This document shows positions 1 to 64,000 of a stretch of 64,000 bases of DNA, in pieces. The notes beneath the pieces were generated by a model. The model did no database searches. It saw only the letters and a list, made by a program, of their open reading frames with translations, and was not told the origin of the DNA. Every line of letters starts with the position of its first letter. Position 1 is the stretch's first letter. The stretch comes from Shinella zoogloeoides (GTDB lineage: Bacteria > Pseudomonadota > Alphaproteobacteria > Rhizobiales > Rhizobiaceae): contig NZ_CP093528.1 in assembly GCF_022682305.1 (NCBI RefSeq), forward strand, positions 4,146,501 through 4,210,500, written 5' to 3'. Position numbers and translations under genes: made by a program.

Positions 1-239
1 GCTTTGCCGCCGGCGATCTCCTGATCACCGTCGTGCGCAAGCCCGACGGTGAAGGCCATGCCGTCCTGACCCTGCGTACCGCCCAGGGCGACTACATCCT
101 CGACAACCTCAACAACGAGGTGAAGCTGTGGACCGAGACGCCCTATCGCTACCTGAAGCGCCAGGCGTCGTTCCACGCCGGCCGCTGGGTCTCGATCGAA
201 AACGGCGACGCCGTCATGGTTTCGTCGGTCGGCCAGTAA
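1..239 (+). CDS. Transglutaminase-like cysteine peptidase, C-terminal part
   Basis: The 5' end is cut off by the window edge; the open frame begins at base 3 and about 78 residues remain. The C-terminal segment has the pattern of the bacterial transglutaminase-like cysteine peptidase family (BTLCP/DUF920): a GHAVLTLRT strand around the catalytic His, followed by a D-x-LDNL motif supplying the Asp. These are usually secreted or periplasmic proteins in rhizobia. The family call rests on these two motifs only, since the catalytic Cys lies outside the window. Confidence 0.7.
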   Translation, partial: FAAGDLLITVVRKPDGEGHAVLTLRTAQGDYILDNLNNEVKLWTETPYRYLKRQASFHAGRWVSIENGDAVMVSSVGQ

Positions 240-262
240 GCAGGTTGCATCATGGAATATGA

Positions 263-292
263 AAAAGGCCGCGGAGCGATCCGCGGCCTTTT
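263..292. terminator. Bidirectional rho-independent terminator
   Basis: A 13-bp perfect stem (AAAAGGCCGCGGA with its complement) closes on a GCGA tetraloop and is flanked by A and T runs. It can therefore end both the peptidase gene on the left and lepA, which converges from the right. Confidence 0.85.
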
Positions 293-316
293 CCGTCTCT
301 GTAGTGGGGCTGCCCC

Positions 317-2140
317 TTATTCGTCGCCCATCTTGAGCGCCGCGATGAAGGCTTCCTGCGGGATTTCCACCTTGCCGAACTGGCGCATGCGCTTCTTGCC
401 GGCCTTCTGCTTGTCGAGCAGCTTGCGCTTGCGGGTGGCGTCGCCGCCGTAGCACTTGGCGGTCACGTCCTTGCGCAGCGCCGAGATGGTCTCGCGGGCG
501 ATCACGTTGCCGCCGATGGCGGCCTGGATCGGGATCTTGAACATGTGCTTCGGGATCAGCTCCTTGAGCTTCTCGCACATGTCGCGGCCACGCTTTTCGG
601 CGGCCATGCGGTGCACCATCATGGAAAGCGCGTCGACCGGCTCGCCGTTGACGAGGATCGACATCTTCACCAGATGGCCTTCCTGGTGGTCGGTGATCTG
701 GTAGTCGAAGGAGGCGTAGCCCTTGGAAATCGACTTCAGGCGGTCGTAGAAGTCGAAGACGACTTCGTTGAGCGGCAGGTCGTAGGTCAGCATGGCGCGC
801 GTGCCGACATAGGTCAGTTCGACCTGGATGCCGCGGCGGTCCTGGCAGAGCTTGAGGATGCCGCCGAGATAGTCGTCCGGCGTCAGGATCGTTGCACGGA
901 TCCACGGCTCGTGGATTTCCGAGATCTTCACGACGTCGGGCATGTCGGCCGGGTTGTGCAGCTCGCGCATCGAGCCGTCGGTCATGTAGAGCTGATAGAC
1001 GACCGAAGGTGCGGTCGCGATCAGGTCGAGGTCGAATTCGCGCTCCAGGCGCTCCTGGATGATTTCGAGATGCAGGAGGCCGAGGAAGCCGCAGCGGAAG
1101 CCGAAGCCGAGCGCCGCCGAGCTTTCCATCTCGAAGGAGAACGAGGCGTCGTTGAGGCGCAGCTTGCCCATCGCCGAGCGCAGGTCCTCGAAATCGGCCG
1201 CATCGACCGGGAAGAGGCCGCAGAAGACGACCGGCTGGGCCGGCTTGAAGCCCGGCAGGGCCTTGGCGGTCGGGCGCTTGTCCTCGGTGATCGTGTCGCC
1301 GACGCGGGTATCGGCCACTTCCTTGATCGAGGCGGTGATGAAGCCGATCTCTCCCGGGCCGAGCGAATCCATCGCCACCATCTTCGGCGTCAGCACGCCG
1401 ACGCGCTCGACGGTGTATTTCGCGTCCGTGCCCATCATGCGCACGGTCTGGCCCTTGGAAAGCCGGCCCTCGATGACGCGCACGAGAACCATGACGCCGA
1501 GATAGGTGTCGTACCAGCTGTCGACCAGCAGCGCCTTCAGCGGTGCCTTCTCGCCGCCCTCGCTCTTCGGCGCGGGCAGGCGCTGGACGATGGCTTCCAG
1601 CACGTCGGGAATGCCGAGGCCCGTCTTGGCCGAGATGAGCACGGCGTCGGAGGCGTCGATGCCGATCACTTCCTCGATCTGCTCCTTGATGCGGTCCGGT
1701 TCGGCCGCCGGCAGGTCGATCTTGTTGAGGACGGTGACCAGTTCGTGGTTGTTGTCGATCGCCTGGTAGACGTTGGCGAGCGTCTGGGCTTCCACGCCCT
1801 GGGAAGCGTCGACCACCAGCAGCGAGCCTTCGCAGGCCGACAGCGAGCGCGAGACCTCGTAGGCGAAGTCGACGTGGCCGGGCGTGTCGATGAGGTTCAG
1901 CACATAGGTCTCGCCGTCATTGGCCTTGTAGTGCAGGCGCACCGTCTGGGCCTTGATGGTGATGCCGCGCTCGCGCTCGATATCCATGTTGTCGAGAACC
2001 TGTTCCGACATCTCGCGATCGGCAAGGCCGCCGGTCGACTGGATCAGCCGGTCGGCGAGCGTCGACTTGCCGTGGTCGATATGGGCCACGATCGAGAAGT
2101 TGCGGATATGGTCGAGGGGCGTCGAATTATTGGTGCTCAT
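317..2140 (-). CDS. lepA: Elongation factor 4 (LepA), ribosome back-translocase GTPase
   Basis: Cytoplasmic translational GTPase of 607 residues, matching the usual length of about 600. The G1 loop AHIDHGKST lies at residues 19-27, followed by the switch region with [13 protein letters not shown]3 DTPGH and G4 NKID. The C-terminal LepA-specific domain ends in the family's basic [10 protein letters not shown] segment. Two start codons are possible, at 2140 and 2149 (three extra residues MAR); 2140 gives the usual LepA N-terminus. It stands alone and converges with the peptidase gene across a shared terminator. Confidence 0.97.
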
Positions 2141-2210
2141 GCGCGCCATATAGCAGCGCGCACGACTCGCGGAAAGCGGTAAATGAACCGTTTCTTCGCC
2201 GCAAGCGCCG

Positions 2211-3461
2211 CTATTCCGGGGCTTTCTGGCCTTCCACCAGCGCGCCGGCATTCGGCACCTGCGCGCTGCGGATCTCGAAATTCTCCCGCGCCTCCGGCGG
2301 CACGGTCTCGCGCCGCCGCAACCGGCCGGCGACGAAGGCGGCATAGAGCATCGCCACGCCTATGACCGCATAGATGAAGGTCTGCGGGCCGAAGACCGGC
2401 GTCAGCGCCGTCACGCCGAGCGGAACGATGGTCGCGGAGGTGGACCAGGCGACGAGCAGCGTGGAGGCCAGCGGCACGAAATCCTCGGGGTCCGTGCGGT
2501 CGTTGGCATGGGCGTTGGCGATGGAATAGACGCTCTCCACCGCGCCGGCCCACAACGCGAAGACGACCATCAGCAGCACGAAGGCGCTGAAGGACACGAA
2601 GAGCGCGGCCACCGCCGCGCCGGTGATCAGCAGGCAGGTGAAGATCAGTACGATGCGCCGGTCGATGCGGTCGGAAAGCGTGCCGAGCGGGTACTGCACG
2701 AAGATGAGGCCGAACTGCATGACGAACATCAGGAGGGCGACGTCCGTCTGGCCGGCATTGTTGGTGGCGGCATAGATCGGCGTGAAGCCCTGCACGACCA
2801 TGGAAAGCCCGCCCGAGGCGAGCACCCCGATGAGCGCGACCGGCGAATTGCGCCAGGCCATGGCGAAGTCGAGATTGACGCGGGCGGGCGGCGGCGGATT
2901 GGGCAGCCGGGTCAGGCCGATCGGCAGCAGCGCGACGGTGGTCACGAAGATGGTGACGAGCGGGGCGAGGTTGCCGTCCGCCGGCATCCGGCCGAAAATC
3001 CACGCGCCGACGCCAAGGCCGAGCACATAGGCCATGTAGAAGAACGACATGGCCTTGCCGCGCCAGCGGTTGTCGCTCGCATGGTTCAGCCAACTCTGGG
3101 CGATGATGAAATTGCCGTTGCCCGCGATGCCGTAGATGCCGCGCGCCAGCACCCAGAGCAGGGGGGTGACGCCGAGCGCCACGAGGAAGGCGGCGATGAT
3201 GACCAGCGCCAGCGAGCAGGAGAAGGCCCGGGCATGGCCGACGCGGCGGATGACCGGCCCGGCGATGACGCAGCCGATCAGCCCGCCGAAGGCCATGGTC
3301 GTGACGGTCGCGCCCGGTGTCCAGGATGGTGCGCCGGTCTGCGACAGCACATAGGGCACATAGGCGAGCATGACCCCGTTGCCGATGGCCACAAGGGTCA
3401 TCGATACGACGATGGCGGTGATGGAAAAGAGCGAGGATGCCCGCTGCGCTTCACCTGTCAT
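2211..3461 (-). CDS. MFS transporter
   Basis: A 416-residue inner-membrane protein with about twelve hydrophobic segments and the MFS half-repeat layout, including a [10 protein letters not shown] loop motif between TM8 and TM9 typical of the superfamily. The start at 3461 was chosen for its strong upstream GGAGGG ribosome binding site; a longer frame reaches 3533 without one. The substrate cannot be read from the sequence; the general look is of the YcaD/small-molecule exporter type. It is divergent from the XRE-cupin regulator at 3604, whose operator sits in the shared intergenic region, so that regulator may control it. Confidence 0.8.
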
Positions 3462-3579
3462 CCGTCCGCCCTCCTGATTCTGCCGGGCCACCATATCCGT
3501 CGCCGCCATGGCGCATTGTCGCCGGAGCGGCATGGGCCGGATTTATTTTCGGGCGGGCACGATGCGCATTGACTCCATT

Positions 3580-3602
3580 ATAAGGGATAAATATTCTCTT
3601 AT
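3580..3602. promoter_or_regulatory. Candidate operator upstream of XRE-cupin gene
   Basis: A 23-bp imperfect palindrome with outer half-sites ATAAG/CTTAT lies directly before the ATG at 3604. It is AT-rich in a GC-rich context and is where an autoregulatory XRE repressor would be expected to bind. Whether it also governs the divergent MFS gene is an inference from position. Confidence 0.5.
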
Positions 3603-3603
3603 C

Positions 3604-4182
3604 ATGGAAAATGAAACCGATCCCCTGGAAAGCGCCATCGGCGAGCGTCTCCGGCTGCTACGCGTGGCGCACGGTCAGACCCTCGACGATCTGGCCGGCG
3701 CCTCCGGCGTCAGCCGGGCGATGATCTCGCGCATCGAGCGCGGCGAGGCCAGTCCCACGGCGCAGCTCCTGTCGCGGCTCTGCGCCGCGCTGGACCTGAC
3801 GCTCTCCGCCTTCTTCGCCTTTTCCGAAGGGGCGGGCGATCCGCTGTCGCGCCGCGAGGCGCAGACCGTCTGGCGCGACCCCGAGACCGGCTACCAGCGC
3901 CGCGCCGTCTCGGCCCCGAACACGGCCTCGCGGGTCGAGGTGATCGACGTGGCGTTCCCGGCCGGCGCGCGCATCGCCTATCCGCCGGAAACGGCCAAGG
4001 CGGGCATGACGCAGCACGTCTGGCTGTTCTCCGGCGCATTGCGCATGACGGTCGGCGAAACCGTGCACGACCTTCGCCCTGGTGACTGCCTCTACATGAG
4101 CATCACCGAGGGACACGTCTTCGAGAACCCCGGCAGCACGACGGCGCATTACGCCGTGCTGCTGGATCGAGGCCGCAATTGA
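3604..4182 (+). CDS. XRE-family regulator with C-terminal cupin domain
   Basis: A 192-residue protein. Residues about 12-66 form an XRE helix-turn-helix (GERLRLLRVAHGQTLDDLA, then SRAMISRIERGEASPT). The C-terminal half is a cupin_2 barrel (LRPGDCLYMSITEGHVFENPG), as in regulators of amine, sulfur or amino acid genes. The start codon follows the palindrome and lacks a clear Shine-Dalgarno sequence, so the mRNA could be leaderless; an upstream ATG at 3562 would place the operator inside the frame and is less likely. The adjacent GNAT gene begins 11 bases downstream and is probably co-transcribed. Confidence 0.85.
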   Translation: MENETDPLESAIGERLRLLRVAHGQTLDDLAGASGVSRAMISRIERGEASPTAQLLSRLCAALDLTLSAFFAFSEGAGDPLSRREAQTVWRDPETGYQRRAVSAPNTASRVEVIDVAFPAGARIAYPPETAKAGMTQHVWLFSGALRMTVGETVHDLRPGDCLYMSITEGHVFENPGSTTAHYAVLLDRGRN

Positions 4183-4193
4183 GGCAGGAAAAG

Positions 4194-4772
4194 ATGAGCG
4201 AGATCAGGCTGCTCGACGAGATCGAAACCCGCGCCCGCATGGGCGAGCTTGCCGACGTGCTGGCCGATTGCGTTGCCGGCGGCGCCTCCGTCGGCTTCAT
4301 GGCGCCCTATGGGCCGGCCGATGCGCTGCCCTTCTGGGAAGGTGTGGCGACGGCGGTCGGCGAGGAGGCGACGCTGCTCTTCGCCGCGGAGCGGGCGGGC
4401 CGGATCGTCGGTACGGTGCAGGTCGGCATCCGCCAGATGCCGAACCAGCCGCACCGGGCGGATGTGAAGAAGCTGCTCGTCATGGAAAGCGAGCGCGGCC
4501 GCGGCCTTGCCCGCGCGCTGATGGCGCTTGCGGAGGCGGAGGCGGCCCGACGCGGCAAGACCGTGCTGGTGCTCGACACGGCGACCGGCAGTCCGGCGGA
4601 GACGGTCTATGAGCGCCTCGGCTGGCAGCGCGCCGGCGTCATCCCGGACTATGCGCTCTACCCGGACGGCCGCTACTGCGCGACGACCTTCTTCTACAAG
4701 CGGATCGGTGACGCGCCCTGTGCCGAAACGGTGCAGGGCGGCGTTCATGCGATGGAAAGAACCGTGCTGTAG
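4194..4772 (+). CDS. GNAT-family N-acetyltransferase
   Basis: A 192-residue cytoplasmic acetyltransferase. The acetyl-CoA binding motif A is seen as VMESERGRGLARALMALAEAEA near residues 98-120, and the last third has the usual YERLGWQRAG strand. The ATG at 4194 follows an AGGCAGGAAAAG ribosome binding site; the frame is also open from an upstream TTG at 4179. It likely forms a two-gene unit with the XRE-cupin regulator. The acceptor substrate is unknown. Confidence 0.85.
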   Translation: MSEIRLLDEIETRARMGELADVLADCVAGGASVGFMAPYGPADALPFWEGVATAVGEEATLLFAAERAGRIVGTVQVGIRQMPNQPHRADVKKLLVMESERGRGLARALMALAEAEAARRGKTVLVLDTATGSPAETVYERLGWQRAGVIPDYALYPDGRYCATTFFYKRIGDAPCAETVQGGVHAMERTVL

Positions 4773-4802
4773 AAGGAGGCCGGATCAACGAGGCGACCCG
4801 CC

Positions 4803-5030
4803 ATGCAGATTGCCGGCATCATGAACACCGCCCTCCAGGGCATGGCGAGCGAGACCGCGCGGGCCGAGCGGGCGGCGCGGAACATCGCCAACCCCGCGGC
4901 CGCTCAGCGCGACCCGGCGGAGGACATGCTGGACCTCATCTCCGCCGATATCGGCTTTCGCGCCAATGCCGCGTCCTTCGAGACCGGCGCGGACCTCTGG
5001 ACGGTCCTCGCCGCGATCAAACGGGACTGA
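4803..5030 (+). CDS. Small protein resembling the two ends of a flagellar rod protein
   Basis: A 75-residue protein. Its N-terminus (MNTALQGMASETARAERAARNIAN) mirrors the flagellar basal-body rod signature, in which an amphipathic helix ends in N-x-A-N. Its C-terminus (ADIGFRANAASFETGADLW) mirrors the FlgC/FlgG C-terminal helix. The middle domain of true rod proteins (130 residues or more) is absent, and no flagellar genes are nearby. An AAGGAGG sequence lies about 24 bases upstream, farther than ideal. It converges on the aldo-keto reductase with no gap. The role is not known. Confidence 0.6.
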   Translation: MQIAGIMNTALQGMASETARAERAARNIANPAAAQRDPAEDMLDLISADIGFRANAASFETGADLWTVLAAIKRD

Positions 5031-6029
<999 letters not shown>

Positions 6030-6149
6030 GGCAAAATCCTTTTGCTCGGGACCGGGAGAGGTCCAGGCCGGGGGGGGGGCGTCAGTCCGCCGTCGTCCGG
6101 TAAGGTACAATCTAGAGCGCGACGCTTCGTCTGAAAATTGCTGCAAAAG

Positions 6150-6178
6150 CCAACAGCTTGTTCTATCTGTTGGAACAA
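6150..6178. promoter_or_regulatory. LysR-type operator: two overlapping inverted repeats
   Basis: CCAACAG (6150-6156) pairs with CTGTTGG (6167-6173) across 10 bases, and TTGTTC (6158-6163) pairs with GAACAA (6173-6178) across 9 bases. The second repeat runs into the LysR start codon. This fits an autoregulatory site in the divergent AKR/LysR intergenic region. A run of ten G residues lies at 6070-6079 in the same spacer. Confidence 0.6.
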
Positions 6179-7074
6179 TGAACCGCACCCAGCTTTCCCA
6201 ACTCGCCGTGCTTGCCGTCGTTGCGGAGGCGCGTTCCTTCCGCAAGGCGGCGGCCGAACTCGCCGTCGCGCCGTCGGCCGTCAGCCATGCCGTCTCGGCG
6301 CTCGAGGCGAGCCTCGGCGTGCGGCTCCTCGCCCGCACCACCCGCTCCGTCGCGCCGACCGAGGAGGGCCGGCTGCTGCTCGATACGCTGGCTCCGGCGC
6401 TGTCCGACATCGGCAATGTCATGGAGGCGCTTGCCGACCGGCAGGGTCGCCCCGCCGGTCCGCTGCGGATCACCATGCCGCTGATCGCCGCGGAGGAGAT
6501 CGTCATGCCGCGCCTCGGCGCCTTCCTGCTGGCCTATCCCGAGATCGAGCTGGAGCTTCGCACTGACGACCGCTTCGAGGATATCGTCGAAAAGGGGTTC
6601 GACGCGGGCCTGCGCCTCGGCGAGCATCTGGAGGCGGATATGGTGGCCGCGCGTGTCAGCGGCCCCTGGCGTGGCCTCATCGTCGGCGCGCCCTCCTATT
6701 TCGAACGGCATCCCAAACCCCTCCAGCCGCGCGATCTCATGCAGCACCGCTGCATCCGCCGCCGTTTTTCCAGCGGCCTCCTTTACCGCTGGGAGCTTGA
6801 AAAGGACGGGCGGCAGGTCACGGTCGACGTCAACGGCCCGCTCATCGTCTCCGACCAGCGGCTCATGCGCGCCGCCGCGATGGACGGCGCGGGCCTTGCC
6901 TATATCTTCGACCAGCGCGTCGCCGGGGATATCGCGGACGGCAGCCTCGTGCCCGTGCTGGAGGACTGGTGCCCGCCCTTCGACGGCTTTTCGATCTACT
7001 ATCCGACGCGCCGCCAGATGCGCCCGGCGCTGCGCGCCTTCGTGGATTTCTTCCGCTATCGCGCGTCCGCCTGA
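6178..7074 (+). CDS. LysR-family transcriptional regulator
   Basis: A 298-residue regulator. An N-terminal winged helix-turn-helix (residues about 5-60, [31 protein letters not shown]) is followed by a periplasmic-binding-like effector domain of the CrgA/AaeR group. The ATG at 6178 is within the operator repeats. It is divergent from the aldo-keto reductase, which such regulators usually control. The effector is not predictable. Confidence 0.92.
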
Positions 7075-7168
7075 AGCCGGCGTGGCGTCCCGATTTTTTG
7101 CAGCTTCGGATGCTTGCGGGGAGTCCGCCTCGCGAATAGTCTCCCCGCGCAATCAGGGAGAGCTCACC

Positions 7169-8155
7169 ATGCTGCGTTTCGGAATCCTCTCGACGGCCAA
7201 GATCGGCCGCGAGCTCGTCGTGCCGGCCATTCAGGATGCGGAGAACTGCGTCGTCACCGCCATCGCCAGCCGCGACCTTGCCAAGGCCCGCGCCATGGCG
7301 GACCGTTTCTCCGTGCCGCATGCCTTCGGCTCCTATGAGGAGATGCTGGCCTCCGACCTTGTCGACGCGGTCTATATCCCGCTGCCCACCTCCCAGCATG
7401 TGGAATGGTCGATCAAGGCGGCCGATGCCGGCAAGCATGTGCTGTGCGAAAAGCCGATCGCGCTCGATGCCGGCGAGATCGGCGCATTGATCGAGGCGCG
7501 CGACCGCAACAGGGTGCTGATCGCCGAGGCCTACATGGTCACCTACAGCCCCGTCTGGCGCAAGGTCCGTTCGCTTCTGGCCGAAGGCGCCATCGGCCGG
7601 CTGCGCCATGTGCAGGGGGCCTTCACCTATTTCAACCGCGATCCCGGCAACATGCGCAACGTGCCGGCGCTCGGCGGCGGCGGCCTGCCGGATATCGGCG
7701 TCTACCCGACCATCTCCACCCGCTTCGTCACCGGCAAGGAGCCGCTGCGCGTGCAGGCGAGCACCGACCGCGATCCGGAATTCGGCACGGACATCTATTC
7801 CAGCGTGCGCGCCGATTTCGGCGATTTCGAGCTTTCCTTCTACATCTCCACCCAGCTCGCCCATCGCCAGGTCATGGTCTTCCACGGCGACAAGGGCTTC
7901 ATCGAGGTGAAGTCCCCCTTCAATGCCGACCGCTACGGTGCGGAGGAGATCGAGCTGGCCAACCAGAGCCACAGCGAAAGCCAGCATTTCCGCTTCCAGG
8001 ACGCCCGCCAGTACAAGCGCCAGGCCGAAGCCTTCACCCGCGCCGCGCTCGGCGAGAACGAGGAGGTGGTGACGCTGGAAAGCTCGGTGAACAACCAGAA
8101 GCTCATCGACGCCATCTACCGCGCCAGCGAGAAGGACGGCTGGGAGACGGTGTAG
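7169..8155 (+). CDS. Gfo/Idh/MocA-family oxidoreductase
   Basis: A 328-residue NAD(P)-dependent dehydrogenase. The Rossmann N-terminus (residues 1-120) has [14 protein letters not shown] and the family hallmark [11 protein letters not shown] with the conserved EKP lysine. The C-terminal alpha/beta domain contains [12 protein letters not shown], which supplies the catalytic Asp and Tyr/His region. The start has an AGGGAG ribosome binding site. Substrates in this family are usually sugars, inositols or dihydrodiols; the exact one is unknown. Confidence 0.9.
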
Positions 8156-8165
8156 CCCTCCGCGC

Positions 8166-8183
8166 GGGCGGCTTCAGCCGCCC
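8166..8183. terminator. Stem-loop between convergent genes
   Basis: GGGCGGC and GCCGCCC pair around a TTCA loop, between the end of the oxidoreductase gene and the end of the PPOX-like gene, and overlap the latter's stop codon. There is no T-run, so this is a candidate only. Confidence 0.45.
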
Positions 8184-8902
8184 TCGTAAAGCCGCTGACC
8201 CTCCCGCAGCGCCGTATCCAGCCGCCCGCCCTCGGGGAAGAGCGACAGCGTCTGCGGCTTCTCGACGCCCGGCACCAGCCGGTGACAGGTCTCGGCCGCG
8301 CCGAGCACCGTGGTGACGGGGATGACACCGGCCCAGATCGGTAGGGCAAAATCCTCCTCGTCGTCGCCCACGCCCTTGGCGCGCACCTTGGCTGCGGCCT
8401 CTTCGATGGGCATGGCGATGATTGTGGTCGCCTTCGCCTCCTGCACGGTGATGGGGCGCAGCAGCGCGCTGCGCTCCGGGTAGAAGCGGTCGACGACGTC
8501 GCGCATCGCCTCGATCTTCTCTTCGGGGTCCTCCACCAGCCGCGCGGTGCCGAAGCACATGGCGGAGCGGTAGTTGGCCGAATGGTTGAAACCGGAGCGG
8601 GCGAGCACCAGCCCGTCGAGATGGGCGACGGTGAGGCAGGCGGGCGTGCCGGCCTTCAGGTGCCGCAGCATGCGGCTGGCGGAGGAGCCGTGCCAGTAGA
8701 GCGTGTCGCCCCTGCGCCAGAACAGCGTCGGCGTCGCATAGGGCTGGCGGTCGATGACATAGGCCACCTGACAGAGCATCGCGGTATCGAGGATCGCGTA
8801 CACGGCTTCGCGGTCGTAGCTGGCGCGCTCGTGCATGCGCTTGACGCGGTTGCGTGGGGTCACGGGGTAGGAAGCGGTCTCTGCGCTCATGGGGATGCTC
8901 AT
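8174..8902 (-). CDS. Pyridoxamine 5'-phosphate oxidase-like FMN-binding protein
   Basis: A 242-residue split-barrel flavoprotein. Residues about 25-150 contain the FMN-barrel pattern (CQVAYVIDRQPYATPTLFWRRGDTLYWHGSSASRM), as in the PPOX/Nim-resistance-like family (pyridoxamine_ox_2). The start at 8902 was chosen over the internal ATG at 8890. It is divergent from a MocR regulator with only 41 bases between the start codons, and such pairs often concern vitamin B6 or amine metabolism. A true PdxH role is not indicated, because the PdxH C-terminal domain is absent. Confidence 0.82.
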   Translation of the reverse strand: MSIPMSAETASYPVTPRNRVKRMHERASYDREAVYAILDTAMLCQVAYVIDRQPYATPTLFWRRGDTLYWHGSSASRMLRHLKAGTPACLTVAHLDGLVLARSGFNHSANYRSAMCFGTARLVEDPEEKIEAMRDVVDRFYPERSALLRPITVQEAKATTIIAMPIEEAAAKVRAKGVGDDEEDFALPIWAGVIPVTTVLGAAETCHRLVPGVEKPQTLSLFPEGGRLDTALREGQRLYEGG

Positions 8903-8943
8903 GGATATATTGCCTTTCGACGACGATGCCGCCATGGTGCGCC

Positions 8944-10368
8944 ATGGCATTGGATCGAAAAAGCACCAATTCAGAGGAAAAAAGCAGGACCAATCCGCCG
9001 GATTGGTCCGCGCTCATTCCCGTCCTGCCGCCGGCGGGCCGGCGGACCCCGGCGCTTTACCGGGAACTGCGCCGCCTGATCGAGGCGGGCGACATCCCGC
9101 CCGGCAGCAAGCTGCCGCCCTCGCGCGATCTGGCCCGGCGGCTGAAGACCTCGCGCGGCAGCGTGGTCGCCGCCTTCGAGACGCTGATCGCCGAAGGCTA
9201 CGCGGTTGCGCGCACCGGCGCCGGCACCTTCGTCGCCGACCGTGTGCCGATGCTGAGGCCGGCCCTCCCAGTGGAGGCGGAGGCGATCGCGCCGAAAATG
9301 CCGCTGCCCGGCACGCTTGGCGTCGCCATGGCGGATACGCGTACCCTGAACCTTTTCCGCACGCTGCTGTCGCGTCATCTCACCCGCCCCGGCCCGGAAC
9401 ATTTCCAATACGGCGACCCGCGCGGCGGGGCGGCGCTGCGTCAGGCGATCGCCGCCTATCTGCGGCAGGCGCGCGGCGTGCGCTGCGAGGCGCGCTCCAT
9501 CGTCATCACGACGGGTACCCAGCAGGGCATCGACCTATTCATTCGCAGCGCGCTGTCGCCGGGCGATCGGGTGATGATCGAGGATCCCTGCTATCCCAGC
9601 GCCCGCGCCGCCTTTGCCGGCAATGGCCTGCAGCTCACCGGCCTTGCCGTGGACGGGGAGGGAGCGGATATAGCGCTCGCCGCGCCGGGCGCCCGCGCCG
9701 TTTATGTCACGCCCTCGCACCAGTTCCCGCTCGGCGTGACCATGAGCATGCGCCGCCGCCTCGCCCTCATCGACTGGGCGCGGCAAACCGGCGGCTGGAT
9801 CCTTGAGGACGATTACGACAGCGAGTTCCGCTTCGCCGGCCCGCCGCTCGCCGCCATGCAGGGCATGGACGACAGCGGCCGCGTGATCTATCTCGGCACC
9901 TTCTCCAAGGTGCTCTTCCCGGGCCTGCGCCTCGGCTATGCGGTGATTCCCGATCCGTTGCTGGATACCATGGTGTCGCTGCGCAGCCGCTCCGACCGCA
10001 GCCCGCCGACGCTGGCGGAAGCCGCCCTCACAGACCTTATCCGCGAAGGCCATTTCGCCGCCCATCTCCGCCGTGCCCGCCGACACGCCGAGGCCGCGCG
10101 AGATGCGCTGGTGGCCGGGCTTGCCGGGGCGAGGAACCTTACGGTCGCGGTGCCGGATCAGGGCCTTCACCTTGTCGCCGGTCTGCCGGAGTCGCTTGAC
10201 GATATCGAGGCCGTCGAGATCGCCCGCCAGGCGGGCCTCGGTGCCCGCGCCCTCTCGGCCATGGCCGTCACCAACCCGCCGCGGCAGGGCCTCGTGATCG
10301 GTTTTTCAGGCTTTGCGCGGGAGGTGCTGAATGCCGCCGCCCGGCGCTTTGCAGCGATGATCGGCTAA
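8944..10368 (+). CDS. MocR-type (GntR/aminotransferase fusion) regulator
   Basis: A protein of about 474 residues. An N-terminal GntR winged helix (LYRELRRLIEAGDIPPGSKLPPSRDLARRLKTSRGSV) is followed by a class I aminotransferase fold with the PLP lysine in GTFSKVLFPGLRLGY. This is the MocR/PdxR family, which senses PLP or PLP-amine adducts. Starts at 8926 and 8944 are both possible and neither has a strong ribosome binding site. It is divergent from the PPOX-like gene, which it probably controls. Confidence 0.88.
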   Translation: MALDRKSTNSEEKSRTNPPDWSALIPVLPPAGRRTPALYRELRRLIEAGDIPPGSKLPPSRDLARRLKTSRGSVVAAFETLIAEGYAVARTGAGTFVADRVPMLRPALPVEAEAIAPKMPLPGTLGVAMADTRTLNLFRTLLSRHLTRPGPEHFQYGDPRGGAALRQAIAAYLRQARGVRCEARSIVITTGTQQGIDLFIRSALSPGDRVMIEDPCYPSARAAFAGNGLQLTGLAVDGEGADIALAAPGARAVYVTPSHQFPLGVTMSMRRRLALIDWARQTGGWILEDDYDSEFRFAGPPLAAMQGMDDSGRVIYLGTFSKVLFPGLRLGYAVIPDPLLDTMVSLRSRSDRSPPTLAEAALTDLIREGHFAAHLRRARRHAEAARDALVAGLAGARNLTVAVPDQGLHLVAGLPESLDDIEAVEIARQAGLGARALSAMAVTNPPRQGLVIGFSGFAREVLNAAARRFAAMIG

Positions 10369-11093
10369 GCGACCCGGCGGGCGTCATCGGCCGCCCTGAT
10401 GGTCGCCACGAAGGCACGCGCAAGGGCAAGCCCGGTCGCGTCGGCATCCGGCCCGCTTTCGGCGGCAAGCGTGGCGTGGCGTTGCAGCCAACCGGGCGCA
10501 TTGCCCTCGATGACATCGGGAAAGATGGCCGCCCATTCAGTGACGACCTGCCGGTTCGCCTCGAAGTGGAACTGCGTGCCGTAGCTGGCGCGGCCGATGC
10601 GGAAGGCCTGGTTCTCGGCGGCGCCGTTGGTGGCGAGCCGCACCGCCCCTTCCGGCAGCGTGAAGGTGTCGCTGTGCCACTGGAAGATCGGGAACGCGCC
10701 GGCGGCGGCGGAAAGCACCGGATCGGCCGCGCCTTCCTGCGTCGTCGATACCGTGCACCAGCCGAATTCCGGCGCGGTGCCGATGTGGTTTTCCGCGCCG
10801 TAGGCCCGGGCGAGAAGCTGGCTGCCGAGGCAGACGCCGAGCACGGACTTGTCCGCCTCGCCGAACCGCCGCATCAGCGCGGCCAGCGCCGGCAGATAGG
10901 CATGGCGCGCGTCGTCGAGGGCGTTCTGGGGGCCGCCCATGACGACGATGGCGTCGTATCCGCCGTCATCCGCGGGAAGGGCGTCGCCGGCATGGGGGCG
11001 GCAGATGTCGAGCGCGGCCCCCGCTTCCTCAAGCGCCACGCCGACCTGCCCGAGCAAGGTCACCTTGTCGTTTTCCACCACCAGAACCCGCAT
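10365..11093 (-). CDS. Class I glutamine amidotransferase-like protein
   Basis: A 242-residue stand-alone GATase1 domain. The nucleophile elbow VLGVCLGSQL puts the catalytic Cys at residue 88, and the His is in TQFHFE, with a downstream Glu. GMP-synthase-like free-standing members act on small gamma-glutamyl or amine substrates. Its 3' end overlaps the 3' end of the MocR gene by four bases (convergent). Confidence 0.85.
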   Translation of the reverse strand: MRVLVVENDKVTLLGQVGVALEEAGAALDICRPHAGDALPADDGGYDAIVVMGGPQNALDDARHAYLPALAALMRRFGEADKSVLGVCLGSQLLARAYGAENHIGTAPEFGWCTVSTTQEGAADPVLSAAAGAFPIFQWHSDTFTLPEGAVRLATNGAAENQAFRIGRASYGTQFHFEANRQVVTEWAAIFPDVIEGNAPGWLQRHATLAAESGPDADATGLALARAFVATIRAADDARRVA

Positions 11094-11165
11094 GCGATAC
11101 TCCCGCCTTGCCCGCCTTCAATGTCGCGCGAGACAATCACGCCGGCCCGGTTCTTTCAAGCCGTC

Positions 11166-11594
11166 TCAGGGATAGATGACGCCCTTGCGCAGGATGACAT
11201 TGGCATAGAGCCGCGGCTCGCTGGTCTGCACCAGCGTATGGGCGGCGCGCACGCGATTGTAGAAGTCCGCGCCGACCAGCGGCACGACCGCGCGCTCCGG
11301 CTCATGCGACGCGCAGCAGTCGATGATCTCGCGATGCACCGGTTCCAGCCTGTCGCGCTCCTGCCGATAGGTGGAGCGGAAGATCGCCTCTTCCACGAAA
11401 TCGTCGACGGGCATCACCGAGAGCACGGCGTTGAGGGCGGGGATCAGCGCCACGCCGTCGAGGCGCACCAGCCGGCGGGCGTGCTCGACGCCGGGATAGT
11501 TGCCGTCGACGATCGCGATCTCGTCGCCATGGCCCATGGCGCGCAGGGTCGAGAGCAGTTCGGGGCTGAGGATGGGGTCGAGGCCTTTCAGCAT
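11166..11594 (-). CDS. RbsD/FucU-family sugar mutarotase
   Basis: A 142-residue cytoplasmic pyranase/mutarotase-type protein. It starts MLKGLDPILSPELL, contains the family's GHGDEIAIVDGNYPG motif with the conserved catalytic His-Asp region, and ends with the ...YANVILRKGVI strand. It abuts the ROK regulator gene (stop and start directly adjacent), so the two form an operon. The context next to fructose uptake genes suggests anomer conversion of an imported hexose, by inference. Confidence 0.88.
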   Translation of the reverse strand: MLKGLDPILSPELLSTLRAMGHGDEIAIVDGNYPGVEHARRLVRLDGVALIPALNAVLSVMPVDDFVEEAIFRSTYRQERDRLEPVHREIIDCCASHEPERAVVPLVGADFYNRVRAAHTLVQTSEPRLYANVILRKGVIYP

Positions 11595-12824
11595 TCAGGC
11601 AAGCTCCTTGAAGAGGACATTCTGGTCCGGCAGGTAACGGGAGAAGAGCGGCAGGCTCGCCCCGCCGATCGAGCGGGCACTGCTGCCGACGGCGCCCTCG
11701 ACGATCTCGGGTAGGGTGACACCCTGCAGGTCGAGCCGGTCGATGGCGGCCCGGGTCTCGGCGACGACGCGTGTGCGCACCCAGCCCGGAAAGCCTCCGT
11801 CGATGACGACGGCAGAAAAGTCGATGACGGAGGCCGAGGCGACGACCGCCTGGGCGAGCGCGGCCGCCATGTCCTCGATCCAGATGTCGAGCGGCGCGCC
11901 GAAATCGACCCAGCCGTCGGGCGAATACCAGAGCGGGCTGGGATCGATGCCATGCTCGCGAAGAAGGTTCTCCAGCCGGTAGATCGAGGCGATCTTGAGG
12001 AGCTGCACCGTCTCGCCGTTGCGCCCCTGCACGGGCAGCGGGCCGATCGCGCCGGCCGTGCCGGTGCGCCCGGTGAAGAGCGCGGAATTGAGCACCACGC
12101 CGCCGCCGATGAAGGAGCCGATGAACAGATAAAGGAAGTCGGGATATTGCGGGCCGAGGCCGAAGACGAGCTCGGCGGCGCAGGCGCTGGTGGCGTCGTT
12201 CTGCAACATGACCGGGTAGGGCACGCGCCGGGCGATCTCGGCTTCGAGATCGACGCCGCGCCACTGGTCCATGTCCTCCTGCGGCGCGCCCACCTCGCGC
12301 GCCCAGCTCCACAGCTCGAAGGGTGCGGCGACGCCGAAGCCGGTTATGCGGGTGCGCTCGGCGGGCGTGATCATGGCCTCCAGTTCCGCAAGGCCTTCCT
12401 CCACGAAGGAAAGCAGCGGGCCGGGCATGGGATAGGGATAGGTGCGGCGAACCTCGCGCCGAATGCCGCCGACGAAATCCATCATCACGAGATCGGCGCT
12501 GCGCCGGCCGATCTTCAGGCCGAAGGAGTAGACGGCGTCGGGGTTGAGCAGCATGGGAACGGAGGGCTGGCCCACCTTGCCGCGCATCGGCGCGCCGCGC
12601 ATCAAAAGCCCTTCGGCCTCCAGCGCGCGCATGATGACGGTCACGGTCTGGGCGGAAAGCCCGCTGCGCCGGGCGATCTCCGCCTTGGAAAGGCTGCCGT
12701 GCCGGCGCACCAGCGACATGACGAGGCGCTCGTTATAGGCGCGTACGCGCACCTGGTTGGCGCCTCCGCTCGGATCGAGGATTTCGGCCGGCGACGCGGG
12801 TGCCGGCGCGGCATTCTCTGTCAT
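11595..12824 (-). CDS. ROK-family transcriptional regulator of the fructose operon
   Basis: A 409-residue protein. An N-terminal MarR-like helix-turn-helix (residues about 30-90, SLSKAEIARRSGLSAQTVTVIMRALEAEGLL) is joined to a ROK sugar-kinase-like domain. The domain has the degenerate ATP/sugar motifs of NagC/XylR/FrcR repressors. It is divergent from frcB with a palindromic operator between them, and precedes the FucU-like gene. By position it should be the FrcR-type regulator responding to fructose or a related sugar. Confidence 0.88.
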   Translation of the reverse strand: MTENAAPAPASPAEILDPSGGANQVRVRAYNERLVMSLVRRHGSLSKAEIARRSGLSAQTVTVIMRALEAEGLLMRGAPMRGKVGQPSVPMLLNPDAVYSFGLKIGRRSADLVMMDFVGGIRREVRRTYPYPMPGPLLSFVEEGLAELEAMITPAERTRITGFGVAAPFELWSWAREVGAPQEDMDQWRGVDLEAEIARRVPYPVMLQNDATSACAAELVFGLGPQYPDFLYLFIGSFIGGGVVLNSALFTGRTGTAGAIGPLPVQGRNGETVQLLKIASIYRLENLLREHGIDPSPLWYSPDGWVDFGAPLDIWIEDMAAALAQAVVASASVIDFSAVVIDGGFPGWVRTRVVAETRAAIDRLDLQGVTLPEIVEGAVGSSARSIGGASLPLFSRYLPDQNVLFKELA

Positions 12825-12950
12825 CGTCTCCTCCCGTGCCGGTCGTGGCGAAAAACGTCGCTTCCGGTCCTCTTATAAGCTGGCGTTCCGCTCTTCCACC
12901 GGAAACGATACAGCCGGGGCCTTCGCCCGCTCTTTGCCGAAGCATGACAC

Positions 12951-12974
12951 ATCGAATTAATAATTCAATTCGAT
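12951..12974. promoter_or_regulatory. Palindromic operator between ROK regulator and frcB
   Basis: Perfect 8-bp arms ATCGAATT and AATTCGAT are separated by 8 bases in an AT-rich island. A TTGACA hexamer (12982-12987) follows just downstream on the frcB side and is a plausible -35 element. This is the natural candidate binding site for the ROK repressor. Confidence 0.6.
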
Positions 12975-13109
12975 TTATTTATTGACAGGTTTTTCTTTTG
13001 GTGTTCTTCTTCGTCACGGAAGCAAGGCGGCCGGCGGAGGAACCCCGGCTCCTGCGACCGGATGGCCCCAGGAGAGGGGCGCATCCCGTTTCGTCCTTGG
13101 GAGGATTAC

Positions 13110-14135
13110 ATGAAGAAGACGATCGTTTCCGCCGCTCTCGGCGCGCTTGCGCTTGGCGTGGCCTTCTCGTCCCCGGCCGCTGCCGCAGACGTCACCGCCT
13201 GCCTGATCACCAAGACCGACACCAATCCCTTCTTCGTCAAGATGAAGGAAGGCGCCGAAGCGAAAGCCAAGGAACTCGGCGTTACGCTGAAGTCCTATGC
13301 CGGCAAGATCGACGGCGACTCGGAAAGCCAGGTCGCGGCCATCGAGACCTGCATCGCGGACGGCGCGAAGGGCATCCTGATCACCGCTTCGGACACCAAG
13401 GGCATCGTTCCCTCCGTCCAGAAGGCGCGTGATGCGGGCCTCCTCGTCATCGCCCTCGACACGCCGCTCGAGCCGCTCGACGCCGCCGACATGACGTTTG
13501 CCACCGACAACCTCTTGGCCGGCGAACTGATCGGCAAGTGGGCCGCCGCCACGCTCGGCGATGGCGCGAAGGATGCGCGGATCGCCTTCCTGAACCTGAC
13601 GCCCTCGCAGCCGTCGGTCGACGTCCTGCGCAACCAGGGCTTCATGAAGGGCTTCGGCATCGACGTGAAGGACATCACCAAGATCGGCGACGAGGATGAC
13701 CCGCGCATCGTCGGCCATGACGTGACCAACGGCAACGAGGAAGGCGGCCGCACCGCCATGGAAAACCTCCTGCAGAAGGACCCGTCCATCAACGTCGTGC
13801 ACACCATCAACGAACCGGCCGCTGCCGGCGCCTATGAAGCGCTGAAGGCCGTCGGCAAGGAGAAGGACGTGCTGATCGTGTCGGTCGACGGCGGTTGCCC
13901 GGGCGTGCAGAACGTCATCGACGGCGTCATCGGCGCGACCTCGCAGCAGTATCCGCTGATGATGGCTTCCCTCGGCATCGAGGCGATCAAGAAGTTCGCC
14001 GATACGGGTGAAAAGCCGAAGGCAACCGAAGGCAAGGACTTCTTCGATACGGGCGTCGCGCTCGTCACCGACAAGCCGGCTCCGGGCGTCGAATCCATCG
14101 ACACCAAGGCCGGCAAGGACAAGTGCTGGGGCTAA
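13110..14135 (+). CDS. frcB: Fructose ABC transporter, periplasmic binding protein
   Basis: A 341-residue secreted protein, the same length as FrcB of Sinorhizobium meliloti as remembered. A Sec signal peptide (KKT, hydrophobic stretch, then SSPAAAA cleavage) is followed by the ribose/xylose-type periplasmic_binding_4 fold ([28 protein letters not shown]). The ATG has a GGGAGGA ribosome binding site. It heads the frcB-C-A-K cluster and is followed by a stable stem-loop, so the binding protein is probably made in excess over the membrane components. Confidence 0.9.
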
Positions 14136-14143
14136 GGTCCCGC

Positions 14144-14168
14144 GCCGGCCCGGCATGACCGGGCCGGC
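14144..14168 (+). terminator. Intercistronic stem-loop after frcB
   Basis: A perfect 10-bp GC stem (GCCGGCCCGG with complement) has a CATGA loop and no T-run. It lies in the 261-base gap between frcB and frcC. It could stabilise the frcB transcript or partly attenuate read-through, as in other binding-protein operons. The rest of this gap shows no gene. Confidence 0.55.
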
Positions 14169-14396
14169 CATCCGCCATGGACGGATCGGGCAGCGCAGGA
14201 CGCGCCCGGAACTTTTGACAATCTCAAAGAGACGTGAGCACCTTTCCTTCGGGGACGGCGGTGATGTGTCATGACCGCTGACGGAGGAGAGACGTTCATG
14301 CGGGCGGCAGACAGGCATCTGGCGTCTCGATGCGTCCATGCATGATTTCATCCGGCAATGCCGCGACGGTCGGCACACGGAAGGGAGGACAGGATC

Positions 14397-15524
14397 ATGA
14401 GTGAAACAACGACGGCCTCGCACGGGTCGCAGCCCCCGCAGGGTTCGCAACCCCCGCAGGGTTCGCAACCCTCGCAGGAATTCGAGAAGGTGCTATCGGG
14501 CAGCTCGACGCAGGTCGCATCCTTCGACACGAGCGACAAGACGCCCATCCAGAAATTCCAGCATTTCCTCCACGGCAGCCCCTCTGCCGTGCCCCTGATC
14601 GTTCTCGTGCTTTCGGTCGCGATCTTCGGCGTCATTCTCGGCGGCAAGTTCTTCTCCGCCTTCACCCTGACGCTCATTCTCCAGCAGGTGGCCATCGTCG
14701 GCATCGTCGGCGCGGCGCAGACGCTGGTGATCCTGACCGCCGGTATCGACCTTTCGGTCGGCGCGATCATGGTGCTCTCCTCCGTCGTCATGGGCCAGTT
14801 CACCTTCCGCTACGGCCTGCCGCCGGTGGTGGCGGTTGCCTGCGGCCTCGCCTGCGGCGCGCTCTGCGGCTATATCAACGGCCTGCTCGTCGCCCGCATG
14901 AAGCTGCCGCCCTTCATCGTCACACTCGGCATGTGGCAGATCATCCTCGCCTCGAACTTCCTCTATTCGGCCAACGAGACGATCCGCTCGCAGGATATCG
15001 CCGCGAACGCGCCGCTGCTGCAGTTCTTCGGCAACAACCTGAAGCTCGGCAGCGCCGTCTTCACCTATGGCGTCATCGCCATGGTGCTGCTCGTCGCCGT
15101 CCTCTGGTACGTGCTCAACCACACCGCCTGGGGCCGCCATGTCTACGCCGTCGGCGACGATCCGGACGCGGCGGAGCTTGCCGGCGTCAACGTCAAGCGC
15201 ATGCTGGTCTCGGTCTATACGCTGTCCGGCCTCATCTGCGCGCTCGCCGGCTGGGCGCTCATCGGCCGCATCGGCTCGGTCTCGCCCACCGCCGGCCAGT
15301 TCGCCAATATCGAATCCATCACCGCCGTGGTGATCGGCGGCCTCTCCCTCTTCGGCGGGCGCGGTTCGATCCTCGGCATGATCTTCGGGGCACTCATCGT
15401 CGGCGTCTTCTCGCTCGGCCTTCGCCTCATCGGCACGGACCCGCAATGGACCTATCTCCTGATCGGCGTCCTCATCATCTCGGCAGTCGCAATCGACCAG
15501 TGGATCAGAAAGGTAGCAGGCTGA
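14397..15524 (+). CDS. frcC: Fructose ABC transporter, permease
   Basis: A 375-residue inner-membrane protein of the RbsC/branched-chain-like permease family with 8-10 hydrophobic segments. It shows the family signature GAAQTLVILTAGIDLSVG and the C-terminal VVIGGLSLFGGRGSILG. An unusual N-terminal 45-residue hydrophilic extension includes three GSQPxQ repeats. The start has a GGGAGGACAGG ribosome binding site. Its stop overlaps the frcA start (TGATG), so the two are translationally coupled. Confidence 0.9.
   Translation: MSETTTASHGSQPPQGSQPPQGSQPSQEFEKVLSGSSTQVASFDTSDKTPIQKFQHFLHGSPSAVPLIVLVLSVAIFGVILGGKFFSAFTLTLILQQVAIVGIVGAAQTLVILTAGIDLSVGAIMVLSSVVMGQFTFRYGLPPVVAVACGLACGALCGYINGLLVARMKLPPFIVTLGMWQIILASNFLYSANETIRSQDIAANAPLLQFFGNNLKLGSAVFTYGVIAMVLLVAVLWYVLNHTAWGRHVYAVGDDPDAAELAGVNVKRMLVSVYTLSGLICALAGWALIGRIGSVSPTAGQFANIESITAVVIGGLSLFGGRGSILGMIFGALIVGVFSLGLRLIGTDPQWTYLLIGVLIISAVAIDQWIRKVAG
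14424..14477 (+). repeat. Three 18-bp tandem repeats inside frcC
   Basis: Three in-frame 18-bp units encode GSQPPQ, GSQPPQ and GSQPSQ near the N-terminus of FrcC. The copies differ at a few third-codon positions. The repeat is in a hydrophilic tail ahead of the first membrane segment. Confidence 0.9.
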
Positions 15525-16300
15525 TGGCTCTCGAACCCATTCTCACCGCACGCGGTTTGGTCAAGCGCTACGGCCGCGTCACCGCCCTCGACAATGCCGA
15601 TTTCGACCTCTATCCCGGCGAGATCCTCGCCGTGATCGGCGACAACGGCGCGGGCAAGTCCTCGATGATCAAGGCCATTTCCGGCGCCATTACGCCGGAC
15701 GAGGGCGAGATCAGGCTGGAGGGCAAGCCCGTCACCTTCCGCTCGCCCATCGAGGCGCGCAGCGCCGGCATCGAGACCGTCTACCAGAACCTCGCGCTCT
15801 CGCCGGCGCTCTCGATCGCCGACAACATGTTCCTCGGCCGCGAGATCCGCTCGCCGGGCGTCATGGGCAGCGTCTTCCGCAAGCTCGACCGCGGCGCGAT
15901 GGAGAAGTTCGCCCGCGACAAGCTCTCCGAACTCGGCCTTATGACGATCCAGAACATCAACCAGGCGGTGGAAACGCTCTCGGGCGGCCAGCGCCAAGGC
16001 GTGGCCGTGGCCCGCGCGGCGGCCTTCGGCTCCAAGGTCATCATCCTCGACGAGCCGACGGCGGCGCTCGGCGTCAAGGAGAGCCGGCGCGTGCTGGAAC
16101 TCATCCTCGACGTGCGCCGGCGCGGCATTCCGATCGTGCTCATCTCGCACAACATGCCGCATGTCTTCGAGGTGGCGGACCGCATCCATATCCACCGCCT
16201 CGGCCGCCGATTGACCGTCATCAACCCCAAGGACTACACCATGTCTGACGCCGTCGCCTTCATGACGGGGGCGAAGGTGCCGGAGGCCGTTGCAGCATGA
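15524..16300 (+). CDS. frcA: Fructose ABC transporter, ATP-binding protein
   Basis: A 258-residue cytoplasmic ABC ATPase with a single nucleotide-binding domain, unlike the duplicated RbsA type. Walker A GDNGAGKSS is at residues 39-47, the signature is LSGGQRQGVAVARA, and Walker B is VIILDEPTAALG. Its 3' end overlaps the kinase start by four bases (ATGA). It energises FrcC for fructose import. Confidence 0.92.
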   Translation: MALEPILTARGLVKRYGRVTALDNADFDLYPGEILAVIGDNGAGKSSMIKAISGAITPDEGEIRLEGKPVTFRSPIEARSAGIETVYQNLALSPALSIADNMFLGREIRSPGVMGSVFRKLDRGAMEKFARDKLSELGLMTIQNINQAVETLSGGQRQGVAVARAAAFGSKVIILDEPTAALGVKESRRVLELILDVRRRGIPIVLISHNMPHVFEVADRIHIHRLGRRLTVINPKDYTMSDAVAFMTGAKVPEAVAA

Positions 16301-16920
16301 TTTCGCCTGCCACGATCGTGGATGCACTGTTGCGGCGCGCGGGAGACGCGCGCCGCTTCCTCGTCGGTCTCGCCGGCCCGCCGGCGGCCGGCAAGTCGAC
16401 GCTGGCCGAAGCCCTGCGCGATGGCCTGCTCGCCCGGGGCGAGAGCGCCGAAATCCTGCCGATGGACGGCTTTCACATGGACGACGGCATCCTCGCGGCG
16501 CGGGGCCTCCTGCCACGCAAGGGCGCGCCGGAGACCTTCGACGCGCGCGGCTTCGTCGATATCGTCCATGCGCTGAAGCAGGCGGAAGGCGAGGTGCTGG
16601 TCCCGGTCTTCGACCGCTCGCGCGAGATCGCCATCAATGCGGCTCGCGCCATTCCGCAGGAGACCCGCTTCATCCTCGCCGAAGGCAACTACCTGCTCTT
16701 CAAGGATGCGCCGTGGGACAGGCTCGACGGCGTCTTCGATTTCACCGTCTTCGTCGGCCCGCCCTATGCGGTGCTGGAGGAGCGGCTGCGCCAGCGCTGG
16801 CGGGGCTATGCGCTGCCCGAGGACCAGATCGGCTGGAAGCTCTACGGCAACGACCTGCCGAACGGAAAGCGCATCCTGGAGAATTCCCGCCCCGCCGATC
16901 TCCATATCGACCTTTTTTGA
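16297..16920 (+). CDS. frcK: P-loop kinase of the fructose operon
   Basis: A 207-residue cytoplasmic kinase of the uridine kinase/pantothenate kinase-like P-loop family. Walker [15 protein letters not shown] is near residues 27-40, followed by MDGFHMDD, which in this group binds Mg and substrate. It is translationally coupled to frcA. In S. meliloti the equivalent last gene of the frc operon is called FrcK. Direct fructose phosphorylation has been proposed from context, and the substrate is not proven by sequence. Confidence 0.85.
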
Positions 16921-16978
16921 GGAATTGTCGGTCGTCTCTCCGGGTGCTATCGCAACTCCAGAGACTGGAGACACGCCG

Positions 16979-18019
16979 ATGACCACCGAAATCACCATCC
17001 GCCGGCCTGACGACTGGCACCTGCACCTGCGCGACGGCGCCATGCTCGAAGGCGTGATCGGCGACACCAGCCGCCATTTTGCCCGCGCCATCATCATGCC
17101 AAACCTCGTGCCGCCGGTCGTCACTACCGCCGATGCCACGGCCTACCGCGACCGTATCCTCGCCGCCGTGCCGAAGGGCGACCGCTTCGAGCCTTTGATG
17201 ACGCTCTATCTCACCGAGCACACCAATCCCGACGACGTCGAGGCCGGCTACAGAAGCGGCCTCATCCGCGCGGTAAAGCTGTACCCTGCCGGCGCGACGA
17301 CCAATTCCCATGGCGGCGTACGTGACATGGACAAGGCGATGCCGGTGCTGGAGCGCATGGCGAAGATCGGCCTGACGCTCTGCGTGCATGGCGAGGTCAC
17401 GACGCCCGAGGTTGACATCTTCGACCGCGAGGCGGTGTTCATCGAGACGGTGCTGGATCCGCTGCGCAAGCGTCTGCCCGAGCTGCGCGTGACCATGGAG
17501 CATGTGACGACGAGGAACGGCGTCGACTACATCAAGGCGGCGAAGGAGAACCTCGCCGGCTCGATCACCACGCACCACCTGATCATCAACCGCAACGCCA
17601 TTCTCGTCGGCGGCATCAAGCCGCATTATTACTGCCTGCCCGTCGCCAAGCGCGAGGAGCACCGGCTGGCGCTGCGCGCCGCCGCCACCTCCGGCGACAG
17701 GCGCTTCTTCCTCGGCACGGATAGCGCGCCGCATGTCGATCCGCTGAAGGAATGCGCCTGCGGCTGCGCCGGCGTCTATACGTCGATCAACACGATGAGC
17801 TGCCTTGCCCATGTCTTCGAGCAGGACGGTGCGCTCGACAGGCTCGAGGCTTTCGCCTCGCTGAACGGCCCGGCCTGGTACGGCCTGCCGGCGAATGAGG
17901 AAACCATCCGCCTCGTCAGGCGCGAGGAGGCCGTGGCCTTCCCCGCGAAGATCGAGACGGGAGCGGGGCCGGTGACGGTGTTCGACCCGATGTTCCCGCT
18001 CCACTGGGACGTCGCCTGA
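16979..18019 (+). CDS. pyrC: Dihydroorotase (class II, PyrC type)
   Basis: A 346-residue Zn enzyme that cyclises N-carbamoyl-aspartate to dihydroorotate in pyrimidine synthesis. Metal ligands His14 and His16 are in WHLHLRDG, the bridging carboxylated lysine is at about residue 100 (VKLYPAG), His137 is in CVHGEV, and the catalytic Asp is in FLGTDSAPH. The length matches E. coli PyrC (348). The start has a CTGGAGA ribosome binding site 58 bases after the kinase gene. Confidence 0.96.
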
Positions 18020-18035
18020 AGGCTGGAGGCGGCCG

Positions 18036-18485
18036 TCAGAACTGGCGGCCGAGCTTCGCGTCCACCGAATGGCGGTTTGCGCCGCGGATGACGAAGAAGA
18101 GCATGACCAGCATCCAGAGGATCGACTTTTCCGCGCCGGCCAGGCCCTCGCTCCGCACGATGCCATGGAAATGGGCGGTGACGGCGAGAACGATCATCGC
18201 GGCGAAGGCGGCCGGGCGCGTGAAGAGGCCGATCGCAATCAGGATGCCGCCGAAGAATTCGGTGACCGCGAGCAGCGGCGACCAGAAGACGCCCGGATAG
18301 AAGCCGAGATGCTCGACCATGCTGGTCATCCCGAAGGGATCGAGGATCTTGCCGTAGCCGTGCGTGGCGAGCAGCGCTCCGGCGGCGACGCGCAGCAGCG
18401 TTTCCGCGCTTTCGTGCAGCGCTGCATACAGGCTGCCGAGCCTGGGGATGATAAGGCGGGGGCGGCTGTTGGCAGGCTCGGTCAT
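18036..18485 (-). CDS. DoxX-family membrane protein
   Basis: A 149-residue inner-membrane protein with four predicted helices. It carries the DoxX pattern (LLRVAAGALLATHGYGKILDPFG; FGGILIAIGLFTRPAA). The start at 18485 has a CAGGAGA ribosome binding site; the longer frame extends upstream without one. It converges on pyrC. Family members sit in redox or sulfur-related complexes, but function here is unknown. Confidence 0.85.
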   Translation of the reverse strand: MTEPANSRPRLIIPRLGSLYAALHESAETLLRVAAGALLATHGYGKILDPFGMTSMVEHLGFYPGVFWSPLLAVTEFFGGILIAIGLFTRPAAFAAMIVLAVTAHFHGIVRSEGLAGAEKSILWMLVMLFFVIRGANRHSVDAKLGRQF

Positions 18486-18598
18486 GGCGGTCTCCTGTCG
18501 GAATGTTGCGATGCGCCACCTCTGTTTCACGAATCGCGCAACGACAAGATGGTCGCCTGGAAAAACTTGACAAATCAAGGTGACATTTCCGTGAGGCT

Positions 18599-18707
18599 GG
18601 AGCGTTTCCGCTTTTCCTCGAAACGTGGAAACGCTCTATCGCTTTGGTTTTTCATGGTCCCGGACGCAAACCCGCGACGCACTCCTGCCGGAAAGACTCT
18701 GGCGCGG
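18599..18707 (+). repeat. RIME-like intergenic palindromic element
   Basis: GAGCGTTTCC (18600-18609) and GGAAACGCTC (18627-18636) form a 10-bp inverted repeat enclosing TTTTCCTCGAAAC. A second, degenerate module follows (CCCGGACGCAAACCCGC through CACTCCTGCCGG). The order and sequence recall the short RIME/RPE mosaic elements scattered through Rhizobium and Sinorhizobium genomes. The match is from memory and the right boundary is approximate. Confidence 0.6.
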
Positions 18708-18769
18708 CCGGGCGCGTGCCAAGCCGCGTCCGCTGCTATATGCTGTGGGCGCCGATGAAGGAGGCCGTC

Positions 18770-19069
18770 ATGTCCGGGCAGAAGCCGCGCGTTTCCATTC
18801 TCTACTGTACGCAATGCAACTGGCTGCTGCGGGCCGGCTGGATGGCGCAGGAGCTGCTTTCGACCTTTTCCGACACGCTCGGCGAGGTCGCCCTCATTCC
18901 GGGCACCGGCGGCAATTTCGAAATTCGCGTCGGCGATGCGCTCGTCTGGGAACGCAAGCGCGATGGCGGCTTTCCGGGGCCGAAGGAATTGAAGCAGCGC
19001 GTGCGCGACATCATCGAGCCGGGCCGCGATCTCGGCCATACCGACAGGACGGACGGCGCCGCCGGCTGA
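18770..19069 (+). CDS. SelT/SelW/SelH-family (Rdx) thioredoxin-like protein
   Basis: A 99-residue protein with a Cys-T-Q-Cys redox motif at residues 13-16 (ILYCTQCNWLLRAGWMAQELL) and the later GTGGNFEIRVGDALVWERK strand with GGFPGPKELKQ. These define the Rdx/SelW-like family, in which bacterial members carry Cys instead of selenocysteine. The ATG at 18770 has an AAGGAGG ribosome binding site. It is a putative cytoplasmic thiol-redox protein. Confidence 0.88.
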   Translation: MSGQKPRVSILYCTQCNWLLRAGWMAQELLSTFSDTLGEVALIPGTGGNFEIRVGDALVWERKRDGGFPGPKELKQRVRDIIEPGRDLGHTDRTDGAAG

Positions 19070-19121
19070 TGCGAAGACGGCGGGCCGTGACCCGCCGTCC
19101 GTTCGAAGGTTCGCCCCGGCC

Positions 19122-19511
19122 CTAGCGGTAGGGCGAATAGCAGACCCGGTAGACGCCGCCGCCGGCATGGTAGCGGTTGGTATAGGGGTCGTAGGTGCGG
19201 TAGCGGTTGAGGCACCAGCGCACATGGGCGTTGCGCCCGCCGCCATAGTAGCGCGGCCGCTCGTAGCGCGGGCGGTAATAGGGGCGGTCATAATTGTAGT
19301 ACGGGCGGTGGTGGCGGCGATAGTAGCGCGGACGCTCCCAGCCGCAGTCGTCGCCGATGCAGAATTCCACCTGCGCCTTGGTAACGTCGCGCTTCGCCTG
19401 CGCCTTCATGTCCGGCACGGCGAGTGGGGCGGCTCCGGCCGCCCCCATGGGCGCGATTGCCGATGCGATAGCCATCGTGTACCCGAAAACGAGATTTCGA
19501 ATCCTTGTCAT
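19122..19511 (-). CDS. BA14K-family secreted protein
   Basis: A 129-residue protein with an N-terminal signal peptide (TRIRNLVFGYTMAIASAIAPMGAAGAA). A Tyr/Arg-rich middle is followed by the BA14K domain (VRWCLNRYRTYDPYTNRYHAGGGVYRVC) with its two conserved Cys residues. BA14K of Brucella is an immunoreactive lectin-like protein, and homologues are frequent in Rhizobiales. It is predicted periplasmic or surface. It is divergent from the phosphomannomutase gene. Confidence 0.88.
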   Translation of the reverse strand: MTRIRNLVFGYTMAIASAIAPMGAAGAAPLAVPDMKAQAKRDVTKAQVEFCIGDDCGWERPRYYRRHHRPYYNYDRPYYRPRYERPRYYGGGRNAHVRWCLNRYRTYDPYTNRYHAGGGVYRVCYSPYR

Positions 19512-19659
19512 GTGATCCTCACTGGTTCTGGCGGGAATTCTCCCTGTCACGTCCCTGCTTTGCATTCCATTCACGCATTTTGTTTTATTGATGATCGCGA
19601 CCGCGCATGGACGGGATGTATCGCCGGATTTTCGATCCGCAAGAGGCAGGGGTGAACGC

Positions 19660-21090
19660 ATGAGCCTGAAATTCGGAACCAGCGGCCTGAGAGGGCTTTC
19701 GGTGGACCTCGAAGGGCCGGCGAGCGCGCTCTACGCCACGGCTTTCGCGCGCCACCTGCTGGCGGCGGGCCATGCGCAGCCGGGTGACGAGATCCTGGTC
19801 GGCCGCGATTTCCGTGCGTCCAGCCCCGCCATCTCGGCCATCGCCATCGCCGCGCTGCGCAAGGCCGGCCTTGCCCCCCGCGATTGCGGCGAACTGCCGA
19901 CCCCGGCCCTTGCCCTTCTCGGCCTTGCGCGCAAGGCTGCCTGCCTGATGGTGACCGGCTCGCACATTCCCGCCGACCGCAACGGCATCAAGTTCTACAG
20001 GCCGGACGGCGAGATCGACAAGACCGACGAGGCCGCCATCACCGCCGCCGCAGAGGCGATCCGCGCCGAAGGTACGGTTTTCGACGCAGCGCGGGAGACG
20101 GCGGAGGACCTTGGTGCGGCGGCCATGGCGCTCTACGGCGCGCGCAACCGCCAACTCCTGCCGGACGGCAGCCTTGCCGGCCTGCGCGTCGGCGTCTACC
20201 AGCATTCGACCGTGGCGCGCGACCTCTTCGTCTCGGTGCTCGCGCATTATGGCGCGGATGTCGTCGCGCTCGGCCGTTCTGAAACCTTCATTCCGGTCGA
20301 TACGGAGGCAGTCTCTCCGCAGACCGTCGCCCTCCTTCAGGGATGGGCGGCCGAACATGGATTGCATGCCATCATCTCCGCCGACGGCGACGGTGACCGG
20401 CCGCTGATCACCGATGAGACCGGCACGCCGATCCGCGGCGACCTCGTCGGCCTCATCGCCTGCCGCTTCCTCGGCGCAAGCGCCATCGCTACGCCCGTCA
20501 CCTCCAATTCCGGCATCGAGGCGGCCGTCGGCGGCGCGGTGCTGCGCACGAGGGTCGGCTCGCCCTATGTGATCGCGGCGATGAACGAGGCGGTTGCCGC
20601 CGGCGAAACGGCCGTTGCCGGCTTCGAGGCGAATGGCGGCACGCTGACCGCCACGCCCTTCCCGGTGAACGGCCATGTCCTCGCCCCGCTGCCGACTCGC
20701 GACAGCCTGATGCCGGTGCTCGCCGTTCTGGCGCTCGCCGCAGCCGAAAAGCGCCCGCTGTCGGAGATCGCGGCAGGCTTCGCCCTGCCGGCCGCCGCGA
20801 GCGACCGGCTGGAGAATTTCCCGGTCGAGACCAGCGCGGCGTTGATGGCTGAGCTGCGTTCGGGCCCCGGCCCGCTTGCGGCCTTCCTCGCGCCCATCGG
20901 CGTGCCGCAGAAGACGAGCGATATCGACGGTCTGCGTGTGACGCTGGAGGATGGAAGCGTCGTCCATTTCCGCCCCTCCGGCAATGCGCCGGAAATGCGC
21001 TGCTACGTGGAAGCCGCCGATGAGGCCGCCGCCACGCGGCTTCTGCAGGCCGGTCTCGGGCGCATTCGCGAATGGGCGGCGAGCCGATAA
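19660..21090 (+). CDS. Phosphomannomutase / phosphohexomutase
   Basis: A 476-residue alpha-D-phosphohexomutase. The catalytic phosphoserine loop TGSHIPADRNG has Ser101, the metal loop is ADGDGDRPL, the sugar-binding loop is FEANGGT, and the phosphate-binding loop is FRPSGNAPEMR. The start at 19660 has a GGCAGGGGTG ribosome binding site. Substrate choice (mannose versus glucose phosphates) cannot be settled; it likely feeds surface polysaccharide precursors. Confidence 0.92.
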   Translation: MSLKFGTSGLRGLSVDLEGPASALYATAFARHLLAAGHAQPGDEILVGRDFRASSPAISAIAIAALRKAGLAPRDCGELPTPALALLGLARKAACLMVTGSHIPADRNGIKFYRPDGEIDKTDEAAITAAAEAIRAEGTVFDAARETAEDLGAAAMALYGARNRQLLPDGSLAGLRVGVYQHSTVARDLFVSVLAHYGADVVALGRSETFIPVDTEAVSPQTVALLQGWAAEHGLHAIISADGDGDRPLITDETGTPIRGDLVGLIACRFLGASAIATPVTSNSGIEAAVGGAVLRTRVGSPYVIAAMNEAVAAGETAVAGFEANGGTLTATPFPVNGHVLAPLPTRDSLMPVLAVLALAAAEKRPLSEIAAGFALPAAASDRLENFPVETSAALMAELRSGPGPLAAFLAPIGVPQKTSDIDGLRVTLEDGSVVHFRPSGNAPEMRCYVEAADEAAATRLLQAGLGRIREWAASR

Positions 21091-21172
21091 ACAGGCTTTT
21101 CGCCAAGCCGTTGCAAAAACTTCAAAAAGCCTGTTGACACCGGCGAGCGGGCCTTCTACATGGCTCTCCGTC

Positions 21173-21259
21173 GCCCAGATGGCGGAATTGGTAGACGCGC
21201 CAGCTTCAGGTGCTGGTACTCGAAAGGGTGTGGAGGTTCGAGTCCTCTTCTGGGCACCA
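21173..21259 (+). tRNA. tRNA-Leu (anticodon CAG)
   Basis: A full cloverleaf with encoded CCA (21257-21259). The 7-bp acceptor GCCCAGA pairs with TCTGGGC. The anticodon stem CCAGC/GCTGG surrounds loop TTCAGGT with anticodon CAG at 21207-21209. A long variable arm is present, and the T-loop is GGTTCGAGTCC. A TTGACA hexamer (21134-21139) precedes a CTACAT-type -10 about 16 bases later. Confidence 0.97.
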
Positions 21260-21289
21260 AATTCCCGATCCGGTTCATCCGGATATATC

Positions 21290-21318
21290 AAAAAAGCCCG
21301 GCTTAGCCGGGCTTTTTT
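21290..21318 (+). terminator. Rho-independent terminator after tRNA-Leu
   Basis: AAAAAAGCCCGGC and GCCGGGCTTTTTT form a strong hairpin followed by a T-run, 30 bases after the tRNA. Confidence 0.92.
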
Positions 21319-21449
21319 GTTGCCTGCGACACCCCGCTTTTCTTCCGGTCCCGGCGAAACAGAATCTTCCTCGCGCACCCTTGCGTCCATGGCGCGATAG
21401 GCACATAAGCCTAGAAAATAATCATTTGCCTTTTGTCATCAGGATTATC

Positions 21450-24039
<2,590 letters not shown>

Positions 24040-24054
24040 CCGCACCCCGCCTTC

Positions 24055-24567
24055 TCAGGCGGCAGACGGCCCCGGACCCGGTCCGGGGCCGTTTTCGTTG
24101 GCGGCCGGGATGGCGCGTCCGGCAAGGCCGCCCGCGATCAGCCGGAAGGTTGGCTGGGTCGCCGGTGCTCCGGGGGCCGCCGGCCGGTACAGCACCTTTT
24201 CCAGCCGTACCCAGTCGTGCCGTCCCTCCGGCCTGTCGAAGTGGAGCGCCTCGCCTTCCCGCAGACCCAGAAGGGCAAGTCCGTAGAAGGTGGTGATCGG
24301 CAGGAAGGCCCCGCCCGGCACATGGTCGCGGGGAAGGCAGAGGGTGCGGCTGTCGGTCAGCCCGCTGGCGCAGCGGAAGGCGACGCGCGCGTCGATTACC
24401 GCAAGGCCGGCCGGTACCGGGGCGTCCATGGGCAGGCGGTCCGCCGAAAGCTTGCGCTTCAGCAGCGCCAGCCATTCCTCCGCCAGCGGTTGCCAGTCGC
24501 GCAGCATCCTGTCCAGCACGTAGCCGTCTCTCGTCGTGAGTATTCCGGGATCCCGTCCCATCGTCAT
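24055..24567 (-). CDS. GreA/GreB C-terminal domain protein (Rnk-like), long form
   Basis: A 170-residue protein. The C-terminal half has the FKBP-like GreA/B domain pattern (FRCASGLTDSRTLCLPRDHVPGGAFLPITTFYGLALLGLREGEALHFDRPEGRHDWVRLEKVLY is the domain region, residues about 65-130). The tail ends in a GPGPGPGPS repeat written by the gdhA terminator. The start at 24567 has an AGGATGGAGA ribosome binding site. Rnk proteins bind RNA polymerase and can oppose Gre factors. Confidence 0.8.
   Translation of the reverse strand: MTMGRDPGILTTRDGYVLDRMLRDWQPLAEEWLALLKRKLSADRLPMDAPVPAGLAVIDARVAFRCASGLTDSRTLCLPRDHVPGGAFLPITTFYGLALLGLREGEALHFDRPEGRHDWVRLEKVLYRPAAPGAPATQPTFRLIAGGLAGRAIPAANENGPGPGPGPSAA
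24066..24095 (+). terminator. Terminator of gdhA embedded in the converging coding sequence
   Basis: A 12-bp perfect stem (ACGGCCCCGGAC with complement), a CCG loop and then TTTT. On the other strand the same bases encode the C-terminal Gly-Pro repeat of the Rnk-like protein. Confidence 0.8.
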
Positions 24568-24724
24568 TCTCCATCCTGCCCGCCCTTTGCGGCGGGGCAT
24601 CAAGGTCCGTGGTGGAGAAGCCCCCTGGCCGCGCATGCGGCGCAGGGGGTCACGATCCTGCGACGAGGCAACCTCCGATGCGCCCGGTCTGGGAGAAGGA
24701 CAGGAATTTCATGGGTGCGGAGCC

Positions 24725-25150
24725 TTACGAGGCGCGGGCCGTGTCCGGCGCGCCTGCATGGACGGCGATGACCTGGAGACGGCGCACGCGCCCGTCCCGC
24801 GCGGCCCATTCGATGGACTGGCCGGCGGAAAGGCCGAGCAGCGCCGCGCCCACCGGCGTCAGCACGGAGATGCGCTGGCGGGAGATGTCGGCGTCCTTGG
24901 GGAAGACCAGCTCGGCGGTCTGCGGCGCTTCCTCGTCGATCTGGAATTCGGCGGTGGAGCCGATGCGCATCACGCCCGGGGCCATGCGTGCGTCGTCCAC
25001 CACCTTCGCGCGGTCGAGTTCTGCGGCAAGCTGCTCGGCGGCATGCGGATCGCGCTCGGCCAGCATGTCGGCGAGGTTGGACAGGCGCGCGTGCTCGGAG
25101 CGGGCGATGGTGATGGCGGGCCGGCGGCCCTTGGTCTTGGTGGCGGTCAT
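24725..25150 (-). CDS. rnk: Nucleoside diphosphate kinase regulator (Rnk)
   Basis: 141 residues, the usual Rnk length. A short N-terminal coiled coil (SEHARLSNLADMLAERDPHAAEQLAAELDRAKVV) precedes the GreA/B C-terminal domain (GSTAEFQIDEE...DISRQRISVLTPVGAALLGLSAGQSIEW). The start at 25150 has GAGGT upstream. It lies behind a 360-base intergenic region and ahead of a second, divergent Rnk-like paralogue in the same orientation. Confidence 0.88.
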   Translation of the reverse strand: MTATKTKGRRPAITIARSEHARLSNLADMLAERDPHAAEQLAAELDRAKVVDDARMAPGVMRIGSTAEFQIDEEAPQTAELVFPKDADISRQRISVLTPVGAALLGLSAGQSIEWAARDGRVRRLQVIAVHAGAPDTARAS

Positions 25151-25510
25151 GAGAACCTCGCGCGGGTTCACGCGGCCCTGCGGGCGCGTGGAAAGTCGGA
25201 AAACTGGGGAATGATGTCGCGCAATCCTGACGCGGTTACCGAAAAATGACGGAACCGCTATCGCCCCACGGCCGGGGCGCGACGCGACCAAGCCGAGGGG
25301 CTAGTGTCCTGCGAGAGGAAACAGCCGTTTCAGGAATCGGGCAAGGTCGTGCGTCGTCATCATGCTCTTATGATGGGGTGAGGGCACAGGTAAAGTCAAG
25401 GGTGGCGGGCGGCAGCGCGGCCGAACGCCGCCCCTGCGACGCCCTGTCGGTTTGACAGAAGGCAACTATGGGCGGATAGCTCGCTGATCCCGAACGAGTG
25501 AGGCCCTGCG
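25151..25510. other. 360-base intergenic region, no gene seen
   Basis: It separates rnk (leftward) from the carbonic anhydrase operon (rightward) and should hold both promoters. A CATCAT-N6-ATGATG inverted repeat lies at 25358-25375. No convincing reading frame, tRNA or known RNA motif was seen. Confidence 0.5.
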
Positions 25511-26113
25511 ATGATCGACGATCTTTTTGCCAGGAACAAGGTGTGGTCCGCCGAGCGCAAGGCGGAGAAGGCGGACTATTTCGAGCGCCTTTCGACGCTT
25601 CAGCAGCCGGAGTACCTGTGGATCGGCTGTTCCGACAGCCGCGTGCCGGCCAATGTGATCGCAGGACTGGAACCGGGCGAGGTCTTCGTCCACCGCAACG
25701 TCGCAAATCTCATCCATCCCGCCGACCTCAACATGCTGTCGGTGGTCGAATATGCCGTGCATCAGCTCGGCGTGAAGCACATTATCATCTGCGGCCACTA
25801 TGGCTGCGGCGGCATCCGCGCCGCGGTCAGCGGCGAGCGTTTCGGGCTGATCGACCATTGGCTCCAGCCCGTGCGCGATGTGGCGGACCGGCGTTTCGAA
25901 TGCCGGGAATGCGGCTCCTGGAGCGATGCGGATCTCGACCGGCTCTGCGAGGCCTCCGTCGCCGCGCAGGTCGAGCGCCTCGCCCGCACGCCGACCCTCA
26001 CGGCGGCCTGGCAGGCGGGCCGCGACGTATCGATCCACGGCTGGGTCTACGGCTTGCAGGACGGCCTGCTTTCTGATCTCAAATGCACGGTGCGCGGCAA
26101 CCGGGGAGGCTAG
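25511..26113 (+). CDS. Beta-class carbonic anhydrase
   Basis: A 200-residue Zn enzyme converting CO2 to bicarbonate. Zn ligands Cys40 and Asp42 are in IGCSDSRVPAN, with His96 and Cys99 in CGHYGCGG. The C-terminal WVYGLQDG matches the cynT/can group. The DUF488 gene follows after three bases, forming an operon. Confidence 0.94.
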   Translation: MIDDLFARNKVWSAERKAEKADYFERLSTLQQPEYLWIGCSDSRVPANVIAGLEPGEVFVHRNVANLIHPADLNMLSVVEYAVHQLGVKHIIICGHYGCGGIRAAVSGERFGLIDHWLQPVRDVADRRFECRECGSWSDADLDRLCEASVAAQVERLARTPTLTAAWQAGRDVSIHGWVYGLQDGLLSDLKCTVRGNRGG

Positions 26114-26116
26114 CCC

Positions 26117-26464
26117 ATGTCCGTCAGGATCAAGCGCGTCTATGACGAACCGGCGGCGGACGACGGCGAGCGCATCCTCGTCGACCGGCTCTGGCCGCGC
26201 GGCATCTCGAAGGAGAAGGCGGCGTTCGACGAATGGATGAAGGAGGTCGCCCCGACCTCCGAGCTGCGCAAGTGGTTCGACCACCGGCCGGAACGCTGGG
26301 ACGAATTCAGGCAGCGCTATCGCGCCGAGTTGCAGGGTAATCCCGCGGTGGAGGCGCTTCGCGCGCATGTTGCGGCAGGGAGGGTGACGTTGCTCTACGG
26401 CTCGCGCAACCGCGAGTTCAACCATGCCGCCGTGCTTGCCGATTTCCTGGCGGAAAAGGCCTGA
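26117..26464 (+). CDS. DUF488-family protein
   Basis: 115 residues with the DUF488 pattern: RVYDEPAADDGERILVDRLWPRGISKEKA, then WFDHRPERWDEFRQRYRAEL, ending in TLLYGSRNREFNHAAVLADFL. The function is unknown. It starts right behind the carbonic anhydrase gene with a GGGGAGG ribosome binding site, so it is co-transcribed. Confidence 0.9.
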   Translation: MSVRIKRVYDEPAADDGERILVDRLWPRGISKEKAAFDEWMKEVAPTSELRKWFDHRPERWDEFRQRYRAELQGNPAVEALRAHVAAGRVTLLYGSRNREFNHAAVLADFLAEKA

Positions 26465-26563
26465 GGCCTTTCGGTTGCAAGCCATCCGGCGGCGGTAGAA
26501 TTCATTTGTCAGGGGGAACCGTCCCCGTTAATTTTCATCTGACCGACATGAGGAGTGGCATCG

Positions 26564-27730
26564 ATGACCGAGCGAACGGCGATTGAAGTTCAACCGGAAA
26601 CCGTTGCCGCGGCGCATGGCGTGGCGAGCGATACCGCCTTCGGCGCGATCGCGCCACCGCTCTATCTGTCCAGCACCTATCAGTTCGCCGATTTCGATAC
26701 GCCGCGCGCCTATGATTACGGCCGCGTCGGCAACCCGACGCGCGACCTGCTGGCCGAGGCGATCACCAAGCTGGAGGGCGGGGCCGGCGCGGTGCTGACG
26801 CCGAGCGGCATGGCGGCGGTGGATATTCTCCTGACCCGGCTGCCCGTCGGCAGCCTCGTGCTCGCGCCGCACGATTGCTACGGCGGCACGATGCGGCTCC
26901 TGAAGGCGCGCGCCGGGCTGGGTCAACTCCGGCTCGCGCTGGTCGATCAGTCGGACCACGCGGCGTTTACGGCGGAGCTTTCCGGCAAGCCGGCGCTGGT
27001 GCTGATCGAGACGCCGAGCAATCCGCTGATGCGCGTCGTGGACATCGCCGCCCTTTCCGCCCTCGCGCGGGCGGCCGGGGCGCGCGTCGTCGTCGACAAT
27101 ACCTTCCTGTCGCCGGCCCTGCAGAAGCCGTTGTCGCTCGGTGCCGACTATGTGCTGCATTCGACGACGAAATTCCTGAACGGCCATTCGGACGTCATCG
27201 CCGGGGCGGTGATCGCCGCCGACGGGGGCGAGGCCCGCGCGCTGCGCCACTGGGCGAATGTGACGGGGGCCATCGCCGCGCCCTTCGATTCCTGGCTGAC
27301 GCTGCGGGGCCTTAGAACCCTCTTCGCCCGCATGGCGGGACAGGAGAAGAATGCGATGGCGATTGCCGAACGGCTCGTCGGCCATCCCGCTGTCGCCCGC
27401 GTGCACTATCCCGGCCTTGCCGATCATCCGGACCATGCGCTCGCCCGGCGCCAGCAGCAGGGTTTCGGCGCCATGATGAGCTTCGAGCTTGCCGGCGGCG
27501 TGGAGGCGGTGCAGCGCTTCGTGCGGGCGGTCAAGGTCATCACGCTCGCCGAATCGCTTGGCGGGGTTGAAAGCCTCGTAGCCCATCCGGCGACGATGAC
27601 GCATGTCGACATGGGACCGGAAGCGCGTGCCCGCGCCGGCATCAGCGACGGTCTGCTTCGGCTTTCCGTCGGGCTGGAGCATGTCGACGATCTTCTGGCC
27701 GGGCTGGAAGCCGGCCTTTCGGCCTGCTGA
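26564..27730 (+). CDS. Trans-sulfuration PLP enzyme (cystathionine gamma-synthase/beta-lyase family)
   Basis: A 388-residue Cys/Met metabolism PLP enzyme. Features are [26 protein letters not shown] (phosphate binding), [24 protein letters not shown], and the PLP lysine K203 in [13 protein letters not shown]. The C-terminal [17 protein letters not shown] is typical. The start at 26564 (MTERT) is preferred over a GTG nine bases upstream because of GAGGAG spacing. Synthase versus lyase cannot be separated by eye. Confidence 0.9.
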
Positions 27731-27750
27731 AGCCGATCGGGGAGGGTGCG

Positions 27751-28443
27751 ATGGCCGAGGACGACACGAACGATTTCGCCTCTCCCGCCTGTTTCCTGCA
27801 CGAGATCGACCCGGCCTATTCCGGCCTCGCCGCGCCGCTTGCCTGGACGGATGTCAACCGCTGGCGCAAGGCCGAGCGGGAGCGGCTGATCGCGGAGCGC
27901 CTCGCCGTGCCGGCGCAGGTGCGGGCCGGCTGGGGCGAGGCCATCGCGGCGGGCGTGCTCGCGGAAATCGGCGATGTTTCGGGCCGTATCGTCAGCGCCT
28001 ACTGGCCGTTTCGCGGTGAGCCGGATTTCCGCCCCTTCATGGAAGAGGTCGCCGCGCGGGGCGGGCGGACCGCCCTGCCGGTCGTGGTCGAGAAGGGGCG
28101 GCCGCTGGAATTCCATCTCTGGCAGACGGGTGACGCGCTGTCGCGCGGGGTCTGGAACATCCCCATCCCCGCGCAGCGGCATCCATGCGTGCCCGATGTC
28201 GTCATTTCGCCGGTCGTCGGCTACGATCCGGCCTGTTACCGGCTCGGCTATGGCGGCGGGTTCTTCGACCGCACGCTTGCCGCCCTGCCGGCACGGCCGC
28301 GCGTCATAGGTATCGGCTACAGCTCGGCGAGGCTCGCCACGATCCATCCGCAGCCGCACGATATCCCGATGGACCTGATCGTCACGCAAACCGGCACCGT
28401 CCGCCCTCAGGCGGACGTTTCCACGGTGCGCGCGTTGACGTAG
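27751..28443 (+). CDS. 5-formyltetrahydrofolate cyclo-ligase family protein
   Basis: 230 residues, with the family's C-terminal motif RLGYGGGFFDRTLA that binds ATP and the N-terminal lysine/arginine region (WRKAERERLIAERLAVP). It converts 5-formyl-THF to 5,10-methenyl-THF using ATP. Its 3' end overlaps the converging MFS gene by 37 bases. It follows the trans-sulfuration gene by 20 bases with a GGGAGGGTG ribosome binding site, suggesting an operon in one-carbon/methionine metabolism. Confidence 0.88.
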   Translation: MAEDDTNDFASPACFLHEIDPAYSGLAAPLAWTDVNRWRKAERERLIAERLAVPAQVRAGWGEAIAAGVLAEIGDVSGRIVSAYWPFRGEPDFRPFMEEVAARGGRTALPVVVEKGRPLEFHLWQTGDALSRGVWNIPIPAQRHPCVPDVVISPVVGYDPACYRLGYGGGFFDRTLAALPARPRVIGIGYSSARLATIHPQPHDIPMDLIVTQTGTVRPQADVSTVRALT

Positions 28444-29681
28444 AGCGCCTTTCCGGCGAACCAGCCGTTGATGGCGGCCCCGAGGCCAAGCAGAACGATC
28501 AGCACGGCGCTCCACGCAAAACTCCCCGTCCAGCCACGAATGAGGCCGACGACCAGCGGGCCGATGGCGGCGAGCAGGTAGCCGACGCATTGCGCCATGC
28601 CGGAAAGATGCGCCGCCATATGCGGATCACGCGTGCGCAGCACGATGACGGTCATCGCCACCGCGATCAGCCCGCCCTGGCCGATGCCCTGCAGCACGGC
28701 CCAGAACCATACGGTCGAAAGGGGAGCGAAGAGCAGGCCGAGAAGGGCGACGACGGCGAAGCCGCAGAGCGTGACGTTGATCAGCCGCTGGTCCTTGCCG
28801 CGCACGGCAAGATGCGGCGCGACGAGGCAGGAGGCCGCCTGCACCATGACCGAGACGGAGACGATGGCGCCCGCCGTCACGCCGTCCAGTCCGCGTTCGC
28901 GCAGGATCGGCACCAGCCAGCCGAAGACGCAATAGGCGAGCGCCGACTGCAGGCCCATGAAGAGCGTGACGTGCCAGGCGAGCCGGTCGCGCCAGAGACC
29001 TTCCACGCGGAAGCCGGCGCGCTTGGGCTGCGAGCGGGTGGCGAGGACCTGCGGCAGCCAGAGCAGGCCGACGAGAAGGGCGGGCAGCGCCCAGATCGCC
29101 AGCGCTCCATCGAGCGAGCCGCCCAGCGCATGTTCGACCGGCAGCGTCAGCCCGGCGGCGCTGGCCGCGCCGGCGCAGAGCGCCATGGTGTAGAAGCCGG
29201 TCATCATCGCGGCCTTGTCCGGGAAGTCGCGCTTGACGAGGCCGGGCAGCAGCACGTTGCCGACCGCGATGCTGCCGCCGGCCAGCGCCGTGCCGAGGAA
29301 GAGCAGCGGAATGGAGGAGAGACCGCGAAGCGCCGTGCCGAGCGCCAGCAGGAAGACGACGGCGAGCAGCGTGCGCTCGGTGCCGATGCGCTGGGCAAGG
29401 CGCGGCGCGAGTGGCGAGAACAGGCCGAGGCAGACGACGGGAAGCGTGGTCAGCAGGCTCGCTCCGGTGGGCGACAGGCCGAGCACGTCGCGGATTTCCG
29501 GCAGCAGCGCGGAGGCGCTGGAAAAGACGGGGCGCAGGTTGAAGGCGATAAGCACGAGGCTGGCGCCGAGCAGGAAGCGCGCAAGGCCCTTCGGCCGGTG
29601 TGGCTCGGGCGCGGGCACGCTGTCGGCCTCGGCGTCGATCAGGTCGATGGAGCCGGGGTCGTTGGAAAGGGCATGGGTCAT
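28407..29681 (-). CDS. CynX/NimT-family MFS transporter
   Basis: A 424-residue 12-TM inner-membrane protein. The N-terminal LVLIAFNLRPVFSSASALLPEIRDVLGLSPTGASLLTTLPVVCLGLFSPLAPRLAQRIG region is the CynX/NimT hallmark (FNLRP near TM1). Its start overlaps the stop of the upstream GntR gene (ATGA), so both are translated from one mRNA. Family substrates include cyanate and 2-nitroimidazole; none is indicated here. Confidence 0.88.
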   Translation of the reverse strand: MTHALSNDPGSIDLIDAEADSVPAPEPHRPKGLARFLLGASLVLIAFNLRPVFSSASALLPEIRDVLGLSPTGASLLTTLPVVCLGLFSPLAPRLAQRIGTERTLLAVVFLLALGTALRGLSSIPLLFLGTALAGGSIAVGNVLLPGLVKRDFPDKAAMMTGFYTMALCAGAASAAGLTLPVEHALGGSLDGALAIWALPALLVGLLWLPQVLATRSQPKRAGFRVEGLWRDRLAWHVTLFMGLQSALAYCVFGWLVPILRERGLDGVTAGAIVSVSVMVQAASCLVAPHLAVRGKDQRLINVTLCGFAVVALLGLLFAPLSTVWFWAVLQGIGQGGLIAVAMTVIVLRTRDPHMAAHLSGMAQCVGYLLAAIGPLVVGLIRGWTGSFAWSAVLIVLLGLGAAINGWFAGKALYVNARTVETSA

Positions 29682-30355
29682 GAAAGAAGCAATCGGTCGA
29701 GAGTGGAAAGGACGGGAGCCATGAATCGGCGTACGGCGGCATCCGCCGTGTCGGGATCGCCGCTTTCGATGGCGTCGACGATGGCGGCGTGGGCCGCCAT
29801 GTCGGGTTCGGGCAGGTCTTCCCTCAGGCTCGCCTCGATGGTTTCGGCGATCAGCGCGGAGAAGAAATCGTACATGCCGATGAGCACGGCATTCTGCGAG
29901 GCGGCGATCACGGCCTGATGAAAGGCGAAATCGCGGGCGATGAAGGCTGCCTTGTCGCCGCCCTCGTAGTTGCCGCGCTCGGCAAGGAGCGTGCGCAGGC
30001 CAGCGATCACGGCCGGCGTCCGGCGCAATGCCGCAAGGCGCGCCGCCTCCGCATCGAGCGCAAGGCGGGCCTCGAACTGGTCGCGCAGCCCGGCGCGGCG
30101 AGCCATGGTGAGGGGACGTGTGGTGTCGGCCGTGGACAGCACATAGGTGCCGGACCCCTGCCGCGTTTCGAGGATGCCCTGCGAGACGAGGACGCGCACC
30201 GCCTCGCGCACGGTGCCGCGGCTGACGGACAGCATGGTCGAAAGCGTCGCCTCGTTCGGCAGCTTTTCGCCGATCGTCCAGCGGCGGGCGAGGATTTCGG
30301 CGCGGATCGCCTCGGCTGCGGTGTCCGCGAGATTGGTCTTGCTGAGGGAGTGCAT
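29678..30355 (-). CDS. FadR-subfamily GntR regulator
   Basis: 225 residues. An N-terminal winged helix (AAEAIRAEILARRWTIGEKLPNEATLSTMLSVSRGTVREAVRVLVSQGILETRQGSGTYV is the region, residues about 12-72) is followed by an all-helical FCD ligand domain with metal-binding Asp/His positions (DFAFHQAVIAAS). It is the first gene of a GntR-MFS operon and is preceded by a perfect 37-bp palindrome touching its start codon, consistent with autoregulation. Confidence 0.92.
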   Translation of the reverse strand: MHSLSKTNLADTAAEAIRAEILARRWTIGEKLPNEATLSTMLSVSRGTVREAVRVLVSQGILETRQGSGTYVLSTADTTRPLTMARRAGLRDQFEARLALDAEAARLAALRRTPAVIAGLRTLLAERGNYEGGDKAAFIARDFAFHQAVIAASQNAVLIGMYDFFSALIAETIEASLREDLPEPDMAAHAAIVDAIESGDPDTADAAVRRFMAPVLSTLDRLLLS

Positions 30356-30356
30356 G

Positions 30357-30393
30357 GATAATCACCAAGTCATCAGATGACTTGGTGATTATC
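30357..30393. promoter_or_regulatory. Perfect 37-bp palindrome ahead of GntR gene
   Basis: Two identical 18-bp arms (GATAATCACCAAGTCATC and its complement) flank a single central A at 30375, two bases from the GntR start codon. The inner part AAGTCATC-A-GATGACTT is a plausible FadR-type operator. Such length without mismatch is unusual for one dimer site. Confidence 0.75.
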
Positions 30394-30428
30394 GCACCCT
30401 TGCGGGAAGGTCAAAGTCTTTTCCGTCG

Positions 30429-30454
30429 CCCGGCGGCGTTTGTGCGCCGCCGGG
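30429..30454. terminator. Stem-loop downstream of proline-racemase-like gene
   Basis: A perfect 10-bp stem CCCGGCGGCG/CGCCGCCGGG has a 6-base loop, ten bases beyond the end of the gene ending at 30464. There is no T-run on either side, so termination strength is uncertain. Confidence 0.45.
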
Positions 30455-30463
30455 ATGTGCCCG

Positions 30464-31495
30464 TTACTGCTTGCGCGGCCACGTGTCGGCAAGGCGGTAG
30501 CCGGCCGGCCACGGATCGGCGGGGTCGAGCATGACCTGGCTGGTGCCGGTGATCCAGGCACGGCCGGAGATTTCCGGAATGATGGCCGGGCGGCCACCGA
30601 CGGTGGTTTCGCCGACGATGCGGCAGTCGAAGCGCGAATCGATGATCGAATAGCCGGAGAAGGGCTGGCCGACCTTGATCCGGCCGCGGGCATGCAGCAC
30701 CGCCATGCGCGCCGAGCAGCCGGTGCCGGTGGGCGAGCGGTCGAGCTTGGCCGGCTGGATGACGACCGTGTTGCGGCCATGCAGCGCGCCGTCGCGCTCC
30801 TCGACCGGCAGGGTGAGCTGGCAGAAGGAGATATGGCTCCACTCCGGATTTTCCGGATGGGTGAAGCCGAGCTGCTCGTTGGCCGCCTTGGTGATGCGGA
30901 TGCCGGTCTCGGCCAGTTCCCGGGCCTCGTCCGGCGTCACGGAAAAGCCGAGTGCGCGGGCGTCGGCGAAGACGAAGCTGTCGCCGCCATAGGCGGTGTC
31001 GACGGTGAGCGTGCCGAGGCCCTCCACTTCAAGCTTGGCGTCCAGCTTGTCAGCGAAGGAGGGAACGTTGGTGACGGTGATGCGCTCGGCCTTGCCGTTG
31101 CGGCAGGCAGCCACGACATTGACGAGCCCGCCCGGCGCTTCCAGCACCATATGGGTTTCCGGCTCGACCATCGGCACGATGCCGCTGTCGAGCAGCACGG
31201 TGGAAACGCAGATCGAGTTGGAGCCGGACATCGGCGGCGTGTCTTCCGGCTCCATGATGATGAAGCCCATCGTGGCGCGCGGATCCTTCGGCGGAACCAG
31301 CAGGTTGATATGGCGGAAGACACCCCCGCGCGGCTCGTTCAGCACGAAGTTGCGCAGCGCCTGGTCCTCGGCGATGAACTTGCGCTGTTCCCACAGCGTC
31401 TTGCCGGGCGGCGGGGCGACGCCTCCGACGATGACGTCGCCCACCTCGCCCTCGGCGTGGCAGGAGACGATATGGATGACCTTGCTGCTGCGCAT
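30464..31495 (-). CDS. Proline racemase superfamily enzyme (hydroxyproline dehydratase or epimerase)
   Basis: 343 residues in the diaminopimelate-epimerase fold. Superfamily motifs are visible: first catalytic loop [10 protein letters not shown] (residues 88-96) and second loop [14 protein letters not shown] (252-264). In proline racemase and 4-hydroxyproline epimerase both loops carry catalytic Cys (MCGH, SPCGT). Here the positions are Ser90 and Thr256, and the usual His is Ser92. Thr at the second site is a mark of trans-3-hydroxyproline dehydratases, so dehydration to pyrroline-2-carboxylate is favoured over epimerisation. The neighbouring genes support hydroxyproline use. It is divergent from a GntR regulator. 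Confidence 0.85.
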
Positions 31496-31571
31496 GGCGC
31501 TTCCTCCGGTTTCAGGTTGCGGGGCGGCGATGCGGACAGCCCGACCGACGCGATGGCCCTTTCATAGAAAG

Positions 31572-31596
31572 ATTGGATCCAATATACAATTGGCTT
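31572..31596. promoter_or_regulatory. Candidate GntR operator between racemase-like and GntR genes
   Basis: A perfect 12-bp palindrome ATTGGATCCAAT (31572-31583) is followed by a TATACAATTGG half-site, in the AT-rich centre of the 189-base divergent spacer. This is a likely binding place for the adjacent FCD-type GntR regulator (gene at 31685). Confidence 0.5.
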
Positions 31597-31684
31597 TTTA
31601 CGGGTGACACCGCCAGCGGCCGCATGTTGCCCCGCTGCGGAATTCCACCTATGACCATAACTCCATTGTCAGGGGTCGGACGTG

Positions 31685-32350
31685 ATGAAATTTGCCGCCG
31701 TCGATGTCAGGCAGGCCGCCTCGGCGGCCGACATCGTCTATGAATCGCTGCGCAAGGCGATCATCGAGGGCGCACTTGCCGAGGGTGAGAGCCTTCGACA
31801 GGAAGAGATCGCGCAGATGTTCAACACCAGCCGCATCCCCGTGCGCGAGGCGCTGTCCCGGCTGGAGCAGCACGGCCTCATCACCACCCAGCGCTACAAG
31901 GGCGCTGTCGTCGCGGGCCTCTCCATCGAGGAGATCGAGGAGATCTTCGAGTTCCGCGCCCTGATCGAGGCCGAGGTGATGCGGCTTGCCGTGCCCAATC
32001 TCGACCGGGAGGTGCTGGACCGGGCGCGGCGCTATTGCGACGCCTTCGACCGGGAGATGGACCCGCATCGCTGGGGCGAGATCAACCGTAATTTCCATAC
32101 GAGCCTCTATGAGGCCGCGCACCGTCCCTATTATCTGCAGAATGTGCGCTCCTCGCTCGACCGCATCGACCGCTATCTTCGCGCCCAGCTCACCTTCACC
32201 GACGGCGTGCCGCGCGCCGGCCGCGAGCACGAGGCGATCCTCGCCGCCTGCGAGAAGGGCGACGCTGACCTCGCCTCACAGCTGACCCGCGATCATGTGC
32301 TCGACGCGGGCAAGTCGCTGATGGCCTTCCTGCGGGAGCAGCGAGGCTGA
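31685..32350 (+). CDS. GntR-family (FCD domain) regulator 1 of hydroxyproline locus
   Basis: 221 residues. A winged helix (SLRKAIIEGALAEGESLRQEEIAQMFNTSRIPVREALSRLEQHGLI) is followed by an FCD effector domain (FRALIEAEVMRLAVP, then NRNFHTSLYEAAHRPYYLQNV). A GTG at 31682 directly precedes the ATG. It is divergent from the proline-racemase-like gene. HypR-type GntR proteins control hydroxyproline use in S. meliloti, so this is a good candidate regulator of the locus. Confidence 0.9.
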   Translation: MKFAAVDVRQAASAADIVYESLRKAIIEGALAEGESLRQEEIAQMFNTSRIPVREALSRLEQHGLITTQRYKGAVVAGLSIEEIEEIFEFRALIEAEVMRLAVPNLDREVLDRARRYCDAFDREMDPHRWGEINRNFHTSLYEAAHRPYYLQNVRSSLDRIDRYLRAQLTFTDGVPRAGREHEAILAACEKGDADLASQLTRDHVLDAGKSLMAFLREQRG

Positions 32351-32454
32351 AGCGCCGGTGGGGGCTCCGCCCCTCCGTTGCCGGCCCTGCCGGCCCCTTG
32401 ACTCCGCTTTCATCAAAATGCCCTTTTAACCGATTGATAGCGCGGCCAGAGAAT

Positions 32455-32476
32455 TGTATTTCTTTTGTCGACAAAA
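32455..32476. promoter_or_regulatory. Operator A: TTTTGTCGACAAAA palindrome
   Basis: A perfect 14-bp palindrome (32463-32476), preceded by TGTATTTC, ends ten bases before the start codon of GntR regulator 2. The same core and left flank recur at 33196-33225. Confidence 0.65.
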
Positions 32477-32485
32477 GGATTTTCC

Positions 32486-33190
32486 ATGACGGCCACCGAT
32501 TCCAGTTCCCTGCCCGAGCGCAAGCGCGGCTCCGGCGTCAAGATGGTCTACGACCTGCTGCGCGACGAGATTCTCGACCTGAAACTCGCACCGGGCAGCC
32601 CGATCGACGAGGTGCAGCTCGCCGAGCGGTTCAAGATGTCGCGCACGCCGATCCGCGAGGCCCTGGTGCGGCTGGCCGGCGAGGGGCTGATCGAGACCCT
32701 TCCGAACCGCTCGACCATGGTGTCGAACATCGACTTCCTGAACCTCCACACCTTCTTCGACGCGATGGTGCTGATGTACCGCGTGACGACGCGGCTTGCG
32801 GCGCAGAACCACCGGCCGGAAGACCTCGCCATCATCCGCGGCTTCCACGAGGACTATGCGGCGGCGCTGACGGGGCGGGATTCGCTGACGATGATCGCCA
32901 CCAATGCCGCCTTCCACGCGGCCATCGCCGAGGCCGGCCGCAATCCCTATTTCACCGGCCTGTTCCGCCGGCTGCTCGACGAGGGGCGGCGTATCCTGCA
33001 GCTTTACTACCAGTCCTACGAGGAACAGTTCCCGCAGCGCTTCGTGGACGAGCATGCCGCGATCATCGCCGCCATCGAGGCGCGCGACATCGAGGAGGCG
33101 GACCGGCTCGGCAAGGCCCATGCCGAGGCCATCGTCGCGCAGGTGCAGAAGCTTTTCAGCCGGAACGACAGGCTCGACATCGCGCTTTGA
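32486..33190 (+). CDS. GntR-family (FCD domain) regulator 2 of hydroxyproline locus
   Basis: 234 residues. The winged helix (MVYDLLRDEILDLKLAPGSPIDEVQLAERFKMSRTPIREALVRLAGEGLI) is followed by an FCD domain. The ATG at 32486 has an AAAGGA ribosome binding site, which lies inside the downstream edge of its operator; a TTG at 32465 would be inside the palindrome. It is bracketed by two near-identical GTCGAC operators, indicating autoregulation and control of the downstream DapA-family gene. Confidence 0.9.
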   Translation: MTATDSSSLPERKRGSGVKMVYDLLRDEILDLKLAPGSPIDEVQLAERFKMSRTPIREALVRLAGEGLIETLPNRSTMVSNIDFLNLHTFFDAMVLMYRVTTRLAAQNHRPEDLAIIRGFHEDYAAALTGRDSLTMIATNAAFHAAIAEAGRNPYFTGLFRRLLDEGRRILQLYYQSYEEQFPQRFVDEHAAIIAAIEARDIEEADRLGKAHAEAIVAQVQKLFSRNDRLDIAL

Positions 33191-33195
33191 GCTTC

Positions 33196-33225
33196 TGTAT
33201 TTTTCTTGTCGACAAATAAAATACA
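33196..33225. promoter_or_regulatory. Operator B: extended TTGTCGACAA palindrome
   Basis: A 30-bp palindrome with 13 of 15 pairs matching, centred on GTCGAC (TGTAT... and ...ATACA at the edges, TTGTCGACAA at 33206-33215). It lies between GntR 2 and the DapA-family gene and shares core and left flank with operator A. Confidence 0.65.
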
Positions 33226-33312
33226 AACTGCTATACCCATGATCGAGAGAGGGGGAGGGTTCGTGCATCGTGCCGGCCGCCTCGTCGCCAGAACCGCCCA
33301 AAGGAGATCGAC

Positions 33313-34275
33313 ATGAAGGCCAAGATTTTTTCCGGTGTCATTCCCGCCCTGATGACCCCCTGCAAGGACGACCGCACGCCGGACTTCGACCAGCTGGTCC
33401 GCAAGGGCAAGGAGCTTATCGCCAAGGGCATGTCCGCCGTCGTTTATTGCGGCTCCATGGGTGACTGGCCGCTGCTCACGGACGAGCAGCGCATGGAAGG
33501 CGTCGAGCGCCTCGTGAAGGCCGGTATCCCGGTCATCGTCGGCACCGGCGCCGTCAACACGGCTTCGGCCGTCGCCCATGCCGCCCACGCCCAGAAGGTC
33601 GGCGCGCAGGGCCTCATGGTAATCCCGCGCGTCCTGTCCCGCGGCTCCGTCGTCGCTGCCCAGAAGAACCACTTCAAGGCGATCCTGTCGGCTGCTCCGG
33701 ACCTGCCGGCCGTCATCTACAACAGCCCCTACTATGGCTTCGCCACCCGCGCCGACCTGTTCTTCGCCCTGCGTCAGGACCACAAGAACCTCGTCGGCTT
33801 CAAGGAATTCGGCGGCGCCGCCGACATGCGCTATGCGGCCGAGAACATCACCAGCCGCGACGATGACGTCTCGCTGATGATCGGCGTCGACACCTGCGTC
33901 TTCACCGGCTTCGTCGATTGCGGCGCCGTCGGCGCGATCACCGGCATCGGCTGCGTGCTGCCGAAGGAAGTGCTGCACATGTGCGCCCTCGCACAGGCCG
34001 CCGCCGCCGGCGATCCGGACGCCCGCCAGCGCGCGCTGGAACTGGAATCGGCCCTCGCCGTGCTCTCGTCCTTCGACGAAGGCCCGGACCTCGTTCTCTA
34101 CTTCAAGCACATGATGGTTCTGAAGGGCGACAAGGAATACACGCTGCACTTCAACGAGACCGATGCCCTCTCCGACAGCCAGCGCGGCTATGTCGAATCC
34201 CAGCTCAAGCTGTTCGACACCTGGTATGCCGAATGGAGCAAGCTGCCGGGCGCCGTGCAGAAGTACAAGGCCTGA
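33313..34275 (+). CDS. DapA-family lyase (candidate pyrroline-4-hydroxy-2-carboxylate deaminase)
   Basis: A 320-residue class I aldolase-like TIM barrel. The Schiff-base Lys164 is in VGFKEFGG and the catalytic Tyr136 is in VIYNSPYYG. The phosphate/carboxylate loop is GSMGDWPLLTDEQR, where true DapA has GTTGE. In hydroxyproline degradation a DapA homologue deaminates 1-pyrroline-4-hydroxy-2-carboxylate to 2-oxoglutarate semialdehyde; the neighbours support that role. It ends at a strong terminator. Confidence 0.85.
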   Translation: MKAKIFSGVIPALMTPCKDDRTPDFDQLVRKGKELIAKGMSAVVYCGSMGDWPLLTDEQRMEGVERLVKAGIPVIVGTGAVNTASAVAHAAHAQKVGAQGLMVIPRVLSRGSVVAAQKNHFKAILSAAPDLPAVIYNSPYYGFATRADLFFALRQDHKNLVGFKEFGGAADMRYAAENITSRDDDVSLMIGVDTCVFTGFVDCGAVGAITGIGCVLPKEVLHMCALAQAAAAGDPDARQRALELESALAVLSSFDEGPDLVLYFKHMMVLKGDKEYTLHFNETDALSDSQRGYVESQLKLFDTWYAEWSKLPGAVQKYKA

Positions 34276-34301
34276 TCTTCAGGCCGCTTACGACGTATGC
34301 G

Positions 34302-34328
34302 AAAGGCCCTCCCGCAAGGAGGGCCTTT
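34302..34328 (+). terminator. Rho-independent terminator after DapA-family gene
   Basis: AAAGGCCCTCC and GGAGGGCCTTT form an 11-bp stem with loop CGCAA and a following T-run. Confidence 0.9.
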
Positions 34329-35005
34329 TCGTTTGTGGCCATGCGGCCTCGTTCACGCGGCGGAAGCCCGCCCGTGGCTTGTCAAAGAGCATCGGACGGG
34401 GCGCCGGCGGTGCCTCATCTGAAGTGTTTATACATGGCCCCTTCCGGCGCCCCGTTCGGCGGTTTTTGCCCGCGACTCCGGTCTCTCTGGGAGGGTGGCT
34501 ATCCATGGGAACAGTAGCGTGCCCCTCTTTCGAGGCGGCCATGCACGCCCTCAGGCTTACGGCGCCGCAGCCATGGCTGCCGGTCGGCACCGTCTTCCAC
34601 TGCTTCGGGTAAACCGGGCCTTTCGGCCCCGGACGTCACCCTGGCGCGACTCCACCCCTTTATGTGCCACACAGGCACGCCCGCCGAGTTTATCGGGTGA
34701 AACGGCAGGACCGGTCCGATGCCCGCCGCTTCCCCCGGATCGCCGGAGGGAGACCATTTTCCGCGGACCCGGTGCATGAGGTTTCGCGTCTACCCCTCAA
34801 GCCCCGCGCCGACCCCGCCTCGCCGCAACGCCTTGCGGTGTATCCGCGGCGGGATGAGGGATTGTAGGCACGGTTTGCGGGAGCGGGGAAAATTTGGGTG
34901 CGGTTTTTCGGGAAGCGAGGGGGTGCGGACGTGATGCATCCCCGGGGCGGACCCGGGGATGCTGGTCGTGAAAGCCGTTTCGCCGGCTAAGGAACGTTTT
35001 TGCGA
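34329..35005. other. 677-base GC-rich region without a clear gene
   Basis: This lies between the DapA-family terminator and the end of the Ldh2-type gene. Several frames are open for 60-90 codons, but none has family features. A 35-codon frame with a ribosome binding site is listed separately. An 11-bp stem-loop (GCATCCCCGGG, 34936-34962) lies downstream of the leftward Ldh2-type gene and may be its terminator, though it has no T-run. The region could hide a small RNA; I do not recognise one. Confidence 0.4.
34505..34612 (+). CDS. Candidate 35-residue small protein
   Basis: The ATG follows GGGAGGG at about ten bases, in an otherwise gene-poor region. The short product contains three Cys and a PWLPVG turn. 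There is no recognisable family. It could equally be chance in GC-rich sequence. Confidence 0.22.
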   Translation: MGTVACPSFEAAMHALRLTAPQPWLPVGTVFHCFG

Positions 35006-36043
35006 TCAGGCGATCGTGTCGAGGCCCTTGGCGAGCAGGCGGTCGAGCTGTTCCATTTCGGCGGCGGTCAGCGTGACGCCGTTCGCCTCGGAGGTCTTGC
35101 GGGCGACAAAGCGGCGCTGGGAGGGCAGGCGCGCGCCCTGGCCGACGATGGCTTCGAAGAGGGTTTCGGCGCGGGCGAAGGGATCGCCGGGGCGGCCCTT
35201 GGCAAAGGCTTCCGGGGACATCGCGATGATGAGTTCGCCGTGGAAGGGCGCGAGCGTCGTGGTGCCGAGATAGTCGAGCACTTCAGGGCTGGTCAGATCG
35301 CCGATCATGATGCCGGCGAGAAGCTCGATCATCGTGCCGATGGCCGAGCCCTTGTGCCCGCCGAAGGGCAGCATGGCGCCGGCGAGCGCGGCTTCCGGGT
35401 CGGTCGTCGGGTTGCCGTCTGCGTCGATCGCCCAGCCCTCGGGAAGCTGCTTGCCGGCGCGGCGGTGCAGTTCGATCTCGCCGCGGGCGGCGACGGAGGT
35501 GGCGAAGTCGAAGACATAGGGCGAGCCGTTCGGGCGCGGCCAGCCGAAGGCGAAGGGATTGGTGCCGAGCAGCGGCTTGTTGCCGCCCGTCGGCGCGACC
35601 GTCGCATAGCTCGGGCACATGACGAGGCCGGCAAGGCCTTCATTGGTCACGGCCTCGACTTCCGGCCAGAGGGCGGAGAAATGGGTGCAGTCGTTGATGA
35701 CGAGCGCGGCGATGCCCAGCTTGCGGGCACGTTCGGCAAGGGCGGGAACGCCGAGCTCGAAGGCGGGATTGGCAAAGCCGCCCTTCGCATTGACCTTGAC
35801 GATGGCCGAGCCCTCGTTGCTGTCGAGTTCCGGCACGGCGTCCGGCTTGACCTTGCCGGCCTTGACCGTGCGCAGCGCGCCCTCGATGCGGTAGATGCCG
35901 TGCGACTTGCAGGCATCCCGCTCGCCGGCGACGATGACGCGGGCAAGCGCGCCGGCCTGCACGCCGTTCAGGCCAGCCTTCAGGAAGATGGCTTCGACTC
36001 GCTCGTGAAGCGCGGCAATCGTCAACGTGGTGGTTTGCGTCAT
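35006..36043 (-). CDS. Ldh2/malate dehydrogenase-family reductase (candidate pyrroline-2-carboxylate reductase)
   Basis: 345 residues of the NAD(P)-dependent Ldh2/YlbC/DpkA fold. Motifs are SHGIYRIEGALRTVKAGKV with the catalytic His, CTHFSALWPEVE, GTNPFAFGWPRPNG and GGHKGSAIGTMIELLAG. In hydroxyproline loci this family reduces 1-pyrroline-2-carboxylate (the product of 3-hydroxyproline dehydration) to L-proline. The start at 36043 (MTQTTT) has a GAAGAGACGAAAG leader; a longer frame runs into the operator region. It is divergent from the aldehyde dehydrogenase gene. Confidence 0.88.
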   Translation of the reverse strand: MTQTTTLTIAALHERVEAIFLKAGLNGVQAGALARVIVAGERDACKSHGIYRIEGALRTVKAGKVKPDAVPELDSNEGSAIVKVNAKGGFANPAFELGVPALAERARKLGIAALVINDCTHFSALWPEVEAVTNEGLAGLVMCPSYATVAPTGGNKPLLGTNPFAFGWPRPNGSPYVFDFATSVAARGEIELHRRAGKQLPEGWAIDADGNPTTDPEAALAGAMLPFGGHKGSAIGTMIELLAGIMIGDLTSPEVLDYLGTTTLAPFHGELIIAMSPEAFAKGRPGDPFARAETLFEAIVGQGARLPSQRRFVARKTSEANGVTLTAAEMEQLDRLLAKGLDTIA

Positions 36044-36094
36044 CTTTCGTCTCTTCAGGCTGGTGCCGACCCATGCAGGTTGGCGATTGAACAT

Positions 36095-36115
36095 TTGCAT
36101 ACATAGAGTATACAA
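36095..36115. promoter_or_regulatory. Candidate operator ATAC-N5-GTAT
   Basis: A 21-bp site in the divergent spacer with TTG/CAA ends and inner half-sites ATAC (36099-36102) and GTAT (36108-36111) separated by five bases. The same half-sites and spacing occur at 37780-37796 ahead of the importer operon. Confidence 0.5.
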
Positions 36116-36189
36116 GATTTCGACAAGTGCAATTCGCCCTGCCGTTTCCTATATCCGGCGAGCATCATTCCGCAAGAAAGGTACGTCAA

Positions 36190-37707
36190 ATGGCTTTCAC
36201 CCCCAACGGTAAACATCTCGTCGCCGGACAATGGCTCGATGGCAACGGCACCTTCACCTCCGCGCCCGCCCATGGCCCGGCGCATGCCTTCGCCGTCGGC
36301 ACGGTGGAACTGGTGAACCGCGCCGCCGAGGCCGCGGAAGAAGCCTTCCTGAGCTACGGCTATTCGTCGCGTGCGACCCGCGCCGCCTTCCTGCGCGCCA
36401 TCGCCGACGAGATCGAAGCCCGTGCGGACGCCATCACCGAGATCGGTACGCAGGAAACCGGCCTGCCGGTCGCGCGCCTTCAGGGCGAGCGCGGCCGCAC
36501 GACCGGCCAGCTCCGTCTCTTCGCCGATCATGTCGAGAAGGGCGAGTATCTCGACCGCCGCTTCGACGCGGCCCTGCCGGAGCGCCAGCCGGCCCCGCGC
36601 CCGGAAATCCGTCTGATTCAGCGGCCGATCGGCCCCGTCGCCGTCTTCGGCGCCTCCAACTTCCCGCTCGCCTTCTCCACGGCCGGCGGTGACACCGCCG
36701 CCGCGCTGGCCGCCGGCTGCCCGGTCGTCGTCAAGGGCCACTCGGCCCATCCCGGCACGGGCGAGATCGTCGCCGAGGCCGTGCTGGCCGCCATCCAGAA
36801 GACCGGCGTGCATCCGGGCGTCTTCTCGCTCATCCAGGGCGGCAACCGCCAGGTCGGCGAAGCCGTCGTGCAGCATCCGCTGATCAAGGCCGTCGGCTTT
36901 ACCGGCTCGCTGGCCGGCGGCCGCGCCCTCTTCAACCTCTGCGCCGCCCGTCCGGAGCCGATCCCGTTCTTCGGCGAACTCGGCTCGGTCAACCCGATGT
37001 TCCTGCTGCCGGAAGCCATGAAGGCCCGCGCCGAAGGCCTCGGCCAGGGCTGGGCAGGCTCGCTGACCATGGGCGCCGGCCAGTTCTGCACCAATCCGGG
37101 CATCGCCATTGTCGCCGACGGCCCGGATGCCGACCGCTTCACGGCCGCCGCCGTCGAGGCGCTCGGCAAGGTCGGCGCGCAGACCATGCTGACCGACGGC
37201 ATCGCCAAGGCCTATCACGACGGCCAGGCGCGCTTTGAGAGCCGCAACACCGTCAAGCCGCTCTTCACCACCGAATCTACTGGCCGTGACGCCCTGCCGA
37301 ACCTCTTCGAGATTTCGGGCGAGCAGTTCCTCGCCGACCATGCGCTCTCCGAGGAAGTCTTCGGTCCGCTTGGCCTCGTCGTGCGCGTCGGCTCGGTCGA
37401 CGAGATGGAAAAGCTGGCCCGCAACTTCGAAGGCCAGCTCACCGCGACCATCCACATGGATGCCGGCGATCTCGAAGACGCAAAGCGCCTGCGCCCGGTT
37501 CTCGAGCGCAAGGCCGGCCGCGTTCTGGTCAACGGCTTCCCGACCGGCGTCGAAGTGGTGGATTCCATGGTCCATGGCGGCCCGTATCCGGCTTCGACGA
37601 ATTTCGGCGCGACGAGCGTCGGCACGATGTCGATCCGCCGTTTCCTGCGCCCGGTTTCCTACCAGAACATGCCGGAAGGCCTGCTGCCGGAAGATTTCCT
37701 CAACTGA
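36190..37707 (+). CDS. Aldehyde dehydrogenase (candidate 2-oxoglutarate semialdehyde dehydrogenase)
   Basis: 505 residues of the ALDH superfamily. The cofactor/oxyanion region is VFGASNFPLAF, the nucleotide loop is FTGSLAGGR, the general base Glu263 is in FFGELGSVNP, and the catalytic Cys300 is in GAGQFCTNPG. This pattern (GQFCTNPG, ELGSVNP) matches the type III KGSA dehydrogenase clade, which oxidises 2-oxoglutarate semialdehyde in hydroxyproline and sugar-acid pathways. A GAAAGG ribosome binding site precedes the ATG; a terminator follows. Confidence 0.88.
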   Translation: MAFTPNGKHLVAGQWLDGNGTFTSAPAHGPAHAFAVGTVELVNRAAEAAEEAFLSYGYSSRATRAAFLRAIADEIEARADAITEIGTQETGLPVARLQGERGRTTGQLRLFADHVEKGEYLDRRFDAALPERQPAPRPEIRLIQRPIGPVAVFGASNFPLAFSTAGGDTAAALAAGCPVVVKGHSAHPGTGEIVAEAVLAAIQKTGVHPGVFSLIQGGNRQVGEAVVQHPLIKAVGFTGSLAGGRALFNLCAARPEPIPFFGELGSVNPMFLLPEAMKARAEGLGQGWAGSLTMGAGQFCTNPGIAIVADGPDADRFTAAAVEALGKVGAQTMLTDGIAKAYHDGQARFESRNTVKPLFTTESTGRDALPNLFEISGEQFLADHALSEEVFGPLGLVVRVGSVDEMEKLARNFEGQLTATIHMDAGDLEDAKRLRPVLERKAGRVLVNGFPTGVEVVDSMVHGGPYPASTNFGATSVGTMSIRRFLRPVSYQNMPEGLLPEDFLN

Positions 37708-37729
37708 TTCAATCTGTTGATTTTCCGGT

Positions 37730-37770
37730 GGGCCGGGCTTCCCAAAGGGAGGCCCGGCCCATTATTTTAT
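37730..37770 (+). terminator. Rho-independent terminator after aldehyde dehydrogenase
   Basis: A 14-bp stem (GGGCCGGGCTTCCC against its near-perfect complement, one G-T pair) with an AAA loop, followed by ATTATTTTAT. Confidence 0.88.
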
Positions 37771-37779
37771 CGATCAGGG

Positions 37780-37796
37780 ATATACTTTTTGTATAT
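37780..37796. promoter_or_regulatory. Candidate operator ATATAC-N5-GTATAT
   Basis: Perfect 6-bp half-sites ATATAC and GTATAT are separated by TTTTT, within the AT-rich promoter region of the importer operon. It shares the ATAC-N5-GTAT core with the site at 36095. Confidence 0.5.
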
Positions 37797-37885
37797 TTCT
37801 TGTATTTTAAAAATCCGGTTTACGCTTCCGGCGCAGGACGGACCTCCGCCCGCGTGAACTGCCAGATCAATCCAGGGAGAGAGTA

Positions 37886-38695
37886 ATGAAGAAGACCTCG
37901 GTCCTCGCCTTCGGCCTCGTTGCCGCCACCGCTCTGACCAGCCCGGCCAAGGCCGACAAGCTGGACGACATCATCTCGTCCGGCACGCTGCGCTGCGCCG
38001 TCGTTCTCGACTTCCCGCCGATGGGCGCGCGTGACGAGAGCAACAACCCGATCGGCTTCGACGTCGATTATTGCAACGACCTCGCCAAGGCGCTCGGCGT
38101 CACGGCCGAGATCGTCGAGACTCCCTTCCCGGAACGTATCCCGGCCCTGATGTCCGGCCGCGTCGACGTCGGCGTCGCCTCGACCTCCGACACGCTGGAG
38201 CGCGCAAAGACGGTCGGCATGTCGATCCCCTACTTCGCCTTCGAAATGGCCGTCACGGCCAACGACAAGGCGGGCATCAAGACCTTCGAGGACATGAAGG
38301 GCAAGACTGTCGGCGCCACCGCCGGCACGTTCGAGGCCATCGCGCTCGAAAAGACGGTCAAGGAATGGGGCGTCGGCGAGTTCCGTCCGTACCAGACCCA
38401 GGCCGACGTCTTCCTCGCGCTGAGCCAGGGCCAGATCGACGCCACGGTCTCCACCTCGACGGTCGCCCAGTCGAACGTCAAGACCGGCAAGTTCCCGGGC
38501 ATCTCGGTCGTCGCCAAGGCTCCCTACGACATCGACTATGTCGCGCTCTTCACCAACCGTGAGGAATACGGCCTGATCAACTACCTGAACCTGTTCGTCA
38601 ACCAGCAGGTCCGTACCGGCCGCTACAAGGAACTCTACGAAAAGTGGGTTGGCGGCGAGGTGCCGGACCTGTCCGTGAACGGCGTTTATCGCTAA
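37886..38695 (+). CDS. Polar amino acid ABC transporter, binding protein
   Basis: 269 residues. An N-terminal signal peptide (KKTSVLAFGLVAATALTSPAKA) is followed by an SBP_bac_3 fold (GTLRCAVVLDFPPMGARDESNNPIGFDVDYCNDLAKALGV; LMSGRVDVGVASTSDTLERAKTVG). It is the first gene of a + strand operon through 43759. By context it should bind hydroxyproline, proline or a betaine. The ATG has a GGGAGAGAG ribosome binding site. Confidence 0.9.
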   Translation: MKKTSVLAFGLVAATALTSPAKADKLDDIISSGTLRCAVVLDFPPMGARDESNNPIGFDVDYCNDLAKALGVTAEIVETPFPERIPALMSGRVDVGVASTSDTLERAKTVGMSIPYFAFEMAVTANDKAGIKTFEDMKGKTVGATAGTFEAIALEKTVKEWGVGEFRPYQTQADVFLALSQGQIDATVSTSTVAQSNVKTGKFPGISVVAKAPYDIDYVALFTNREEYGLINYLNLFVNQQVRTGRYKELYEKWVGGEVPDLSVNGVYR

Positions 38696-38711
38696 TCTGC
38701 CGCTTGCCCGG

Positions 38712-38737
38712 CGGCGCGGGGCCTCCGTCCCGCGCCG
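38712..38737 (+). terminator. Intercistronic stem-loop after binding protein gene
   Basis: A 9-bp perfect stem CGGCGCGGG/CCCGCGCCG has an 8-base loop and no T-run, between the binding protein and first permease. It is probably a transcript-stabilising or partial attenuation element, as after frcB. Confidence 0.5.
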
Positions 38738-38764
38738 TCGGTCGTTTCAAAGGGTGAGACGGCA

Positions 38765-39430
38765 ATGTTCAGTTATACTTTCCATTGGAATCAGGCCTTC
38801 AAGGCCCTGCCGCAGATGCTCGAGGGCGCGCTCGTCACGCTGCAGATCGCGATCCTCTCCATGGCCATCGGTCTGGCGGTCGCCCTGGCGCTGACGCTCT
38901 TCCGCATGTCGGGCAACCGCATTCTCAGCGGCTTCGCCACCGCCTGGGTCGAGATCGCGCGCAACACGCCGGCTCTCTTCCAGATCTACATGGCCCATTT
39001 CGGCCTCGGTAATTTCGGTATCCACCTCAGCCCCTATACGGCGCTCCTGGTCGGTATCGCCTTCAACAATGCCGGTTATCTCGCGGAGAACTTCCGCGGC
39101 GCGCTGAAGGCGATCCCCGAGACGCAGACCCGGGCCGGCCGCTCACTCGGCATGACCTCGTTGCAGGCCTTCCGCTACATCGTGCTGCCGCAGATGCTGC
39201 GTGTCGCCTTCCTGCCGGCCACCAACCAGATGGTCTGGGCGATCCTGATGACATCGCTCGGCGTCACCGTCGGCATGAATACGGACCTCGCCGGCATCAC
39301 CCAGGAACTGAACGCCCGTTCGTTCCGCACCTTCGAATTCTTCGCGCTCGCGGCGGTCATCTACTACCTGATCGCCAAGGCCGTGACGCTGGCGGCGCGC
39401 CTCGCCGCCACGCGCATGTTCCGCTACTGA
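38765..39430 (+). CDS. Polar amino acid ABC transporter, permease 1
   Basis: 221 residues, HisM/GlnP-type inner-membrane permease with five hydrophobic segments. It carries the EAA loop (ENFRGALKAIPETQTRAGRSLGMTSLQAFRYIVLPQMLR) that contacts the ATPase. It is followed after 12 bases by the second permease. Confidence 0.92.
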   Translation: MFSYTFHWNQAFKALPQMLEGALVTLQIAILSMAIGLAVALALTLFRMSGNRILSGFATAWVEIARNTPALFQIYMAHFGLGNFGIHLSPYTALLVGIAFNNAGYLAENFRGALKAIPETQTRAGRSLGMTSLQAFRYIVLPQMLRVAFLPATNQMVWAILMTSLGVTVGMNTDLAGITQELNARSFRTFEFFALAAVIYYLIAKAVTLAARLAATRMFRY

Positions 39431-39442
39431 GAGGGGTAAGCC

Positions 39443-40093
39443 ATGTTCGATACCGCTCTCACCATGGCCGATCTCGGCTTCCTCGCGCAGGGCGCGGCCA
39501 TGACGCTTGCCGTCACCGTCGTCTCCGTCATCGCGGGAACCGTCCTCGGCATCGTCTTCGGCGTCATCCGCAACCAGGCCGGCACCTACTGGTCGCTGCC
39601 GCTGACCTTCCTGCTGGATATCTTCCGCTCCGTGCCGCTGCTTATCCAGCTCGTGCTCGGCAATGCGCTGCAATCGATCCTCAAGCTCGGCTGGGCGCCC
39701 TTCACCACCTCCTGCGTGGTGCTGTCGCTCTATACGGCGGCCTATTGCACCGAGATCGTGCGCGGCGGCATCTCCTCCGTGCCGCCGACCACGCGCCGCG
39801 CGGCCCGATCGCTCGGGCTGACCTGGTGGCAGGACATGCGCTACATCGTGGCCCCGCTCGCCACCCGCGTCTCGCTGCCCGCCTGGATCGGTCTGACGCT
39901 CGGCGTCATGAAGGACTCCGCCCTCGTGCTCTGGCTCGGCCTCATCGAGCTTCTGCGCGCCTCGCAGATCCTCGTCACGCGCCTTCAGGAACCGCTGTTC
40001 ATCCTGCTGATCTGCGGTGCCATCTACTTCATCATCAGCTTCCCAATCGCCCGGCTCGGCGGTTACCTCGAAAGACGGTGGTCCAATGATTGA
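39443..40093 (+). CDS. Polar amino acid ABC transporter, permease 2
   Basis: 216 residues with the same permease family layout. The EAA loop is EIVRGGISSVPPTTRRAARSLGLTWWQDMRYIVAPLA. Its last eight bases overlap the ATPase gene, so the components are translationally coupled. Confidence 0.92.
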   Translation: MFDTALTMADLGFLAQGAAMTLAVTVVSVIAGTVLGIVFGVIRNQAGTYWSLPLTFLLDIFRSVPLLIQLVLGNALQSILKLGWAPFTTSCVVLSLYTAAYCTEIVRGGISSVPPTTRRAARSLGLTWWQDMRYIVAPLATRVSLPAWIGLTLGVMKDSALVLWLGLIELLRASQILVTRLQEPLFILLICGAIYFIISFPIARLGGYLERRWSND

Positions 40094-40808
40094 GATCGAA
40101 AACGTCCGCAAATCCTTCGGCACGCTCGAAGTCCTGAAGGGGATCAACCTCACCGTCCAGAAGGGCGAGGTGCTGACCATCATCGGCGGCTCCGGCTCCG
40201 GCAAGTCGACGCTGCTCACCTGCATCAACGGTCTGGAGACCATCGATGCCGGCCGCATTGTCGTCGACGGCACGGATGTCCATGCCAAGGGCACCGACCT
40301 CAACAAGCTGCGCCGCAAGCTCGGCATCGTGTTCCAGCAGTTCAACGCCTTCCCGCACCTGACGGTGCTGGAAAACGTCATGCTGGCCCCGGTAAAGGTG
40401 CTCGGCCAGTCCAAGGCGGAAGCCGAGGCGATGGCCGTCAAGCAGCTCACCCATGTCGGCCTCGGCGACAAGCTCAAGGTCTATCCGAGCCGCATGTCGG
40501 GCGGCCAGCAGCAGCGCATGGCGATCGCCCGCGCGCTCGCCATGTCGCCGGCCTACATGCTGTTCGACGAAGTGACCTCGGCGCTCGATCCGCAGCTCGT
40601 CGGCGAAGTGCTCGACACGCTGCGCATGCTCGCTTCCGAAGGCATGACGATGATCTGCGTCACGCACGAAATGAAGTTCGCCCGCGAAGTCTCCGACCGC
40701 GTCGCCTTCTTCCACAAGGGCGTGATGGCCGAGATCTCTCCGCCGGAGGAACTCTTCGGCGCGCCGAAGAACCCGGAACTGCAGGCGTTCCTCGCCGCCA
40801 CCCACTGA
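40086..40808 (+). CDS. Polar amino acid ABC transporter, ATPase
   Basis: 240 residues, GlnQ/HisP type. Walker A GGSGSGKSTLL is near residues 36-46, the Q-loop is FQQFNAFPHLTVLENV, the signature is MSGGQQQRMAIARAL, and Walker B is MLFDEVTSALD. The H-loop is VTHEMKFAREVSDRV. It powers the two adjacent permeases. Confidence 0.95.
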   Translation: MIEIENVRKSFGTLEVLKGINLTVQKGEVLTIIGGSGSGKSTLLTCINGLETIDAGRIVVDGTDVHAKGTDLNKLRRKLGIVFQQFNAFPHLTVLENVMLAPVKVLGQSKAEAEAMAVKQLTHVGLGDKLKVYPSRMSGGQQQRMAIARALAMSPAYMLFDEVTSALDPQLVGEVLDTLRMLASEGMTMICVTHEMKFAREVSDRVAFFHKGVMAEISPPEELFGAPKNPELQAFLAATH

Positions 40809-40815
40809 GGTAAAG

Positions 40816-42066
40816 ATGCAGACTGAAATCGAACCCGGCGTCGTCGTCATCGGCGCCGGCGTGGTCGGCCTTTCCGCCGCCATCGCGCTCGAGGCCCGCG
40901 GCCTTTCCGTCACCGTCCTCGAACGGGAGGAGCCGGCGGCCGGCGCATCCGCAGGAAACGCGGGCGCCTTCGCCTTCACCGATATCCTGCCGCTCGCCTC
41001 GCCGGGCATCCTGAGGAAGGCGCCGAAATGGCTGCTCGATCCGCTCGGGCCGCTTTCCGTGCCGCCGTCCTATGCGCTGCAGATCGCGCCATGGATGTTC
41101 CGCTTCTGGCGCGCCTGCTCGGCCGCCCGCGTCGCCCATTCCACCGCCGCGCAGACCGCCCTCATGGACCTGTCCAAGGCCGAGCTGGAACCGTTCCTTG
41201 CAGAGACCGGCACGGCCGCCATGCTGCGCAAGGAAGGCAATCTCCAGGTCTATGAAAGCCAGGCCGAGCTGAACGCCGCCCTGCCCGGCTGGAAGGCGCG
41301 CGAGGAACACGGCATCGAGTTCCGCCATATGGGCGCGGACGAGATGGCGGCGATCCAGCCCGGTCTTGCGCCGCGCTTCACCCACGGCACTTTCACGCCC
41401 GGCTGGTATTCCATCGCCGATCCCAAGCTCTACACGCTGGCGCTGGCCGATCATTTCCGCGCCAGGGGCGGCAAGATCGAGCGCGCCGAGGTTTCCAGCC
41501 TCAACCCCATCGAGGGCGGCGTGGAAATCCGCACGACGGACGGCCGGACGCTGCGGGCACAAAAGGTCGTGCTCGCGGCCGGCGCCTTCTCGCATCAGGT
41601 CGCCCGTTCGCTCGGTGAAACCATCCCGCTCGAAACCGAGCGCGGCTACAACACGACGCTGCCGGCCGACGCCTTCGACCTGCGCACGCAGGTCACCTTC
41701 GGCGGCCATGGCTTCGTCGTCACCCGGCTTTCGACCGGCATCCGCGTTGGCGGCGCGGTGGAGCTTGGCGGACTGAAGCTACCGCCGAACTTCCGCCGGT
41801 CGGAAGCCATGCTGGAAAAGGCGCGGCGCTTCCTGCCCGGCCTGAAGCCCGAAGGCGGCGTGCAGTGGATGGGCTTCCGCCCCTCGTTGCCGGACAGCCT
41901 GCCGGCCATCGGCCGCGCCCGCGCGACGCCGCATGTCGTCTATGCCTTCGGTCATGGTCATCTCGGCCTTACCCAGGCGGCCGGCACGGCCCGCCTCGTC
42001 GCCGAACTTCTCACCGATGGCAGGACGGCGATCGACATCGCCTCCTTCTCGCCGCAACGCTTCTAG
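40816..42066 (+). CDS. FAD-dependent D-amino-acid dehydrogenase (candidate cis-4-hydroxy-D-proline dehydrogenase)
   Basis: 416 residues of the DAO/DadA family. The FAD-binding motif [20 protein letters not shown] is at residues 10-29, followed by [17 protein letters not shown]. The C-terminal [18 protein letters not shown] and [13 protein letters not shown] segments are typical of DadA-like dehydrogenases. In hydroxyproline degradation such an enzyme oxidises cis-4-hydroxy-D-proline to 1-pyrroline-4-hydroxy-2-carboxylate. It starts seven bases after the ATPase gene. Confidence 0.88.
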
Positions 42067-42076
42067 GGGCAGTTCC

Positions 42077-43759
42077 ATGGCCAACCTCTCCGCCCGCAGC
42101 ATTCTTTCCGGAACAGCCTCCGGTCCGATCATTGCAGCCGGGGAGGCCCTGAGCTTCTGGGGCGGCGTCGATCCGGCGACGGGCCGGGTCATCGACGTGC
42201 ACCATCCCCTGCACGGCAGGACGATCACCGGCGGTATCCTGATGATGCCGTCGAGCCGCGGTTCCTGCACCGGCTCCGGTGTGCTGCTCGACCTTGCGCT
42301 GACCGGCCGCGCGCCGGCGGCGCTGGTCTTCAGCGAGGCCGAGGACGTGCTGACGCTCGGCGCGCTGATCGCCGCGGAAATGTTCGGCAAGGAGCTGCCG
42401 GTGCTGCGCCTCTCGCATGAGGCCTTCGACGCGCTCTGTCGCGCGAAGACGGCGCGGATCGGCGAAACCTCCATCGAGGCGGATGGCCTCACGATCCCCG
42501 TCGCCCCGCCGGCCACCGCCGCGCTCGATCTCACCGAAGACGACCGCGCCATGCTGGACGGCCGCGACGGCGTCGCCGTGCAGCTCGCCTTGCGCATCAC
42601 CGCCGCCATGGCCGCGCAGCAGGGCGCGACGAAGCTTGTCGACGTGGTGCAGGGCCATATCGACGGCTGCATCTATGCCAGCCCCGCTAACCTCACCTTC
42701 GCGGAAAAAATGGCCGACATGGGCGCGAAGGTGCGCGTGCCGACCACGATGAACGCCATTTCCGTCGACCGGGCGAATTGGGAGAAGCAGGGCGTGCCGC
42801 ACGATTTCGGCGATCCGGCCGCCCGCCTTGCCGACGCCTATGTGCGCATGGGCTGTCGTCCGACCTTCACCTGTTCCCCCTATCTCCTCGACAGCGCGCC
42901 AAAAGCCGGTGAGGCCATCGCCTGGGCGGAATCCAATGCCGTGATCTTCGCCAACACCGTGCTCGGCGCACGCACCGCCAAGCACCCGGATTTCCTCGAT
43001 CTCTGCATCGCGCTCACCGGCCGCGCGCCGCTCTCGGGCGTCTATCTCGAACAGCACCGCAAGGCGAAGCGCATCATCGACGTCGAATTGCCGGAGAATG
43101 TGGACGACGCCTTCTGGCCGCTCGTCGGCTATCTCGCCGGCCGCGCCGCGCCCGACCGCATCCCGCTGCTCACCGGCCTTGCCGTCGCTAAGCCGACGCG
43201 TGACGACCTGAAGGCCCTCTGCGCCGCCTTCGGCACCACCTCCGCCGCGCCGATGCTGCATATCGAGGGCGTGACGCCCGAGGCGGAGGGGGCGGCCGCC
43301 GCCGATGCCGACCGGACCACCATTACCCGCGCCGACATGGTCGAGGTCTGGACGATGTTCAACGACGGGCCGGCCGAAGTGGAACTGGTCGCCATCGGCA
43401 GCCCGCATGCCTCCGCCTCGGAATGCCGCGCGCTGGCCGATGCCTTGGGTGGCCGCAAGCGGCATGAAAGCGTCGCCGTCATCGTCACGGCGGGCCGCGA
43501 TGTCATGGCGGAAGCGGGCGACGTGCTCACGCGTCTGAGGGAGGGCGGCGTCCAGGTCCTGCCGGATCTGTGCTGGTGCTCGATCTCCGAGCCGGTCTTC
43601 CCGCCGAAGACGCGCACGCTCATCACCAATTCCGGCAAATACGCCCACTATGGCCCGGGCCTTTCCGGCCGCACCGTGCGCTTCGGCAATCTTGCCGATT
43701 GCATCGAGGCCGCGCTGACCGGCCGCGTGCCACCCCGCCTGCCGGCCTGGCTCGCCTGA
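42077..43759 (+). CDS. Aconitase X, fused small and large domains (candidate cis-3-hydroxy-L-proline dehydratase)
   Basis: 560 residues. Residues 1-130 are the DUF126 small (swivelling) domain ([58 protein letters not shown]). Residues about 150-560 are the DUF521 catalytic domain ([64 protein letters not shown]). Single-chain aconitase X proteins have been characterised as cis-3-hydroxy-L-proline dehydratases giving pyrroline-2-carboxylate. It is the last gene of the importer operon; a bidirectional hairpin follows. Confidence 0.9.
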
Positions 43760-43771
43760 GTCCCGGCTAAG

Positions 43772-43803
43772 GACGTCGCGCTTGCGGAGCAGTCCGCGAC
43801 GTC
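43772..43803. terminator. Stem-loop between aconitase X and DUF3597 genes
   Basis: GACGTCGCG and CGCGACGTC form a perfect 9-bp stem with a 14-base loop between convergent genes; a short TT follows. Confidence 0.55.
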
Positions 43804-43826
43804 TTCCGGGCGCAGATTGGCAAGGA

Positions 43827-44234
43827 TCAATCGAGAAGTTCGCGGGGAACCTTGCCGCCGTTCTCGGCCAGCGCGTTCAGCAACGCCTTGCGAAGCCATA
43901 TGTCCATTGTGGCGGTATCGCGCCTGTCGCCGGGATAACCCAGCTCGCCCGCAAGATCCTCGCGCGCGGCAAGGCCGGAATCGACGCCGAGAGCCGTTAG
44001 CAGATCCGCGGTCGAATGGCGCCAGTCGAGCGGTCGGCCGCTCCTTTCCGCCGCCGCGTCCAGCAGGGCGGCCACGTCGACGGGTTCCGGGCGCATCAGG
44101 GATTGAGGCTCGGCATTCGCGCCTCCAAGCGTCGCGGACACCTCGCTTTCGAGGCTGGGCGTTTCGGACGCCGAGGCCCTGCGCGCCGGCGCGCCGCCGA
44201 ACAGCCTGTCTTTGATGGAGCTGAATGTTCCCAT
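43827..44234 (-). CDS. DUF3597-family protein
   Basis: 135 residues. It starts MGTFSSIKDRLFG and ends with the DUF3597 domain (VDVAALLDAAAERSGRPLDWRHSTADLLTALGVDSGLAAREDLAGELGYPG; WLRKALLNALAENGGKVPRELL). The start at 44234 has an AGAGGATT ribosome binding site. This is the last chromosomal gene before the integrated element, 113 bases from its left attachment site. The function is unknown. Confidence 0.88.
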   Translation of the reverse strand: MGTFSSIKDRLFGGAPARRASASETPSLESEVSATLGGANAEPQSLMRPEPVDVAALLDAAAERSGRPLDWRHSTADLLTALGVDSGLAAREDLAGELGYPGDRRDTATMDIWLRKALLNALAENGGKVPRELLD

Positions 44235-44346
44235 GGCCAATCCTCTTCGCTTGTCGAGAATGGAGGTATGGCGGGCACAGGGATTGGCAAGAGCGCCGGC
44301 AGCGCAACGCTTCGACACCGGCTGAAAGAGCAACAAGAGAGGGGAA

Positions 44347-44363
44347 GATGGCGGACAGAGAGG
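44347..44363 (+). repeat. attL core repeat
   Basis: GATGGCGGACAGAGAGG, identical to 56371-56387. It duplicates the last 15 bases (including CCA) of tRNA-Ser plus two flanking bases, the usual footprint of tyrosine integrase insertion at a tRNA 3' end. Confidence 0.92.
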
Positions 44364-44610
44364 TTGTGCGAGCAGCCTTGAAAATCAGTCCGCTGACTTG
44401 TCCAACCTCAAGAAATGCGACTTTGAAAAGATTGAGGAAATCGACGCATCGGCCAACCGCGTAAAGGTTGCCGCTCTCTGGCTTCATAAGCACCGTACCA
44501 CGCTGGCGCGACCCGTCATTCCGGAGCTGCGCGAGCGCTTCCAGCTTACCAATCTCGAAGCTATCGAGGTAACCAAACAGGCGCATGCCCTGGCATATCC
44601 GGGGGCGTGA
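44347..44610 (+). CDS. 3' part of a gene split by integration (87 codons, no start in place)
   Basis: This frame is open leftward through the attL core into the chromosome but has no ATG or ribosome binding site; a TTG at 44398 is the only weak start. Joined in frame to 56344-56370 in the excised circle it becomes a 96-residue protein starting [15 protein letters not shown]. The body (ASANRVKVAALWLHKHRTTLARPVIPELRERFQLTNLEAIEVTKQAHALAY) is helical and resembles small phage DNA-binding proteins in style only. Its stop overlaps the region just before the replication-type gene. Confidence 0.7.
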   Translation, partial: DGGQRGCASSLENQSADLSNLKKCDFEKIEEIDASANRVKVAALWLHKHRTTLARPVIPELRERFQLTNLEAIEVTKQAHALAYPGA

Positions 44611-44612
44611 CG

Positions 44613-45452
44613 ATGGCGATCCTCAAGCAGAACGATGTCCTTTTCGCCCACAAGGCGCTCAACCTCATGCCGGGCATCACCGATGCGACCAGACGCGTTG
44701 CCGGGGCGATCATCGATCATTTTAACAAGCTCCATGGGCAATGCGATCCCGGCGTAGAGCGGATCTCTCGGATGCTCGACATCGACCGTGCGACTGTCAT
44801 CCGTGCCACGGACAAGCTTCACGAGCTTGGCCTCGTTACGAAGGTGAGCCATGGCGGCAAGGCCCATCGTGCTGCCTACCTACCGAATTGGGAGCGCTTC
44901 CGCACCATCGTGGAAGAATGGGATGCACGCATGAAGACCGGCGATGCGCCCGATACCCAATGCCATTCTACCGGAACTGTTGCCAAGCAATCGGCAGTCA
45001 AGGTCGCAAGCGTGCGACGTTCAAGGTCGCAAGGATGCGACGTTAAAGGTCGCAGGGATGCGACACAAACCCTTCGAAGGAACCCTTCGAATAAACCCAT
45101 CGAAGGGGAGCGCGCGGAAAATCCACCGGAGAAACCGCCGGCTTGCCACTCGCCGAGCGCGCAGAATGGGCTCTTGAAAGGGAGAAAGCCGCCCGCGCAG
45201 CGTGCCATGCTCTTGCCGATTAGCGGGGGGAAGAGCCCCAGCTACGCGGATGCAGCAAGGGCGGCGGCCGAACGGCGGTGGTACATGCAGGTTCATGACC
45301 TCGGCGTGAAGGCGGAGACAGATGTGCTGGAGTGGATGACGCAGGACAGGCACGAGGCGGCGACACAAGCCGAGATGCAACGCAGGGGCGGAGGATTGGC
45401 CTTCATCGCAGCGATGATGCAGGAAAAAGCACATGCCGCAGGCGGGCGATGA
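44613..45452 (+). CDS. Helix-turn-helix replication initiator-like protein
   Basis: 279 residues. Residues about 15-90 form a winged helix (ALNLMPGITDATRRVAGAIIDHFNKLHGQCDPGVERISRMLDIDRATVIRATDKLHELGLVTKV), the HTH_36 type found in phage/plasmid replication and regulatory proteins. A low-complexity basic linker follows, encoded by iterons. The C-terminal helix is QEKAHAAGG. Having iterons inside the gene parallels lambda gene O with its origin. A GTG at 44607 is an alternative start. Initiator function is inferred. Confidence 0.65.
   Translation: MAILKQNDVLFAHKALNLMPGITDATRRVAGAIIDHFNKLHGQCDPGVERISRMLDIDRATVIRATDKLHELGLVTKVSHGGKAHRAAYLPNWERFRTIVEEWDARMKTGDAPDTQCHSTGTVAKQSAVKVASVRRSRSQGCDVKGRRDATQTLRRNPSNKPIEGERAENPPEKPPACHSPSAQNGLLKGRKPPAQRAMLLPISGGKSPSYADAARAAAERRWYMQVHDLGVKAETDVLEWMTQDRHEAATQAEMQRRGGGLAFIAAMMQEKAHAAGGR
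44997..45065 (+). repeat. Three 23-bp iterons inside the replication-type gene
   Basis: Three direct repeats with a 23-bp period. Each contains a hyphenated inverted repeat GTCGCA-N4-TGCGAC, at 45003-45018, 45026-45041 and 45049-45064. The spacers are AGCG, AGGA and GGGA. An AT-richer stretch with three CC(C/A)(T/A)TCGAA repeats follows at 45070-45105. This is a candidate origin of replication of the excised element. Confidence 0.8.
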
Positions 45453-45599
45453 GGGGCGGCGGGTCCTTCCGGCAGCAGGGGGTGCGGGCGGAGAACGGCC
45501 CGAGATTTTACCCGGTGTGGGCCGGATTTAAAGCTAAAAGGTTTTGGGAAAGTGCAGTTTGATACGACGAAAATGCATAGCTTGCAAGGGGTTAGCGGG

Positions 45600-46085
45600 A
45601 TGATCGGAGAACCTCGTTCACTCTCGAAGAGCGGGTTTGCAAAGGCTGTCAACGTCTCGCCCGGACGGGTGTCCCAGATGATCGCAAAGGGATTGCCGGT
45701 CGAAGCCGATGGCAAGATCGACGTTGCGCGTGGCCGGCTTTGGATCAACGAGAACGTCGATGTCGGCAGGAGCGCCGCCCAGGGGCAGAGCGCCTTTGCT
45801 TTCACCGATGAACCGCATCGCCGCTCCCTCACGGCCGAGAAAACCAGACTGGCGAAGGAGCAGGCAGACGCGGCCGAGCTGCGCAACAAGGTGCTTCGCG
45901 GCGACCTGGTGAAGGCTGGCGATGTGGAGCGGGAATGGGCCGACGTGCTCCGGAAGGTCCGCGCCGGCGTCTTGGCCGTCACCTCGCGGGTCCGCCAGCA
46001 TCTCCCGCACCTCACTGCACACGATGCCAGCGTTATCGACAACGAGTTGCGTCGCGCTCTGGAGGAAATCGCCCATGACCGCTGA
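45600..46085 (+). CDS. Terminase small subunit (Nu1-like)
   Basis: 161 residues. An N-terminal winged helix (LSKSGFAKAVNVSPGRVSQMIAKGLPVEADGKIDVARGRLWINENV) typical of lambda Nu1 binds the packaging site; a coiled coil (TAEKTRLAKEQADAAELRNKVLRGDLV) follows, then the assembly region for the large subunit. The start at 45600 has AAGGGG eight bases upstream; ATG 45573 is an alternative. Its end overlaps the large subunit start by 11 bases. Confidence 0.88.
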   Translation: MIGEPRSLSKSGFAKAVNVSPGRVSQMIAKGLPVEADGKIDVARGRLWINENVDVGRSAAQGQSAFAFTDEPHRRSLTAEKTRLAKEQADAAELRNKVLRGDLVKAGDVEREWADVLRKVRAGVLAVTSRVRQHLPHLTAHDASVIDNELRRALEEIAHDR

Positions 46086-47865
46086 AATTCTCGCCACGAT
46101 CCGGCGCAACGCGTTGGCCGCGCTGCTTCCGCCGCCCCGGCGCAGGCTCTCCGAGTGGATCGAACAGCACGTCTTGCTGCCGAGCGACGTGTCCGCATTG
46201 CCGGGTCCGGTACAGCTCTGGCCGTTTCAGCACGAGATTGCCGACGCAATCGGGGACCCTGCTATCGAGCGGGTGACGCTGGTCAAGCCGGTGCGCGTCG
46301 GTTTCACGACGTTGCTCACCTCGGCGCTGGCGGGTTCCGTCGCGAACGATCCTGCTCCGATCCTTTGCCTCCTGCCGACCGAAGCGGACTGCCGCGACTA
46401 CATGGTTTCGGATATCGAGCCGATCTTCGCGGCGTCGCCGACACTTTCCGGCCTGCTGGGGCGCGGCGAAGACGATGAGAGCGACCGCAACACGCTACTG
46501 CATCGCCGCTTTCCGGGTGGCTCGCTGAAGATTGTCGCCGCGAAGGCCCCGCGTAATTTGCGCCGACACAATGTTCGCGTGCTCCTGTGCGATGAGGTGG
46601 ACGGGATGGAGAATGGGGCTGAAGGTTCTCCGATCCTGCTCGCAGAGCGGCGCACGCTGTCGTTCGCGGATCGGAAAATCGTCGTCGGATCGACGCCGGT
46701 TTTTGCCGACACGAGCCATGTGCTTCGGTCCTATGCGCTCTCGGATGGCCGCGTTTTCGAGGTCCCGTGCCCTGAATGCGGCGAATTCAATGAAATCGGC
46801 TGGGGTGATATTCAGTGGCCGGAGGGCAAGCCGGAAGCCGCCGCCTATGCGTGCCCGCACTGCGGTTGCCTCATCGATGAGCGACACAAGCCGGCGATGG
46901 TGTTGGCCGGGCGATGGCGCGCGACGCGGCCGGAGGTGGCCGGCCACGCTGGATTCCGCCTGAATGCGCTGGTGTCGCTGCTGGCCAATGCGTCTTGGGG
47001 AAAACTGGCGCGCGAATTCCTCTCCGCCAAGGATGATCCCGCCTTGCTACAGGTTTTCACGAACACCATCCTGGCGCAGGGGTGGAACGAGGCCGGCGAG
47101 GATCTTGACGAGGGCACGCTCTACGGCCGGCGTGAAAAATTCGGCCTGGAAGCCGTGCCGGCCGACGTGCTGGCGCTCACGGCCGGCGTGGATGTGCAGC
47201 GCGATCGCCTCGAATGTACCTTCCTCGGCTGGACGGAAGCGGGCGAATGCTTCGTGCTGGGGCACCGCGTTATCTGGGGCAATCCGCACGACGACGAAAC
47301 GTGGAGCGAACTCGACGCGGTGCTGTCGATACGGTGGCCTCACGCCTTGGGCGGCAAGATCGGCCTCGACGCGGCCGTTGTCGACAGTGGCGACGGTGAG
47401 ACGATGGAACGGGTCTACGGCTTCTGCTTTCCGCGCTATCGTCGCAAGATCCTCGCCGGCAAGGGCGTGGCCGGCAACCGGCCGTGGATTGAGATGAGCA
47501 AGGTGAAGAACCAGCGCGGCCGGCTGTTCATCATCGGCGTGGACGGCATCAAGAGCCACTTGGTCGCGCGCTTGACGCGCGGCAACACAATACGGTTTGC
47601 GATGGATCTGCCGGCCTCTTGGTTCGAACAACTCGCCAGCGAACGCATCGTGGTACGCTACACGCGCGGCCAGCCGTCGCGGCGTTTCGAGCGCATTCCG
47701 GGCAAGCAGGCGGAAGGTCTCGATTGCGTAGTTTATGGTTTTGCCGCGCGGCAGATGATCAACATCAACTGGATGGTTCGCGCCGATGAATTGTGCAGCG
47801 CCTTACCGCCAATCATCGCAGCGCGGCCAAGCACGACGAAATCGAGTTGGATGAGCAAAAAGTAA
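46075..47865 (+). CDS. Terminase large subunit (lambda gpA family)
   Basis: 596 residues. The ATPase P-loop-like KPVRVGFTT is at residues 71-79 (lambda gpA has a similar K-x-x-R-x-G form), and Walker B VLLCDEVDG has Asp173 and Glu174. A zinc-ribbon-like CPECG...CPHCG pair precedes the nuclease domain with ALTAGVDVQRDRLE and AAVVDSGDGE. The length is slightly below lambda gpA (641). The last 30 residues are low in similarity and lead into AT-rich DNA preceding the Fic module. Confidence 0.93.
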   Translation: MTAEILATIRRNALAALLPPPRRRLSEWIEQHVLLPSDVSALPGPVQLWPFQHEIADAIGDPAIERVTLVKPVRVGFTTLLTSALAGSVANDPAPILCLLPTEADCRDYMVSDIEPIFAASPTLSGLLGRGEDDESDRNTLLHRRFPGGSLKIVAAKAPRNLRRHNVRVLLCDEVDGMENGAEGSPILLAERRTLSFADRKIVVGSTPVFADTSHVLRSYALSDGRVFEVPCPECGEFNEIGWGDIQWPEGKPEAAAYACPHCGCLIDERHKPAMVLAGRWRATRPEVAGHAGFRLNALVSLLANASWGKLAREFLSAKDDPALLQVFTNTILAQGWNEAGEDLDEGTLYGRREKFGLEAVPADVLALTAGVDVQRDRLECTFLGWTEAGECFVLGHRVIWGNPHDDETWSELDAVLSIRWPHALGGKIGLDAAVVDSGDGETMERVYGFCFPRYRRKILAGKGVAGNRPWIEMSKVKNQRGRLFIIGVDGIKSHLVARLTRGNTIRFAMDLPASWFEQLASERIVVRYTRGQPSRRFERIPGKQAEGLDCVVYGFAARQMININWMVRADELCSALPPIIAARPSTTKSSWMSKK

Positions 47866-48016
47866 GGCAGCCCAGCTATTTTCGGCGGGTCAGCCCCGCG
47901 CCATCTTGAGGTCGTAAAGATCTGTTAGTTTTAGAATGTCAAGATGAAAAGAGAATTTTCCTCTGAAGGAAATCAGCGTGTTAACGTTTCTTAACCATAT
48001 GTGGCAATCCGTTTCG

Positions 48017-48045
48017 TTGACACGTGGTCCGAAGCGCCCTAATTT
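48017..48045 (+). promoter_or_regulatory. Sigma-70 type promoter of the Fic module
   Basis: TTGACA (48017-48022) and TAATTT (48040-48045) are separated by exactly 17 bases, inside a 251-base AT-rich spacer after the terminase. It is the best sigma-70-like promoter in the element and points at the antitoxin gene 72 bases downstream. Confidence 0.7.
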
Positions 48046-48116
48046 CATGTAAAATGAATAAGAAGATTGTTTGGATTCAGGCGTTTATCTGAACGAGACA
48101 ATCCTGGAGAGAGACA

Positions 48117-48308
48117 ATGACCGACCTTCGCACCAACGAAAAGCTTCTGACCAGGCTCAAGTCCGACAGCAACCGAAAGCTGACCGAGGACGAGCTTTAC
48201 AAGCAGCGCGTATCTTTTATTATGGGCTCCCTATCCGACAACAGTACCGTGACGCGGGCCCAAGTCACTGAAGTACTCGCCAACTTCGAGGGCCGCAAGA
48301 GCGCCTAA
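48117..48308 (+). CDS. Small antitoxin partner of Fic (VbhA-like position)
   Basis: 63 residues, with a GGAGAGAG ribosome binding site. It is followed without any gap by the fic gene. In class I Fic systems a protein of this size blocks the ATP site with a helix carrying (S/T)-x-x-x-E-(G/N). Here the aligned helix reads RVSFIMGS, with Ser33 but Gly37 where Glu is expected, followed by STVTRAQV. This may be a divergent antitoxin clade or a weakened inhibitor. Confidence 0.7.
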   Translation: MTDLRTNEKLLTRLKSDSNRKLTEDELYKQRVSFIMGSLSDNSTVTRAQVTEVLANFEGRKSA

Positions 48309-48998
48309 GTGATTCTGTTCGAACTGACGAGAACTGAAGAGCATCCCGTTTATCAAAAGCTAATGATCGAGAACGGAAATCGGCACTACGATTTCCTTCG
48401 GTCCATTGTGGTCGCCTCAATAGAAATGGGGCGGCCTTTTTTGTCTCAGCAAATTCTCAAATCTCTCAATTTCCATGCAATCGTGTGTCTGCACACGCAC
48501 GCTGGAGAGTATAGACCGTGCCAAGTAACCGTTGGCAATCACGAGCCGCCAGCCTTTTTCCAAGTCATCCCTCTCATGGATGATTTCATAAATGACCTGA
48601 ATCGCGCTTGGGAGACGGCAGATCCTGTTGTGCTCGCCACATATGCTCTTTGGAGGCTGAATTACATCCACCCATTTATCAACGGAAACGGGCGAACGGC
48701 ACGAGCAGCGGCATACTATATCCTCTGCATTTCGGCTGGTCGGTGGTTGCCGGGTGACGCAATACTTCCTGAACTTCTCCGGCAGAATAGGCCCGCCTAC
48801 GTCGCGGCTTTGCAGCATGCTGACCAGACATACGCCGAGGGTGGCGAGCCGGACCTTGGACCCCTTCACCACATCGTCTCGACGTTGCTCGCACAGCAGC
48901 TAGGCATGGATTTGAACAATGGTGCGCAGCATGCCAATGAAGAGGCAAAGGACGGCGCCGATGAACCTAATAACAAACCAGTTGATGGCGAAGCCTAG
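48309..48998 (+). CDS. Fic-domain AMP-transferase (toxin)
   Basis: 229 residues, GTG start directly after the antitoxin stop. The active-site loop HPFINGNGRTAR (residues 121-132) is a perfect HPFx(D/N)GNGRxxR motif, with catalytic His121 and phosphate-binding Arg129/Arg132. Upstream helices (FQVIPLMDDFINDL, ATYALWRLNYI) are typical. Such enzymes AMPylate targets such as gyrase. It sits between packaging and lysogeny genes as cargo of the element; codon use and base composition are more AT-rich than the neighbours. Confidence 0.92.
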   Translation: MILFELTRTEEHPVYQKLMIENGNRHYDFLRSIVVASIEMGRPFLSQQILKSLNFHAIVCLHTHAGEYRPCQVTVGNHEPPAFFQVIPLMDDFINDLNRAWETADPVVLATYALWRLNYIHPFINGNGRTARAAAYYILCISAGRWLPGDAILPELLRQNRPAYVAALQHADQTYAEGGEPDLGPLHHIVSTLLAQQLGMDLNNGAQHANEEAKDGADEPNNKPVDGEA

Positions 48999-49024
48999 TG
49001 GGTTCGCAAACTTTGCGAACCCAC
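48998..49024. terminator. Perfect 27-bp palindrome between fic and the leftward genes
   Basis: Arms GTGGGTTCGCAAA and TTTGCGAACCCAC surround a single C. It begins on the last base of the fic stop codon and ends nine bases before the stop of the converging gene. It is probably a bidirectional terminator, though it lacks a T-run. Confidence 0.6.
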
Positions 49025-49033
49025 AGCGCAAAG

Positions 49034-49318
49034 CTACCGACGACTTTCGATGCTGAAAGTCACCTGCCGAGAGTATTCCAAAGCCCGAATCCTCTTGGTT
49101 TCGGTCACGTCTGGGCGATCCCTGCCAATACTATCCACATGATTTAGCGCAAGTGCCTTGAATTGAAGAGCAATGCGCCGTTGATCGTCGTCGGCCGCAT
49201 AATCAATCATCGTGTCTAGGTGGGAAGCGATTTCAGAGCGCAATGCCGGAGCATTGGGATCATCGAGTAGGGTGGTCGCTCGAATGAAAGTCTCCTCAAA
49301 TTCTGTCAGTTTTGGCAT
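49034..49318 (-). CDS. Hypothetical protein
   Basis: 94 residues, mostly helical and acidic, with no family recognised (TEFEETFIRATTLLDDPNAP; IDYAADDDQRRIALQFKALALNHVDS). It is the third gene of a leftward XRE operon, nine bases after the preceding gene. It is plausibly a lysogeny-maintenance or cargo protein. Confidence 0.6.
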   Translation of the reverse strand: MPKLTEFEETFIRATTLLDDPNAPALRSEIASHLDTMIDYAADDDQRRIALQFKALALNHVDSIGRDRPDVTETKRIRALEYSRQVTFSIESRR

Positions 49319-49327
49319 TCTTGGATC

Positions 49328-49582
49328 CTACCTTAAGTGCTTGGCGCCGATGACTTGATACAAATCGAACAATGCTGAATGGGCCTTTGAGGCTAGAGCA
49401 TAGAATTCAGCATCCAGCAGGATTGCAGGATGCTCAAGGAGGTGGCGCCCGATGTTGTCCGCCATGACCGAAGCCGTGTGTAGGGCTTCGTGGCAACCGT
49501 AGGAGCCGGCGGCGAATTTTTCGGGCTCCTCGATATGGGCCTCGGCCAGCGCGGCCAATCGTTCTGTTTCAACGTCTTCCAT
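49328..49582 (-). CDS. Hypothetical protein
   Basis: 84 residues, helical, with conserved-looking His/Cys (GSYGCHEALHTASVMADNIGRHLLEHPAILLDAEFYALASKAHSALFDLYQVIG). There is no family recognised. Its start overlaps the stop of the XRE repressor gene by one base (TAATG), so the two are coupled. Confidence 0.65.
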   Translation of the reverse strand: MEDVETERLAALAEAHIEEPEKFAAGSYGCHEALHTASVMADNIGRHLLEHPAILLDAEFYALASKAHSALFDLYQVIGAKHLR

Positions 49583-49812
49583 TACTTCTTCAACCTCACT
49601 CCCGGCCCCTCGCCATTCTCGGGTACGAAAATAACCCCCATAGCTTCAAGTGCAGACTGTAGCGCAAGGAGATTGTTCGTGTTCGGCGTGCGCCGGCCTT
49701 TCTCAAAATCAACGACGGTATTGCGCGAAACGTTCGCTGCCTCCGCCAGCTTCGCTTGATCCATTTCGACGAGCGCTCTTGCAGCGCGGCACTGTGCAGG
49801 GGAAATTGGCAT
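49582..49812 (-). CDS. XRE-family repressor of the element
   Basis: 76 residues forming a single helix-turn-helix domain (CRAARALVEMDQAKLAEAANVSRNTVVDFEKGRRTPNTNNLLALQSALEAMGV). It is the first gene of the leftward cluster and divergent from the structural gene operon, with two operators in the spacer. By position it is the CI-like switch of the element. The longer frame to 49947 would cross the operators and is rejected. Confidence 0.85.
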   Translation of the reverse strand: MPISPAQCRAARALVEMDQAKLAEAANVSRNTVVDFEKGRRTPNTNNLLALQSALEAMGVIFVPENGEGPGVRLKK

Positions 49813-49814
49813 TA

Positions 49815-49859
49815 TGCTCAACGTTGTGCATCGTGTTGACTTATAGCCCAATGTTGGGC
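49815..49859. promoter_or_regulatory. Two operators of the XRE switch
   Basis: TGCTCAACGTTGTGCA (49815-49830, a 16-bp palindrome with one mismatch pair) and GCCCAATGTTGGGC (49846-49859) share an inner CAA-x2-TTG core. A leftward -10-like TATAAG (49845-49840) and -35-like TTGCGC (49870-49865) flank the second site. A rightward TTGACT (49836-49841) lies between the two sites. Confidence 0.65.
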
Positions 49860-49904
49860 ATGGTGCGCAATAGATAGCACGAAGCACCCTATAGGAGCAA
49901 CGCG

Positions 49905-50363
49905 ATGGGCGACCATTTTTGCGAACGGGAAAGCTATGCCTTCCCACAGGTGATCCCTTCAGATACTGGCGGGAGGCAGGAACCCCACACTCTTACACGC
50001 CGCGCAATCCCCAAGGGTGCGCTGGGGATCGGCGCGGCATCAGTTTCGGATACCGCCAGCAGCAAGACTTTCGATCTTCAGCACTGGCTCGATAGCGCCG
50101 ACCCATTCTGGGTCGCGGACTATCACGCGCGCCGCTTGGTGGAAGCAATGGGGATGCTGGATGCGACCCGCCTCTATGGCTTCAACGTCAATGCGGACAA
50201 AGGCTTTGCGCTGATCGTCGGCGATCCGATCGAGGATCGGAAAGCGCCCGTCGCGCGTGTCTTTCTGGATGACGGTGAACCTTTGCTTGCCGCCGACCGG
50301 ATGCTGACGACGATTTATCCATCACACAAGGTACGGCCCCATGGCGAGCGCGGCCGATCATGA
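49905..50363 (+). CDS. Hypothetical protein, first gene of rightward operon
   Basis: 152 residues with an AGGAGCAACGCG ribosome binding site. No known family; the middle reads FDLQHWLDSADPFWVADYHARRLVEAMGMLDATRLYGFNV and the end is basic. It is the first gene controlled by the switch region, a position where early regulators or antirepressors are usual. Its stop overlaps the next start (ATGA). Confidence 0.65.
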   Translation: MGDHFCERESYAFPQVIPSDTGGRQEPHTLTRRAIPKGALGIGAASVSDTASSKTFDLQHWLDSADPFWVADYHARRLVEAMGMLDATRLYGFNVNADKGFALIVGDPIEDRKAPVARVFLDDGEPLLAADRMLTTIYPSHKVRPHGERGRS

Positions 50364-50740
50364 GTGGCCGCTTTCGTTCCAACGAGAATTTCACGCGCCT
50401 TGTCGAGATGACGCCGAGACTTCGGCTTGAGATTGAGGCAACCATAGAGCGCCTGGTTGCCCTGCTCGACCTCTACGATGGTGACGAAAATCGCGAGGCG
50501 GATGATCTGGATGAGGATGGCGGTGATGACGAACCCTCATTGGGGTGGACCGCTGTGCAATCTCAGCTCGACGCCTACGGTGATGCCGACCGGCACCACT
50601 ATTTTTTCGGCTATGATCGGGAGCTTGATGACTGCGATGATGAGGACAGCGGGGACCGTTGGCCTTCAGATCAGCTTACGGCTAAGCATTTGCGATCTGA
50701 AGATAGGTTTATAGCCGTCAAGCGAAGAAACCCCACGTGA
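50360..50740 (+). CDS. Acidic hypothetical protein
   Basis: 126 residues, strongly acidic in two blocks (DGDENREADDLDEDGGDDEP and DRELDDCDDEDSGDR), a DNA-mimic-like charge profile. An N-terminal helix (RLRLEIEATIERLVALLDL) precedes them. No family recognised. It is coupled to the gene before it. Confidence 0.6.
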   Translation: MSGRFRSNENFTRLVEMTPRLRLEIEATIERLVALLDLYDGDENREADDLDEDGGDDEPSLGWTAVQSQLDAYGDADRHHYFFGYDRELDDCDDEDSGDRWPSDQLTAKHLRSEDRFIAVKRRNPT

Positions 50741-50779
50741 GGTTTATCGTTGACTTTCTATAAGCCTCATGCGAGGCTT
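50728..50779 (+). promoter_or_regulatory. Two successive hairpins before the MerR-like gene
   Basis: An 18-bp palindrome centred on CACGTG (50728-50745) overlaps the end of the acidic ORF. Then AAGCCTC/GAGGCTT with loop ATGC (50762-50779) is followed by TTTT. The second hairpin contains the GAGG that would be the ribosome binding site of the ATG at 50785, and could act as a terminator or hide the site. Confidence 0.5.
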
Positions 50780-50784
50780 TTCCC

Positions 50785-51375
50785 ATGTTGATCGATCTCG
50801 AATCCCCTCTCTACTCCCAGAGCGATGTGTTGAAGATGCTTCCGGCCCTCAAGGCCAAGCAACTCCAGAACTGGAGCGATCGCGGCATTCTGGACGCCGG
50901 CGATCAGAAGCCGGGAAAAGGCTCGCGCCGCAAATACACTCCGGCCGGCGTGATCGGCCTCGACTTCCTGCAGAAGGCAACCGATTTCGGGGTTCCGCCC
51001 TCGAATGCCATGGACATGGCGCAGGATTATCTGGACGCCGCCGCCGAATTTCTCGATAGCAATCCAGAGGTTATCACCCGCACTGATGGTTGCCGCTGGA
51101 TACCCTTTCGCCCCGGAAACATGGACAAATTCAGGCGGGCGACGATCACCCGGCACGGCAACGAGTATTTCTTCTTTCTCGATAATGACAGGGCCGATAC
51201 CCCGTTCGCCGAGCTATCACCCGACCTCAAGGAAAAACTCGGTGAGTGCGACGACGAAACGTACCGGCGTTTCAACGAGCGCATCCGCTTGAGTTTCGGG
51301 ATCACGGTGGAGGTTGATTATCGGATCGCCCAAACCGTCAATCGAATGTTCCTTCTGGAAGCGGGGATGATCTAA
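50785..51375 (+). CDS. MerR-like winged-helix protein of the element
   Basis: 196 residues. The N-terminal half reads as a MerR-type helix-turn-helix (YSQSDVLKMLPALKAKQLQNWSDRGILDAGDQKPGKGSRRKYTPAGVIGLDFL). The C-terminal half is unassigned. It lies directly before the portal gene (two bases), so it is part of the capsid operon. A role in late-gene control or small-terminase-like packaging is possible; neither is shown. Confidence 0.65.
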   Translation: MLIDLESPLYSQSDVLKMLPALKAKQLQNWSDRGILDAGDQKPGKGSRRKYTPAGVIGLDFLQKATDFGVPPSNAMDMAQDYLDAAAEFLDSNPEVITRTDGCRWIPFRPGNMDKFRRATITRHGNEYFFFLDNDRADTPFAELSPDLKEKLGECDDETYRRFNERIRLSFGITVEVDYRIAQTVNRMFLLEAGMI

Positions 51376-51377
51376 CC

Positions 51378-52697
51378 ATGGGCCTTTCGCTCTCGAATTT
51401 TTTCCGCCGTTCGAACAAAACCGAAGCAAACCCTGTCCGTAGCATGAACGCGGCGGCGGCTTGGCCCGACGATCCGCGCATGCCGTCGCCGAACCGCGAT
51501 GTGCTGGCAAGCGCTCAAGTCGTCGGCCAGCGCGTCGCCGGGCTTGCTAAGAACGATCCCATCGTCGCAAGCGCGGTCGATCTGCTGGTCTCCATGATCG
51601 TCGGGATCGGCACCCGCCTGAATACCGCCGACGAGGCGGTCGACGAGGATTTCAACGGCTATCGCTTCGATCCCTCGCGCAGGTTGTCCCTGACGGCGCT
51701 GGAACAGGCGGTGATTCGTTCGTGGGTCGTTTCGGGCGAGGCGCTGGCGTTGCTGGTTGTCATCGAAGGCGGCTTCGCGGTCCACCTCCTCAATCCCGAA
51801 CAGCTCGACCGGTCCAAGAATGAGGATCTGGGAAACGGGGACCGGATCATTTCGGGCGTCGAGCTGGATGCATATGACCGCGTTCGCGCCTACTGGCTCC
51901 AGCCGCAGGCTCCCGACGATCCTTTCATGCGGGTCACACAGGCGCAGCGTTTCGACGCCCGCGACGTGATCCACATCTTCGAGCGGGAGTTTCCGGGGCA
52001 GGTTCGCGGCATTTCGCCGTTGACCGCCGTTCTGCCGGCCGTCAACACGGCAAGCATCGCCACCGACGCCGGCCTGAAGAAGCTCCAGGTGGCCGCCTTG
52101 TTCACCGCCTTCCTCACGACCCCGGACGGCAGCGACATGTTCGGCGGCGATGCCCGGCCGTCGCTGGAGCCCGGCGCGCTGATCCGGCTCAATCCCGGCG
52201 AGGACGTGCGCAGCGCCCAGGGCGGCGACGCGGGCGACCTCCCCGCGTTCCTGAAGCTGATCTACCACCAGTGCGCCGCCGCGATCGGCTGCACCTATGA
52301 AGACCTGACCGGCGACCTCTCCGGCGTAAACTATTCCAGCTACCGTGCCGGGGCGCTGACCGCGCGCCGGAAGGCGGAGGCCCGCCGCAAGGTCCTGCTG
52401 ATCGACGGGCTGCTGGTTCCCGTCTTCGAACGCTGGCGCGCCATCGAGCAGTTGAAGGGGCGCGCCATTGCTGGCGATCCGGCGAAGTGGATCGAACCCA
52501 CCTGGCCGGAAATCGACCGCCAGAAGGAAGCGAACGCCGACATCGCTCTTGTGAATGCCGGCCTGAAATCCCGCAAGGAAGTCATCGAGGGCAGGGGCCG
52601 CGATTTTTCGGCGGTCAATGCCGAAATCGAGGCTGACACCTTCCGGCCCGCATCCGCTTCCACCAAACCCGAACAGAAGGAGGCCGACGCGCCATGA
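51378..52697 (+). CDS. Portal protein (lambda gpB family)
   Basis: 439 residues; the lambda-family portal pattern includes DPIVASAVDLLVSMIVGIG, AVIRSWVVSGEALALL, VIHIFEREFPGQVRGISPLTAVLPA, and the C-terminal TYEDLTGDLSGVNYSSYRAGALTARRKAEARR. It forms the DNA-entry dodecamer at the capsid vertex. It is somewhat shorter than lambda gpB (533). The stop overlaps the next start (ATGA). Confidence 0.92.
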   Translation: MGLSLSNFFRRSNKTEANPVRSMNAAAAWPDDPRMPSPNRDVLASAQVVGQRVAGLAKNDPIVASAVDLLVSMIVGIGTRLNTADEAVDEDFNGYRFDPSRRLSLTALEQAVIRSWVVSGEALALLVVIEGGFAVHLLNPEQLDRSKNEDLGNGDRIISGVELDAYDRVRAYWLQPQAPDDPFMRVTQAQRFDARDVIHIFEREFPGQVRGISPLTAVLPAVNTASIATDAGLKKLQVAALFTAFLTTPDGSDMFGGDARPSLEPGALIRLNPGEDVRSAQGGDAGDLPAFLKLIYHQCAAAIGCTYEDLTGDLSGVNYSSYRAGALTARRKAEARRKVLLIDGLLVPVFERWRAIEQLKGRAIAGDPAKWIEPTWPEIDRQKEANADIALVNAGLKSRKEVIEGRGRDFSAVNAEIEADTFRPASASTKPEQKEADAP

Positions 52698-54484
52698 CGC
52701 AGACGGTCCACCGCTTTCAGGCGACCGCCCGCCCGAACAGCTACGATCCCGAAACCCGCACCTTCACCGTCGTCGCCATCACCGGCGGCAAGGTGGACCG
52801 CGGTGCTTACTTTGAGGTGGTCGATATCGACCGCTTCTTCGCGGCCGGCCTGCCCGAGAGCCTGCCGCTCCAGACCGATCATTCCACGAGCGTCCGAGAC
52901 ACCATCGGGCGCTTGACGAATTTCCGGCTGGAAACTCTGCCGGACGGCACGCGCGCTGTCCTGGCGGATGCCACGCTTTCGAGCCGGGCCGACAACGAAG
53001 CTCTCGCCGCCAATCTCAAGGATGGCATGCAGACCGGCTTCTCTGTCGGCTTTCAGGTTGCCCGCTGGGTCAACGGGACCGATCCCGTGACGGGCAAGAA
53101 AGTGCGAACCGCCGTGGCCGGACGGATGTTCGAAGGCTCGCTCGTGATGCTGCCGGCCGATCCCCTCTCAACAGTTAGGAGTAATTCCATGCCGACGACG
53201 AACCCGGCTCCGGGTGAAGACGAAGACGTTTCCCAGAGCAATGACATACAGCTCCGCAGCCTCGCGCTGGCTGCGGGCGTGGCGGAAACCGTGATCAATG
53301 CGGTTCTCGCTACCGAAGCCACCACCGAGCAGAAGATGCAGACCATGCTGGCGACGCTCAACGCAAAGCCGACCGTGCGCACCGCATCGAACCACAATGA
53401 CGAGACGCTGGAAAATCCGCAGGTGCTGCGCCGCGCCGCCGTCGAGGCATTCGATGCCATCAATCGCGGGGAAGCGCCGGCCGGGAATGCCGCTGCGGTC
53501 TTCGCCGATGGCGAGGCCGCCTTCGCCCGCCGCCTCCTGCGCAATGCCGGCGAGAACATCATCGGCCTCTCCGACGACATGGTGAAGCGCAACGCGGCGG
53601 CCACGAGCGACTATGCGATCATTGCCGGCGCAACCTTCAACCTCTCCATGCGCCGGGAATACGAAGCGCAGTCCTCGCCGGTCTCCGCCCTGTTCGGCCG
53701 CACGACGGTTTCCAGCTTCAACAAGGAAACGGTCGGCCTGGTGGACTGGACCACGCTCGCCATCGGCGACAAGCTGGAAAACGGCCACTACCGCGCCTCC
53801 TATGTCGATGAGAGCGGCGAGACCGTTTTCGTCTACACCATCGGCGGGGTGACGGCGATCAGCCGCGAGTTTTCCATCAACGCCGGGTCCCGCCTCGGCA
53901 ACATGGGCCAGAAGTACGGTAAGCGCCTCGCCGCCGACGTTGCCGATCGGCAGGTCGCCTTCCTCGTGCAGGACAGCTTTGCCGGCCCGAAGATGGCCGA
54001 CAATACCGCTGTCTTCCATGCCGGCCGGGGCAATATCGAAACGTTCGCCCAGGACGCCGAAACCTACGTCGCCAAGGTTATGGGCTTCCGTTCCAAGATG
54101 GCGAAGCGGAAGGGCAAGGGCGACGTGATGATCGGCGAGTATCCGACGCACTGGCTGGTGCACTCGGACTACGAGGAAACGGCCGTCCGGATCCTCGCCA
54201 GCGTGACGGCCAGCACCATCGCCGACGTGAACCCGCTCGCCGGAAAGCTCCAGGTTGTCGTCGAGCCCCGGTTGACCGACGCGGCCAAAAGCTGGCTCGC
54301 GGTCGAGCCCACCAAGATGGATGGCGCCACCCGCGTTTACCTGCGCGGGCAGGAAGCGCCCTTCACCGACAGCCGCCAGAACTTCGATACCGACAATATC
54401 GACTTCAAGATCCGGCAGGACTTCGGGCTCGGCTGGCTGGAATGGCGGTCCTGGACCCGCCTCGACCACACGGCCGGGGGCTGA
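52694..54484 (+). CDS. Fused prohead protease / major capsid protein
   Basis: 596 residues. Residues 1-160 are an HK97-type (U35-like) maturation protease, with His in QTDHSTSVRDTIGRL and Ser in LKDGMQTGFSVGF. Residues from about 300 form a Mu/HK97-like major capsid protein (SALFGRTTVSSFNKETVGLVDWTTLAIGDKLENGHY; LRGQEAPFTDSRQNFDTDNIDFKIRQDFGLGWLEWRSW). Between them is a scaffold-like stretch. An in-frame ATG with its own ribosome binding site at residue 166 could also yield capsid protein alone. Confidence 0.9.
   Translation: MTQTVHRFQATARPNSYDPETRTFTVVAITGGKVDRGAYFEVVDIDRFFAAGLPESLPLQTDHSTSVRDTIGRLTNFRLETLPDGTRAVLADATLSSRADNEALAANLKDGMQTGFSVGFQVARWVNGTDPVTGKKVRTAVAGRMFEGSLVMLPADPLSTVRSNSMPTTNPAPGEDEDVSQSNDIQLRSLALAAGVAETVINAVLATEATTEQKMQTMLATLNAKPTVRTASNHNDETLENPQVLRRAAVEAFDAINRGEAPAGNAAAVFADGEAAFARRLLRNAGENIIGLSDDMVKRNAAATSDYAIIAGATFNLSMRREYEAQSSPVSALFGRTTVSSFNKETVGLVDWTTLAIGDKLENGHYRASYVDESGETVFVYTIGGVTAISREFSINAGSRLGNMGQKYGKRLAADVADRQVAFLVQDSFAGPKMADNTAVFHAGRGNIETFAQDAETYVAKVMGFRSKMAKRKGKGDVMIGEYPTHWLVHSDYEETAVRILASVTASTIADVNPLAGKLQVVVEPRLTDAAKSWLAVEPTKMDGATRVYLRGQEAPFTDSRQNFDTDNIDFKIRQDFGLGWLEWRSWTRLDHTAGG
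53177..53191 (+). promoter_or_regulatory. Internal ribosome binding site and start in protease-capsid gene
   Basis: AGGAG (53177-53181) is seven bases ahead of ATG 53189-53191, in frame, at codon 166. It sits exactly at the end of the protease domain. Confidence 0.6.
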
Positions 54485-54486
54485 CC

Positions 54487-54717
54487 ATGGCGGAGGCTCA
54501 CACCCGCGAGGAGCTGATTGCTCAGCTCCGAAAAGCTCAGGAGCAGCGTGGCGGCGTCAAAAGCTACTCTCTTCAGTCGCCCGTCACCCGCGAAAGTGTC
54601 GAGTTCATGAGCGACGCGGAGATCGAGGCCAGCATCAACGCCATCAAGCGCGAACTTCGGGAGCTGGATAATCCGGCTCCCCGCATCTTCAACATTCAGG
54701 CACGCAAAGGTTACTAG
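54487..54717 (+). CDS. gpW-like head-tail connector
   Basis: 76 residues. The layout follows lambda gpW (68 residues): two helices around a short strand pair (LIAQLRKAQEQRGGVKSYSLQS..., SVEFMSDAEIEASINAIKRELREL) and a basic tail (RIFNIQARKGY). It would close the portal and accept a tail. It lies two bases after the capsid gene. Confidence 0.8.
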   Translation: MAEAHTREELIAQLRKAQEQRGGVKSYSLQSPVTRESVEFMSDAEIEASINAIKRELRELDNPAPRIFNIQARKGY

Positions 54718-54719
54718 CC

Positions 54720-55046
54720 ATGAAAAACTACATTCAGCCGGGCAACATCGTCAACCTCACCGCGCCCGCCGGCGGCCTCGCTTCCGGACAGGGCCATCTC
54801 TTCGGCGCGCTGTTCGGCATTGCCACCACGGCCGCGCCGGAGGGCCAGAAGGTCGCGGTCTCCGCCGACGGCGTGTTCACGTTGCCGAAGGCGACGGGCG
54901 GCGGGCTCACCGAAGGCCAGAAGGTCTATTGGGACGCCACCGCGAAGAAAGCGACGGCCACCGCCACCGACAATGCGATGATCGGCCACGCCGTCGAGGC
55001 CGCCGCCGCCGGAGCAACCACCGCGACCGTGAGGCTCGCCAGCTAG
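54720..55046 (+). CDS. DUF2190 capsid cement/decoration protein
   Basis: 108 residues with the DUF2190 beta-rich pattern (NYIQPGNIVNLTAPAGGLASGQGHLFGALFGIATTAAPEGQKVAVSADGVFTLPKA; GQKVYWDATAKKAT). It binds the outside of the capsid in known phages. It is located two bases behind the gpW-like gene. Confidence 0.88.
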   Translation: MKNYIQPGNIVNLTAPAGGLASGQGHLFGALFGIATTAAPEGQKVAVSADGVFTLPKATGGGLTEGQKVYWDATAKKATATATDNAMIGHAVEAAAAGATTATVRLAS

Positions 55047-55062
55047 GCGTGAGGATAGTGAG

Positions 55063-55251
55063 ATGGCGAACAGGCAAGCGGCCATAAAGCAGGCGGATGC
55101 AAAGCGCCTTTTCAAGGCGGCGCTAGAAGCCGGCTTCGAGGCTGCAAAAATCACGCTGCACCCTGATGGCCGGATCGAAGCTGCGGCGTCTCTCGCAGAG
55201 AGCGCCGTCACCTCCCCCGTCAGCAATAGCTGGGACGACGTACTGAAATGA
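55063..55251 (+). CDS. Small protein upstream of integrase
   Basis: 62 residues, helical, basic N-terminus (RQAAIKQADAKRLFKAALEAGFEAAKITLHPDGRIEAA). Its stop overlaps the integrase start (ATGA). Such small genes are frequently found before tyrosine integrases in Rhizobiales elements; an excisionase-like role is possible but no HTH is evident. Confidence 0.7.
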   Translation: MANRQAAIKQADAKRLFKAALEAGFEAAKITLHPDGRIEAAASLAESAVTSPVSNSWDDVLK

Positions 55252-56342
55252 AGAGGAAGCGCCGCAACGGAATGCCGGATTATTGCACGCTGGTCACTGA
55301 CCGGCACAAGAAAAAGCGTGTTCGGTTCCGTGCAAAAGGCGTGGATACCTACCTTCCCTATCCCCCATTGGGACCGGAATTCGAGAAGGCATATGCCGCC
55401 GCGCTGGCGGGAATTACGGAGTGGCGCGCCAATATCGGCGCGAGCAAGACCCGGCCGGGTTCCTTCGATGCCTTGGCCGTATCCTATTATCGTTCCCCGG
55501 ATTTTCAGGGGCTTCGCGATAGCACGAAGCAGACCTATCGCCGGATCATCGAGAATTTCCGCGAGAACCACGGCAAGCGGATGATGCGCGATCTTCGGCG
55601 CGAGCACGTCAAGGCGATCATTGGCGACATGGCGGACCGGCCGCAGGCCGCGAACCGCCTCCTGTCGCTTCTCAAGATCATGCTCGACCACGGCCTAGAC
55701 AACGGCTGGATTGCCGTCAATCCGGCGCAGGGCGTCAAGGGCTTCTCGAAGAAAACGAAGGGCTTCCACACATGGATCGAGGCGGAAATCGCCGCCTATG
55801 AGGCGCGGCACCCGGAAGGGACCAAGGCCCGGCTCGCCCTCGTCTTGCTTCTCTACACCGCGCAGCGCCGCAGCGATGTGGTTGCGATGGGCTGGGAGAA
55901 GATCAAGGGCAAATACATCGAGGTCAAGCAGGTGAAGACCGGGGCGGAGCTGGATTTGTTCATGCTTCCGACCCTCACCGACGCTATCCGGCCGCTTCCC
56001 CGCGACAAACCAACTTTCCTGACTACCGAATTTGGGAAGCCGTTCACGCCGGCCGGTTTCGGAAACTGGTTTCGCGACCGCTGCAACGAAGCTGGGCTTT
56101 CGCATTGCTCCGCTCACGGCCTCCGAAAGGCGGCAGCTCGTCGGATGGCAGAAGGAAAAATGAGCGCGGACATCATCAAGGCCGTCACGGGCCACACCGA
56201 TCTCAAACAGGTCTCGGTCTATACAGCCGCAGCCAACCAGGCCGCCCTTGCAGAGAAGGGCCTGAAGGCCATCGCTGGGAAGAAAAAGCGAACAAATTCT
56301 GTCCAACCGAAACGAAAAGTTGGACAAGAGAAAGGCGAATAA
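55248..56342 (+). CDS. Tyrosine recombinase (integrase)
   Basis: 364 residues. An SAM-like core-binding domain (residues about 70-160) is followed by the catalytic domain with R207 (YTAQRRSDV), H290-x-x-R293 (SAHGLRKAA), H316 (TGHTDLKQ) and nucleophile Y325 (VSVYTAAAN). The gene ends 28 bases before the attR core. It is transcribed towards the tRNA and, in the circle, through attP into the replication genes. Confidence 0.96.
56301..56325 (+). promoter_or_regulatory. Hairpin at the 3' end of the integrase gene
   Basis: Perfect 7-bp arms GTCCAAC and GTTGGAC lie across 11 bases, just ahead of the AAAGG that would serve the split ORF start at 56344. It may be a recombinase arm site or an RNA hairpin; sequence does not decide. 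Confidence 0.45.
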
Positions 56343-56343
56343 G

Positions 56344-56370
56344 ATGAAAAATCAACATCTTGTTGAATTG
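56344..56370 (+). CDS. 5' part of the split gene (MKNQHLVEL, continues only in the circle)
   Basis: The ATG at 56344 is one base after the integrase stop and has AAAGG (56331-56335) upstream at a normal spacing. Its frame enters the attR core at GAT 56371. In the integrated state it reads on into the antisense strand of tRNA-Ser. In the excised circle it continues in the same frame into 44364-44610. Confidence 0.65.
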
Positions 56371-56387
56371 GATGGCGGACAGAGAGG
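56371..56387 (+). repeat. attR core repeat
   Basis: An identical copy of 44347-44363. It covers the 3' end of the intact tRNA-Ser. Confidence 0.92.
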
Positions 56388-56462
56388 GATTCGAACCCTC
56401 GATAGAGTTTCCCCTATACACGCGTTCCAGGCGTGCGCCTTCAACCACTCGGCCACCTGTCC
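56373..56462 (-). tRNA. tRNA-Ser (anticodon GGA)
   Basis: 90 bases with encoded CCA. Acceptor GGACAGG pairs with TCTGTCC (last pair G-U), the discriminator is G, and the anticodon GGA is at plus-strand 56426-56428. A long class II variable arm and T-arm GAGGGTTCGAATCCCTC are present. It remains intact because the element restored its 3' end. It is the integration target. Confidence 0.97.
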
Positions 56463-56692
56463 GTCCGCTCGCTGCCGGTGGTTAGTCCGGCGCGGGTCGC
56501 TTTCCTGTTTCCATTCCGGCGAGACGGCGCGATATATACCGAGGTTTCACGCAGGATCAACCGCTTTCTGACAGATTTTTGAAGGATATGCAGCAAGCGG
56601 CGAAGGATTGCGCAAGGCGGGCCGTCTTCCTATCTATGGTCGGCAATGAAGTGGGGTCGAATTCGGCCTCCGAACGGCACCGGGAGGGTGCG

Positions 56693-57010
56693 ATGGTACG
56701 GTTCATCCTCAAGGCGATCAGTCTCGTCGCCCTCGTCGTCGCGGTCATGGCCGGGACGATCGATGCGATCCAGTCGGTCTCGGCTTCGGAGCCGGTGCTG
56801 ACGCCGCTTGCCGTCGCCTGGAGCACGGCAAGTCCCGAGACGATTGCGCTCGTCGCCGACGGCATCATGCGCAAGTTCCCCTATGCCTGGGACCCGGCGG
56901 CGCTTTGGGTGCTGTCCCAGCCCGCCTTCGCGGTGCTGCTCGCCGTGTCGCTGTTCTTCTGGATGATTGCCTACAGACGCCCGCCCGTCGCGGGCCGCTT
57001 CACCGCCTGA
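56693..57010 (+). CDS. Small inner-membrane protein
   Basis: 105 residues with two hydrophobic segments (LKAISLVALVVAVMAGTIDAI and FAVLLAVSLFFWMIAYRR). The start at 56693 has a GGGAGGG ribosome binding site; the longer frame to 56579 does not. There is no named family recognised; similar proteins are common in Rhizobiaceae. It may be co-transcribed with msrA 24 bases downstream. Confidence 0.8.
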   Translation: MVRFILKAISLVALVVAVMAGTIDAIQSVSASEPVLTPLAVAWSTASPETIALVADGIMRKFPYAWDPAALWVLSQPAFAVLLAVSLFFWMIAYRRPPVAGRFTA

Positions 57011-57034
57011 CCTCAAATCCCGCAGGAGATGCCC

Positions 57035-57685
57035 ATGTTCCTGATCGACATGTTCAATAAGAAGACCGTGATGCCCGCACCGGAGGCCGCGCTGCCCGGC
57101 CGCGCGGAGCCCATCCCCACCTCCGCCGTTCACTTCATCAACGGCAATCCGCTGAAAGGCCCCTATCCTGCGGGCTTCAAGACCGTGCTCCTCGGCATGG
57201 GCTGCTTCTGGGGTGCCGAGCGGCTCTTGTGGAACATCCCCGGTGTCTGGGTGACCGCCTCGGGCTATTCCGGCGGATTTACCCCTAACCCCACCTATCA
57301 CGAGACGACCACGGGGCTGACGGGGCATACCGAAGTGGTGCTCGTCGTCTACGATCCCGCGGCGGTCGCGCTCGAAACCCTGTTGAAGGCCTTCTTCGAG
57401 GCGCACGACCCGACGCAGGGCATGCGCCAGGGCAACGATATCGGCACGACCTACCGCTCGGCGATCTATCTCGACGACGAGGCGGACCTGCAGGTCGCCC
57501 GGCATGCGCGCGATGTCTACCAGGCGGCGCTGGCGGCGGCAGGGCGGACGGACCGCATCACCACCGAGATCGGGAAGGCCGGTCCGTTCTATTTCGCCGA
57601 GGAGGCGCACCAGCAGTATCTCGCCAAGAATCCGGGCGGTTATTGCGGCCTGCGCGGCACGGGCGTTTCCTGCGCCATCGGCTGA
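57035..57685 (+). CDS. msrA: Peptide methionine sulfoxide reductase A
   Basis: 216 residues. The catalytic Cys57 is in [10 protein letters not shown], followed by [33 protein letters not shown], and a C-terminal resolving Cys region [13 protein letters not shown]. It reduces methionine-S-sulfoxide in proteins. The start at 57035 is preferred over 57029 because the AGGAG motif would directly abut the latter. Confidence 0.95.
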
Positions 57686-57709
57686 ACGACCTTTGTTTTC
57701 AATGGACTG

Positions 57710-57762
57710 GACCCGGCGTGAGCGAAGTTGTCCGACTTCATTCACGCCGGGTCACATTTTTT
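57710..57762 (+). terminator. Rho-independent terminator after msrA
   Basis: GACCCGGCGTGA and TCACGCCGGGTC form a 12-bp perfect outer stem with a nested GAAGT/ACTTC stem, followed by ACATTTTTT. Confidence 0.9.
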
Positions 57763-57914
57763 ACCACCTGAAAAATTTCTGGTGAATTTTTCCCGGCGGC
57801 GTGCAAGGATGCCGCCAGCCTGACCCAAGGGAACGGGTCGGTGGCTCCGTCGCGCGCTTTTGCAGGCGCCGCGCGGAAGGTCCCTATAAGATCAATAGCG
57901 AACAGGGCTGCACA

Positions 57915-58907
57915 ATGAAAAAAACCCTTCTCACCCTTCTTGCAACCGCTGCCATGTCGGTAAGCGCGCTTGCCGCGGACATCAAGCCGGCGATCATCTA
58001 CGACCTCGGCGGCAAGTTCGACAAGTCGTTCAACGAAGCGGCCTATAACGGCGCGGAGCAGTTCAAGAAAGAGACCGGTATCGAATACCGTGACTTCGAG
58101 ATCGCCAACGATGCGCAGCGCGAGCAGGCCCTTCGCCGCTTCGCCGGCGACGGCAACAACCCCATCGTGATGGCCGGCTTCTCCTGGTCCGCAGCGCTTG
58201 AGAAGGTCGCCGCGGAATATCCGGACACCAAGTTCGCCATCATCGACATGGTTCTCGACAAGCCGAACGTCCGCTCGGTCGTCTTCAAGGAAGAAGAAGG
58301 CGGCTGGCTCGCCGGCATCCTGGCCGGCATGGCCTCCAAGTCGAAGACCGTTTCCTTCGTCGGCGGCATGGACATCCCGCTGATCCACAAGTTCGCCTGC
58401 GGCTATATCGGCGGGGCCAAGTCGCTCGGCCCGGACTACAAGGTCCTCGAAGCCTATACGGGCACGACGCCGGATGCCTGGAACGACCCGGTCAAGGGCG
58501 GCGAAATCGCCAAGTCCCAGTTCGACCAGGGTTCCGACGTGGTCTATCACGCTGCTGGCGGCACGGGTGTCGGCGTTCTCCAGGCTGCGGCTGACGCCGG
58601 CAAGCTCGGCATCGGCGTCGATTCCAACCAGAACGGTCTGCAGCCGGGCAAGGTGCTGACCTCGATGGTCAAGCGCGTGGACGTCGCCGTCTACGACGCC
58701 TTCATGTCGGCCAAGGACGACAAGTTCCAGCCGGGCGTCAACGTGCTCGGTCTCAAGGAAAACGGCGTCGACGTCGCCATGGACGAGAACAACGCCCCGC
58801 TCATCACCCCTGAAATGAAGGCCGCCGTCGACAAGGCGCGCGCCGACATCATCTCCGGCGCGGTGAAGGTCCACGATTATATGTCGGACGAGACCTGCCC
58901 CTACTAA
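57915..58907 (+). CDS. BMP-family nucleoside ABC transporter, binding protein
   Basis: 330 residues with a signal peptide (KKTLLTLLATAAMSVSALAA). The BMP/PnrA-like fold shows KPAIIYDLGGKFDKSFNEAAYNGAEQF, PIVMAGFSWSAALEKVAAEYPDTKFAIID and YHAAGGTGVGVLQAAADAGKLGIGVDSNQN. The family binds purine/pyrimidine nucleosides. It starts the uptake cluster ending in cdd and a nucleoside phosphorylase, which supports nucleoside import. Confidence 0.92.
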   Translation: MKKTLLTLLATAAMSVSALAADIKPAIIYDLGGKFDKSFNEAAYNGAEQFKKETGIEYRDFEIANDAQREQALRRFAGDGNNPIVMAGFSWSAALEKVAAEYPDTKFAIIDMVLDKPNVRSVVFKEEEGGWLAGILAGMASKSKTVSFVGGMDIPLIHKFACGYIGGAKSLGPDYKVLEAYTGTTPDAWNDPVKGGEIAKSQFDQGSDVVYHAAGGTGVGVLQAAADAGKLGIGVDSNQNGLQPGKVLTSMVKRVDVAVYDAFMSAKDDKFQPGVNVLGLKENGVDVAMDENNAPLITPEMKAAVDKARADIISGAVKVHDYMSDETCPY

Positions 58908-58917
58908 GGGTAAAGAA

Positions 58918-58945
58918 CGGCCCGTTTGCGAAAGCAGGCGGGCCG
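58918..58945. terminator. Stem-loop between binding protein and slyX-like gene
   Basis: CGGCCCG and CGGGCCG pair across a 14-base loop between convergent genes; no T-run. Confidence 0.5.
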
Positions 58946-58961
58946 CTTCCGTCCTCGACGC

Positions 58962-59195
58962 TCAATAATGCGGGGGACGGGTAATCGCCGGGGCTTCCAG
59001 AGAGCCTGCTTCCAGCGTTAGGAACCGTTCCGTCAGCACATCGAGCTTTGCGCGAAGCTGCTCGACCACCCGCCACTGTTCGGCGAGCTGGTCGGAAAGC
59101 TCCTCGATCGTGTTGGCCTGATGGGCGACATGCTCTTCAAGGCGGGCGATGCGTTCGGCCTTGGTATTGTCGTCGGTGCGGTCGGGCGTGGTCAT
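58962..59195 (-). CDS. slyX: SlyX-family protein
   Basis: 77 residues, nearly all coiled coil (ERIARLEEHVAHQANTIEELSDQLAEQWRVVEQLRAKLDVLTERFLTLE) with the SlyX C-terminal PPHY ending. The start at 59195 was chosen by size and the family's N-terminus. The function is unknown. It interrupts the transporter cluster on the opposite strand, as seen in related genomes. Confidence 0.88.
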   Translation of the reverse strand: MTTPDRTDDNTKAERIARLEEHVAHQANTIEELSDQLAEQWRVVEQLRAKLDVLTERFLTLEAGSLEAPAITRPPHY

Positions 59196-59354
59196 GGCTT
59201 TCCTCTTGGCTCCGGGCCGGGCGGCACGAGCTATACCGGTGCGGCGGCGCGCCCGCAATCGGACTGGACAAGTGCAGCGGAAGCAACAAGACTGCGGGCG
59301 GATAGGCCGGGAGAGCGGCCCTTCGACCCCAAATCCCCGTAAGAGTGGATCGTC

Positions 59355-60890
59355 ATGAGCGAATTGGCAATCGAACTGAAGGGCATCGACAAGAGCTTCG
59401 GCCTCGTCCACGCCAACCGGAACATCGACCTGAAGGTCCGAAAAGGCACCATTCACGGCATCATCGGCGAAAACGGCGCCGGCAAATCCACCCTCATGTC
59501 GATCCTCTACGGCTTCTACCAGGCCGACCATGGCGACATCCTGATCGACGGCCGTAAGGTCGATATCCGTGACCCCAATGCGGCCATCGCCGCCGGCATC
59601 GGCATGGTGCACCAGCACTTCATGCTGGTCGAGAACTTCACCGTGCTCGAGAACATCATGCTCGGCGCGGAGGAAAGCCAGATACTCAATGCCGGCATCA
59701 CCAAGGCGCGCGCGGAGCTGAAGCGGCTGGAGAAGGAATATGCGCTGGAGGTCGATCCCGACGCGGTGATCGAGGAGCTGCCGGTCGGTATCCAGCAGCG
59801 CGTGGAAATCCTCAAAGCCCTCTATCGCAGGGCCGATATCCTCATTCTCGACGAGCCGACGGGCGTGCTGACGCCGGCCGAGGCCGACCACCTCTTCCGC
59901 ATCCTCCGGCAGCTCAAGGACGAGGGAAAGACGGTCCTCCTCATCACCCACAAGCTGCGTGAGATCATGGCGATCACCGACGAGGTCTCCGTCATGCGGC
60001 GCGGCGAGATGGTTGCGACGCGCACGACGAAGGACACCTCCGTCGAGGAGCTGGCCGAGCTGATGGTCGGCCGCCGCGTTCTCCTGCGCGTCGAGAAGGG
60101 CGAGGCAAAGCCCGGTGACGTAAAACTATCCGTCAAGAACCTCACGGTGCGCGACAGCCGCGGCGTGACCATGGTCGACGACGTCTCCTTCGACATTCGG
60201 GCCGGTGAGATCGTCGGCATCGCGGGTGTCGCCGGCAACGGCCAGTCGGAGCTGCTGGAGGCGATCTCCGGCATCCATCGCGCGACATCGGGCACGGTGC
60301 TGCTCAACGGCCGGCCTATCGACGTGACGGGCCATGCCGACCCGGCGGAGCTGCGCAAGTCCGGTCTCGCCCATGTGCCGGAAGACCGGCACCATGTCGG
60401 CCTCGTGCTGAAGTTCGAGGAGAGCGAGAACGCCATCCTCGGTTATCACGACGATCCGAAATACCGGAAGGGCCTGCTGCTCGATATCGACGCCATCCGC
60501 GCTGAAGCTGAGGAGAAGATCGCCGCCTACGACATCCGCCCGCCGAACCCGCGGCTGAAGACCGCCAATTTCTCCGGCGGCAACCAGCAGAAGATCGTGC
60601 TGGCGCGCGAGATGGAGCGCAGTCCCGACGTGCTGATCATCGGCCAGCCGACGCGCGGCGTCGACGTGGGCGCCATCGAATTCATCCACCGCCGCATCAT
60701 CGAGATGCGCGACCAGGGCAAGGCCGTTCTGCTCGTCTCGGTGGAACTCGACGAGATTCGCGCGCTGTCCGACCGTATCCTGGTGATGTTCGCCGGCCGC
60801 GTGGTCGGCGAGCGTGCTCCCGATGCCTCTGAAGGAGAACTCGGCCTGCTGATGGCCGGCGTGGAAGGCTCGAAGGAGGCCGCCGAATGA
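59355..60890 (+). CDS. Nucleoside ABC transporter, ATPase (duplicated)
   Basis: 511 residues with two ABC domains. Domain 1 has Walker A GENGAGKST at residues 38-46 and Walker B ILILDEPTGVL, but a degenerate signature (ELPVGIQQRVEI). Domain 2 has a degenerate Walker A (GVAGNGQSEL) and a good signature FSGGNQQKIVLARE. This asymmetry is typical of RbsA/YufO-type ATPases. Its stop overlaps the permease start (ATGA). Confidence 0.93.
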   Translation: MSELAIELKGIDKSFGLVHANRNIDLKVRKGTIHGIIGENGAGKSTLMSILYGFYQADHGDILIDGRKVDIRDPNAAIAAGIGMVHQHFMLVENFTVLENIMLGAEESQILNAGITKARAELKRLEKEYALEVDPDAVIEELPVGIQQRVEILKALYRRADILILDEPTGVLTPAEADHLFRILRQLKDEGKTVLLITHKLREIMAITDEVSVMRRGEMVATRTTKDTSVEELAELMVGRRVLLRVEKGEAKPGDVKLSVKNLTVRDSRGVTMVDDVSFDIRAGEIVGIAGVAGNGQSELLEAISGIHRATSGTVLLNGRPIDVTGHADPAELRKSGLAHVPEDRHHVGLVLKFEESENAILGYHDDPKYRKGLLLDIDAIRAEAEEKIAAYDIRPPNPRLKTANFSGGNQQKIVLAREMERSPDVLIIGQPTRGVDVGAIEFIHRRIIEMRDQGKAVLLVSVELDEIRALSDRILVMFAGRVVGERAPDASEGELGLLMAGVEGSKEAAE

Positions 60891-62020
60891 GTGTTCCCTA
60901 CGCGAAACTGCCGGCCTGGGCCGAATACGGCCTGATCCCGCTGGTCAACCTCGCCGTCGCCTTCCTGATCTCCGGTCTCGTCGTGCTCATCGTCGGCGAA
61001 AGCCCGCTGGAAGCCGCCTATCACATGATCAACGGCGCATTCGGGCGCGGCGAATATATCGGCTTCACGCTCTACTACACGACGACCTTCATCTTCACCG
61101 GCCTTGCCGTGGCGGTCGCCTTCCATTGCGGCCTCTTCAATATCGGCGGCGAGGGGCAGGCCTATATCGGCGGCATCGGCGTGGCGCTGGCCTGCCTTGC
61201 CTTCGACCGCACCTTGCCCTGGTATCTGGTCTTCCCGATCGCCATCGTGGGCGCCGCCTTCTTCGGCGCACTCTGGGCGATGATTCCCGGCTGGCTGCAG
61301 GCCAAGCGCGGCAGCCATATCGTCATCACGACGATTATGTTCAACTTCATCGCCGCGAGCCTGATGAACTACCTGCTCAACAAGGTATTCAAACCGCTCG
61401 GCAACATGTCGCTGGAAACCCGCACCTTCGATACGGGTGGCCAGCTTCCCAAGCTCGACTGGCTGATGTCGATCTTCGGCCTTTCCGTCGGCTCGGCGCC
61501 GTTCAACATCTCCTTCCTGCTGGCGCTTCTGGCCGCCTTCGGCGTCTGGGTGCTGATCTGGCGCACGAAGCTCGGCTACGAGATGCGCACCATGGGCCAC
61601 AGCCCGGCCGCCGCGCGCTACGCCGGCATCAAGGAAGCCCGCATCATCGTCATCGCCATGATGATCTCGGGCGGCCTTGCCGGCATGATGGCGCTGAACC
61701 CGATCATGGGCGAGCAGTTCCGCATGCAGCTCGATTTCGTGCAGGGCGCCGGCTTCGTCGGCATCGCCGTGGCGCTGATGGGCCGCTCGCATCCGGCGGG
61801 CATCATTCCCGCCGCGCTGCTCTTCGGCATGCTCTACCAGGGCGGGGCGGAAATCTCCTTCGAGATGCCCTCCATCTCCCGCGACATGATCGTCATCATC
61901 CAGGGTCTCGTGATCCTCTTTGCCGGTGCGCTCGAACACATGTTCCGCCCCGCCATCACGCGCATCATCCTCGGCCTATCGCCGAAGACCCGCGACGTCG
62001 CCGCCACCAAGGGAGCCTGA
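60887..62020 (+). CDS. Nucleoside ABC transporter, permease 1
   Basis: 377 residues, branched-chain/YufP-type permease with about eight to ten membrane segments. Motifs are LAVAVAFHCGLFNIGGEGQAYIGG and FVGIAVALMGRSHPAGIIPAALLFGMLYQGG. It is coupled to the ATPase and followed after three bases by permease 2. Confidence 0.92.
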   Translation: MSVPYAKLPAWAEYGLIPLVNLAVAFLISGLVVLIVGESPLEAAYHMINGAFGRGEYIGFTLYYTTTFIFTGLAVAVAFHCGLFNIGGEGQAYIGGIGVALACLAFDRTLPWYLVFPIAIVGAAFFGALWAMIPGWLQAKRGSHIVITTIMFNFIAASLMNYLLNKVFKPLGNMSLETRTFDTGGQLPKLDWLMSIFGLSVGSAPFNISFLLALLAAFGVWVLIWRTKLGYEMRTMGHSPAAARYAGIKEARIIVIAMMISGGLAGMMALNPIMGEQFRMQLDFVQGAGFVGIAVALMGRSHPAGIIPAALLFGMLYQGGAEISFEMPSISRDMIVIIQGLVILFAGALEHMFRPAITRIILGLSPKTRDVAATKGA

Positions 62021-62023
62021 TCC

Positions 62024-62995
62024 ATGGAGTTCTTTCAGGTCTTCATCGAGCTCGCGCAGTCGACCGTCCGCCTTTCGACGCCGCTGATCCTCGCCGCCCT
62101 TGCCGGCCTCTTCACCGAGCGGGCCGGCGTCTTCGACATCGGCCTCGAGGGCAAGATGCTGGGCGCGGCCTTCGCCGCCGGCTCGGTCGCCTATATCACC
62201 CAGTCGGTCTATATGGGCCTTGGCGCCGCCATCCTCGTTTCGGTGTTGCTGGCGCTGGTGCACGGCTATGCCTCGATCACCCAGCGCGGCAGCCAGATCG
62301 TCTCGGGCGTGGCCATCAACTTCGTCGTCGCCGGCTCCACGGTCATCCTCGGCGAGGCCTGGTTCCGCCAGGGCGGCCGCACGCCCGCGCTTTCGGCCGA
62401 TGGCCGCTTCGGCACGATCAAGCTGCCCTTCGCCGATGCGGTGCGCGAGGTGCCGATCCTCGGCCAGATCTATTCGGGACTGCTGTCAGGCCATTCGCCG
62501 CTCACCTATCTCGCCTTCCTGATGGTGCCGGCGAGCTGGTGGATCCTCTACCGCACGCGCTTCGGCCTTCGCCTTCGCGCCGTCGGCGAGAATCCCGGCG
62601 CGGTCGACACGGCCGGCATCTCGGTCATCTGGCTGCGCTACCGCGCCGTCATCTGCTGCGGCATCCTGTGCGGCATCGCCGGCGCCTATCTGTCGCTGGC
62701 GGCCAATGCCGGCTTCACCAAGGGCATGACGGCCGGCAAGGGCTATATCGCGCTCGCCGCGCTGATCTTCGCCAAGTGGCGGCCGAAGAACATCCTCTTC
62801 GCCTGCCTGCTCTTCGGCTTCCTCGATGCCTTCGCGATCCGCTACCAGGGTTATGCCTTCCCGCTGATCGGCAAGGTGCCGGTACAGCTCATGCAGGCGC
62901 TGCCCTATATCCTCACGGTGATCCTGCTTGCAGGCTTCATCGGCAAGGCCATCCCGCCGAAGGCCGGCGGCGTGCCCTATGTGAAGGAACGATAG
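62024..62995 (+). CDS. Nucleoside ABC transporter, permease 2
   Basis: 323 residues, YufQ-type. TPLILAALAGLFTERAGVFDIGLEGKMLGAAF is the family signature, and GMTAGKGYIALAALIFAKWRPKNILFACLLFG lies near the C-terminus. It pairs with permease 1 and precedes cdd by one base. Confidence 0.92.
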   Translation: MEFFQVFIELAQSTVRLSTPLILAALAGLFTERAGVFDIGLEGKMLGAAFAAGSVAYITQSVYMGLGAAILVSVLLALVHGYASITQRGSQIVSGVAINFVVAGSTVILGEAWFRQGGRTPALSADGRFGTIKLPFADAVREVPILGQIYSGLLSGHSPLTYLAFLMVPASWWILYRTRFGLRLRAVGENPGAVDTAGISVIWLRYRAVICCGILCGIAGAYLSLAANAGFTKGMTAGKGYIALAALIFAKWRPKNILFACLLFGFLDAFAIRYQGYAFPLIGKVPVQLMQALPYILTVILLAGFIGKAIPPKAGGVPYVKER

Positions 62996-62996
62996 A

Positions 62997-63389
62997 ATGT
63001 CCCACGACCTCTTCGAGGCGGCACGCGCGGCGATGAGCTTCGCGCATGCACCCTATTCAAAGTTCCCCGTCGGCGCGGCCATCCGCGCCGAGGACGGCAA
63101 GATCTATGCCGGCGCCAATATCGAGAACCTGTCCTTCCCGCAGGGCTGGTGCGCCGAGCCGACCGCGATCAGCCATATGATCATGGCCGGCAACAAGAAG
63201 ATCATCGAAATGGCCGTCATCGCCGAAAAGCTGCCGCTCTGCCCGCCCTGCGGCGGCTGCCGGCAGAAGATCGCGGAATTCGCCACGGCGAAGACGCCGA
63301 TCTATCTTTGCGACGAGACCGGCGTGAAGAAGACCATGACCATGGAAGAGCTGCTGCCGCACAGCTTCGCGACGGACATCCTCGGATGA
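62997..63389 (+). CDS. cdd: Cytidine deaminase
   Basis: 130 residues, tetrameric class. Zn ligand Cys52 and catalytic Glu54 are in WCAEPTAIS, and Cys85/Cys88 are in PPCGGCRQ. It deaminates cytidine and deoxycytidine to uridine forms after import by the adjacent transporter. Its stop overlaps the next start (ATGA). Confidence 0.94.
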   Translation: MSHDLFEAARAAMSFAHAPYSKFPVGAAIRAEDGKIYAGANIENLSFPQGWCAEPTAISHMIMAGNKKIIEMAVIAEKLPLCPPCGGCRQKIAEFATAKTPIYLCDETGVKKTMTMEELLPHSFATDILG

Positions 63390-64000
63390 GCGGCGCGACC
63401 ACGGACCTGCTGCTCTCGCGCCTCGGCGGCGTTGCGCCGCGCTACGGCATCGTGCTCGGCTCCGGCCTCGGCACGCTGGTTGAGGCGGTCGAGAACCCCT
63501 TGCGCATTCCCTATTCGGACCTGCCGAGCTTTCCGGTCAGTTCCGTCTCCGGCCATGCCGGCGAGATGGTCATCGGCACGCTCGGCGGCGTACCCGTCAT
63601 CATGCTCTCCGGCCGCGTGCATTTCTACGAGCGTGGCGATGCAAACGCCATGCGCACGCCCATCGAGGTGCTGAAGGGTCTCGGCGTCACCTCGCTGATC
63701 CTCACCAATTCGGCGGGCTCGCTGCGCGAGGACATGCCGCCCGGCTCGGTGATGCGCATTTCCGACCACATCAATTTCTCCGGCACGAACCCGCTGATCG
63801 GCCTTGAGAGCGACGACCGCTTCGTCGGCATGACGAACGCCTATGACGCGGACCTTGCCGCGCGCATGGAGGCGGCAGCGGCAAAGCTCGATATCCCCCT
63901 GTCGAACGGCGTCTATATGTGGTTCTCCGGTCCGAGCTTCGAAACGCCGGCGGAAATCCGCATGGCGCGCGTCTTCGGCGCGGATGCCGTGGGCATGTCG
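63386..64000 (+). CDS. Purine-nucleoside phosphorylase (PNP/MTAP family), partial
   Basis: 205 codons are present and the gene runs off the window. Features are YGIVLGSGLGTLVEAVE (phosphate-binding GSGLG), SGHAGEMVIG, LSGRVHFYERGD, LTNSAGSL and FSGPSFETPAEIRMARVFGADAVGMS, the trimeric PNP pattern. It releases bases from imported purine nucleosides using phosphate. The DeoA-type alternative is excluded by these motifs. Confidence 0.93.
   Translation, partial: MSGATTDLLLSRLGGVAPRYGIVLGSGLGTLVEAVENPLRIPYSDLPSFPVSSVSGHAGEMVIGTLGGVPVIMLSGRVHFYERGDANAMRTPIEVLKGLGVTSLILTNSAGSLREDMPPGSVMRISDHINFSGTNPLIGLESDDRFVGMTNAYDADLAARMEAAAAKLDIPLSNGVYMWFSGPSFETPAEIRMARVFGADAVGMS

Follow-up and report, generated by a model that had tools for sequence, protein, structure and literature searches.

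A reading frame split by the attachment site may tie excision to replication in a head-gene-only satellite of Shinella zoogloeoides

Several mobile elements carry an attachment site inside a gene, or change their expression with integration and excision. In mycobacteriophage BPs, whose immunity depends on integration, attP lies inside an open reading frame, that of the repressor, and integration changes the product to a short active form (PMC4557955). The Myxococcus phage Mx8 has attP within int (PMC6070905), and archaeal suicidal integrases, such as that of SSV1, have the attachment site inside the integrase gene (PMC8371274). For Tn916, some transcripts are possible only with the ends joined (PMC6540685), and ICEKp1 has a state-dependent int promoter, the excised and integrated states using different expression signals (PMC13023037). 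SGI1 replicates after excision, depending on a helper plasmid (PMC7826253). The capsid-forming PICIs (cf-PICIs) are small satellites that make their own capsids, are 14 kb on average and come mainly from Enterobacteriaceae, Pasteurella, Morganellaceae and Firmicutes groups (PMC10803314).

The window analysed here, a stretch of 64,000 nucleotides of Shinella zoogloeoides DNA, contains a tRNA-integrated element of about 12 kb (12,024 bp between the cores) whose sole virion genes are head genes. Its 17-bp core, GATGGCGGACAGAGAGG, is present in two direct copies, attL at 44347-44363 and attR at 56371-56387, and the target gene, tRNA-Ser (GGA) at 56373-56462 on the minus strand, is intact at the right end of the element. 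The tyrosine integrase gene (55248-56342, plus strand) ends with TAA at 56340-56342, followed by a single G at 56343 and then by ATG 56344; an AAAGG motif ends 8 nt upstream of this ATG. The ATG and the eight codons after it (56344-56370, plus strand; MKNQHLVEL) read into the core at 56371. At the other end, the frame is open from GAT 44347 for 87 codons to the stop TGA at 44608-44610; this 3' piece (44347-44610, plus strand) comprises the core, a linker and a C-terminal three-helix domain, and is homologous in relatives. Counting the two sides apart, the joined frame has 9 + 87 = 96 codons. The original prediction had placed the ATG one base past the integrase stop, behind AAAGG, had read MKNQHLVEL into the core and the attL copy as open to 44610, and had given a joined ORF of 96 codons, all of which is confirmed; it was also right that the integrated 5' piece continues antisense through the tRNA-Ser gene, running on to 56571. 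On the chromosome side of attL, the same frame extends for 7 open codons without a start. The attachment site does split the frame, and the two sides are in phase. A locus of the same genus (L224), in which the core continues into tRNA-Ser with no integrase end upstream, as judged by eye at the locus edge, looks like an empty attachment site.

As in BPs, attP lies within the element's own reading frame; unlike in BPs, attP lies here in the first codons, and integration removes the start and the coupling (PMC4557955). Integration deprives the split frame of its 5' end and not of its 3' end, and a repressor-like gene, an HTH_3 regulator and repressor candidate, is located elsewhere (49582-49947, minus strand), which departs from the repressor-gene arrangement of BPs. 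The likeness to Mx8 and SSV1 lies in an att site placed within a gene that is recombined or split on integration (PMC6070905, PMC8371274); the difference is that the integrase is intact here and ends 28 nt before the core, and it is the next frame that is split. The layout of the element would suit expression of the Tn916 kind, with transcripts made only from joined ends; unlike in Tn916, the junction here would also assemble a reading frame, coupling int to a replication gene (PMC6540685). In place of the int promoter switch of ICEKp1, here a coding frame leading to replication is split (PMC13023037), and SGI1 differs by its helper-plasmid dependence, with no attP-spanning frame mentioned in the accessible portion of the report (PMC7826253).

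The gene content resembles that of the cf-PICIs. Next to the 3' piece lies a gene for an HTH_36, replication-initiation O-like protein (44607-45452, plus strand), followed on the same strand by the small (45552-46085; phrog_57, 9.4e-31) and large (45922-47865; GpA ATPase and nuclease) terminase subunits, the large subunit probably having its true start later than 45922, and by a Fic/DOC family protein (48309-48998; PF02661, 6.6e-17). Beyond the HTH_3 gene, the plus strand encodes a portal protein (51378-52697), a protease and major capsid fusion (52694-54484), a weak head-tail adaptor match (54442-54717; phrog_2545, 0.003), a head decoration or cement protein (54720-55046) and a small ORF (55063-55251) that matches no family and overlaps the integrase gene by ATGA. 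No tail or lysis families were found among the ORFs scanned, several small or middle-sized ones matching no family. By gene content, the element matches cf-PICIs in bringing its own module for capsids and packaging, namely terminase, portal, protease-capsid, decoration and weak adaptor, and in having neither tail nor lysis genes. The cf-PICI gene set includes an integrase, a regulator and a replication gene, and such satellites use helper phage tails and are induced by the helper. The present element likewise holds an integrase, the HTH_3 regulator and the O-like replication gene within its 12,024 bp. It is similar to cf-PICIs in its own capsid genes and its size, 12 kb against the 14-kb average, and differs in belonging to Rhizobiaceae, outside the groups listed, and in its attP-spanning frame, which the part of the report available does not mention for cf-PICIs (PMC10803314).

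Relatives were found via the integrase and then via a profile of the 3' pieces, giving a sample of 29 elements with both ends resolved and several different tRNA targets (tRNA-Ser GGA, TGA and GCT; Glu CTC and TTC; Phe GAA; Arg CCG and TCT; Met CAT). An element passed when an ATG-started frame entered the core in phase and at least 40 open codons lay beyond the core. On this measure, 26 of the 29 pass in phase, against 7 and 5 for the two out-of-phase pairings of the sides; once ATG, GTG and TTG are all allowed, 28 pass against 9 and 10, L216 and L149 passing with TTG or GTG only and L221 failing. The 19 lineage representatives give 16 passes against 4 and 3, and 1000 mononucleotide shuffles of them gave a mean of 3.27 (sd 1.68, largest 9). 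For 12 elements whose left end was set by repeats alone, without the frame's help, 10 pass against 3 and 3, and the integrase search, the route to 23 of the 29 elements, yields 21 passes. Lineages differ in start-to-core spacing by whole codons, the 27-nt spacing of the window recurring in L042, L043, L044, L045, L013 and L152; SD-like words lie 5' of 20 of the 29 starts, a raw count without a chance control. The in-phase layout exceeds chance among relatives that differ in integrase, core and tRNA target.

As to scope, both ends were resolved in 17 of 31 integrase places of one search set. Places whose two ends could not both be paired stand outside the 29 (L145, G579, G675, G512, G510, G517, G776, G528:C30, G415, G557 and G771), and among them repeats of 11-15 bp away from the tRNA 3' end were discarded, including a 15-bp repeat in L209/G557, which lies in sequence unlike the tRNA end. 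The count also excludes G420, G532:C12, G484, G779 and G556. In the repeat search, 28 of 30 loci had no usable repeat, some ending at a contig or locus edge; L048 and L082 fit the pattern, but are spread over two contigs.

The frame is also fitted to the gene that follows it. In the window the two overlap by GTGA, and across the sample 26 of 29 elements (a next gene was found in 27) have the frame stop between -8 and +5 nt from where the following gene starts, as against 7 and 3 of 29 for the stops of the two other frames; the distance is exactly -4 in 16 elements. The next gene is of replication type in 7 of the 13 scanned and of another or unknown type in the other 6. Domain-less elements with ends set by repeats alone have an in-phase frame in 10 of 12 cases, and the overlap with the next gene in most.

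We propose, as the probable reading, a head-gene-only phage satellite, integrated at a tRNA gene, whose excision would assemble a coupled int-bridge-replication operon that integration breaks. The integrase and the first replication-side gene lie head to tail across attP, and the short frame begins at the integrase stop or close to it, passes through the attP core and arm-like sites, and touches or overlaps the next gene; the cut made by integration falls among the frame's first codons. No terminator-like sites were found from int to the core in the window. After excision, ribosomes leaving int would reinitiate on the bridge frame, pass over attP and reinitiate on the next gene; therefore int, bridge and replication would be one coupled operon in the circle only, and excision would thus license replication, with reintegration turning it off. 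In the chromosomal copy, the replication gene would be deprived of its upstream transcript and of coupling, and int would read into the tRNA antisense. That head-gene-only satellites of Alphaproteobacteria use an excision-assembled frame class-wide as a translational bridge, with replication licensed by circularity, is a proposal on which our judgement is evenly balanced; the frame would bridge the integrase to replication genes, so replication would be licensed at the coding-sequence level by being a circle.

It is possible, though rather unlikely, that the 96-residue protein itself is a circle-only regulator, the excision sensor of the original prediction, for example holding off reintegration or activating replication. 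Its domain, which is HTH-like, is conserved and evolves under purifying selection, with w 0.07 for the closest pair. Relatives of the domain occur in 91 of 394 family genomes, and AlphaFold2 confidently predicts it as three helices (mean pLDDT 92-95 in blocks 41-80, below 60 in blocks 1-30); in 16 of the 29 elements, excision would restore this very part. However, the domain is absent from the other 13 spanning frames, it is a separate, unsplit gene within the same element in G571, and PDB sequence and fold searches with it returned nothing significant (best Foldseek E 1.1), its sole library name being phrog_24797, of unknown function. As protein, the linker shows very little conservation (w 0.27 to 1.33) and was for that reason rejected as a functional protein region. 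Because the domain is optional and the linker weakly conserved, the constant part is the bridge; since the domain-less elements keep the frame, what the elements have in common is a bridge leading from the integrase into the genes that follow, and not a single defined protein. A weakly conserved linker would also be expected if the DNA alone, the core with integrase arm sites, were conserved and the open frame a by-product. Indeed, TGTCCAAC occurs five times in the window, three of them at the element ends, within the linker (44399-44406, plus strand) and in the int 3' end (56300-56307, plus strand, and inverted at 56319-56326, minus strand), and these are likely integrase arm sites. We consider this DNA-only origin, already disfavoured by the phase test, improbable: constraint on DNA does not predict that the two sides stay in phase when cores and tRNAs differ, and leaves the fit of the frame stop to the next start unpredicted.

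The 3' piece might also be translated in the chromosome from an internal start as a short form, excision changing only its N-terminus as in the BPs repressor switch, which we regard as highly improbable. The original claim that this piece is startless needs correction, as an in-frame TTG (44398-44400, plus strand), which the original prediction itself named as a possible refutation, is one alternative start in the integrated state. Other elements have candidates of the same kind: of 5 Phe elements, 4 carry a TTG at the corresponding place in the linker, L156 has an ATG at codon 34 and 5 of 29 elements have an in-frame ATG within the core itself, and domain-only homologues in other prophages, for example of 55 to 66 residues, have their own ordinary starts. 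These internal starts share no single conserved position, however; TTG 44398 is not a conserved N-terminus, so the refutation named in the original prediction did not materialise, a start codon (TTG) at its core distance being found only in L043 among 16 other elements, and 5 of 17 elements have no internal start before the domain. By eye, no SD word lies upstream of TTG 44398, and no promoter-like sites were found on the plus strand at 44347-44607 of the window. Since an in-frame ATG is present in the core in those 5 elements and in the chromosomal flank in at least 6 of 29, the start is not always lost on integration.

For the proposed bridge, captured circle junctions were sought by DNA pattern, and none was found; the hits were tRNA-adjoining att sites or, in G426, an end without tRNA. 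The 70-residue piece had zero matches in phage or plasmid records and the 87-residue piece zero in viral contigs. Three free phages with related integrases provide leads: in Rivra, a 62-codon frame that lacks annotation begins at a tRNA-Met-like core; Pan3 has a 63-codon frame after int; and in Azospirillum phage Cd an annotated gene of 102 residues lies 53 nt past int, the att sites of Pan3 and Cd being unmapped. Against the proposal, in phi2LM21, a full-size phage with a related integrase and a mapped site, one frame is open on both sides of the core, with no start codon in phase. Among titles and abstract openings, with few subscription papers, no attP-assembled frame leading into replication genes was met.

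An attP inside a gene and circle-only expression are known already; a frame assembled at the junction and leading to replication would be a further form of this. Annotation of integrated elements can miss such a gene because neither half looks like one, and phase across two att cores is a sequence test usable on any prophage or satellite collection. If true, the arrangement would interlock excision with replication by simple physical means: with no coupled operon in the chromosome, the element would not copy itself while integrated, and restoration of the frame could tell the element when copying is safe.

The two 17-bp cores enclose an element of 12,024 bp in a 5.14-Mb genome, two smaller contigs of which have Shinella plasmids as their best matches. 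The left end of the element holds the 3′ piece of a split frame; an O-like replication gene, the two terminase subunits, a Fic protein, a divergently oriented HTH_3 regulator, the portal, a protease-capsid fusion, a decoration protein, a small ORF and the integrase follow in that order. None of the element ORFs scanned matches a tail or lysis family, and several of them lack any match. The element is a head-gene-only satellite and in this respect resembles the capsid-forming PICIs. The satellite's Fic/DOC family protein (48309-48998) lies between the terminase and the regulator region. Beside attL, the chromosomal gene sequence at 43827-44084 has a second copy elsewhere in this genome, at G000:C1:772361-772618 (76% identity over 258 bases).

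The integrase stop ends at 56342 and, one base later, the ATG at 56344 opens a frame that enters the right core (56371) after nine codons. At the left core (44347), the same frame stays open through 87 codons and ends with the stop 44608-44610. Joined at the core, the two sides are in phase and would give the 96-codon frame of the original prediction, a length that is the sum of the two sides counted apart (9 codons before the core and 87 from 44347). In the integrated state, the 5′ piece indeed runs into the antisense of tRNA-Ser. The accompanying claim that the integrated 3′ piece has no start is correct for ATG but not for TTG: the TTG at 44398 is in frame and is the sole in-frame start before the C-terminal domain. 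The linker ahead of this domain is partly attP itself, including a TGTCCAAC site, two further copies of which lie in the int 3′ end.

This layout, with its in-phase frame, is spread among relatives, which were gathered both by integrase and by the 3′ piece. Twenty-nine elements had both ends resolved: 17 come from the 31 places of the main integrase search, 6 from other integrase searches and 6 were found via the 3′ domain. We counted frames that start with ATG no more than 25 codons ahead of the core and continue in phase for 40 or more open codons beyond it; they are present in 26 of the 29 elements, and the two out-of-phase pairings give 7 and 5. With GTG and TTG also allowed, the counts are 28 in phase versus 9 and 10. 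Three elements fail when only ATG is allowed: those at L149 (which has GTG), L216 (TTG) and L221, whose att pair (18.5 kb) is doubtful. The left end was placed with the help of a 3′-piece match in 17 of the 29, a bias towards open frames; among the 12 elements with a left end from repeats alone, 10 are in phase versus 3 and 3. Because relatives are not independent, we also used 19 representatives, picked by ourselves, of which 16 are in phase versus 4 and 3 out of phase. Their 1000 mononucleotide shuffles, which covered the 90 nt preceding and the 300 nt following the core, gave a mean of 3.27 (sd 1.68) and a maximum of 9, versus the 16 observed. Among 17 elements, 16 of them with the domain, an ATG reaches the core in the domain's frame in 16; each of the two alternative frames has such an ATG in 2 and 3 elements, respectively. 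The remaining 14 of the 31 integrase places, with unpaired ends, could behave differently. At L152 and L217 (genomes G426 and G675), the right ends have the 5′ piece and core with no tRNA after them, and are rearranged or displaced. A further integrase lies directly upstream of attL in G745:C2 near 2270187 (L160) and in the IMG/VR contig of L150; these are two tandem elements at tRNA-Phe, the first of which has a different integrase, and the end of that integrase brings in a stop ahead of the core.

The target tRNAs include Ser (GGA, TGA, GCT), Glu (CTC, TTC), Phe, Arg (CCG, TCT) and Met; the cores differ too, and the phase of the frame is kept. The number of codons ahead of the core varies (9, 7, 6, 8, 11 and others), and the frame starts one base past the integrase stop in close relatives and overlaps that stop in several others. 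In 26 of 29 elements (a next gene was found in 27), the stop of the frame and the start of the following gene are -8 to +5 nt apart, exactly -4 (ATGA-type) in 16; for the two alternative frames, the first stop falls in this range in 7 and 3 of the 29. The next gene was taken as the longest nearby frame, with the start nearest the stop, which makes the absolute counts generous, equally for all three frames. Among the 13 next genes that were scanned, seven have matches to replication initiators or primase-helicases (the window, L042, L161, L044, L046, L210 and L206); two match phrog_15967 (unknown), which L042 also matches, and the remaining ones belong to Bro-N, HNH or an unknown family, or lack a Pfam match. 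The C-terminal domain is present in 16 of the 29 spanning frames and absent in 13. Since the domain is optional and the stop-to-start fit is kept, the conserved feature is an open bridge from the integrase to the next gene rather than one protein. In G571 (L216, 7719-8434), a single element carries the three-helix domain as a gene of its own, apart from the spanning frame, and a phrog_25398 gene lies between the two.

Of 31 aligned members of the domain, 18 match phrog_24797, a family of unknown function; the window's own 3′ piece falls below that threshold (E 0.021 in a separate search). Among 394 genomes of the family, 91 contain relatives of the domain, and it is often encoded by an ordinary small gene that starts at an ATG of its own. 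The AlphaFold2 model has three helices; mean pLDDT per block is 92 to 95 over residues 41-80, drops to 83 over residues 81-87 and stays under 60 in the first 30 residues. A fold search of the domain against solved structures gave no significant nearest match; the domain may be HTH-like. Substitution counts point to purifying selection on the domain (w 0.07 for the closest pair, 0.18 for the window and L042, and up to 0.65 elsewhere, with several pairs saturated), and to little on the linker (w 0.27 to 1.33).

It is possible for a start to survive integration. An in-frame ATG lies within the core at L154, L205, L210, L216 and L219, and in the chromosomal flank in at least 6 of the 29 elements; thus, integration does not always remove the start. 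Of the 29 starts, 20 have an SD-like word ahead of them, a count without chance control. Among phages, the layout is absent from the full phage phi2LM21. Two records deposited as circular, Rivra and Pan3, have unannotated post-int frames. In Agrobacterium phage Rivra (L234, PV764937), a 62-codon frame directly after int (4123-4311) has its start in a tRNA-Met-like core, preceded by AAAGGAG, and may be an intact natural case; the next annotated gene is on the opposite strand. A further candidate, the 63-codon frame of Pseudanabaena phage Pan3 (L235, ON968454; 4086-4277), forms TAATG with int and overlaps the following 131-codon frame by 8 nt. In Azospirillum phage Cd (L236, CU468217), the candidate is annotated gene 71 (3918-4226; 102 residues), which starts 53 nt past int and shares 4 nt with gene 70.

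According to published reports, attP lies within a gene in the BPs repressor (PMC4557955), the Mx8 integrase (PMC6070905) and the archaeal suicidal integrases (PMC8371274); expression depends on the circle in Tn916 (PMC6540685), promoters are state-dependent in ICEKp1 (PMC13023037), and replication follows excision in SGI1 (PMC7826253). Placement of attP in a gene and circle-dependent expression are therefore already known. Our literature search, judged by titles and the openings of abstracts, listed no description of an excision-built frame, retained at many tRNA sites, that joins integrase to replication genes.

We propose the following mechanism as the most likely one. A promoter scan of limited strength, along the + strand from attL to the replication gene, found no promoter-like site. 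In the chromosome, the replication gene sits behind host DNA and int runs into the tRNA antisense. In the circle, int, the bridge and the replication gene would stand in one row, with stops and starts touching, and both transcription and translational coupling may pass from int to the replication gene. Excision would thus turn replication on, and reintegration would turn it off.
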